Shown one piece after another: positions 1-32,744 of a stretch of DNA of 32,744 nt (within the stretch, counting starts at the first letter, position 1; each line of letters opens with the position of its first letter). The position numbers and the translations under genes are program-made. The stretch comes from a virus. The notes beneath the pieces were generated by a model. That model did no database searches and was not told the DNA's origin. It worked only from the letters and a program-made list of their open reading frames with translations. Location of the stretch: positions 1 to 32,744 of the IMG/VR virus record IMGVR_UViG_3300017764_000042, one strand, 5' to 3'.

Positions 1-1
1 G

Positions 2-331
2 TGTAATGTTTGTTTAAAGAGTAGACCATTGTGGTGGTACAAACACCCTAATAAAAAAACTTGTGTAAAGTGTGAATATAAACCATGGGAAAGATTTAAA
101 AGAACACTTGTTAGGAATAGACATTTAACCGCAGGTGAAAGGATGGCATCAAGAATTGGATATATGGGAGCAGGATTCTTGATGGCAGGACAATGGACTG
201 TTGAACCCATATTATTTATGATAGGATTCTGTTGTGTATTAGTTCAAGTATTTAGTAGGAAACAATGGAACTTAGTTGCATTACAACTAAATGGACTAAT
301 CGCATGGACTATACATTTTTTTAATAATTAA
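2..331 (+). CDS. 5'-truncated zinc-ribbon plus membrane protein
   Basis: The reading frame is open to the left window edge, so the gene almost certainly begins upstream; the first internal start is a TTG at 29. Read from base 2 it gives a CxxC pair (codons at 2-4 and 11-13) followed about 16 residues later by a second CxxC (CVKC), the spacing of a small zinc ribbon. A basic stretch and two hydrophobic segments follow (around MGAGFLMAGQ and ILFMIGFCCVLVQVF, with a further one near the end). The likely product is a small membrane-anchored zinc-ribbon protein. No family is recognised. The next gene starts 3 bp after its stop, so it belongs to the run of tiny membrane genes that follows. Confidence 0.6.
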   Translation, partial: CNVCLKSRPLWWYKHPNKKTCVKCEYKPWERFKRTLVRNRHLTAGERMASRIGYMGAGFLMAGQWTVEPILFMIGFCCVLVQVFSRKQWNLVALQLNGLIAWTIHFFNN

Positions 332-334
332 AAT

Positions 335-586
335 ATGAAAAAGAAGTTTGGAAAAGTAATGTTATTTTGGGAATTATATTACCCAATTATTTTAGCATTC
401 GCATCGTTTCTATATTCAGTATCACTATGGTTTAGTGGTCAGAAGTTAGAAGGAATATTTGTTGGTATCTGGGTACCATCAATACTAGCGGCATCAGTTG
501 CTATAAGACAAAGAAGACCTCAAAAGAGATATTACCCTAAGAGAAGATATAATAACAAAAACAGAAAAAGAAATGGTAACAGGTAA
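335..586 (+). CDS. small two-pass membrane protein with basic tail
   Basis: 83 residues, unrecognised. Two hydrophobic stretches lie at about residues 12-32 and 40-58, followed by a strongly basic tail rich in Arg, Lys, Tyr and Asn (residues 59-83) that would sit on the cytoplasmic side by the positive-inside rule. It starts 3 bp after the preceding stop and overlaps the next start at 573, so the three genes are probably co-transcribed. Small membrane proteins in phages can act in lysis timing, superinfection exclusion or membrane remodelling; nothing in this sequence selects one of these. Confidence 0.6.
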   Translation: MKKKFGKVMLFWELYYPIILAFASFLYSVSLWFSGQKLEGIFVGIWVPSILAASVAIRQRRPQKRYYPKRRYNNKNRKRNGNR

Positions 587-854
587 TATGTTAGTAATGT
601 TTATAATAGGATTTATTATATTCTGTTTCTATCTATTTGGTTTATTGTACGCAATATATTGGGGACATAATTCTCAAAGAAAAGAAATGGAGAACGACCC
701 TGAAATGAGAAATTATTACGCAAGACATAATAATGGATTGGATATGGATTATGATGGAATAGGAAACCAAGGTAGATTTGTAGTAAATGTTAATGACAAA
801 AGAAAAAAGAAAAATGACAAAAGAAGATATAGAACTAAGGCAAGGAAGAAGTAA
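573..854 (+). CDS. small single-pass membrane protein with basic C-terminus
   Basis: 93 residues, unrecognised. A strong N-terminal hydrophobic helix (about residues 5-28) is followed by a polar middle and a Lys/Arg-rich C-terminus (about residues 74-93). The start at 573 overlaps the upstream gene by 14 bp; a second ATG at 588 would remove the overlap and keep the helix, so the start is not settled. The 3' end overlaps the next gene by about 40 bp, which is long and means the basic tail shares DNA with the next gene's N-terminus. Confidence 0.55.
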   Translation: MVTGNMLVMFIIGFIIFCFYLFGLLYAIYWGHNSQRKEMENDPEMRNYYARHNNGLDMDYDGIGNQGRFVVNVNDKRKKKNDKRRYRTKARKK

Positions 855-1005
855 ACAACAATACAATAGTAGTTTGTTTGGAATTAAGTATTCGGTTATA
901 ATACTTTTGATTGGTTTACTAATATCATTATTTTACGCAAGTGGTAAATACATAGATTATTTGATAGCAAAACAATTTATGGAATTCTTTAGTAGTTTAA
1001 TATGA
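814..1005 (+). CDS. small single-pass membrane protein
   Basis: 63 residues from the ATG at 814 (an in-frame ATG at 787 would lengthen it but give a 68-bp overlap with the upstream gene, so 814 is preferred). A charged N-terminal 25 residues precedes one hydrophobic helix (SVIILLIGLLISLFYASG) and a short amphipathic tail. No family is recognised. Its TGA stop overlaps the ATG of the next gene (1002), typical of translational coupling. Confidence 0.5.
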   Translation: MTKEDIELRQGRSKQQYNSSLFGIKYSVIILLIGLLISLFYASGKYIDYLIAKQFMEFFSSLI

Positions 1006-1184
1006 GTATATCAAACGCAGAACATTTAGAAGAGATACTACATGAGGCAAATGCATATGGTATTAGACTTGAAGTAATTCAATTAGCATATAAACTTCAA
1101 GAAGAGGATAAGACATTAAGTAAGGTAGACGCTCATCAAATATCGTTTACACAAATTAAACAAGCATTAGATGAAGAAATATAA
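1002..1184 (+). CDS. small soluble helical protein, unknown
   Basis: 60 residues, acidic and apparently all-helical (MSISNAEHLEEILHEANAYG...), with no membrane segment and no recognised motif. It starts by a 4-bp overlap with the membrane gene before it and ends 14 bp inside the nucleotidylyltransferase gene that follows. The tight coupling suggests co-expression with that enzyme, but no function can be given. Confidence 0.55.
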   Translation: MSISNAEHLEEILHEANAYGIRLEVIQLAYKLQEEDKTLSKVDAHQISFTQIKQALDEEI

Positions 1185-1650
1185 AGTTATGTTAGTTAGT
1201 GGTGGGTTTGACCCCGTCCACAAAGGTCATCTTGAAATGATAGAAAAAGCAAACGAGATGGCAGAAGAAGTTTGGGTGATACTAAATAATGATTTTTGGT
1301 TAACTCGAAAGAAAGGTAAACCTTTCATGGATGTAGATGAAAGAAAATATATTATGTCTCGTATAAAAGGAGTTACTCAAACAATCGTATGTAATCCAAA
1401 AACGGCAAATGATAAGACTGTTTGTGATGGAATATATTCTGCGGTGATGTTATATCGTAGATTATATGATGGTGATATAAGTATGGCATTTGGTAATGGT
1501 GGTGATAGAGGAAAGGGTAATGTGCCAGAAGAGGACTATTGTAAGTCTTATGATGTAGACATGGTTTGGAATCTTGGAGACAAAGTACAATCATCAAGTT
1601 GGTTAATAGAGAAAGCAACTAACTCGGCATATTCTTCAAGTAATGGATAA
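1171..1650 (+). CDS. HxGH nucleotidylyltransferase, HldE/TagD-like
   Basis: 159 residues of the cytidylyltransferase-like superfamily. The N-terminus reads GGFDPVHKGH (residues 11-20), the nucleotide-binding HxGH motif. It is followed by a VILNND segment and RKKGKPF with DERKYIM, the pattern of ADP-heptose synthase C-domains and glycerol-3-phosphate cytidylyltransferases. NGGDR (109-113) and QSSSWLI (140-146) fit the later substrate and ATP-signature positions. The family transfers AMP or CMP from the nucleoside triphosphate to a phosphorylated small molecule, usually a sugar or polyol phosphate. The substrate cannot be read here. A GT25-like glycosyltransferase about 1 kb downstream makes sugar activation plausible. 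A second, different HxGH enzyme lies at 5373-5708. Confidence 0.8.
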   Translation: MKKYKVMLVSGGFDPVHKGHLEMIEKANEMAEEVWVILNNDFWLTRKKGKPFMDVDERKYIMSRIKGVTQTIVCNPKTANDKTVCDGIYSAVMLYRRLYDGDISMAFGNGGDRGKGNVPEEDYCKSYDVDMVWNLGDKVQSSSWLIEKATNSAYSSSNG

Positions 1651-1786
1651 CAAGTATATAGTAAAGAATTTAAAACAAATTAAATCATTGTGTGAATCGG
1701 ATTGTTCAATGATGGCCAAAGAAAGATTGGATTGGTTGATTGATGAGATTGAATTACATAAGAAACCATGGTATAAATTTTGGTGA
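1643..1786 (+). CDS. small ORF, 47 aa, unknown
   Basis: An ATG at 1643, inside the last codons of the nucleotidylyltransferase, opens a 47-codon frame ending TGA at 1784-1786. The peptide (MDNKYIVKNLKQIKSL..., ending KKPWYKFW) is charged, probably helical, has two Cys, and ends in an aromatic tail. The overlap with the upstream stop and the dense packing of this genome favour a real gene. No homology is recognised. Confidence 0.45.
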   Translation: MDNKYIVKNLKQIKSLCESDCSMMAKERLDWLIDEIELHKKPWYKFW

Positions 1787-1801
1787 AGTCAAAGATGTTA
1801 T

Positions 1802-1891
1802 ATGTATACTCCAGCGTATAGACAAGGTATCGCACCTATGAGTAACCCATCTAACCTCTTAACTATATCCGATTCAGATATTTATACATAA
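1802..1891 (+). CDS. possible 29-aa ORF
   Basis: An ATG at 1802 opens a 29-codon frame (MYTPAYRQGIAPMSNPSNLL..., ending DSDIYT) filling most of the gap between the 47-aa ORF and the membrane gene at 1907. The composition is peptide-like rather than random. It is too short for confidence, and its 3' end overlaps the ATATTTATA motif discussed as a possible promoter. Confidence 0.25.
   Translation: MYTPAYRQGIAPMSNPSNLLTISDSDIYT
1879..1886 (+). promoter_or_regulatory. TATTTATA motif before 1907 (possible late promoter)
   Basis: GATATTTATACATAAAC, 20 bp before the ATG at 1907. Same motif as before 31004 and 3747. It overlaps the end of the doubtful 29-aa ORF. Confidence 0.25.
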
Positions 1892-1906
1892 ACTAAAATA
1901 ATTAAT

Positions 1907-2149
1907 ATGATAAATTATATAGATAATATGACCTTATTTAACCTTGTATGTTGGTATATCATTATAGGATGTCTCAATATACTCGCAATCGATATGATAT
2001 TAGAGTGGGCAGATAGGAAGGGAGCATTGACGACTCCTTATAACCCTACATGGAAACAAAGGACTTGGGCACTAGCCTTTTGGCCAGTAACAACCTTTAT
2101 CTTTTGGTATTGGTTTGTTAAGTCATGGATAGAACACACAAGGTGGTAA
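1907..2149 (+). CDS. small two-pass membrane protein, Trp-rich
   Basis: 80 residues with hydrophobic segments at about 8-30 and 53-70, separated by a polar loop (ADRKGALTTPYNPTWKQRTW), and unusually rich in Trp (at least eight). No family is recognised. It has its own upstream gap with an AT-rich motif (TATTTATA at 1879-1886), so it may start a transcript. Confidence 0.6.
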   Translation: MINYIDNMTLFNLVCWYIIIGCLNILAIDMILEWADRKGALTTPYNPTWKQRTWALAFWPVTTFIFWYWFVKSWIEHTRW

Positions 2150-2221
2150 GCCCCCAAGGTGCAAGGCGGCAAGGGAACGAAGTTTCCTTTTCACACAAAA
2201 AATTAAAAAAACACACTTAAA
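2150..2221 (+). terminator. weak hairpin in gap, possible terminator
   Basis: This 72-bp gap holds a short stem (AAGGGAA, about 2171-2177, pairing with TTTCCTT, one G-T pair, 5-base loop CGAAG) followed by only a short T run (TTTTC). It could be a weak intrinsic terminator after the membrane gene at 1907. An A-rich tract leads into the ATG at 2222. The stem is short, so this is tentative. Confidence 0.25.
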
Positions 2222-2551
2222 ATGAAATATAACATTATACGGAATAAAGACAAGGGACGACAATTGATGAGTGGGACTTCCTTAAAAGACCGACTGAATG
2301 GGTGGACATATAAACAATTAGTTCAAGCGTTTGGTAATCCTACATTTGACACACCAAGTGGTGATAACAAAATACAAAAGGAATGGGTGTTTGAAAGAAA
2401 GTCTGATGGAGTTGGATTCACACTTTATGATTATAAGACTGGTAGTGAAAATTACACAACTACAATAAACCAAACTTGGAATGTTGGTGGTAAAGGATAC
2501 GCTGGCGAGTTTGTCACCGATTTGTTAAAACACTTAAAAAGGAAAAATTAA
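2222..2551 (+). CDS. hypothetical protein, 109 aa
   Basis: Soluble, mixed alpha/beta, basic at both ends. Residues about 26-60 carry a pattern of alternating aromatic and charged residues (LVQAFGNPTF, EWVFERKSDG) and the C-terminus is helical and basic (LLKHLKRKN). No catalytic motif or recognised family. The next start (2553) follows immediately after its stop, so the two are co-transcribed. Confidence 0.6.
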   Translation: MKYNIIRNKDKGRQLMSGTSLKDRLNGWTYKQLVQAFGNPTFDTPSGDNKIQKEWVFERKSDGVGFTLYDYKTGSENYTTTINQTWNVGGKGYAGEFVTDLLKHLKRKN

Positions 2552-2552
2552 A

Positions 2553-2675
2553 ATGTCTAAAAACGAAATCATTGATAAAATACTTGAGTTAAAAATGAAA
2601 AAGAAACAAACTCAAAAGGATAAACTACAAATCCAAAAACTACAACAAAAACTGATTGACATTGAAAATAGATAA
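2553..2675 (+). CDS. 40-aa coiled-coil mini-protein
   Basis: ATG at 2553 to TAA at 2673-2675, one base after the stop of the preceding gene. The peptide is almost entirely Lys, Gln, Leu, Ile and Glu (EIIDKILELKMKKKQTQKDK, then a Leu/Gln-rich second half) with heptad-like spacing, so it should form a single coiled-coil helix. The start of the glycosyltransferase lies inside its last codons. Function unknown; the spacing and composition support a real gene. Confidence 0.5.
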   Translation: MSKNEIIDKILELKMKKKQTQKDKLQIQKLQQKLIDIENR

Positions 2676-3411
2676 ACTATACATAGTAAGTTTAGATTGG
2701 GATACTGATTCGGTTCAAGGTATTCTTGATGTGGTTAATCAAGTTGGATTACCATACGGAATACCATATGAGGTTCTTGGTATACAAGGAAGTGAACTAA
2801 CCAAACACCATATGAGTCTGATGGGTGTTAAACTATATGATGATTGGAATCTTAATAATGGTAATGTAGTAATTGATGATAGTCAAAATAGATTCTGGCA
2901 GAGAGATGTAACACAAGGTGAAGTTGGATGTGCTTTGTCACATATATCGATTTGGGAAGACGCGTATAAAAATCAGTATGAGAACATACTTGTATACGAA
3001 GACGATATCGTATTTAAAGACACAATGGATTGGAATCAATTTGATAAAGTAAGAACAATGAACTATGACTTGTTTTATTTAGGAAGATTAATCCAAGATG
3101 GATTTGATAATGTAGTAGATAAACCAATTGATGATATGATATGTAAACCCGGCTACTCATATCAAACTCACGCATATATGTTAAGTAAGAAGGGGATAAA
3201 AAAATTAGTACAGAATCATCTACCAACATATAAGTCAATGTTATTTCCTGTTGATGAATTTTTACCTTCTTTATATTGTAGGACTCCAAGAACTGAGTTA
3301 AATAATATATTCATAAAAGACATGAATACATTCGCACTAAACGAAAGTGTACTTGAACAATCAAGAACAGAAATGTATAACAACTCATTAACCCAACCAA
3401 ATGACATATAG
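2662..3411 (+). CDS. glycosyltransferase family 25-like
   Basis: About 249 residues. The frame has no early ATG: TTG codons at 2656 and 2662 are the candidates, and 2662 is chosen because it gives the usual short lead (MKIDKLYIVSLDWD) into the first beta strand. GT25 hallmarks are visible: the strand-start IVSLDWD, the segment TQGEVGCALSHISIWE (about residues 84-99) and the acidic metal/nucleotide-sugar motif VYEDDIVF (about 111-118). GT25 enzymes add sugars to lipooligosaccharide or protein; in a phage the acceptor could be virion protein, DNA or the host surface. It overlaps a coiled-coil ORF upstream and the SET gene downstream (3401). Confidence 0.75.
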   Translation: MKIDKLYIVSLDWDTDSVQGILDVVNQVGLPYGIPYEVLGIQGSELTKHHMSLMGVKLYDDWNLNNGNVVIDDSQNRFWQRDVTQGEVGCALSHISIWEDAYKNQYENILVYEDDIVFKDTMDWNQFDKVRTMNYDLFYLGRLIQDGFDNVVDKPIDDMICKPGYSYQTHAYMLSKKGIKKLVQNHLPTYKSMLFPVDEFLPSLYCRTPRTELNNIFIKDMNTFALNESVLEQSRTEMYNNSLTQPNDI

Positions 3412-3700
3412 ACCATTACCTGAACACTTAACAATCAAAGAATCTACAATAGAAGGATTAGGATTGTATTCAACTGAATCATTAACACAAGCAAGATTTT
3501 TAGGAGTCTCTCATGTACCTAATGATAAATTTGAAAACGGATATATCAGAACACCATTAGGTGGATTTATAAATCATAGTGAAGAACCTAATTGTGAAGT
3601 AAGAGAAGATGTAGATGGGAATCTAATGTTGTTTACACTTAGACCAATTCTACCAAATGAAGAACTAACATTAAAATATAACCTGTATAAGGTTCATTAA
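3401..3700 (+). CDS. minimal SET-domain protein (lysine methyltransferase fold)
   Basis: Only 99 residues, yet the core SET signatures are all present: GLGLYST (19-25) for the SAM-binding GxG turn, GGFINHSEEPNCE (54-66) matching the NHSxxPNC pseudoknot motif, and NEELTLKYN (86-94) with the catalytic-channel Tyr. It therefore looks like a complete but stripped-down SET domain without pre-SET or post-SET parts. Known SET proteins methylate lysine side chains using S-adenosylmethionine; the target here cannot be read. The start overlaps the glycosyltransferase end by 11 bp, linking the two transferases in one transcript. Confidence 0.8.
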   Translation: MTYRPLPEHLTIKESTIEGLGLYSTESLTQARFLGVSHVPNDKFENGYIRTPLGGFINHSEEPNCEVREDVDGNLMLFTLRPILPNEELTLKYNLYKVH

Positions 3701-3711
3701 AAATAAAATAA

Positions 3712-3719
3712 TATTTATA
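3712..3719 (+). promoter_or_regulatory. TATTTATA motif before 3747 (possible late promoter)
   Basis: AATATTTATATAAAG in the 46-bp gap after the SET gene, 27 bp before the ATG at 3747. The gap has no TTTG at -33 spacing. Confidence 0.25.
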
Positions 3720-3746
3720 TAAAGTTAACTAATTAAAACAATTGTT

Positions 3747-4016
3747 ATGAGTAAAGTTTCAAGAAGATTATATCAGGCCTTAGAGGCAAAGTATACGGCA
3801 GACATCATGGACGCAAGAGCTAGACTATCAGTCTACTTTGAGAATCCTGTGGCGATAGGGGAACACCCTCAACATACCGAAGAAATTGACAAACTTATTG
3901 GACAACTTGAAGACGCAACTGGTAAGTTGGAAGCGTTGTCTGAAAATTTTGGTCAAGAGTATGGTCACGATATTCCTGTATCTAAAGAGGATGAAAAGGA
4001 ATTACTAAAAGGATAA
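3747..4016 (+). CDS. conserved T4-like phage hypothetical, helical
   Basis: 89 residues, predicted all-helical (MSKVSRRLYQALEAKYTADI..., then VYFENPVAIGEHPQHTEEID). The pattern resembles a small hypothetical protein common in marine T4-like phages; I recall it as conserved but without assigned function. It has its own leader with an ATATTTATA motif 27 bp upstream of the ATG, and it immediately precedes the tRNA cluster. Confidence 0.65.
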   Translation: MSKVSRRLYQALEAKYTADIMDARARLSVYFENPVAIGEHPQHTEEIDKLIGQLEDATGKLEALSENFGQEYGHDIPVSKEDEKELLKG

Positions 4017-4025
4017 TTCGTTTTA

Positions 4026-4099
4026 GGGGAATTAGCTCAGTTGGCTAGAGCGCTTCGCTTGCACCGAAGAGGTCATGAGTTCGAGTCTCATATTCTCCA
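4026..4099 (+). tRNA. tRNA-Ala (anticodon UGC)
   Basis: A full cloverleaf: acceptor GGGGAAT with ATTCTCC (one G-T), D-stem AGCTC region with AGAGC, anticodon stem CTTCG/CGAAG with loop CTTGCAC (anticodon TGC), and T-arm ATGAG-TTCGAGT-CTCAT. Discriminator base A; no CCA is encoded, so it would be added after transcription. The loops are fully canonical, in contrast to the next tRNA-like gene. Confidence 0.95.
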
Positions 4100-4106
4100 C
4101 TAAACA

Positions 4107-4144
4107 TTTGGAATTGTCATTTTAATTTCGTATATTGTATAAAC
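4107..4144 (+). promoter_or_regulatory. box-less promoter (TTTG-N20-TATATTG) before tRNA-Gly
   Basis: TTTG at 4107-4110, exactly 20 bp, then TATATTG at 4131-4137, matching the Bacteroidetes primary sigma -33/-7 arrangement. It lies in the gap between tRNA-Ala and the tRNA-Gly-like gene, so transcription would start a few bases before 4151 and read through tRNA-Glu into the methyltransferase operon. It lacks the tandem TTAACA boxes of the other promoter class. Confidence 0.6.
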
Positions 4145-4150
4145 AAATAA

Positions 4151-4222
4151 GCGGGAGAAGAGTTAAAAGAAACTCGTCATACCTCCAGTATGAAGATGGT
4201 GGGGCAGAGCCACCCTTCCGCT
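4151..4222 (+). tRNA. tRNA-Gly(UCC)-like gene with non-canonical loops
   Basis: All four helices pair: acceptor GCGGGAG/CTTCCGC (one G-T), D-stem GAGT/ACTC, anticodon stem TCATA/TATGA and T-stem GGTGG/CCACC. Anticodon TCC and discriminator T both fit tRNA-Gly. The loops, however, are abnormal. The D-loop (TAAAAGAA) has no GG pair; the T-loop is GGCAGAG instead of TTCRANY; base 33 is C instead of T; base 8 is A instead of T. The standard D-loop/T-loop elbow contacts therefore cannot form as usual. It may be a degenerate tRNA, or a tRNA-shaped RNA with another job. No CCA encoded. Confidence 0.6.
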
Positions 4223-4230
4223 CAAACTCT

Positions 4231-4302
4231 GGCCCCTTCGTCTATCGGTTAGGACGCCAGGTTTTCATCCTGGAAAGAGGAGTTCGATTCTCCTAGGGGC
4301 TA
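4231..4302 (+). tRNA. tRNA-Glu (anticodon UUC)
   Basis: Cloverleaf with acceptor GGCCCCT/AGGGGCT (G1-T72 wobble), anticodon stem CCAGG/CCTGG and loop TTTTCAT (anticodon TTC), T-arm GAGGA-GTTCGAT-TCTCC region with a canonical TTCGA core, discriminator A, and no encoded CCA. It follows the tRNA-Gly-like gene by 8 bp and precedes the methyltransferase start by 14 bp, so it must be processed from a transcript shared with the coding genes. Confidence 0.93.
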
Positions 4303-4316
4303 CAATAGAATTTGTT

Positions 4317-4946
4317 ATGTATAGATTTGATATAATAAACAAACTGATAAAAGAAAACGACTTTACAAACTATCTTGAGATTGGTGTATGTAATCCTATT
4401 GATTGTTTTGATAAGGTAGAATGTGAACATAAAGAAAGTGTAGACCCTGGTTACGAGTTCGAAGAAAATCCAGTTGACCACCAATTAACATCAGATGAGT
4501 TTTTTGCATTTATGGATAGTGTTCGTCCTGACCAAAGGTATGATGTTATATTTATAGATGGTCTTCACAAGTCATATCAAGTTAAACAAGACATCCACAA
4601 CTCTCTTAGATATTTGAATCCAAATGGATATGTTGTACTACATGATTGTAATCCGCCTGATGACTTTATGGCGAGAGAAACCTATATGGTCAATGGTGTT
4701 TATGAACCATGGAATGGAACTGTTTGGAAAGCAATATACGATTTAAGAACAAGTAGAACTGATTTAAAGGTTTGTGTAGTTGATACTGATTGGGGTATTG
4801 GTATTGTTAAAAACAATCACTTCTTCGATACAAAACTTGTACAGAAACATAATCAGTTTTATGAGTTTAATATCATGGACGCAAATAGAGAAGAAGACTT
4901 AGGTTTAATTCAAGTTGATGAACTTGACAATTGGTTATACGGATGA
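4317..4946 (+). CDS. class I SAM methyltransferase, Methyltransf_24-like
   Basis: 209 residues. The SAM-binding first strand reads YLEIGVC (19-25); the acidic second-strand region follows; DVIFIDGLHKSYQVKQD (76-92) and YVVLHDCNPP (105-114) are the characteristic motif IV/V segments of the Methyltransf_24 family, whose members methylate small molecules or sugars. A long C-terminal half carries several Trp/Asp-rich strands. The start is 14 bp after tRNA-Glu. Its stop overlaps the APS-kinase-like ATG (ATGA), so the two are translationally coupled. The substrate is unknown; the neighbours suggest modification of an activated metabolite or glycan. Confidence 0.8.
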   Translation: MYRFDIINKLIKENDFTNYLEIGVCNPIDCFDKVECEHKESVDPGYEFEENPVDHQLTSDEFFAFMDSVRPDQRYDVIFIDGLHKSYQVKQDIHNSLRYLNPNGYVVLHDCNPPDDFMARETYMVNGVYEPWNGTVWKAIYDLRTSRTDLKVCVVDTDWGIGIVKNNHFFDTKLVQKHNQFYEFNIMDANREEDLGLIQVDELDNWLYG

Positions 4947-5398
4947 TATATTGGTTATACGGACAACCAGGTAGTGGTAAGACCACATTAGCAAAAGAAT
5001 TAATTTATCATTTAGACCATGACTTAATTGGTAATGATATAAGAGGACCATACAAAACAGTACATATAGATGGTGATGGTCTACGAGAAATATTCAACAA
5101 CAAAGACTATTCAAAAGAAGGAAGAGAGAAAAATCTCAGAGATGTAAATAAGTTAATTAGATTTTTAGACAATCAAGGATTCTCAGTTGTGGTATCAGTA
5201 GTAGCGCCATACATGGACATAAGAGAAGAGATATTTGATTTGAATCCAACAATGATTTATTTACATACATCAGAAATAAGAGGTAAGGAAGATTACTTTG
5301 CTGATGAGTTTGAGATAGGTGGTGAGGATACGCATATAGATACAACTAATAAATCAATACAAGAAACTTTAAATGAAATACTCTCTATTCATAGGTAG
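4943..5398 (+). CDS. APS-kinase-like P-loop kinase (CysC family)
   Basis: 151 residues from the ATG at 4943, which overlaps the methyltransferase stop as ATGA. Walker A is GQPGSGKT (7-14). HIDGDGLRE (41-49) is the DGD motif, DYSKEGREKNLRDV (55-68) matches the adenosine-phosphosulfate contact region, and VVVSVVAPY (82-90) matches the VSxISPY strand of adenylylsulfate kinases. The C-terminus keeps the TSEIRGKEDYF and late DTTN segments in shortened form. CysC phosphorylates APS at the 3'-OH to give PAPS, the sulfate donor; relatives phosphorylate other small molecules. The protein is shorter than the usual about 200 residues, so substrate assignment is cautious. Confidence 0.8.
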   Translation: MIYWLYGQPGSGKTTLAKELIYHLDHDLIGNDIRGPYKTVHIDGDGLREIFNNKDYSKEGREKNLRDVNKLIRFLDNQGFSVVVSVVAPYMDIREEIFDLNPTMIYLHTSEIRGKEDYFADEFEIGGEDTHIDTTNKSIQETLNEILSIHR

Positions 5399-5708
5399 GT
5401 GGCAACCTTGGCATAAAGGTCATCAATGGTTAATCGACCAAAGATTAAATCAAGGAAAAAATGTTTGTATAGCAATTCGTGATGTGGAGCCAGATGAAAA
5501 GAATCCATACACACCAACACAAGTATACAGAAGAATATCAACACAATTATCAGACTTAATTAACGAGGGTAGAGTTAAGATTATAGTGATACCTGATATT
5601 GAATCAGTCAACTACGGAAGGTCGGTTGGGTACGATGTTATAGAACACGAACCACCATCAGACATCAAAAGTATATCTGCAAGCAAAATACGAGAACAAG
5701 GCTGTTAA
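5373..5708 (+). CDS. small HxGH nucleotidylyltransferase, NadM-like
   Basis: 111 residues. GRWQPWHKGH (8-17) is the nucleotidylyltransferase HxGH motif; IRDVEPDEKNPYTP resembles the NMN adenylyltransferase (archaeal-type NadM) loop; ISASKIRE (101-108) is the ISxTxIR ATP-binding signature. It starts 26 bp inside the APS-kinase-like gene, so the pair is co-translated. Possible roles are NMN adenylyltransferase (NAD synthesis or repair) or an AMP-transferring partner of the kinase. At 111 residues it is short for NadM (about 170) and lacks much of the region between the strands, so function is uncertain though the fold is clear. Confidence 0.75.
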   Translation: MKYSLFIGRWQPWHKGHQWLIDQRLNQGKNVCIAIRDVEPDEKNPYTPTQVYRRISTQLSDLINEGRVKIIVIPDIESVNYGRSVGYDVIEHEPPSDIKSISASKIREQGC

Positions 5709-5724
5709 TAACTTGTTAATAACT

Positions 5725-5788
5725 TTAACAAAAATTTAACATAAAAGGTTTGGCAATCCCAACTTAATTCACTATCTTTACTATGTAA
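5725..5788 (+). promoter_or_regulatory. TTAACA-box promoter, copy 1
   Basis: TTAACA at 5725-5730 and 5736-5741 (11-bp period), 7 bp, TTTG at 5749-5752, 20 bp, TATCTTT at 5773-5779, then ACTATGTAA. The distance from the first box to the -7 element is 48 bp, the same as in the three other copies. The -33/-7 elements fit Bacteroidetes promoters. The ATG at 5791 lies only about 12 bp after the -7 element, so the leader would be a few bases at most. Confidence 0.75.
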
Positions 5789-5790
5789 TA

Positions 5791-6018
5791 ATGATTAATA
5801 GTAATGATATGATAAAAGTAAACGATAAGATAACTTGGAAAGATAAGTATGGTAGAATACTGCCAGGAATAGTAACAAGTCTTAATAAGTACGATGATGT
5901 GCCTGAACTCGACTTGAATGGGTGTATCTGTATAAGTGCTCCTACCTTCTTACCTTATAGTAAAGATTGGAACAATGCAATAATTGACCCTTTCCAAGTA
6001 CTAACAATTGAAAAATAA
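5791..6018 (+). CDS. small SH3-like hypothetical protein
   Basis: 75 residues, beta-rich. IKVNDKITWKDKYGRILPGIVTSL resembles the opening strands of a small SH3/KOW-like barrel, but this is a fold guess only. It is the first gene after the first TTAACA-box promoter. In-frame ATGs at 5804 region (not all in frame) make the exact start uncertain, but 5791 sits at the expected distance from the promoter. No function is recognised. Confidence 0.6.
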   Translation: MINSNDMIKVNDKITWKDKYGRILPGIVTSLNKYDDVPELDLNGCICISAPTFLPYSKDWNNAIIDPFQVLTIEK

Positions 6019-6031
6019 CTAATTATAAAAA

Positions 6032-6172
6032 GTGGGCAAAGAAAAGAAAGATATCAAATTAAAGCAAGTAACGCTTACTTTTCAAGAGTGGAGAGATTCA
6101 CTCCGAGTTCCAATGCCGCATAAAAGCAAGAAACACTATACCCGTAAAGAAAAACATAAAGGCAAAATTTAA
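6032..6172 (+). CDS. 46-aa basic mini-protein (GTG start)
   Basis: A GTG at 6032 opens a 46-codon frame ending TAA at 6170-6172. The peptide (MGKEKKDIKLKQVTLTFQEW, then RDSLRVPMPHKSKKHYTRKE...) is highly basic with Lys, Arg and His clusters, like small nucleic-acid-binding proteins of phages. It fills the gap between 6018 and the next promoter, and its stop overlaps the first TTAACA box. Function unknown. Confidence 0.5.
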   Translation: MGKEKKDIKLKQVTLTFQEWRDSLRVPMPHKSKKHYTRKEKHKGKI

Positions 6173-6232
6173 CAATTTGTTAACATTAAAAATTTGGCAA
6201 TTAGATAAAAATGTCTTATCTTTACTATGTAA
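6169..6232 (+). promoter_or_regulatory. TTAACA-box promoter, copy 2
   Basis: TTAACA at 6169-6174 and 6180-6185, 7 bp, TTTG at 6193-6196, 20 bp, TATCTTT at 6217-6223, followed by ACTATGTAA. Geometry is identical to copy 1. It drives the VWA gene, whose ATG (6242) lies about 18 bp after the -7 element. The first box overlaps the stop codon of the mini-protein before it. Confidence 0.75.
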
Positions 6233-6241
6233 GATTAAAAA

Positions 6242-8377
6242 ATGAGAAATAGTATGTACAAATCAAATCTAAATTATTCTTCCTTCTGGCTCGATAGGTC
6301 TATTTGGGAAGATGAAGACAACCAACCAACTAAGGTTGAAAAGAAATCAAATGACTTGATGAAACTGATGTCATATAAAAAGTCTATCAGTAACTTCGTC
6401 AATATTGTTACAGGCCAACCTATCCCTGTTACCTTTAATGGTAGAGGTGAAGATAGTTACACCGATGGTCAACAAGTTGTTATATCAGCTAAGATGAACG
6501 ACAAAGAGTTTGACCCTGTTGTTGGTCTAGCACTTCACGAAGGTTCTCATGTTAAACTTACAAACTTCACGACACTTAAACAATTAATAGACAACAATGT
6601 TTTCCCTTCATCAATGATAGACTTTATGAATTCTTTTAAAACTGATGAGGGTTCAGAGTTTCAATATACAACAGAGTGGTATGATAACAAAGACCAAATC
6701 ATACACAACCTAAAACAACTTCTTAACTATGTAGAGGACAGAAGAATTGACAATTACATATACAAGTCAGCGCCAGGTTATAGAGGTTACTACGAGGCAA
6801 TGTACAACAAGTACTTCCACTCTAATGTAGTGGACAAAGGTCTTAAGTCTTCAGAACATAGAACTGAGACTTGGTCATCTTATATGTTTAGATTGATTAA
6901 CATCACTAACAAGAATAGAGACCTCAACGCATTAAAGGGATTAAGAAAGATTTGGAATCTTCTTGACCTTAAAAATATTTCAAGACTTAGAACTACCGAT
7001 GACGCCCTTGAGCTGGCAGGTGAGATTTATATGGTTATCCAAAACAATATTAATGAAGATATGGACCAAATGCCAGAACCACAAAAAGGTGGTGATGGTC
7101 AAGGTCAAGATGATACCGATGGTAAATCTGATATGTCTTCAGATGACAATCCAACTGCAGACGCTCCACCGATGGAAGGTAAGGGTAAAGGTAATGGTAA
7201 AGACTCTAAAAGTGATGATGGTGATGATGGTAATTCTACTGATGACAAAGGTTCTCAATCAACTGGCCTTGGTAACAAGAATGGGGCAGGTGGTAACTTT
7301 AGTCCACTAAACGACAGACAGAAAAAGATGTTAGAGAACGCTATTAAGAAACAAGAAAAGTTCTTGGATGGTGATATTCAAAAGACAACAATCAGTAAGT
7401 CTGATAAAAAGAAATTAGATACTCTTGACAAAGCAGATATCGAAACTGAGGTTACAGGCAAAGGACTTCACCAAGGATATTACAGAGGCGCTTCTCAAGG
7501 TGTTCAAACTTATGTAATCAAAAATGTTACTAAGAATCTGATTGACTCAAATATTGTTCCACACTTAGGTACATGGAGAGTTGATTCAAACGATAAGGCG
7601 ATTAGAAAAGGTATTACACTTGGAACTATCTTAGGTAAAAAACTTAAGACAAGAAACGAAGAAAGAATTAACAACACTCCAAGAATGAAGAGTGGTAAAT
7701 TAAATGGTAGAATGTTACACGAGATTGGATTCGGTAACTTTCAAATCTTTGACCAAATCAATATCAATACGGCGACACCATGTATACTACACATTTCGAT
7801 TGACGCAAGTTCTTCGATGAGTGGTGACAAGTGGTACAACACTCAAACGGCGGCAGTCGCAATCGCTAAGGCGGCATCAATGACCGATAATATGAATGTG
7901 GTGATTTCTTATAGAGGTATCTATTACAATAGTGGTCAAGGATGTCAACCTCTAATGATGATTGCATATGATTCAAGAAAAGATAAGTTCCAAAAGATAC
8001 AAAACTTATTCAAGTTTATTTCACCAAGTGGAACTACTCCTGAAGGTCTTTGTTTCGAGGCAATCTTAAAAGAATTAGTTAAGACTAAGAATGGTACAGA
8101 TAGTTACCTAATCAACTTCTCTGATGGTTGGCCTGGCTTTGATAACAAGGAAATTAGTTATGGTGGTCAATACGCAGTCGACCATACGGCAGACCAAGTT
8201 AAGAAAGTTAGACAAGCTGGCGTTGGAGTTCTATCCTACTTTATTTCTGATGGATATTTTGGAAGTAGCAAGAGTTACTTCGAGCAGATGTATGGGAAGG
8301 ACTCAGAGTTTATCAATGTTGATAACATGACTCAGTTAGCTAAAACATTAAATAAAAAGTTTGAGGTTAAAATTTAA
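6242..8377 (+). CDS. CobT-like HExxH plus VWA-domain protein
   Basis: 711 residues in three parts. The N-terminal part has ALHEGSHVKL, an HExxH motif (H99-H103), and LNYVEDRRID (161-170), an ED-R motif like the one shared by CobT and VWA-linked metallopeptidase domains. A low-complexity acidic linker (about 275-352, rich in Asp, Gly, Lys, Ser) follows. The C-terminal VWA domain has a complete MIDAS: D521-x-S523-x-S525, Thr at 598/599 and D628 in NFSDGW. CobT/VWA proteins pair with MoxR/CobS AAA+ ATPases, as here with 8471-9727. Likely a substrate adaptor for a remodelling or chaperone complex in the host cytoplasm. It has its own TTAACA-box promoter. Confidence 0.85.
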   Translation: MRNSMYKSNLNYSSFWLDRSIWEDEDNQPTKVEKKSNDLMKLMSYKKSISNFVNIVTGQPIPVTFNGRGEDSYTDGQQVVISAKMNDKEFDPVVGLALHEGSHVKLTNFTTLKQLIDNNVFPSSMIDFMNSFKTDEGSEFQYTTEWYDNKDQIIHNLKQLLNYVEDRRIDNYIYKSAPGYRGYYEAMYNKYFHSNVVDKGLKSSEHRTETWSSYMFRLINITNKNRDLNALKGLRKIWNLLDLKNISRLRTTDDALELAGEIYMVIQNNINEDMDQMPEPQKGGDGQGQDDTDGKSDMSSDDNPTADAPPMEGKGKGNGKDSKSDDGDDGNSTDDKGSQSTGLGNKNGAGGNFSPLNDRQKKMLENAIKKQEKFLDGDIQKTTISKSDKKKLDTLDKADIETEVTGKGLHQGYYRGASQGVQTYVIKNVTKNLIDSNIVPHLGTWRVDSNDKAIRKGITLGTILGKKLKTRNEERINNTPRMKSGKLNGRMLHEIGFGNFQIFDQININTATPCILHISIDASSSMSGDKWYNTQTAAVAIAKAASMTDNMNVVISYRGIYYNSGQGCQPLMMIAYDSRKDKFQKIQNLFKFISPSGTTPEGLCFEAILKELVKTKNGTDSYLINFSDGWPGFDNKEISYGGQYAVDHTADQVKKVRQAGVGVLSYFISDGYFGSSKSYFEQMYGKDSEFINVDNMTQLAKTLNKKFEVKI

Positions 8378-8437
8378 CAATTTCTTAACATTAAAAATTT
8401 GGAGTTGTGAACCTAATTCACTATCTTTATAGAGTAA
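8374..8437 (+). promoter_or_regulatory. TTAACA-box promoter, copy 3
   Basis: TTAACA at 8374-8379 (overlapping the VWA gene's stop) and 8385-8390, 7 bp, TTTG at 8398-8401, 20 bp, TATCTTT at 8422-8428. The bases after the -7 element differ (ATAGAGTAA instead of ACTATGTAA). It drives the MoxR-type ATPase, with a leader of about 35 bases before the ATG at 8471, the longest of the four. Confidence 0.75.
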
Positions 8438-8470
8438 TAATTAAAAGAGTAAAAATTAAATAGTAAATAT

Positions 8471-9727
8471 ATGAAAGCACAAAAATCAGTATTCGGAAAA
8501 GTTGTCCAAGTTGAGGGCAAGTTTCTATTTGAGGACTCGGCAGGAAAACAATTCTTGATTCCTGAGTTCAATGAAGAAGGTACTAACCTTTTCAAAAGAG
8601 TTAGACAATCTTGGAAAAGACCTGACAAGTATGGATTTAAAGTCAGAGTTAGTGGTAGATTGTCAGATGGTAAGATAGACTTTACAAGAGTTCCAGCAGC
8701 TAAGGTAGAACAAAACCTTGAGCCAGTTGGTAACTTCAACGCACCTAATGGTGGTCTTGTAGCACTTGCATATACTCCACAAGTTGTTCAGCCAGCTAGT
8801 TCTGAAATGACCTCTGATGTTCTTAGTTTCATTCACGAAAAGTCTGAAGGTTTAAAACCTAAAATGTTATTCATGAAGTCTCTTAAGTGGAAGTATTTAG
8901 TGAGAAACATTCTTAGAGGTAAAAATATTATGATGACCGGCCCCGCTGGTTGTGGTAAAACTATGGCGGCTAAAGCGGCGGCTAATTCACTTGAAGGTTA
9001 CAACACCTTTATTATTAACTTAGGTTCTACTCAAGACCCAAGAACAACTCTAATTGGTAACACTCAGTTTGACTCTAAAAAAGGTACGGTCTTTAATACT
9101 TCACCTTTTGTGAAAGCGATTCAAAGTCCCAATACTGTTGTCATTCTTGATGAGTTGACAAGAGCTCACCCTGAGGCTCACAACATTCTGATGACGGTTC
9201 TTGACCAAGGTCAGAGATACCTAAGATTAGATGAGGCGGCTGACGCTCCTGTTGTTAAAGTTGCAGAGGGTGTTTCCTTCATCGCATCGGCAAACATCGG
9301 TAATGAGTACACCGCTACAAGAGCTCTCGATAGAGCGATGTTAGACAGATTTACTGTTATCGAAATGGACACTTTAACTAAGGACGAAGAGTCTGAACTA
9401 CTTCAAATGATGTATCCTTCAGTTGATAAAGACATCATTGGTAATGTCGCTGAGATTACTTCGATGACAAGAGCTGACTTAATGTCTGAAAATCCAAAAC
9501 TAAGTAACGCTTTGTCGACAAGAACGGCAGTTGAGATTGGTTCTCTACTTTATGATGGTTTCAATTTAGGTGAAGCCGCTGAGATTACAATCTATCCAAT
9601 GTTTGACCAAAGTGGTGGTGCTCAATCTGAAAGAGTTTATATGAAACAATTCATCCAAAAGTTCTTAGGTGAAGTTCCAGAGAATGAGGATTTATTCAAC
9701 ACCGAAGAGGTAGAACAACCTTACTAA
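8471..9727 (+). CDS. MoxR/CobS-type AAA+ ATPase
   Basis: 418 residues. An N-terminal 110-residue beta-rich region precedes the ATPase core: Walker A GPAGCGKT (157-164), Walker B VVILDE (223-228), sensor 1 SANIGN (273-278), and the arginine-finger segment LDRAMLDRF (286-294). The AAA_5/MoxR type is usually encoded next to a VWA partner and forms a hexamer that remodels that partner's client. Relatives in T4-like cyanophages are annotated cobS, but cobalt chelation is not implied here because no other cobalamin gene is seen. The pair with 6242-8377 and the same promoter type strongly suggest a joint function. Confidence 0.88.
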   Translation: MKAQKSVFGKVVQVEGKFLFEDSAGKQFLIPEFNEEGTNLFKRVRQSWKRPDKYGFKVRVSGRLSDGKIDFTRVPAAKVEQNLEPVGNFNAPNGGLVALAYTPQVVQPASSEMTSDVLSFIHEKSEGLKPKMLFMKSLKWKYLVRNILRGKNIMMTGPAGCGKTMAAKAAANSLEGYNTFIINLGSTQDPRTTLIGNTQFDSKKGTVFNTSPFVKAIQSPNTVVILDELTRAHPEAHNILMTVLDQGQRYLRLDEAADAPVVKVAEGVSFIASANIGNEYTATRALDRAMLDRFTVIEMDTLTKDEESELLQMMYPSVDKDIIGNVAEITSMTRADLMSENPKLSNALSTRTAVEIGSLLYDGFNLGEAAEITIYPMFDQSGGAQSERVYMKQFIQKFLGEVPENEDLFNTEEVEQPY

Positions 9728-9730
9728 GAT

Positions 9731-10168
9731 ATGGGATACAATAAGTTCAGATGGTGGACTAATGGTAGGAAGAAAAAACTATCAGTTAAGAACCCCTTAA
9801 TAGAAAGAATTAACAATGGTGATTTCGATTACTCTCATTATTACTCAGAGGAGAAGGCTGCAAGAAAGCAGTCTTCTGACCTCTACAATGAGATAATGAG
9901 TAAGTGTCCTGAGGGTGGTGACTATTGGGGTTATGAATATGAGGCAAGACAAAAGACTTACCTAAAGAATGTTAGAGCGAACAAGTTGGCAGAAGAAGGA
10001 CATAAAGATGAAATTAGAATATTAGATAGTCTTAAAAAAGAATTAAAGAAAGAGTTTGGGTTTTGTCTTTGGGACAAAGCTATGAATAGTAGATTGATGG
10101 ACGCCGAACAACTATATGAGTTTTACCTAATAGAAAGAATGAAAGGACAAAGTTTGTTAATTAAATAA
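9731..10168 (+). CDS. hypothetical protein downstream of MoxR ATPase
   Basis: 145 residues, charged and largely helical (SEEKAARKQSSDLYNEIMSK; LKKELKKEFGFCLWDKAMNS). It starts 3 bp after the ATPase stop, so it is in the same transcript and may be a third component or a substrate of the VWA/MoxR system; that is inference from position only. No motif is recognised. Confidence 0.65.
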   Translation: MGYNKFRWWTNGRKKKLSVKNPLIERINNGDFDYSHYYSEEKAARKQSSDLYNEIMSKCPEGGDYWGYEYEARQKTYLKNVRANKLAEEGHKDEIRILDSLKKELKKEFGFCLWDKAMNSRLMDAEQLYEFYLIERMKGQSLLIK

Positions 10169-10190
10169 ATTTTTTGTATATTTAAAGATA
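10153..10190 (+). promoter_or_regulatory. box-less promoter (TTTG-N20-TATATTT), near-leaderless
   Basis: TTTG at 10153-10156, 20 bp, TATATTTA at 10177-10184. The first base of the next ATG is 10190, only 6 bp after the -7 element, about where transcription should begin, so the mRNA for 10190-10459 may be leaderless or nearly so. Confidence 0.55.
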
Positions 10191-10459
10191 TGAATCTAAA
10201 ATACGACCCCAACAATCCGTTAACAGATAAACAACTTGATGAGATAGCTGCATATGACTTCGATATGTTCTTGGAGTATTTAGATTCTAAAACAGAATAT
10301 CTCAAAACAAAAACAAGACCTCTAAACACACACGAATTAAAAAAGATAAACTATCTTGACGCAGCCAGTAGAGGTGAAGAGATTTCTCAAAAAAGATGGG
10401 AAGAGATTAAGAAGTTAGGAAAACAAAACGAACAATCAATATGGGACAAGAAAAAATGA
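10190..10459 (+). CDS. hypothetical protein, 89 aa
   Basis: Soluble, charged, predicted helical (NPLTDKQLDEIAAYDFDMFL...; RGEEISQKRWEEIKKL). No motif is recognised. It is the first gene of a transcript that continues with the winged-helix-like protein; its TGA overlaps the ATG at 10456. Confidence 0.6.
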   Translation: MNLKYDPNNPLTDKQLDEIAAYDFDMFLEYLDSKTEYLKTKTRPLNTHELKKINYLDAASRGEEISQKRWEEIKKLGKQNEQSIWDKKK

Positions 10460-10794
10460 GGTGGAGTAAATCAGAACTTAAAGAGTTGACAGAAACAATA
10501 GTATCAGAGCTTAAAGAAGGTCCGTTTGATATTTCTGATTGGGATGTATTCGCAGAGTATGTCGAACACAATTTAAAAACATCACAACAAGATGACTTCT
10601 TGTCTGAAGTTGTTGTAAACGCATTCAAATCATATCAGAGATACGAAACTGATATGGCGATATCTAATCTAATAGATAAAGGATTAGTTCGTATGTTAGT
10701 TAACCAAGATGGGGAACTTGTATATGAGGCTACTGAAAAAGGTAGAGATTTAGGAACATTAATAATAAAAATGAAAAATGGCAAAATTAAATGA
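10456..10794 (+). CDS. winged-helix-like protein
   Basis: 112 residues from the ATG at 10456 (ATGA overlap with the upstream stop; an in-frame ATG at 10441 is an alternative). The C-terminal half, AISNLIDKGLVRMLVNQDGE followed by LVYEATEKGRDL, has the layout of a winged helix: a helix ending in GL, a beta hairpin around an NQDGE turn, then a TEKGR helix start. Such proteins bind DNA or act as protein-contact domains. It could be a phage regulator, but no partner or site can be assigned from sequence alone. Confidence 0.5.
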   Translation: MRWSKSELKELTETIVSELKEGPFDISDWDVFAEYVEHNLKTSQQDDFLSEVVVNAFKSYQRYETDMAISNLIDKGLVRMLVNQDGELVYEATEKGRDLGTLIIKMKNGKIK

Positions 10795-10996
10795 ATTCCC
10801 AAGGAGCGCTAGTTACTGGCAAGACCAAGGGGCAAATTATGGGTATGTAGTGATACCTGCAGGAAAGGTAGATATCGGTGAAGGACACTTCGTGAATTTC
10901 TTCCACACTATATTTGAAGACGCTCATTCGGAAAAACCAAATGGGGAATATAAACTTGTTGATGAACAAGAGTTAAGTGAAATGTTAAATTATTAA
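10778..10996 (+). CDS. hypothetical protein, 72 aa
   Basis: Begins 17 bp inside the preceding gene. Sequence GYVVIPAGKVDIGEGHFVNF is beta-rich; the tail is acidic and helical (LVDEQELSEMLNY). No family is recognised. Part of the 10190-11721 overlapping operon. Confidence 0.55.
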   Translation: MAKLNEFPRSASYWQDQGANYGYVVIPAGKVDIGEGHFVNFFHTIFEDAHSEKPNGEYKLVDEQELSEMLNY

Positions 10997-11005
10997 AATT
11001 AAATT

Positions 11006-11206
11006 ATGAAGTATTATATCGCAAAAGTAAAAGTACACCATACCGATGATAAGGGTAGGGTAAAAAAGTTAACTGAACAATATGTTGTTAACGCAGTGTC
11101 GGTAACTGACGCTGAAACAAAAGTCACTAAAGACTTTGAGAACTCAGGTATTGAGTTTGAAGTAGGTTCTGTAATAGAGACGAAAATTATAAAAGTAATT
11201 AGTTAA
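11006..11206 (+). CDS. DUF4494-like small protein
   Basis: 66 residues: YYIAKVKVHHTDDKGRVKKL, then TEQYVVNAVSVTDAETKVTK. The order of a first beta strand, a TDDKGRVKKLTEQYVV hairpin and an SVTDAETKV helix resembles DUF4494, small proteins common in Bacteroidetes genomes and their mobile elements. Function of the family is unknown to me. If the match holds it supports a Bacteroidetes host. Confidence 0.6.
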   Translation: MKYYIAKVKVHHTDDKGRVKKLTEQYVVNAVSVTDAETKVTKDFENSGIEFEVGSVIETKIIKVIS

Positions 11207-11207
11207 T

Positions 11208-11447
11208 ATGGTATTTGAAAAAGGTGATAATGTTATTGTCAAGGTGAATGGTCACTTTAGAGTGGGCAAGGTTACAGGTAGAACAAAGCTGAAGAGAGGG
11301 TTGATTTATGAAGTACTACTTGAGAATGGTAAAAAAGTTGACAGATGTTCTGTTAACAAGGAGTTATCAACTGCACACATTCATAAAGGACTTACTAAGA
11401 ATTTAAAAAATAAATTATATGGACAAAGTACAGACGAGGAAGTTTAA
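11208..11447 (+). CDS. small SH3/Tudor-like hypothetical protein
   Basis: 79 residues. FEKGDNVIVKVNGHFRVGKV, then TYEVLLENGKKVDRCS-type strands look like a small SH3-like barrel (KOW/Tudor layout), with a basic C-terminal extension. It starts 1 bp after the preceding stop, and its last 29 bp overlap the next gene. Fold assignment is tentative. Confidence 0.55.
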   Translation: MVFEKGDNVIVKVNGHFRVGKVTGRTKLKRGLIYEVLLENGKKVDRCSVNKELSTAHIHKGLTKNLKNKLYGQSTDEEV

Positions 11448-11721
11448 GTCTTTTCAACGAAAGGTTAGAAAAAGATATCCTAACGCAAAGATACAGATTA
11501 ACTCTGATGGGTTGTTTTATATATCAAGTGGAATTGGTACTGTGGTGGGTGAGGAGTTATATATCCCACCACAACAAAAGGTATTTGACGCGTGGTATTG
11601 GGCAAGTAGGTCTTGTCAAATAGAGCAAAACTTTAATAGAACTCATCCCATGAAATACGATATGGTTATTGATGAGAAAAAATTTGATAGGGTTTCAAGA
11701 AGAAATCGTAAGAGAAAGTAA
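11419..11721 (+). CDS. basic hypothetical protein, 100 aa
   Basis: Strongly basic at both ends (KVQTRKFKSFQRKVRKRYPN; RVSRRNRKRK) with a beta-rich, Trp/Tyr-containing middle (VFDAWYWASRS). Nucleic-acid binding is possible from charge but no motif supports it. Overlaps the upstream gene by 29 bp. Confidence 0.55.
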   Translation: MDKVQTRKFKSFQRKVRKRYPNAKIQINSDGLFYISSGIGTVVGEELYIPPQQKVFDAWYWASRSCQIEQNFNRTHPMKYDMVIDEKKFDRVSRRNRKRK

Positions 11722-11773
11722 CTTTATTAGTGTTGAGAAAACTATTTATTGGTATAACCAAAATTAGTTACTT

Positions 11774-12076
11774 ATGAAAAAGTATAATAAATCCAAAGTG
11801 AGACATGGTAATGTTAACCACTCATTTGGAGTTCCTAAAGATAGACAGGAACGAAACGAAAAAAGATACGGAAATCTTTACAACTCTTTAGATTTTAGAA
11901 TCCACGAAGCATTCAGTTTTTCAGAACACCCACATAGCGCTACGAAAGTAGGATATGTACAGATTGGTGGAAAAGAATTTGAAGTTACAATGGCAGAATT
12001 AAATAAGTTAGGAATGACTTGTTTTGAGGCCGTAGATTTAGCAAAGAAAAAATATAGATTAGGTTTAGGAAATTAG
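11774..12076 (+). CDS. hypothetical protein, 100 aa
   Basis: Basic N-terminus (MKKYNKSKVRHGNVNHSFGV), then GYVQIGGKEFEVTMAELNKL and a helical C-terminus. Unrecognised. It has a 52-bp leader containing TATTTATTGGTATAACC, a partial match to the ATATTTATA motif. The next gene starts at the last base of its stop codon. Confidence 0.6.
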   Translation: MKKYNKSKVRHGNVNHSFGVPKDRQERNEKRYGNLYNSLDFRIHEAFSFSEHPHSATKVGYVQIGGKEFEVTMAELNKLGMTCFEAVDLAKKKYRLGLGN

Positions 12077-12507
12077 TGAACGATAAGGATTTAGACATAG
12101 AAGAAGTCTATAACGATAGTCTCATGAGACATCGACTCAAGGACAAGTATTACTTGGAGTTTGCTTCAAGTGATATCTTTGATATGTTAGCTGATGATAC
12201 ACTTGGTGATAAGTCAGATTTAGAAACCTATGTATCTTCAGTTCGTGATGTTATTGTCGCAAAAAAAGAACCTTACTTTACAATTACCAAAAACAAGATT
12301 CATTCACTCATTGATTCAGAACAGGCGCCTAATACAAACTATGTTGTTAACATGGGCGCTAAACTAAACCAGATGAAGGACAGATTCACCAGCGAATTTG
12401 TACAAACTATAATTGATATCTTTTTAGATTTTGTAAAAGCAGATAATACAATTATCAATAAAGAAGGTTTAGAATATTTGAATAAACTTTGGAAAGATAA
12501 ACCATGA
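12076..12507 (+). CDS. acidic helical hypothetical protein (GTG start)
   Basis: 143 residues beginning with a GTG that shares its first base with the TAG of the previous gene. Acidic and helical throughout, with regular Asp/Leu patterns. No catalytic motif. It overlaps the next ATG by 4 bp, so the pair is coupled. Confidence 0.6.
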   Translation: MNDKDLDIEEVYNDSLMRHRLKDKYYLEFASSDIFDMLADDTLGDKSDLETYVSSVRDVIVAKKEPYFTITKNKIHSLIDSEQAPNTNYVVNMGAKLNQMKDRFTSEFVQTIIDIFLDFVKADNTIINKEGLEYLNKLWKDKP

Positions 12508-12884
12508 GTCATACTTATAGTAAAGGAGACATCATGGATTGGGACAGAGACGAGTATAATTACTTTATGAGTTTAGATGATATGACTAAGGTCTACTATC
12601 TACACGATTGGATATATGGTGAGTTTGAAGAAGAACATTTAGAAGATGATTCTGATTTAGATGAACCAATGTTTGATTATATTCCTGAAGAGAAAAAAAC
12701 TACAAAAGTACAAGTGATTCTTGATGTCGATTCTCTTTGGATAACTTGTTCTAATCGCAGACTAATTGAAGACACAATAAAAATGTTTGTTATGGATGGT
12801 TTACTATTACAACTTGAAGAGTCCTTTGAAGACACAAGACACTATCGTGTCATAAAACATGGGTCACCTATCTCATTAAACTGA
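12504..12884 (+). CDS. acidic hypothetical protein, 126 aa
   Basis: The N-terminal half is very acidic (FEEEHLEDDSDLDEPMFDYI), the C-terminal half alternates strands and a helix (VQVILDVDSLWITC; RRLIEDTIKMFVMDGLL). Coupled to the preceding gene by a 4-bp overlap. An Hsp20 gene follows after a 105-bp gap. Unrecognised. Confidence 0.6.
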   Translation: MSHTYSKGDIMDWDRDEYNYFMSLDDMTKVYYLHDWIYGEFEEEHLEDDSDLDEPMFDYIPEEKKTTKVQVILDVDSLWITCSNRRLIEDTIKMFVMDGLLLQLEESFEDTRHYRVIKHGSPISLN

Positions 12885-12907
12885 CACCATGTCATACTTA
12901 ACTGACA
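12882..12907 (+). promoter_or_regulatory. TGACA inverted and direct repeats upstream of hsp20
   Basis: TGACA (12882-12886), 3 bp, TGTCA (12890-12894) form a perfect 5-bp inverted repeat, and a third TGACA lies at 12903-12907. All sit at the start of the 105-bp gap before the Hsp20 gene. This looks like an operator for a dimeric regulator, but the arms are short and could be chance. The remainder of the gap is A-rich with no clear -33/-7 pair at standard spacing. Confidence 0.3.
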
Positions 12908-12989
12908 AAACTTCTTAAAATACATAGTGGTATAGATTTGGTACTATAATAATCAAAGAAACTAATGTTTAATTAAAAAAAAGGTTATT

Positions 12990-13340
12990 ATGAGAAATTT
13001 ATTTTATACAGATTTTGATACTGTATTTGATTCATACCTAAATTGGGACATTGAAACAAAAGCAAATTCAATACCAACATCTTGGATTAAAGATGATATT
13101 TTAAAAATTGAGTTTGAAGTGCCAGGATTATCAAACAAGGATGTTGACATTAAGGTGGAAGATAGATTCCTTCTTATCAAAGCAGAAAAAGAGAATCGTA
13201 AGCTTGAAAGAAAGTACAAGATTCACGAGTCTTTTGATTTAGGGTCTACATCAGCTATCTGTAAAGATGGTCTACTTAAAATTGAGATTCCAAAGTATGA
13301 AGATAGAAAAGCAAAAAGTATTACAGTAAAAGTTAAATAA
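12990..13340 (+). CDS. Hsp20/alpha-crystallin small heat-shock protein
   Basis: 116 residues. The alpha-crystallin domain covers about residues 30-116: ILKIEFEVPGLSNKDVDIKV, then VEDRFLLIKAEKE, a basic ERKYKIHESF strand, and the conserved tail DGLLKIEIPK. Small heat-shock proteins form oligomers that hold unfolding proteins; they are common in T4-like phages of aquatic bacteria, probably aiding virion protein folding. The N-terminal arm is short, and the C-terminal IxI-type anchor is replaced by a SITVKVK end. A possible operator (TGACA repeats) lies upstream. Confidence 0.9.
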   Translation: MRNLFYTDFDTVFDSYLNWDIETKANSIPTSWIKDDILKIEFEVPGLSNKDVDIKVEDRFLLIKAEKENRKLERKYKIHESFDLGSTSAICKDGLLKIEIPKYEDRKAKSITVKVK

Positions 13341-13345
13341 GTTAA

Positions 13346-13549
13346 ATGTCAGCATACTCGTGGTTAAGATACAAGAAGTTACAACACAATGATACATTAT
13401 ACTTAATCATAAGACGAATCCATGAAAATAGAAGACCAATTATCTCTACATGGAAAGAACATCTTAACTGCGACTTAGTACTCAAAGGTAGTGATGGTTT
13501 TTACTATTTTTTACAAGAAGTTACGGACATAGAGTACGAAGAGTTATAG
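13346..13549 (+). CDS. hypothetical protein, 67 aa
   Basis: Starts 5 bp after the Hsp20 stop. Mixed sequence with a basic, aromatic N-terminal half (SAYSWLRYKKLQ; IIRRIHENRRP) and a beta-like tail (GFYYFLQEVTDIEYEEL). Unrecognised. It is the last gene before an intrinsic terminator. Confidence 0.55.
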   Translation: MSAYSWLRYKKLQHNDTLYLIIRRIHENRRPIISTWKEHLNCDLVLKGSDGFYYFLQEVTDIEYEEL

Positions 13550-13556
13550 CAAAAAT

Positions 13557-13620
13557 TTAACATAAATTTAACATAGGGGGCTTGGAAAAGTCCCCTTTTT
13601 TTGTTATCTTTACTATGTAA
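13557..13620 (+). promoter_or_regulatory. TTAACA-box promoter, copy 4
   Basis: TTAACA at 13557-13562 and 13568-13573, 7 bp, CTTG at 13581-13584, 20 bp, TATCTTT at 13605-13611, then ACTATGTAA. Geometry is identical to the other three copies. The 7-bp gap and the CTTG are built from a terminator stem-loop (see the next entry). It drives the HAD phosphatase at 13632. Confidence 0.72.
13576..13602 (+). terminator. intrinsic terminator embedded in a promoter
   Basis: Stem GGGGGCTT (13576-13583) with AAGTCCCC (13588-13595), eight pairs with one G-T, loop GGAA, followed by seven T residues (13596-13602). It would end the transcript that includes hsp20 and 13346-13549. It lies between the TTAACA boxes and the -7 element of copy 4, so the -33 CTTG falls across the stem end and loop. 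Confidence 0.8.
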
Positions 13621-13631
13621 AGTTTAATAGT

Positions 13632-14078
13632 ATGAAGAATATAGTAATTTTTGATTTGGATGGTACTCTCGCTCTTATCGATGATAGGAGAAAGATTTCT
13701 ACCAAACCAAATGGTAAGATGGATTGGGACAAGTTCTTTGACCCTAAAAACATTAGTTTGGATAAACCAAATATACCTGTAATTAAAATGGCACAAAGTC
13801 TCGCAAGTGATGGTTTTCAGATTGTGATATTTAGTGGTAGAAGTAAAAGTACTATATCGGCTACTAAGTTTTGGTTAAGTAAAAACAAAGTTCCATTTCA
13901 TAGATTACTTATGAGACCAATAAAAGATTTCACTCCCGATGATGTCCTTAAACAAAATTGGTTAGACGATATTGGGAAAGACAATGTTCTATGTACTTTT
14001 GACGATAGACAAAAGGTAGTAGATATGTGGCGAGCTAATGGTATCTCGTGTTTTCAGGTAGCACCTGGTAATTTTTAA
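13632..14078 (+). CDS. HAD phosphatase, polynucleotide-kinase 3'-phosphatase type
   Basis: 148 residues. FDLDGTLA (7-14) is the HAD nucleophile motif (D8, D10); FSGRS (67-71) is motif II; the LMRPIKDFTPDDVLK segment (93-107) and FDDRQKVVDMWRANG (123-137) match the 3'-phosphatase domain of T4 polynucleotide kinase, which removes 3'-phosphates from RNA or DNA ends before ligation. The 5'-kinase domain of the T4 enzyme is absent, so this is a stand-alone phosphatase. A role in repair of tRNA or nicked nucleic acid is likely but not shown. It is under a TTAACA-box promoter. Confidence 0.85.
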   Translation: MKNIVIFDLDGTLALIDDRRKISTKPNGKMDWDKFFDPKNISLDKPNIPVIKMAQSLASDGFQIVIFSGRSKSTISATKFWLSKNKVPFHRLLMRPIKDFTPDDVLKQNWLDDIGKDNVLCTFDDRQKVVDMWRANGISCFQVAPGNF

Positions 14079-14083
14079 ATAAT

Positions 14084-14329
14084 ATGATTAGACACCCTCA
14101 AGATTATTTCTATATAACTGACAAACGGAGTTGTGGTTTAATACTTGGTTGGGCAGATGGATTTCATCAGTTCAATGCATATAATAAATCAAACCCTAAA
14201 GTTACTATTAGAAAAGACCTTAAATGGTTAGATAAAAATTCAGACCTCTATGATAAGTTAAGAATGATAGTTCTATATAACTTAGGATGGAAGTACGATA
14301 ATAAAAAACAATTATCGTTTGGATTTTAG
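14084..14329 (+). CDS. hypothetical protein, 81 aa
   Basis: Starts 5 bp after the phosphatase stop. Sequence with aromatic strands (DYFYITDKRSCGLILGWADG) and a basic helical end. Unrecognised. Its final codons contain the TTTGG of the uvdE promoter, so the gene end and the regulatory site share DNA. Confidence 0.55.
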   Translation: MIRHPQDYFYITDKRSCGLILGWADGFHQFNAYNKSNPKVTIRKDLKWLDKNSDLYDKLRMIVLYNLGWKYDNKKQLSFGF

Positions 14330-14355
14330 AAAAATATTTCGTATATTAGTAATAG
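14318..14355 (+). promoter_or_regulatory. box-less promoter (TTTG-N20-TATATTA) before uvdE
   Basis: TTTG at 14318-14321, inside the last codons of the preceding gene, 20 bp, TATATTA at 14342-14348. The segment TTCGTATATTAGTA closely matches the one before the ClpP gene. No TTAACA boxes. The ATG is 22 bp after the -7 element. Confidence 0.6.
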
Positions 14356-14370
14356 ATTAAATAATAAAAA

Positions 14371-15282
14371 ATGACAAACTTAGGTTACGCGTGTATCAAT
14401 ATGACACTACGCAAAGATAAGATTACTACAAATCGTAGTATGATAAAACGAACTTTCCTTAAAGAAGGAATCAAAAGGTCATCAGACCTTGCATTACAGA
14501 ACACCAGAGACCTTATTGAGATTATCAAGTGGAATCATAAGAATGGATTCAAACTATTTCGTATGACTTCTGATTTGATTCCATGGGCTTCAGAGTTTTC
14601 TCTTAGTTCAATGCCCGACTATCGTAAGATTTCTATGTTACTAAATGGTGCAGGAACTCTGGCAGAAAAGTATGGTCAACGGATTACATCTCATCCTGGT
14701 CCGTTCAATGTTCTTGTATCACCAAATGAACGAGTAGTAAATAATACTATTAGAGACTTATCTATTCATGGTGAGATATTTGATTTGATGGGGTTGAGTA
14801 GAACTCCTTACAACAAACTCAATATACATTGTAATGGTGTCTATGGTGACAAACAATCGGCGATGGATAGATTCTGTAAAAACTTCGAAAGGTTGCCTGA
14901 ATCAGTACAGACAAGACTTACTGTTGAGAATGATGATAAAGGTAGTATGTATTCAGTAAAAGACTTAATGTATATACATGATAGAATTGGTATTCCGATT
15001 GTCTTTGATTATCACCACCACAACTTTTGTACAGGTGGATTAACAGAACAAGAGGCATTAGAGTTGGCGATGTCAACATGGGGTGATATAAAACCAGTTG
15101 TACATTATTCTGAATCAAAAACACTTGAAGATGAGACCTCAAAACCTCAGGCACATTCAGATTACATTTATTCTAAGATTGATACCTATGGTCATGACCT
15201 TGATATTGTGGTTGAAGCTAAGGCAAAAGAACTGACTGTTCTAAATTATCTTTCCAATTTTGGTAAACACAAAAGGGCATAG
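14371..15282 (+). CDS. uvdE: UV-damage endonuclease (UvdE)
   Basis: 303 residues, the full length of the family. Conserved segments in order: LGYACINMTLR (4-14), FRMTSDLIPW (63-72), SHPGPFNVLVSP (107-118), LNIHCNGVYG (150-159), LTVENDDKG (183-191) and VFDYHHHNFC (211-220), which supply the His, Glu and Asp metal ligands of the TIM barrel. UVDE nicks DNA 5' to UV photoproducts and some other lesions, starting excision repair independent of UvrABC. A phage copy would protect its genome in sunlit water. It has its own box-less promoter and is followed by a 153-bp non-coding gap. Confidence 0.92.
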   Translation: MTNLGYACINMTLRKDKITTNRSMIKRTFLKEGIKRSSDLALQNTRDLIEIIKWNHKNGFKLFRMTSDLIPWASEFSLSSMPDYRKISMLLNGAGTLAEKYGQRITSHPGPFNVLVSPNERVVNNTIRDLSIHGEIFDLMGLSRTPYNKLNIHCNGVYGDKQSAMDRFCKNFERLPESVQTRLTVENDDKGSMYSVKDLMYIHDRIGIPIVFDYHHHNFCTGGLTEQEALELAMSTWGDIKPVVHYSESKTLEDETSKPQAHSDYIYSKIDTYGHDLDIVVEAKAKELTVLNYLSNFGKHKRA

Positions 15283-15435
15283 TTAGGGGGAAAGCTTGTT
15301 TTTTATTACTTTATTAAATATTATTTTAATATTTATACAGGACTTAAGTACGGGGGAGCTTAGCGACTTAGCAACTTTGTTGTCGTATATAAGTACAATT
15401 TTAAAAGTTAATAAAATCAATTTTTAGGAAAAAAA
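15283..15435 (+). other. 153-bp non-coding gap with inverted repeat and G-rich repeats
   Basis: The largest gene-free gap apart from the tRNA region. It holds two similar G-rich segments (gggggaaagctt at about 15286-15297 and gggggagctta at about 15352-15362) around a run of nearly pure A/T. Inside that run is a perfect inverted repeat, TAAATATTA (15315-15323), TTT, TAATATTTA (15327-15335). A second small hairpin, CAAC-TTT-GTTG, lies near 15372-15382 and is followed by TATATAAG. This could be a promoter region, a structured leader or a replication or packaging site; no standard -33/-7 pair is clear. Confidence 0.4.
15327..15340 (+). promoter_or_regulatory. ATATTTATACA motif (possible late promoter)
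   Basis: TAATATTTATACAG overlaps the right arm of the inverted repeat and matches the same AT-rich motif seen before 1907, 3747 and 31004. It is 98 bp from the next ATG, farther than the others, so this is the weakest copy. Confidence 0.2.
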
Positions 15436-16539
15436 ATGAAAAAAGTTTTCAACAGGTCAAATGGTTTCATCTTACTAATGATTCTAAGTACCTTCTCGGT
15501 AGCTGGTTCAGCCGCATACTATTCTGTATACGGATTAAGTTCTTTATTCGCAGGTGCAAGGTTTGAAGTTATCATTATGGCAGGTGCATTAGAAGTTGCA
15601 AAACTTGTGACCGCATCCTATCTACATAACAATTGGAAAAAAGCAGGATGGATGAAATGGTATCTATCACTCGCAGTTGTTGTACTGATGGTTATTACAT
15701 CTTTAGGTATCTATGGATTTTTAACATCAGCATATCAAACAACCGCAGACCAATTAGGTGTAGTAGAAAAACAAGTAAAAGTAATTGAGTTAAAGAAAGA
15801 TAGATTTCAAGAACAACTTGATTACTATAATATAGAAAAAAGTAATTTAACAAAATCTATTCTTGATTTGAGAAATGGTATATCTAATAATGTAATTCAA
15901 TATACAGATACTTTGGGTAATGTAATTACAACCCAATCGTCCTCAACAAGAAGATTGTTAACAAAAGAATTAGAAACTGCAGTAGGTACAAGAACAAATA
16001 TAAATGTTAAACTTGAACAACTAACCGACTCAATCACCAAACTTGAATTACAAGTATTAGATATTGAATCAAACAATGAAGTGGCAGCTGAGATAGGTCC
16101 ACTTAGATATATGGCAGAGTTAACTGAGAAACCAATGAATGTAATTGTGAATTGGTTTACTTTATTAATAGTATTTGTTTTTGACCCATTAGCAATCGCT
16201 ATGGTAATTGCATTAAATAAATTATTAGGAAGACATGATGACAACGATACAAACAATATTATTTCTAACGGGAATGGTGGGATTTATTCTGATGAATCCA
16301 TTATTGAAGAAGATGGGGAAGAGATATCAGAACCAACAAAAAGCGTGGATGATAATAGAAGAGAAGAAACAGAACTTGAGCAAGAAGAAATACAAGAAGT
16401 TTTGGAAGAGGATAAGGAAACACCAATCGTAGATACTAAAGAACTTTATGGTGAAAAAAAACCAGCAGATATTAAAAAAGTACCATCTATGAATGTCCCC
16501 AAAGGAACTTCAAATACGGCTAGTTGGAGTAATATCTAA
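15436..16539 (+). CDS. four-pass membrane protein with periplasmic-type coiled coil
   Basis: 367 residues. Hydrophobic helices at about 11-35, 41-62, 75-98 and 237-262. Between the third and fourth lies a long charged helix region (about 101-215, with LGVVEKQVKVIELKKDRFQE at its start), predicted coiled coil on one side of the membrane. The C-terminal 100 residues are very acidic (EEISEPTKSVDDNRREETEL) and presumably cytoplasmic. Relatives with this layout occur in T4-like aquatic phages without known function. It could act in membrane remodelling, superinfection control or lysis timing; nothing selects among these. The start has an A-rich leader (GGAAAAAAA) with a weak Shine-Dalgarno. Confidence 0.7.
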   Translation: MKKVFNRSNGFILLMILSTFSVAGSAAYYSVYGLSSLFAGARFEVIIMAGALEVAKLVTASYLHNNWKKAGWMKWYLSLAVVVLMVITSLGIYGFLTSAYQTTADQLGVVEKQVKVIELKKDRFQEQLDYYNIEKSNLTKSILDLRNGISNNVIQYTDTLGNVITTQSSSTRRLLTKELETAVGTRTNINVKLEQLTDSITKLELQVLDIESNNEVAAEIGPLRYMAELTEKPMNVIVNWFTLLIVFVFDPLAIAMVIALNKLLGRHDDNDTNNIISNGNGGIYSDESIIEEDGEEISEPTKSVDDNRREETELEQEEIQEVLEEDKETPIVDTKELYGEKKPADIKKVPSMNVPKGTSNTASWSNI

Positions 16540-16556
16540 ATAAATAATCAATAACA

Positions 16557-16594
16557 TTTGGATATATAAATTTTTATTTGTATATTAGTATAAA
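16557..16594 (+). promoter_or_regulatory. box-less promoter (TTTG-N20-TATATTA) before clpP-like gene
   Basis: TTTG at 16557-16560, 20 bp, TATATTAG at 16581-16588. It is the closest sibling of the uvdE promoter (shared TATATTAGTA). The ATG lies 20 bp after the -7 element. Confidence 0.62.
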
Positions 16595-16608
16595 TTTAGA
16601 ACTAAACT

Positions 16609-17277
16609 ATGGACGAATTATACGGAAATGAGACAACTTCAAGTTCGGAAGAACTCGATGTTAGATATGAGAAAGAGTTAAGTGAGGCTGAAAGAAGACA
16701 ATCGTCAGCACCAGATAAGGACCCTGACAGAAAACACTTCAGACATTTTGATTATGGAATAGATACTCAAGATAATGTTATTATCATAGAGGGTGAAATC
16801 CAATCAGGTATGACATTTGATGTTATATCTAAATCAAGGTTGTTGACAAAACTAAATGGTGGTGATGTTAAGACATTTAATATTTTATTAAATACACCAG
16901 GCGGTGATGTCATTGAGACTCTTGGTCTTATTGACTTTATGAAGTCTCAAGAAAAACAAGGTATCAAATATAATATCATTGTTAGGGGAGCAGCTATGTC
17001 CGCAGGAGCATTATTGTTAGCTTGTGGAACGGGTACTCGTATGGCGTCCAAACACTCTAAGATTATGGTACACCAATTGTCTACAATAGTAGTAGGTAAA
17101 TTGAGTGATGTTAAATCTAACGCTAAGTTTAGTGAAGAGTTAGAAAGTGATTGTAATCAATTGATGTCTGAATCTACTAAGAAAGACAAAGAGTATTGGG
17201 AAAACATTTCATCAAACGATTACTTTATATCAGCACAACAGGCATTAGAACTTGGAATCATCGATAAAATAATATAA
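16609..17277 (+). CDS. ClpP-like serine protease
   Basis: 222 residues. An acidic N-terminal extension of about 50 residues precedes the ClpP fold. LLNTPGGDV (93-101) is the oxyanion-loop strand; GAAMSAGALLL (127-137) holds the nucleophile S131; MVHQ (153-156) holds H155; SNDYFIS (202-208) supplies D204. The spacing (24 and 49 residues) matches the ClpP triad. The C-terminal ALELGIIDKII is typical. In phages such proteases act as prohead proteases or replace host ClpP. No capsid gene is in the window, so the role is open. The next gene starts 1 bp after its stop. Confidence 0.88.
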   Translation: MDELYGNETTSSSEELDVRYEKELSEAERRQSSAPDKDPDRKHFRHFDYGIDTQDNVIIIEGEIQSGMTFDVISKSRLLTKLNGGDVKTFNILLNTPGGDVIETLGLIDFMKSQEKQGIKYNIIVRGAAMSAGALLLACGTGTRMASKHSKIMVHQLSTIVVGKLSDVKSNAKFSEELESDCNQLMSESTKKDKEYWENISSNDYFISAQQALELGIIDKII

Positions 17278-17278
17278 A

Positions 17279-18070
17279 ATGACAAACTTTTTTACGGCAG
17301 AAGAATTAGTAGCCAATTACGAAAAATTTAGAAAACTAATTAACCAAACATTCGAAGGTGATAGATTAGAATCACTAAACAAAATGTATGACCATTTTGA
17401 AGAAAGAATAATCTACACACCCGCTTCATCAGTTGAACATTATCACAATGCATTTCCTGGTGGTTACATTGACCATGTACTAAGAGTTACAAGAAACGCT
17501 TTGAAAACATATGAGTTACAAAAAGAGTGGGGATTAAAAATGGATGGTTTAACAAAAGAGTCCATAATCTTTACGGCATTACATCATGATTTAGGTAAAT
17601 TAGGTTCAGTAGATGAAGACAATTACATAAAGAATGATTCGGATTGGCATGTAAAAAATCAAGGTAAGATTTACAAAACAAATCCAAACCTAAATTATAT
17701 GGACCACACCCTTAGAACATTTTATCTGCTAAACTACTTTGGAGTAAAGTGTACTGAAGCAGAGTGGTTGGGTATTCAACTTACCGATGGGTTGTATGAT
17801 GAAAACAATAAAAAATATTATATCACATATAATAAAGACCAAACACTTAAAACACCATTACCCCATATCATGCACCAAGCAGATATTAACGCAGCAAGAT
17901 ATGAGTATGAAAGATGGCAAACTGAAATGAGCCCACTAAAGTCGACTCGTAATCCTAACGGAAGACCATCTAACAAAGGAAAACTTTCAGATACATTTAG
18001 TACTTCTAAAACATCAACTGAAGAAACTAAAAAAGTATTTGACGCATTTAAAGATATAATAGAAGACTAA
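17279..18070 (+). CDS. HD-domain phosphohydrolase
   Basis: 263 residues. GGYIDHVLRV (61-70) gives the first metal His (H66), ALHHDLGKLG (100-109) the HD pair, and MHQADINAARYE (198-209) the distal Asp (D202). This is the HD superfamily pattern of metal-dependent phosphohydrolases acting on nucleotides or nucleic acids. The C-terminal 55 residues are low-complexity Ser/Thr/Lys. Which nucleotide it cleaves cannot be told; cyclic-nucleotide signal removal or nucleotide-pool control are both possible. It lies between the ClpP-like gene and a membrane-anchored small protein with 1-bp gaps. Confidence 0.8.
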   Translation: MTNFFTAEELVANYEKFRKLINQTFEGDRLESLNKMYDHFEERIIYTPASSVEHYHNAFPGGYIDHVLRVTRNALKTYELQKEWGLKMDGLTKESIIFTALHHDLGKLGSVDEDNYIKNDSDWHVKNQGKIYKTNPNLNYMDHTLRTFYLLNYFGVKCTEAEWLGIQLTDGLYDENNKKYYITYNKDQTLKTPLPHIMHQADINAARYEYERWQTEMSPLKSTRNPNGRPSNKGKLSDTFSTSKTSTEETKKVFDAFKDIIED

Positions 18071-18071
18071 T

Positions 18072-18353
18072 ATGATTACAACAATTATTATACTTTCTTT
18101 AACAACTTTAGTTTTTGGATTCACTACTTGGAACTTACTAAGAAAGAATGAAGCTACTGAAGATGTTGTAGAAGAACAAGAACAAACAATTTCAAATTTT
18201 GCAAAGTTAGTAGATGACTCAATGAAAAAAATGAAAGACTTAGATACAAAAGGAGCATTTGAATCTGACGATGAAACGGGTTTCGTTTTTACACAATTAT
18301 ATAAAATTATAGAAAAGCTGGAAAATTATTATGCCAAGGAAACGCAAGAATAA
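18072..18353 (+). CDS. membrane-anchored small acidic protein
   Basis: 93 residues. An N-terminal hydrophobic helix (MITTIIILSLTTLVFGFTTW) is followed by an acidic helical region. The layout, a short anchor then NLLRKNEATED, resembles a small protein found beside the sigma-like gene in other T4-like aquatic phages, as far as I recall. It starts 1 bp after the HD gene and overlaps the sigma-like gene by 23 bp. Confidence 0.6.
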   Translation: MITTIIILSLTTLVFGFTTWNLLRKNEATEDVVEEQEQTISNFAKLVDDSMKKMKDLDTKGAFESDDETGFVFTQLYKIIEKLENYYAKETQE

Positions 18354-19056
18354 AAGATATTTCACTAAGGTTACTGAGATAGCTATTAATGCTTATAATG
18401 GAATAGATGATTATAAGTTAAAGAATAAAATCTATAATAGATTCATTCACTATCCATTTGACAAGTTAGCTGAGAATGTTATTCACACATACAAAACATA
18501 TTACTTTGATGTACCATATGTTGATGTCAAGGCAAATGTAGTGGCGTTTCTAAATCAAAAGATTCATAAATTTAATGGAGCAAATGGTAGAGCATTTTCT
18601 TATTTTACGGTAGTAGCTAGAAACTACTTGTTTAATGAGAACAATCAGAACTACCAAAGGATGAAACAAAAAACTGATTTAAAATATATTGATACCACAA
18701 GGAATATAGGTAATGAAGTATATGAAAAAGAAATGAAAGAATCAGTAGCAGACTTTTTTGATTTCTATGTTAGATATATTGATGCGAATCTTTATAAACT
18801 ATTCGCTAAAGAAAGAGAACAAAAAATAGCTGACTCAATTACAGAACTATTTAGAACAAGACATGACTTATATTCTTACAACAAAAAGGCACTCTACATA
18901 CTTATTAGAGAGAGGACAGGTGTTCAAACTCAATATATAACTAAGGTTATTGGTAAACTTAAATTGTTATATAAAGAGTTGTATTTGGACTTTGTCACTA
19001 AAGGATACTTAGAAGTAAATCATAGAATCGAGGAATTCAATGACCAAAGACGATGA
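18331..19056 (+). CDS. gp55-like late sigma factor (putative)
   Basis: 241 residues. Residues about 62-115 look like a degenerate sigma region 2: YVDVKANVVAFLNQKIHKFN then GRAFSYFTVVARNYLFNENN, comparable to the helix [20 protein letters not shown] and what follows in T4 gp55. A basic N-terminus (MPRKRKNKRYF) precedes it. Unlike T4 gp55, about 80 more residues follow, including TGVQTQYITKVIGKLKLLYK, which could be a helix-turn-helix like sigma region 4. gp55 directs host RNA polymerase to late promoters with a sliding-clamp partner. It sits just upstream of the baseplate genes. Confidence 0.6.
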   Translation: MPRKRKNKRYFTKVTEIAINAYNGIDDYKLKNKIYNRFIHYPFDKLAENVIHTYKTYYFDVPYVDVKANVVAFLNQKIHKFNGANGRAFSYFTVVARNYLFNENNQNYQRMKQKTDLKYIDTTRNIGNEVYEKEMKESVADFFDFYVRYIDANLYKLFAKEREQKIADSITELFRTRHDLYSYNKKALYILIRERTGVQTQYITKVIGKLKLLYKELYLDFVTKGYLEVNHRIEEFNDQRR

Positions 19057-19399
19057 AATATTTAAAGGTAAATCTTTTTCGGATGTAATGGCCGACATTT
19101 ATTCTAATCAGAAAAAGAAAGACCGACAAATTAAACTACTGATTGCACAACTTGAACCAATGGTCAAGAACTTAAATGATGCCTCAGTAGTTGTTCCTTT
19201 AATAAAGGAGTATCTTGAAATATCTGTAAAGAATGATGACGCTTTAATTAAGTTAGCAGCAATTGTTCAAAGGATGATGAAAGATAATAATACAGGCGAT
19301 GGGAACTATATGTTGTCAGATGAAGAAAAAAGACAACTTATGGACGCAATAGATGAAGTTGAAAAAGACTTACCCAAAGAAGATATAGGAGATGAATAG
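19040..19399 (+). CDS. small helical protein next to sigma-like gene
   Basis: 119 residues, helical and charged (SDVMADIYSNQKKKDRQIKL; DDALIKLAAIVQRMM). It overlaps the sigma-like gene by 17 bp and the gp5-like gene by one base. T4 late transcription also needs the small co-activator gp33, and the size and position would fit, but no sequence signature supports that. It could equally be a baseplate accessory. Confident only as a gene. Confidence 0.6.
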   Translation: MTKDDEIFKGKSFSDVMADIYSNQKKKDRQIKLLIAQLEPMVKNLNDASVVVPLIKEYLEISVKNDDALIKLAAIVQRMMKDNNTGDGNYMLSDEEKRQLMDAIDEVEKDLPKEDIGDE

Positions 19400-20448
19400 T
19401 GGACGCTATTGTAAAAGAATTAGTATATAAGGATACAGAGCCAGAACTTCTGTATAGTATAAAGGTATCGCGTAATATAAAAGGACTTAAAACCGAAAGG
19501 TTTGAAATCGCATTTCCTTTAGATACTAATGTAAAAAGAATTCCAGTAGTTGGTGAAATGGTAAAGTTGTTAACGGCAACATCACCATCATCATCACCAG
19601 ATAAAAGTAAACCTATATATTACTATACTACACCTACTTCATTACAAAAGAATATAAATCATAACGCCTTACCGAAAGGATACGCTCAATTAGTAGGTAG
19701 TGGTGGTAATTCAGATGAATATGGAGCAGCTGCAGCAGGAAATCCTAACGCAAGTTCAACAAAACCTTTTAGTTTTGAGGCTGGGTTTGAAGAGGTAAAA
19801 GATGTATCCGCACTACAACCATTTACTGGTGATATATTATTAGAAGGTCGATTTGGACAATCAATAAGATTAGGATACACACCCTCAGGAAATACTGAAA
19901 CTACACAAAATCCGTCTTGGACAGGTGATTCGACTTCACCGATTACAATATTAAGAAATACACAAAACTCAAGTGGTTGGAATAAATTTGTTATAGAAGA
20001 TGTTAATGAGGATGACACCTCACTATATATGACATCTAAACAAAAAATTAATCTTAGTCAAGCACATCCATTTTCTTTAGGAGTAAAACCAGCAAATCTT
20101 CATGGTGACCCACAAGTACTAATTAATTCTGAAAGAGTTTTATTGAATGCTAAAAAAGATAGAGTTATCTTAGCAGGAACAGAAGATGTAAATATATCAA
20201 CACCGGCGTGGAAAGCTGCGATGGATAATATGTTTACACAAATAGACGAAATTAAAAACGAACTCGATGCGTTAAACAATGCAGTAAATTCTTTTGCAAG
20301 TTCAGGAGCAGCCGGAAATGTATGTTCAATTCCAGGTGTACCTAATGGACCATTAGCAGGTGCAGGTGGTGTATTAGTAGGAAAAACGGGTGGAATAAAA
20401 GCTAAGATTGCAAAAATAACGACAGAGTTAAATTTAATGAAACAATAA
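19399..20448 (+). CDS. gp5-like baseplate hub/spike protein
   Basis: 349 residues with a GTG start sharing its base with the upstream TAG. The N-terminal 60 residues are a beta domain. The segment GDILLEGRFGQSIRLGYTPS (about 144-163) followed by a GDSTSPITILRN strand and EDVNEDDTSLYMTS is the pattern of the OB-fold spike component used by marine T4-like phages in place of T4 gp5. The C-terminus is Gly/Ala-rich, then a helix. No lysozyme domain as in T4 gp5 is seen. It begins the baseplate block. Confidence 0.65.
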   Translation: MDAIVKELVYKDTEPELLYSIKVSRNIKGLKTERFEIAFPLDTNVKRIPVVGEMVKLLTATSPSSSPDKSKPIYYYTTPTSLQKNINHNALPKGYAQLVGSGGNSDEYGAAAAGNPNASSTKPFSFEAGFEEVKDVSALQPFTGDILLEGRFGQSIRLGYTPSGNTETTQNPSWTGDSTSPITILRNTQNSSGWNKFVIEDVNEDDTSLYMTSKQKINLSQAHPFSLGVKPANLHGDPQVLINSERVLLNAKKDRVILAGTEDVNISTPAWKAAMDNMFTQIDEIKNELDALNNAVNSFASSGAAGNVCSIPGVPNGPLAGAGGVLVGKTGGIKAKIAKITTELNLMKQ

Positions 20449-20472
20449 TTAAAACAAAAACTATTTATTATT

Positions 20473-20919
20473 ATGGATACGAATAAATTTGTAAAAGCAA
20501 TACAAACATTAATAAAAGAAGAGGTAAGAAAACAAGTAGCAAAAGAGAAACTTGCTATTCGTGAATCTATCATCCAAGAGATGAATAAACCTCAACCAAC
20601 AAAAAAGGCCAAGAAGCCAAATGTTAAATTTAAAAGTGGAAAGTTTTCCGATATGTTAAATGAAACAGTTGACAGTTGGCCAACAATGGGTGGTGGAACT
20701 TTGACTGCGAATAATGCACAAGGAATGGATAGAGGAACTATGGCATCGATGATGGGACTTAGTAGTTCACCAACACCACAATCAATGATACCAACAAAAG
20801 ATTCTGATGGTAGAGCAGTTGATGTAAATGCAGTAATGAATTCAGGAGTTGGACAAGCATTAACAAAAGATTATTCTCAGTTAATGAAAGCAATAAGTAA
20901 GAAGAAGGGTAAAATGTAA
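20473..20919 (+). CDS. structural-region hypothetical protein
   Basis: 148 residues: a charged N-terminal helix (IQTLIKEEVRKQVAKEKLAI), then a Ser/Thr/Met/Gly-rich loop region (MASMMGLSSSPTPQSM) and a basic end. No family is recognised. The TAATG overlap with gp25 couples them, so it is probably a baseplate or assembly factor. Confidence 0.6.
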   Translation: MDTNKFVKAIQTLIKEEVRKQVAKEKLAIRESIIQEMNKPQPTKKAKKPNVKFKSGKFSDMLNETVDSWPTMGGGTLTANNAQGMDRGTMASMMGLSSSPTPQSMIPTKDSDGRAVDVNAVMNSGVGQALTKDYSQLMKAISKKKGKM

Positions 20920-21353
20920 TGGCGGAAAGAGCGATTCAAAGAATAAGTCCTTTAGATTTAAGACGAAATGTTGCAATAGGAGTACCATTCCCATTGGGGG
21001 GTACACCTATATTTAGTAGTACATTTTCAACACAAGAACAGGCGATATCAAATCTAAAATGTTTGTTACTAACAAGAAAAGGTGAAAGACCATTTCAACC
21101 TTTGTTTGGAACAGACCTACCTTCATTTTTATTTGAACAGATTACTGACAAGTTATTAAATGGATTAAGAGATAGTATCTCTGAAGACATAAAATTTTGG
21201 TTACCTTATATTAACATGAAAGATATAACTGTAACAAAAGACGAAGATAGACATACTGTTTTCTTTTCTTTTTCATTTTCAGTTGGGGAAAGTAACGCAA
21301 ACGAGATAATTATATTAGAGATAAGCGAACAAGGTGGACTGTCCATCGCATAA
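20919..21353 (+). CDS. 25: gp25-like baseplate wedge protein
   Basis: 144 residues, the usual size for the gp25/TssE family. NLKCLLLTRKGERPFQPLFGTDLPSFLFE (residues 46-74, shown here as a motif region: RKGERPFQPLFGT at 53-65) is the conserved core. gp25 joins the gp6-gp7-gp53 wedge in the T4 baseplate inner ring. The last strands (FSFSVG...IIILEISEQG) complete the fold. Neighbour order (gp5-like, gp25, gp6) agrees with T4-like phages. Confidence 0.9.
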   Translation: MAERAIQRISPLDLRRNVAIGVPFPLGGTPIFSSTFSTQEQAISNLKCLLLTRKGERPFQPLFGTDLPSFLFEQITDKLLNGLRDSISEDIKFWLPYINMKDITVTKDEDRHTVFFSFSFSVGESNANEIIILEISEQGGLSIA

Positions 21354-21366
21354 GTTAGGGTAAAAT

Positions 21367-23289
21367 ATGCCAGATAAAATTAAAAAAGATGTTAAGTTAG
21401 TAGGGAGAGACTTTGGTAGTATAAGACAAAATCTTATAGACTTTACTAAAACTTACTTCCCACAAACATTTAATGACTTTAACGAATCATCACCTGGTAT
21501 GATGATGTTAGAGTTATCTTCATATGTAGGTGATGTACTATCATATTATACGGATGTACAACTTAGAGAATCTATATTAGAACAAGCACAAGAGAAAAAA
21601 AATATATTTACAATCTCACAAGCGTATGGATATAAACCAAAGCTAAATGTGCCCGCAACAACTACTCTCGCAATGTTTCAATTAGTACCAGCTATTGGTA
21701 GTGGTGCAAATGTAAGACCCGATTGGCGATATGCATTAACCATAAAAGAAGGTGCGATAGTAACTGCAGAATCAAATAGCGAAGTTGAATTTAGTACAAA
21801 TTCAAAAGTTAGATTTAATTATTCGTCTTCATTTGATTCAACTGAAGTATCAGTATACCAAGTTGATGATAGTACAAACTTGCCCGTAAAATATCTACTA
21901 AAAAAATATGTACAAGCCACAAGTGGTAAAGAAAAAACACAAGAGTTTGAATTTGGAACTCCAAAGATATATGACAAAATAAAAATAGCTGATGAAGATG
22001 GTCTTATCGATGTAATCAAAATAACAGATGACGATGGTGAAGAATGGACAAAAGTAGATTATCTTGGACAAGATACTGTATTTGAAGAAAGACCAAACAC
22101 TGCAGCATACTCAATTACATATTCTGCATTCAGCAACGAAACACCCGCACTACTAAAACTAAAAAAAGTTCCTAAAAGATATATTACAAGAGTGACTGAT
22201 GATGGTGAGATACAAGTACAATTTGGAGCAGGAGTATCTTCAGCAGCAGATGAAGAGATACTACCAAACCCAGATAATGTTGGTTCAGCGTTATACAATT
22301 CAAATGGTAATCTAAATCAAGGATTAGACCCATCAAACTTTTTATATTCAAGAACATACGGATTAGCACCAGCGAATCAAACTCTAACTATAACTTATAG
22401 AGTTGGTAAGGGTGTAGAAGATAATGTGATAGCACAAGATTTAAAATCATTAGGCGGTGTTACAATAGAAACTGCAGGAACAGGATTAGATACGGCATTA
22501 TTTAATGAAGCAAAACAATCACTTGCAGTAACAAATGAACGACCTGCAGTTGGTGGTAAGTTTGAAGAAGAGATAGAAGAAGTCAGAGAAAATGCAAGAG
22601 CATATTTTAGCGCACAAAATAGAAATGTTACAAGAGAAGACTATTTAGTAAGAGCATATGCACTACCACCACAATTTGGTTCGGTAGCAAAAGCATTTGT
22701 AGCACCTGACTTTCAAATTAAAACACCACTTGATGATGGGCCACTAACAAACGAAAGTATTTTAAATCCATTAGCAATAAACTTTTATTGTTTAGGTTAT
22801 GACGCAAATAAAAAACTGACAGTTATAAACGCGGCTACTAAACAAAACCTAAGAAATTATTTATCTTATTATAGAATATTAACAGACGCAATCAACATCA
22901 AAGATGGATACATTGTAAATATAGCAATCGACTTTGAAATAGTCGTTAAACCAAATTATAATTCGAATGATATATTACTTAAATGTATAGCAAAGTTAAG
23001 AGACTATTTTAAAATAGAAAAAAGAAGTATTAATCAACCAATATTATTATCAGACCTTTATGTAATGTTAGATGAGGTCGATGGTGTACAAAGTGTCGTA
23101 AGACCTGATAAAGATGGTATAGGTGGTTTACAAGTTACTAACAAGTATGGTGGAACATATTCAAATAAAAGATACGATGTCAAGGGAGCTACACGAAATG
23201 GTGTGGTTTACCCACCAAAAGACCCATCTATATTTGAAGTAAAATATCCTGACCAGGATATTAGAGGTAGAGTAGTACCATTATTTTAA
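21367..23289 (+). CDS. 6: gp6-like baseplate wedge protein (baseplate J family)
   Basis: 640 residues, the expected size for T4 gp6. The N-terminus (RDFGSIRQNLIDFTKTYFP; SPGMMMLELSSYVGDVLSYY) is the classical gp6/baseplate J start. The middle contains NRNVTREDYLVRAYALPPQF, the conserved baseplate J signature region, and the C-terminal part ends in an acidic/Pro-rich tail. gp6 dimers form the inner iris ring that holds the wedges together and rearranges on sheath contraction. It starts 13 bp after gp25. Confidence 0.9.
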   Translation: MPDKIKKDVKLVGRDFGSIRQNLIDFTKTYFPQTFNDFNESSPGMMMLELSSYVGDVLSYYTDVQLRESILEQAQEKKNIFTISQAYGYKPKLNVPATTTLAMFQLVPAIGSGANVRPDWRYALTIKEGAIVTAESNSEVEFSTNSKVRFNYSSSFDSTEVSVYQVDDSTNLPVKYLLKKYVQATSGKEKTQEFEFGTPKIYDKIKIADEDGLIDVIKITDDDGEEWTKVDYLGQDTVFEERPNTAAYSITYSAFSNETPALLKLKKVPKRYITRVTDDGEIQVQFGAGVSSAADEEILPNPDNVGSALYNSNGNLNQGLDPSNFLYSRTYGLAPANQTLTITYRVGKGVEDNVIAQDLKSLGGVTIETAGTGLDTALFNEAKQSLAVTNERPAVGGKFEEEIEEVRENARAYFSAQNRNVTREDYLVRAYALPPQFGSVAKAFVAPDFQIKTPLDDGPLTNESILNPLAINFYCLGYDANKKLTVINAATKQNLRNYLSYYRILTDAINIKDGYIVNIAIDFEIVVKPNYNSNDILLKCIAKLRDYFKIEKRSINQPILLSDLYVMLDEVDGVQSVVRPDKDGIGGLQVTNKYGGTYSNKRYDVKGATRNGVVYPPKDPSIFEVKYPDQDIRGRVVPLF

Positions 23290-23299
23290 AGGTTAAAAA

Positions 23300-25375
23300 A
23301 TGATTTATAGAATATACTCAAATAAAGACACTACAATTTACGAAGACTCAATTCGTAAAGACCAAAATGTTGGTAAAGATGAAATCCTTGAAGTAGGAAA
23401 ATTCGTTGATTCAGACAATACAACCTTACTAGGAAATAGTAGAGCGTTGATAGAATTTGATTTATCGGAAATTTCAAGTTCAATAGTAGATGGTACTATC
23501 ACATCACCACAATACAGACTAAGATTAGAAAATATTGAGAGTAGAGAAATACAAGACAACTATGGTTTATTTGTTTATCCATTAAAAGACTCTTGGGTAG
23601 AGGGGTTAGGTCAAGAGGCAGATGAACCACACCATGAAGAGGCGTGTACTTGGGTAGGTCCTACAACAGGTGGAACTTGGAGTGTGGATGGAGCATTGGT
23701 TGGTGAAGCAAGAGACCCCGACAAAATTAACTCATTAGTATCCTCAATAGACTTTGTATCAGGCCTTGGTGGATTTGAATTAGTAGATAAAGTAAAAGGT
23801 TCAAATGGTGATGAACCATTACTATTTGTTTCTGGTGGTAGAATGGCGATGTCCGCTTCTGAATTTGGTGGTGGTACGGCAAACCTATCGGCGTCATTAG
23901 ATGTAGGACAAATATACAATATAGAGTTTGACTTTAATAGAGAAACATTATCTGGTGTAGATTTTAATGTTGTAAATCCAAGTGGGTCTTTACTAAGCGC
24001 AGACATTGTAGGTTTTCAAGAATCACTAATTTCAACCGCAACATATAAAATGGCATTTACCGCAAGTATGCCAGGCGTACACAAACTACAATATACATTT
24101 TTTGATAATAGTGGAGAGGATGGTTCGGCAGGTTCAATTGATAATTTTTTATTTTTCAAAAAAGAAGATAATAGTTCGCTAGTATTTGACCAGTTTTCTG
24201 TAAATGTTAGTGGAATACCATCTACATATATTATTAACGATACACTTGCAAATTCATCAGCAGTTACAGGTTCTGCATTTATAGCAAATGAAGTTCTTAA
24301 CTTCACCGCATCAGATAATGGTGGCGCAGCTTTAAATAGAAAATTTGATTTACAAGAAAACAGAAACTATACGGCTAGTTTTACAATAGATACGGGAAGT
24401 TTCCCAAGAGAAAATGCTGATGGAACTGCATTAGGTATTGAGTTTGGAATACAAACACCAACGGGTAGATTTGTTGACATCAATGATTATGATAACGCAT
24501 TAAGATATATAACATCAAGTTATACTCCATCTGTAAAATTTACCGCAAGAGAAACAGGTCAACATTTATTTAGATGGACATTCTTCGCAAGTGGAAGTGG
24601 TACACAATCAAGTGGTTCAATAGATAATTTTAAAATAGAATCAACCGACCACGACACAACAGGTTCAGCATTCCACGATACATTATGGGAAGCACATTTT
24701 AACAAAACATCGGGTGGTGGAGCATGGTTTACATCATCATTTAGTGCAGGCACACATTATACACAAAGCTTTTCAAAAGCAACAGAGAATTTAGATATAC
24801 CAGTTACAGAATATGTAAGTGAGTGGTTAAATGGTACACGAGCTAATAATGGATTTATTATTAAAAAATCCAAATCGGATGAAAACTCTAATACAAAGTT
24901 TGGTTCTATAAAATTCTTTTCATCGGATACACACACAATATATCCACCTGTATTAGAAACAAGATGGGACGACTCATCGTTTGTAACAGGTTCATTAGAC
25001 GCTTTAACAGGCGATGATATTATATTGTATATTAAAAATCTACAAAAAGAATATAAACAAGAATCCAAATCTAAAATTAGAGTGTTTGGAAGAGAAAGGT
25101 ATCCTACAAGAACATTCTCATCATCACCATTAAAGACAATAAAATACTTACCAAGTACTTCATATTACTCCATAGTTGATTCTCAAACAGAACAAGTTAT
25201 TATTCCATTTGATACTAACTACACGAAGATAAGTTGTGATAGTAGTGGTAATTATTTTAATTTTTGGTTTGATGGATTACAACCTGAAAGATTTTATAAA
25301 TTCTGTTTTAGAGTTGACCAAGGAAACAATATAAGATATTACGATGACAACTTTTACTTCAAGGTAGTTAGATAA
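23300..25375 (+). CDS. DNRLRE-like tail protein with two inserted jelly-roll repeats
   Basis: 691 residues. The start (RIYSNKDTTIYEDSIRKDQN; SRALIEFDLSEISSS) and a later segment (VTEYVSEWLNGTRANNGFII; FFSSDTHTIYPPVLETRWDD) look like the two halves of one DNRLRE beta-sandwich, normally contiguous. Between them, about residues 150-447 contain two similar domains, each with alternating strands and ending in GSIDNF (278-283 and 439-444). These look like carbohydrate-binding jelly rolls inserted as a tandem pair. The C-terminal 120 residues (RVFGRERYPTRTF; SCDSSGNYFNFWFDGLQPER) are a conserved part in T4-like aquatic phages. Probably baseplate or fibre-attachment structural. Confidence 0.65.
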   Translation: MIYRIYSNKDTTIYEDSIRKDQNVGKDEILEVGKFVDSDNTTLLGNSRALIEFDLSEISSSIVDGTITSPQYRLRLENIESREIQDNYGLFVYPLKDSWVEGLGQEADEPHHEEACTWVGPTTGGTWSVDGALVGEARDPDKINSLVSSIDFVSGLGGFELVDKVKGSNGDEPLLFVSGGRMAMSASEFGGGTANLSASLDVGQIYNIEFDFNRETLSGVDFNVVNPSGSLLSADIVGFQESLISTATYKMAFTASMPGVHKLQYTFFDNSGEDGSAGSIDNFLFFKKEDNSSLVFDQFSVNVSGIPSTYIINDTLANSSAVTGSAFIANEVLNFTASDNGGAALNRKFDLQENRNYTASFTIDTGSFPRENADGTALGIEFGIQTPTGRFVDINDYDNALRYITSSYTPSVKFTARETGQHLFRWTFFASGSGTQSSGSIDNFKIESTDHDTTGSAFHDTLWEAHFNKTSGGGAWFTSSFSAGTHYTQSFSKATENLDIPVTEYVSEWLNGTRANNGFIIKKSKSDENSNTKFGSIKFFSSDTHTIYPPVLETRWDDSSFVTGSLDALTGDDIILYIKNLQKEYKQESKSKIRVFGRERYPTRTFSSSPLKTIKYLPSTSYYSIVDSQTEQVIIPFDTNYTKISCDSSGNYFNFWFDGLQPERFYKFCFRVDQGNNIRYYDDNFYFKVVR

Positions 25376-25950
25376 TGGCAATACGAGATATAAATAGAAA
25401 TGTTAGAGGACAGATAGTTTCATACCCATTAACACAAGAAGGGATGTTATATGGTAATGTATTCTTTGTCGATAAAGACGATGGAACTCAAAGTAAAGTA
25501 GCCAGATATCTAAACATTGATGTTGCAAATAATTTAGATGTAGAAATTAAAGAATTATCTTTTGCACAAAGAAGTATTAACCCAAGACAGATTGCAAGAA
25601 CAAGAGCATTTTGGGGAAGTAACATCTCAAACCCATTAACAAGTGGTCAATCGAATTATTTTACAACGGCAGTATTTACTCCAATCCAAGGTACAACAAT
25701 TACTGGTGGAAATATTCCATGGCCACCATACTCAGATGACCCAGACGGACAAAGACGACCACTAAACTATGGTAGACCTGGCGATGTATATCCACCATTG
25801 GGTTCTAACGGACAAGCAACAAGTGGTAACTCAACTAGCTCAGGTTTAGGTGCTGCAGGAAATGTAAGTGGTGGAAGTATTGGTAATACTGTTGCAACTG
25901 GTGGTGGAATTTTTGGAGGCGGAAGTGGGCAAGGTTACGATAGTGATTAA
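25375..25950 (+). CDS. structural protein with Gly/Ser-rich tail
   Basis: 191 residues. The first 80 (MAIRDINRNVRGQIVSYPLT; VARYLNIDVANNLDVEIKEL) are beta-rich and the rest is Gly/Ser/Asn/Pro-rich without clear fold, like a flexible linker or a surface-exposed arm. Its ATG overlaps the TAA of the preceding gene by one base (taATGg). Unrecognised but inside the baseplate block, so probably structural. Confidence 0.6.
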   Translation: MAIRDINRNVRGQIVSYPLTQEGMLYGNVFFVDKDDGTQSKVARYLNIDVANNLDVEIKELSFAQRSINPRQIARTRAFWGSNISNPLTSGQSNYFTTAVFTPIQGTTITGGNIPWPPYSDDPDGQRRPLNYGRPGDVYPPLGSNGQATSGNSTSSGLGAAGNVSGGSIGNTVATGGGIFGGGSGQGYDSD

Positions 25951-25958
25951 AGGAAAAA

Positions 25959-26543
25959 ATGTTTTATTTTAGAATAGGAAATATTGAAACAACAAATCCT
26001 TGGGAACAACCAAGGTATGATAAATTTAAAGGATGGTGGAACAACTTTAACAAAGAAGTTGACCTATCAGACTATAAAGTTTATTTAGTTGGAGCATTTG
26101 CGGAAAATGTTTATGGAGCAAATATACCAACAATGGATGTTGACATTGTACTAAGAAATGAAGTAAAAGATTATGATAAATTAAAACATATTTTAGACAC
26201 CGCAATGATTATGGGTTTTGAAAGAAATATGTTTATTGATATTAAATGGAGTAATGAAGCATTATGGCAAGAACATTTAGGTATTAGAAAAAAATGTGAA
26301 AGACCATCTAAAGTAAATACTAAATTTAAAAGAATTAAAAATCATAAAAAAAGTATAAAGACATTAAATGGAATTACATTACAAGAAAAGTTTTTACCAA
26401 AAGCATTGGTGGTAAACGAATTAGTTAATGGATTATATGAAATTGAAGGATATGATTATCTTACAATATCAAAAGTAAATAAAAGAATTAGAGAAAAAAC
26501 CTATACTGGTAAATTTTTGGATTTAAAGAATGGCATTAGATAG
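25959..26543 (+). CDS. nucleotidyltransferase-like protein in tail cluster
   Basis: 194 residues. VYLVGAFAENVYG (41-53) followed by MDVDIVL (59-65) resembles the G-x..DxD pattern of Pol-beta-type nucleotidyltransferases (acidic D60, D62), and FIDIKW (92-97) could give the third Asp (D94). The G-to-DxD spacing is a few residues longer than in minimal MNT enzymes. The C-terminal half is basic and helical. If real, it could transfer an NMP to a protein, tRNA or small molecule. It is odd among structural genes, starts 8 bp after the previous stop and overlaps the next gene by 14 bp. Confidence 0.5.
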   Translation: MFYFRIGNIETTNPWEQPRYDKFKGWWNNFNKEVDLSDYKVYLVGAFAENVYGANIPTMDVDIVLRNEVKDYDKLKHILDTAMIMGFERNMFIDIKWSNEALWQEHLGIRKKCERPSKVNTKFKRIKNHKKSIKTLNGITLQEKFLPKALVVNELVNGLYEIEGYDYLTISKVNKRIREKTYTGKFLDLKNGIR

Positions 26544-29500
26544 ATTTTATAATCAAGATGAAGTATTATCAAAGCAAGCTGCGATAGGGCAGATATTTGA
26601 TAACCAAGACCAAGGAACACTTGATGCGAATCAAATACGAGTGCCTTTAAGAGATACCGATATACAAGGTATTCCAGGCGTATCAACACCAAGTGTAGAA
26701 AAACATTACTACGCAGGTTCTTCATTAATATCATCTGAATATAATACACCCATACAAAAGATTGGTGATGAACTTAATGGATACACAATATCTGTTTCAC
26801 CAGAAACGGATGTAAGAAACGCAGGATTTAATCAAGGAACATATAGTGTTGTATATAACTTTTTACATAACTTACCAAATGTAAAAATTTCAGAAATATC
26901 AGGAGACAGAACTGAAGTAAAACTTAAAGGAACTGTGCCAGGCAATCCAAACCAACTTGGTCCAATATCTGATTTATTTTTAAAAAATCAAGCAACCACA
27001 TATAATAGTGGTGATATAGCTCCTAGTTCATTTACAGACCCAGGGTCTGTTTACACTCCATTGATGTTAAATTTAGGTGATAACAATTTAATACCAATAG
27101 TAAACGCAAGATTTGATGGACAAATAGTAGGTGAAGTAGACGCATATCTACAATACCCAATAGGTGATACTGATGGAACAATATTTTTTCCTGTAAACGA
27201 CAGAGCTCTTGAAGCAGGATTAGACACAGATGGTGAAACACCATATCAAACTTTTGCTGAAGTTAAAATAGACTCATATATTAACGCAACCACTAATACC
27301 ACACCTCACTTTGAATTAACAGGTAAGTTTGATGAATTTAAAATAGTTCAAAATGCAGACACAACTTTATCTTGGATTAGAAAAAATTCATTAGGTGACG
27401 CAGTACGCTCAGGTTCTTTACCACCAGATACAGGTGACAGAATAGCAAGAGCAGTTGAAAGAGATGGTATTTGGAATAATGGTCAAGCAGGTGGTGGTGT
27501 TGTAGTTCCAATAGGACAACCATATAATTGGAGTGTTGCATATAGAGCATTAAATCAAGAAGTTGTATCAACAGATGAAGCAATAGTAAAACTTTACAAT
27601 CCATTACCAGACAATATAAATGTTAACGATACTATTGGTGTTTCAGTACAACTTCAAAAAACATACATTGATAAAGTAATTGTATTTAGAGAATTAGAAC
27701 AAGATACTACCGACTTCTTTTCTGACCCTAATTTTAATGTAGACTTAGGTGAGGGGGTTGGAAGTAGTGGTGACTTTGAAACTTGGACATCACTATTAGA
27801 CGCGGGGTCACCTACTCAACAAAAAATTATAGATAGATTTTTTAGCGGTTCTCTTGGAAATGTAAAACTAAACATAGACTATTCTGATTTTAAAAACTTT
27901 ATAAACTTTTCATCAGCAGAAGAACGAGTTGAAAACTTTTATTATAAATTACAAAAAATTGAAGCGTTTGATAGACGAATCGGTGTACTAAATAATGTAA
28001 GTGGTTCTGACGCTCTTACAAATATATCTTCATCAACAAGAAGGAAAGAAGAACTAATAGGTACATTTGATGACTTTGAATATTTCTTATATTATAATCA
28101 TGACGCGAATCTTTACACACATTATTCGTCATCTGCATTTACTATAAATCCATATCCAAAGTCAAGTAGAAATCCTGATGTGTTATATCATAGTACATCA
28201 AGTCAAGGAGCAAACTGGCGAACTGAAACATTGGTAAGCGCATCTTTATATGACGCACAAAATCCTAATAAACTTAGAAGTATAATTCCTGTAAATATAA
28301 ATGATGATAAATTAAATGAAGAATATCAAACATTTGTAGATATGTTAGGTCAACATTTTGATATATCTTGGAACTATATCAAATCATTAACTCAAATAAA
28401 TGAAAGAGAAGAACATCCAAAAGATGGATTAGCTAGTGAGTTAATTGATATAATAGCAAGTTCGTTTGGATGGAAACTATTTAATGGATACTCTGATAGT
28501 GGGTTGTGGAATTATGAGTTTGGTGTTGACCAAACTGGAACCCCACAACAATCAGGTTCTTTATACTCTAAACCAACAAAAGAAATAGTTCAAGAAACTT
28601 GGCGAAGATTATTAAATAATTTACCAGGTATATACAAAACAAAAGGTACTGCTAGGTCATTTAAAACTTTAATATCTTCTTATGGTATACCAAGTTCATT
28701 CCTTAAAATTAGAGAATATGGTGGACCAAGAGTTCAGTCAGACAAAAACAAATATGAACATGAAAGGTATGTTAACAAGTTACAATTAGATGGTAAGAAT
28801 AGAAGTGAACATATTTGGGATAAAATAAATGGATTAAGACCAAAAACTATTGAATATGTTGGAAAGTTACCAACCGCAAATCATAATGTATTTAGATTAA
28901 ATCAGAAAGATGGTGGACAGATTGACTTGCATTGGGACTATGTACAATCAACAAAAAAGGCTAGAGTTAGATTAAGAGGTGGTAGTCCGTTAATACAAAT
29001 AAGTTCATCTTACTTTGATTATATTTTACCAAGAGATGTTGTAATAGGATTTTCATCTGCGTCTGGCGGATATCACTTAGACGCGGCATTTATAGATGAC
29101 TTTGGTGATGTATTACACCACGCAACCGCATCTACTACTGATAATAATTGGAACTTTATTTGGAACTCAAGTGGTTCATCAGATAGTAATAAACTGATGT
29201 CGCCTTATATTGGAACAACATCAACCGCAAGTATTCAAGAAATAAGATACTACAAAAAGAAATTAAGTGCAGAAGTAATACAAGGACACGCAGCAAACAG
29301 AGAGGCATACTTTTCTGATGACAATACAACTGATTTAGATATTGATACTTCATATGAAAATGTTCTTTATAGAATTTTTCCTGATAGTACATTTAAAAGT
29401 GTTAGCGGTTCAATCAGTTCAAGACACCCAAATCAACATTTTACACAATCGGATAGAGGTTTTATATTATCAGCGTCATTTGAACATGGTCAGCCAGAAC

Positions 29501-30921
29501 ATTTATCTGGCGAAGTTGATACATACTTTGTAACAACACCATCAGTAGGTGCATTAAACTTAAACAATAATAAAGTAAGAATAGAATCAGCTTCACTACA
29601 AGGACCATTACAAAGAGATAAGTCTAATGAAGTTAATCAGTACGACCAAGCTCCTCTTGATTCAAATTTGTTAGGAACATATTTTTCAACAACAGACCAA
29701 GTCAATTTTGACATCTACGCATCAGAAGGATATTTTAGTGTCGATGATTTGATTGGTGATACTGATGTTAGAAATATAGATGGATATGATTTATTAGACT
29801 TTAGAGCAAGAAACTATTTTCAAAAATACAATAGAGGTACTGCGTTAAACATACTAATAGGAATGTTATCAAGATATGATATGTCAATCTTTGATAGTAT
29901 GAAACAAATAGTTCCTGCGAGAGCAGATTGGCATAAAGGTATCTTAATAGAACCTCATGTTTTTGAAAGAAACAATTTCAAAAGACCAGACAACATTGAT
30001 TATACACAACATCAATTTGAATCTAATGGTATTAAGGTTTTAAATGTTGTATCAGGTTCATATTTAACTTATACCGCAAGTATTCCACAAGACCCGTTTA
30101 AACCATCAATATACAAGTTTGATGATATGTTATTTTTTAACACCGCATCAGGAGAATATTATACAGGTTCAAATGGTTATTGGGAATATTCACCAACAGG
30201 TTCTACAATATTAGACGCAAGACTATCAAGACACGCATTAGAGCCAAAATATTTTTATTCAACTCAAGAAAGCGCTTCACTTGGAATTACATTTGCAAAT
30301 TCAGCGTCATTCCACTTTGCAAGAGTTCAAGACGATAGATTAACAGGTAATCTCAAAAACTTATTTTTTGAGGGTTGTAAAGTAACAAGTGATTCATTAA
30401 CGACAAATTCACCCGATACACCCGACAATTCACCAGCGGTTCAAATATTTACTACCGACCCCGATGTATTAGTATTCAATACAGATGGATTGGTCAAAGA
30501 AGAAGAAGTTACTGGTAATTTGCCAGATAAGTTAATTAGAGTAGATGACCCTAATAGTTTAGTTGCTATTCTTAAGAATGCACAATCCAAAGGTGACTCG
30601 GCAGTAGCTAGTAAAGCAGATACGATAGTAAGAGCAAATCAAATATTTAGACCACTTCCTATTGGACCGCCTACGAAAGATACACCAAAAACAATTGCAA
30701 GACCAAGAGGAAATGATTCATCAGCGATTATTAGAAACGGAAGAACTGTAAGAGTCAATACCACTGCAATAACTCAAAATGTTTCAAAAGCTGCAACAAG
30801 ACCAATGCGACCAAATGTATTTGGGGGAATATTCAATACATCGAACCCACAAACATCAGGCGCAGCAAGTTCAAATAGTAGGTTAGCAGACTATTTAAGA
30901 AACAATAAAAGGGGTGGTTAG
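26530..30921 (+). CDS. giant baseplate/tail protein with lectin-like domain
   Basis: 1463 residues, the largest gene here. The N-terminal about 680 residues are beta-rich and repetitive. Around 690-725 the pattern WRRLLNNLPGIYKTKGTARS, then FKTLISSYGIP, resembles the Tail_P2_I/gpI-type tail-protein motif. About 770-930 (QIDLHWDYVQSTKKARVRLR; IQEIRYYKKKLSAEVIQGHA) looks like a LamG/concanavalin-type jelly roll, a common sugar-binding element. The C-terminus has a basic, Thr/Asn-rich tail. By size and gene order it may fill the role of T4 gp7 in the baseplate outer ring, or link the tail fibres. Recurrent SGS/SAS turns occur throughout. Confidence 0.65.
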   Translation: MALDRFYNQDEVLSKQAAIGQIFDNQDQGTLDANQIRVPLRDTDIQGIPGVSTPSVEKHYYAGSSLISSEYNTPIQKIGDELNGYTISVSPETDVRNAGFNQGTYSVVYNFLHNLPNVKISEISGDRTEVKLKGTVPGNPNQLGPISDLFLKNQATTYNSGDIAPSSFTDPGSVYTPLMLNLGDNNLIPIVNARFDGQIVGEVDAYLQYPIGDTDGTIFFPVNDRALEAGLDTDGETPYQTFAEVKIDSYINATTNTTPHFELTGKFDEFKIVQNADTTLSWIRKNSLGDAVRSGSLPPDTGDRIARAVERDGIWNNGQAGGGVVVPIGQPYNWSVAYRALNQEVVSTDEAIVKLYNPLPDNINVNDTIGVSVQLQKTYIDKVIVFRELEQDTTDFFSDPNFNVDLGEGVGSSGDFETWTSLLDAGSPTQQKIIDRFFSGSLGNVKLNIDYSDFKNFINFSSAEERVENFYYKLQKIEAFDRRIGVLNNVSGSDALTNISSSTRRKEELIGTFDDFEYFLYYNHDANLYTHYSSSAFTINPYPKSSRNPDVLYHSTSSQGANWRTETLVSASLYDAQNPNKLRSIIPVNINDDKLNEEYQTFVDMLGQHFDISWNYIKSLTQINEREEHPKDGLASELIDIIASSFGWKLFNGYSDSGLWNYEFGVDQTGTPQQSGSLYSKPTKEIVQETWRRLLNNLPGIYKTKGTARSFKTLISSYGIPSSFLKIREYGGPRVQSDKNKYEHERYVNKLQLDGKNRSEHIWDKINGLRPKTIEYVGKLPTANHNVFRLNQKDGGQIDLHWDYVQSTKKARVRLRGGSPLIQISSSYFDYILPRDVVIGFSSASGGYHLDAAFIDDFGDVLHHATASTTDNNWNFIWNSSGSSDSNKLMSPYIGTTSTASIQEIRYYKKKLSAEVIQGHAANREAYFSDDNTTDLDIDTSYENVLYRIFPDSTFKSVSGSISSRHPNQHFTQSDRGFILSASFEHGQPEHLSGEVDTYFVTTPSVGALNLNNNKVRIESASLQGPLQRDKSNEVNQYDQAPLDSNLLGTYFSTTDQVNFDIYASEGYFSVDDLIGDTDVRNIDGYDLLDFRARNYFQKYNRGTALNILIGMLSRYDMSIFDSMKQIVPARADWHKGILIEPHVFERNNFKRPDNIDYTQHQFESNGIKVLNVVSGSYLTYTASIPQDPFKPSIYKFDDMLFFNTASGEYYTGSNGYWEYSPTGSTILDARLSRHALEPKYFYSTQESASLGITFANSASFHFARVQDDRLTGNLKNLFFEGCKVTSDSLTTNSPDTPDNSPAVQIFTTDPDVLVFNTDGLVKEEEVTGNLPDKLIRVDDPNSLVAILKNAQSKGDSAVASKADTIVRANQIFRPLPIGPPTKDTPKTIARPRGNDSSAIIRNGRTVRVNTTAITQNVSKAATRPMRPNVFGGIFNTSNPQTSGAASSNSRLADYLRNNKRGG

Positions 30922-30972
30922 AGAGATAAAATAACAATCATAATAGAAAAATGATTTAAAAATAAAAAAAAC

Positions 30973-30987
30973 TATATTTATATAAGT
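30973..30987 (+). promoter_or_regulatory. ATATTTATATA motif (possible late promoter)
   Basis: TATATTTATATAAG, with TATTTATA at 30975-30982, is 21 bp before the ATG at 31004. It resembles motifs before 1907 and 3747. TATTTATA is the reverse complement of the T4 late-promoter box TATAAATA. No TTTG lies at standard -33 spacing, so a sigma other than the host primary one would be needed. AGAGGAAACAACT before the start is a fair Shine-Dalgarno-like stretch. Confidence 0.35.
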
Positions 30988-31003
30988 AAAAGAGGAAACA
31001 ACT

Positions 31004-31648
31004 ATGGGATTTTTAGATAATTCATCTGTAACAGTAGACGCAATACTTACCAAACGAGGTAGAGAGTTGTTAGCTGAAGGCAGAGACAAGTTTACAATAA
31101 CACAATTTGCATTAGCGGATGACGAGGTTGATTACGACCTTTGGAATCCAGCACACTCATTGGGTAGTGATTTTTATGGTATTGTCATAGAAAATATGCC
31201 AGTATTAGAAGCGATTACTGATGAATCATATCTAATGAAATATAAATTATTATCATTACCTAAAACAACGGTTAAACTACCATTCTTAGAAACATCGGTT
31301 AGTTCAATCAATGTAGCAGAAGAAGCGATTCTTGTACCAATTAATGTAACAACAATTAATGGTGGTAATGAAAACTTAGGATATACCGCAATACTACTAA
31401 ACAGTGATGTGGGTAGTGTATCAGGTTTAGGAGCAGTGCCAGGAAGACAAAACCCAATTATTAATTTGAATTCTTACGCAACTGGAAAAGCACAATCTGT
31501 AACAGGTACGGCATTTCAATTTGCACCAACTACTAGCTTACCTAATAATCAAACAACAACCACAAGGATTATTATTATAGGTAACGAAACTGGTGGTAGG
31601 GCTGAGATTGATGTAACTGTAACACCTAAAGTAACATCTAACGACTAA
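31004..31648 (+). CDS. T4-like phage structural protein
   Basis: 214 residues. The opening GFLDNSSVTVDAILTKRGRE and FTITQFALADDEVDYDLWNP, followed by NMPVLEAITDESYLMKYKLL, match a structural protein that recurs in marine T4-like phages as far as I recall. Its exact place in the virion is unknown to me; the C-terminal half is an Ig-like beta region. It stands after an 82-bp gap with its own AT-rich motif and A-rich leader, suggesting a separate, probably late, transcript. Confidence 0.7.
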   Translation: MGFLDNSSVTVDAILTKRGRELLAEGRDKFTITQFALADDEVDYDLWNPAHSLGSDFYGIVIENMPVLEAITDESYLMKYKLLSLPKTTVKLPFLETSVSSINVAEEAILVPINVTTINGGNENLGYTAILLNSDVGSVSGLGAVPGRQNPIINLNSYATGKAQSVTGTAFQFAPTTSLPNNQTTTTRIIIIGNETGGRAEIDVTVTPKVTSND

Positions 31649-31659
31649 AGGGATATATT

Positions 31660-32744
31660 ATGGCAGTATTTAACAATTATGGTGGCGGATTCGGATTCGG
31701 AAACTCAGGACCAATAGGTGGTGGTTTCGGCGGTATGGGTGGTGGCTTCCAAGGTTATGGTGGTGGATTATTTGACGGAACTTTTCCGGGAGAATCTCCT
31801 GGAATAGGTGGAGTTTATGGTTATGGTGGTCAAAATGTTTTAATGCAAAACGGCGGTGGAGGCGGCGGTGGTAGTTCTGTAAGTGTAGGACCAACATTAG
31901 CTCCTGGCGGCGGTGTAGTAACACCACCTGTCGATGTAATAATTAATAATGACAACAATAACAATGACACGCCTGTATTACCCGGCGGTGCATTTGATTA
32001 CGGAAGTGGTAAAATTTATACTGCATTTACAAATGAAGATGTAGTAGAAGGTGGAACTAAAAGAGTAACACGAGGATTGTGGAGTGGTAATAGTGGTGAA
32101 CTAACAGTATTCCATACATCATCTTTTCAATCAAATACTCAAAAAGCATATTACTATGAAATATACAATGGACTTCCATCTGTATCAACAAACGAACCTC
32201 AGTTCTCAGTAGCATATGGACATTACGCAGGTAGTGGTTCTGCAGGAACAAATGAAGATTCACCATCATCAGCAATATACTCACAACTACAACAAATATT
32301 ATTACCAGCAAGTCAGAAGTTTTTTAAGTTTAATGATACAAATCAAAATGATGTTTACGCAATCGCAATAAACAGAAGTAGATTAAAAGATAGACTGGAT
32401 CCTGGCAATTGGGAATTATGTATTTCTGGCTCAGGCGGAAATGATATGTTAAGGTTAATTGATGATAGTGGAGATAGAGACCAATCAGGTAACGCAAGAC
32501 AAACAAAATACAACATTGTAAGTGGTTCATTATTAAATGGAATTCAAAACTCAACAAGAGTGTTTGGTGAAGTTTATCCACAACATGGTATTATTGTATT
32601 AGGTGCAGCATTACTTGATACATCAGCGTCATTAGGAACTGTTAGGACTCAAGCAGATAATCAAAACCACAATAGATTGTTTACGGCAATTAGTGGAGCT
32701 GCAGCTAATTTAGGCGCAGCAAATGGATTCCAAGCTAGAAATGA
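31660..32744 (+). CDS. 3'-truncated structural protein with Gly-rich N-terminus
   Basis: Begins at ATG 31660, 11 bp after the previous stop, and stays open to the window end (361 codons), so the 3' end is missing. Residues about 9-85 are extremely Gly-rich with Phe, Tyr and Gln, encoded by runs of GGT/GGC. The body from about 110 on (GGAFDYGSGKIYTAFTNEDV; LTVFHTSSFQSNTQKAYYYE; RLKDRLDPGNWELCISGSGG; GIIVLGAALLD) matches a virion protein recurring in T4-like aquatic phages as far as I recall. The Gly-rich arm resembles flexible tail-fibre tips and may contact other tail parts or host. Confidence 0.7.
   Translation, partial: MAVFNNYGGGFGFGNSGPIGGGFGGMGGGFQGYGGGLFDGTFPGESPGIGGVYGYGGQNVLMQNGGGGGGGSSVSVGPTLAPGGGVVTPPVDVIINNDNNNNDTPVLPGGAFDYGSGKIYTAFTNEDVVEGGTKRVTRGLWSGNSGELTVFHTSSFQSNTQKAYYYEIYNGLPSVSTNEPQFSVAYGHYAGSGSAGTNEDSPSSAIYSQLQQILLPASQKFFKFNDTNQNDVYAIAINRSRLKDRLDPGNWELCISGSGGNDMLRLIDDSGDRDQSGNARQTKYNIVSGSLLNGIQNSTRVFGEVYPQHGIIVLGAALLDTSASLGTVRTQADNQNHNRLFTAISGAAANLGAANGFQARN

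Follow-up and report, generated by a model that had tools for sequence, protein, structure and literature searches.

The window, by which we mean the whole 32,744-nucleotide stretch of viral DNA that was analysed, contains four promoters on the + strand, at positions 5725, 6169, 8374 and 13557, each of which follows the layout TTAACA-N5-TTAACA-N7-yTTGG-N19-TATCTTTA with exact spacing. Specifically, in all four the period of the boxes is 11 bp, the gap between the second box and yTTG is 7 bp, and the distance from the first box to TATCTTTA is 48 bp. The positions and spacing given for these sites in the initial annotation were exact, and the presence of -33 and -7 elements at all four agrees with its description of the core promoter as one of host type. 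The sites, the genes behind them and the associated elements are as follows.

5704..5724, + strand: two weaker repeats, TTAATA-N5-TTAATA, with an 11-bp period, directly upstream of site 1
5725..5741, + strand: tandem boxes of site 1, TTAACA-AAAAT-TTAACA, putative Pho boxes (matrix score 72.0)
5749..5780, + strand: core of site 1, with -33 TTTGG at 5749-5753 and -7 TATCTTTA at 5773-5780, followed by CTATGTAATAA
5791..6018, + strand: 75-aa small protein behind site 1
6169..6185, + strand: tandem boxes of site 2, putative Pho boxes, 5' of the VWA gene
6193..6224, + strand: core of site 2, with -33 TTTGG and -7 TATCTTTA
6242..8377, + strand: 711-aa VWA-like protein in which a MIDAS-like DASSS is visible
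8374..8390, + strand: tandem boxes of site 3, putative Pho boxes, 5' of the MoxR gene
8398..8429, + strand: core of site 3, with -33 TTTGG and -7 TATCTTTA
8471..9727, + strand: 418-aa MoxR-type AAA ATPase (Pfam AAA_5, 8.7e-18)
13557..13573, + strand: tandem boxes of site 4, putative Pho boxes, 5' of the PNK-type phosphatase gene
13575..13602, + strand: terminator-like hairpin with a 9-bp stem, a GGAA loop and a T-run (-14.9 kcal/mol, z -3.4)
13581..13612, + strand: core of site 4, with -33 CTTGG at 13581-13585 and -7 TATCTTTA at 13605-13612
13632..14078, + strand: PNK-type 3'-phosphatase (HAD_PNKP; PF25109, 6.1e-32)

The 75-aa protein has no family match in Pfam or PHROGs, while for the VWA-like protein a Pfam search returned no match and the PHROG matches were weak. 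The first box of site 2 contains the TAA stop codon of the preceding small ORF, and that of site 3 contains the TAA stop codon of the VWA gene (8375-8377).

Within the 32.7 kb of the window, five box pairs were observed vs 0.03 in shuffles; the composite motif, with up to three mismatches allowed, was found four times, each time with no mismatch, vs 0.04 in shuffles; and a 68-column weight matrix returned four matches vs none in a Markov shuffle. The fifth box pair (5703-5719, - strand) lacks a core promoter and arises from the two TTAATA repeats, which are possibly extra boxes for site 1; TTAATAACTTGTTAATAA stretches like that at 5704-5724 also precede sites in L006 and L019, and L014 and L036 have a variant of it there. 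The idea that one promoter gave rise to all four sites by local duplication was rejected: their spacers and gene contexts differ, and the sites recur in unrelated phages. In possessing two or more tandem 11-nt direct repeat units, the window sites conform to the published definition of the Pho box as two such units (PMC4415409).

The window phage contains promoter-like sequences of other kinds. Box-less host-type promoters, TTTGG-N19-TATATT, stand at positions 4107, 14318 and 16557 (shuffle expectation 0.06) and are a second promoter class in this phage. WATATTTATA-like sequences are located approximately 30 bp before gene starts at 1877, 3710 and 30973, in a number not above chance for the window, and in a relative (G015) the octamer TATTTATA occurs before 22 genes, with 30 copies in all. 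Because TATTTATA precedes so many G015 genes, the TATTTATA/WATATTTATA-like motif may be a late promoter.

Beyond the window, a pattern scan of public viral contigs yielded at least 119 stretches with the 56-bp architecture; the regulon-like promoter class put forward in the initial annotation is real. In the same scan reversed boxes gave no matches, a half-turn shift (five extra bases between boxes and -33) likewise gave none, and a full-turn shift (11 extra bases) gave eight, several of which are three-box arrays. The logo of 151 distinct sites, in which the letters of the boxes are fixed by the search pattern itself, reads aaaaT-TTAACA-aWWWY-TTAACA-TTaaRR-yTTGG-N19-TATCTTTA-cN3-GTAA. A scan for the core only, blind to the boxes, separated two discrete promoter classes within the same phage genomes: cores of class 1 mostly have 12/12 box matches, while those of class 2 are box-less and read TTTGG-N19-TATATTTG. 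Box matches per core are bimodal, being mostly 9-12 or at most 7 of 12.

Matrix scans of the whole records of nine phages beyond the window returned 32, 13, 12, 11, 9, 20, 13, 10 and 5 sites, with no matches in shuffles of the five phage records so tested; the original view of a regulon of four genes is therefore too narrow, as other phages carry 5 to 32 sites. Nearly all phage sites lie on one strand at the end of the upstream gene, whose TAA stop is often inside a box. The module is also present in phages with GC contents of 25% and 49%, which have little besides capsid in common with other boxed phages. Two related isolate genomes, Mel-JY01 and immuto, contain no sites by matrix scan, the terminal 20 kb of Tenacibaculum phage pT24 yielded no boxes with a core, and a blastn search with the consensus for a cultured boxed phage produced weak matches only. 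The recorded host of Mel-JY01 (PP395634.1) is Microcystis, but in its conserved genes it matches the present group of Bacteroidota-type phages, and the host label may be worth a check. The hosts of the box-carrying phages themselves are probably Bacteroidota, judging by the core, which is of host type, and by a relative that is a Flavobacterium phage.

Of the phage genes, VWA and MoxR are among those that most frequently have boxes (six records each), followed by a family of ~195 aa (L166:1991-2602 and homologues, with a weak LPD29 match), boxed in 6/7 of the genomes that have it, and by UvdE, boxed in three. Core phage genes are rare directly behind boxes (3/97 vs 297/1780 other genes; Fisher p 8e-5), and in a 266-kb phage the sites crowd into a stretch without core genes. 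Boxed targets include a PNK phosphatase, a cyclic-phosphate receiver domain, a metallophosphoesterase and HAD, that is, enzymes of nucleic acids and phosphate esters, and no obvious phosphate genes; since most boxed genes are unknowns, a phosphate theme among them is only a hint. One boxed gene of phage G005 (L187:18770-19276) codes for a (p)ppGpp hydrolase-like protein with an HD_4 domain, possibly another link to starvation.

These distributions bear upon the proposal that the boxes are bound by an activator of the phage's own, with a role like that of MotA, and that they mark a middle-gene programme which runs without reference to host phosphate sensing. In its favor, the phage-wide regulon is located in accessory regions, not structural ones, and is absent from the two related isolates, and gene families present in 7/9 boxed and 0/2 box-less phages do exist. 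Included among these are a 72-aa HTH-like protein (L164:3496-3714, equivalent to G015 63496-63714), a candidate regulator, and the ~195-aa family, itself boxed in six phages. Nevertheless, the lineages of 25% and 49% GC share boxes and almost no other genes, and no OmpR/PhoB-type DNA-binding domain (PF00486) is encoded in the 17 phage records searched. Since no gene is shared across the lineages and an OmpR-type domain is absent, a phage-encoded regulator becomes less likely; with host Pho promoters using the identical site and register, as described below, we regard it as very unlikely. The winged-helix protein at 10456 (ORF 10441-10794), suggested at the outset as the regulator, was rejected: its family occurs in only 5/9 boxed phages and its Pfam match is sub-threshold. 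A late sigma (gp55-like) identity for 18331-19056 is unsupported by Pfam, PHROGs and PDB.

In bacteria the module is scarce. The composite has seven matches in 257 Gb of bacterial genomes. With a looser -7 element there are three matches in 395 Bacteroidia genomes, and single boxes in 60 genomes displayed no preferred spacing; the boxes are not a general host promoter element. That host promoters in general lack boxes in these two surveys also weighs against the boxes being an UP element, contacted by the alpha subunit of RNA polymerase at strong constitutive early promoters, a reading to which their AT-richness, 11-bp period and location directly upstream of -33 would lend themselves. Moreover, the boxes are not graded, as the bimodal cores illustrate, and they are sequence-specific, including the C, and present before host phosphate genes, leaving an UP element extremely improbable.

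One of the seven genome matches (L129/L180) is a triple array, TTAACATTGTC-TTAACATTGTC-TTAACA, which precedes a phosphate-transport operon with a Na/Pi cotransporter-PhoU protein (PF02690, PF01895), 1.7 kb from pstB, and phosphate loci were examined for this reason. Eleven pst regions from nine Bacteroidia genomes contain six exact TTAACA pairs at period 11, compared with 0-1 at periods 9, 10, 12 and 13. The host pairs in pst regions precede PstS, an OprP-type porin (PF07396 in 2/3 genomes), or phosphate-transport operon and Na/Pi-transporter genes. Across the 11 pst regions and 11 pstS loci, the offsets from pair to TAnnTTTG are 37 (seven times), 48 (six times) and 59 (ten times), where 0.067 is expected per offset. 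Ten promoters of host Pho loci have repeats that form a ladder, located 59, 48, 37 and 26 bp ahead of TAnnTTTG, vs one among 51 control loci from elsewhere in hosts (164 kb in total, 30 of the loci having been picked because they contain a box pair); the ladder derives mainly from one order and a class-wide sample. The phage boxes, at 48 and 37, are in the host register, and TTTGG sits where the 26-bp repeat would be. Thus, the sequence of the phage repeats is that of Bacteroidota Pho-regulon promoters, and their position relative to the core is that of the host promoters as well. The earlier suggestion of a site for a tandem-binding regulator upstream of -33 accords with this identity of sequence and register, but the view that the control system is undescribed is not supported, as the boxes match Pho boxes of Bacteroidota hosts (pst loci; PMC9603813).

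Consistent with this match are data from Riemerella anatipestifer, in which the most conserved letters of the PhoP motif obtained by DAP-seq are TTTAACA, PhoP shifts the moxR promoter in EMSA, and moxR and batA (VWA) are lower in a phoP mutant (PMC9603813). According to the same study, PhoP did not need phosphorylation to bind DNA, and its regulon is broad (PMC9603813); phosphate may therefore not be the only signal. The PhoP motif is similar to that of ArcA from E. coli, and redox and Bat genes are among the members of the PhoP regulon (PMC9603813), which could be taken to favor a host response regulator of the OmpR family other than the phosphate regulator as the protein that uses TTAACA repeats and is exploited by the phages; related winged-helix regulators can have similar sites. 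As the ladder stands before pstS and porin in the genomes examined, we consider this unlikely.

Site 4 possesses a further feature. Its hairpin (13575-13602) lies between the boxes and the -7 element and overlaps the -33 CTTGG (13581-13585), and no such hairpin occurs between box 2 and -7 in sites 1-3 of the window. A hairpin between box 2 and -7 that covers -33 and is followed by a T-run is present in about one phage site in seven; stems of at least nine pairs were found in 21/149 non-redundant sites vs 1.4 in shuffles (maximum 5 in 50 shuffles). The nested hairpin looks like a predicted intrinsic terminator of the upstream gene, placed inside the promoter of the next.

Taken together, these comparisons make it quite probable that the TTAACA-N5-TTAACA pairs of the phages are Pho boxes for host PhoB/PhoP, which would most likely activate accessory phage genes. 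Because the boxes match those of host phosphate-starvation promoters at a fixed distance, viruses that carry them have probably given PhoB, the phosphate sensor of the host, a part in controlling the infection programme. As to mechanism, the phage places two repeats at host positions 48 and 37, with a strong host-type -33 replacing the last repeat; PhoB in tandem, arranged head to tail, would occupy both repeats on one helix face, beside RNA polymerase, and when the host phosphate regulon is on would raise transcription of accessory genes (VWA, MoxR, PNK phosphatase and others). What we infer from the DNA sequence is that PhoB binds the phage sites, that it activates and does not repress, and that the effect depends on phosphate. 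The boxes may raise expression rather than strictly gate it, since the phage core already has a good -33, and with two repeats and this -33 the phage sites may be partly active without PhoB. In its fullest form, the reading we favor on balance is that diverse, mostly T4-like Bacteroidota phages gate a set of infection genes, and not just borrowed metabolic genes, through host PhoBR by means of a fixed two-repeat module; that this set includes counterparts of the host PhoP-activated MoxR-VWA genes; and that a subset nests an intrinsic terminator within the 56 bp.

Should this be true, a widespread group of Bacteroidota viruses reads host phosphate status and adjusts its programme, as cyanophages do, with a much clearer DNA code than cyanophages. 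It would also provide a usable definition of the Bacteroidota Pho box (TTAACA repeats at 59/48/37/26 from the -7 element), allow phosphate-responsive phage genes to be listed straight from sequence, and permit experiments in laboratory Flavobacterium on how infection is tied to nutrient state. Nothing specific was found in the literature on Bacteroidota phage promoters or Pho boxes; the hijacking of PhoB is already known from cyanophages, and the Bacteroidota phage version would be a new variation on that theme.

Several known systems invite comparison. The phage promoters resemble the PhoB/PhoP promoters of Bacteroidota (pst, porin, Riemerella regulon) in their 11-bp direct repeats and identical -7 offsets, and MoxR and VWA are among the targets of both the Riemerella PhoP regulon and the phage boxes; unlike the host promoters, which have 3-4 repeats and no clear -33, those of the phages have two repeats and a good -33, TTTGG. 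In T4 middle promoters, the position of the -35 element is taken by a MotA box, and the phage itself encodes the activator (MotA/AsiA). Host polymerase and an extra upstream site serving a subset of non-structural genes are common to both systems, but the phage promoters described here keep their -33 (TTTGG or CTTGG at each of the four sites, and also present in the logo) and use a host site. Closest are the cyanophages (S-PM2d in Synechococcus WH7803, and pstS of P-SSM2), in which host PhoBR controls phage genes via Pho boxes; the use of host PhoB by Synechococcus cyanophage genes was established through binding in EMSA, and predicted Pho boxes proved unreliable guides to PhoB binding (PMC10976474). 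In both cases sites of host PhoB type also stand at non-phosphate genes (in the cyanophage, DNA polymerase and others). The cyanophage differs in its cyanobacterial host and in its boxes, which are loose, variably placed and present in 7/14 induced genes, whereas the sites described here are near-identical, held at a fixed distance, as numerous as 32 per phage, and recurrent in unrelated lineages.
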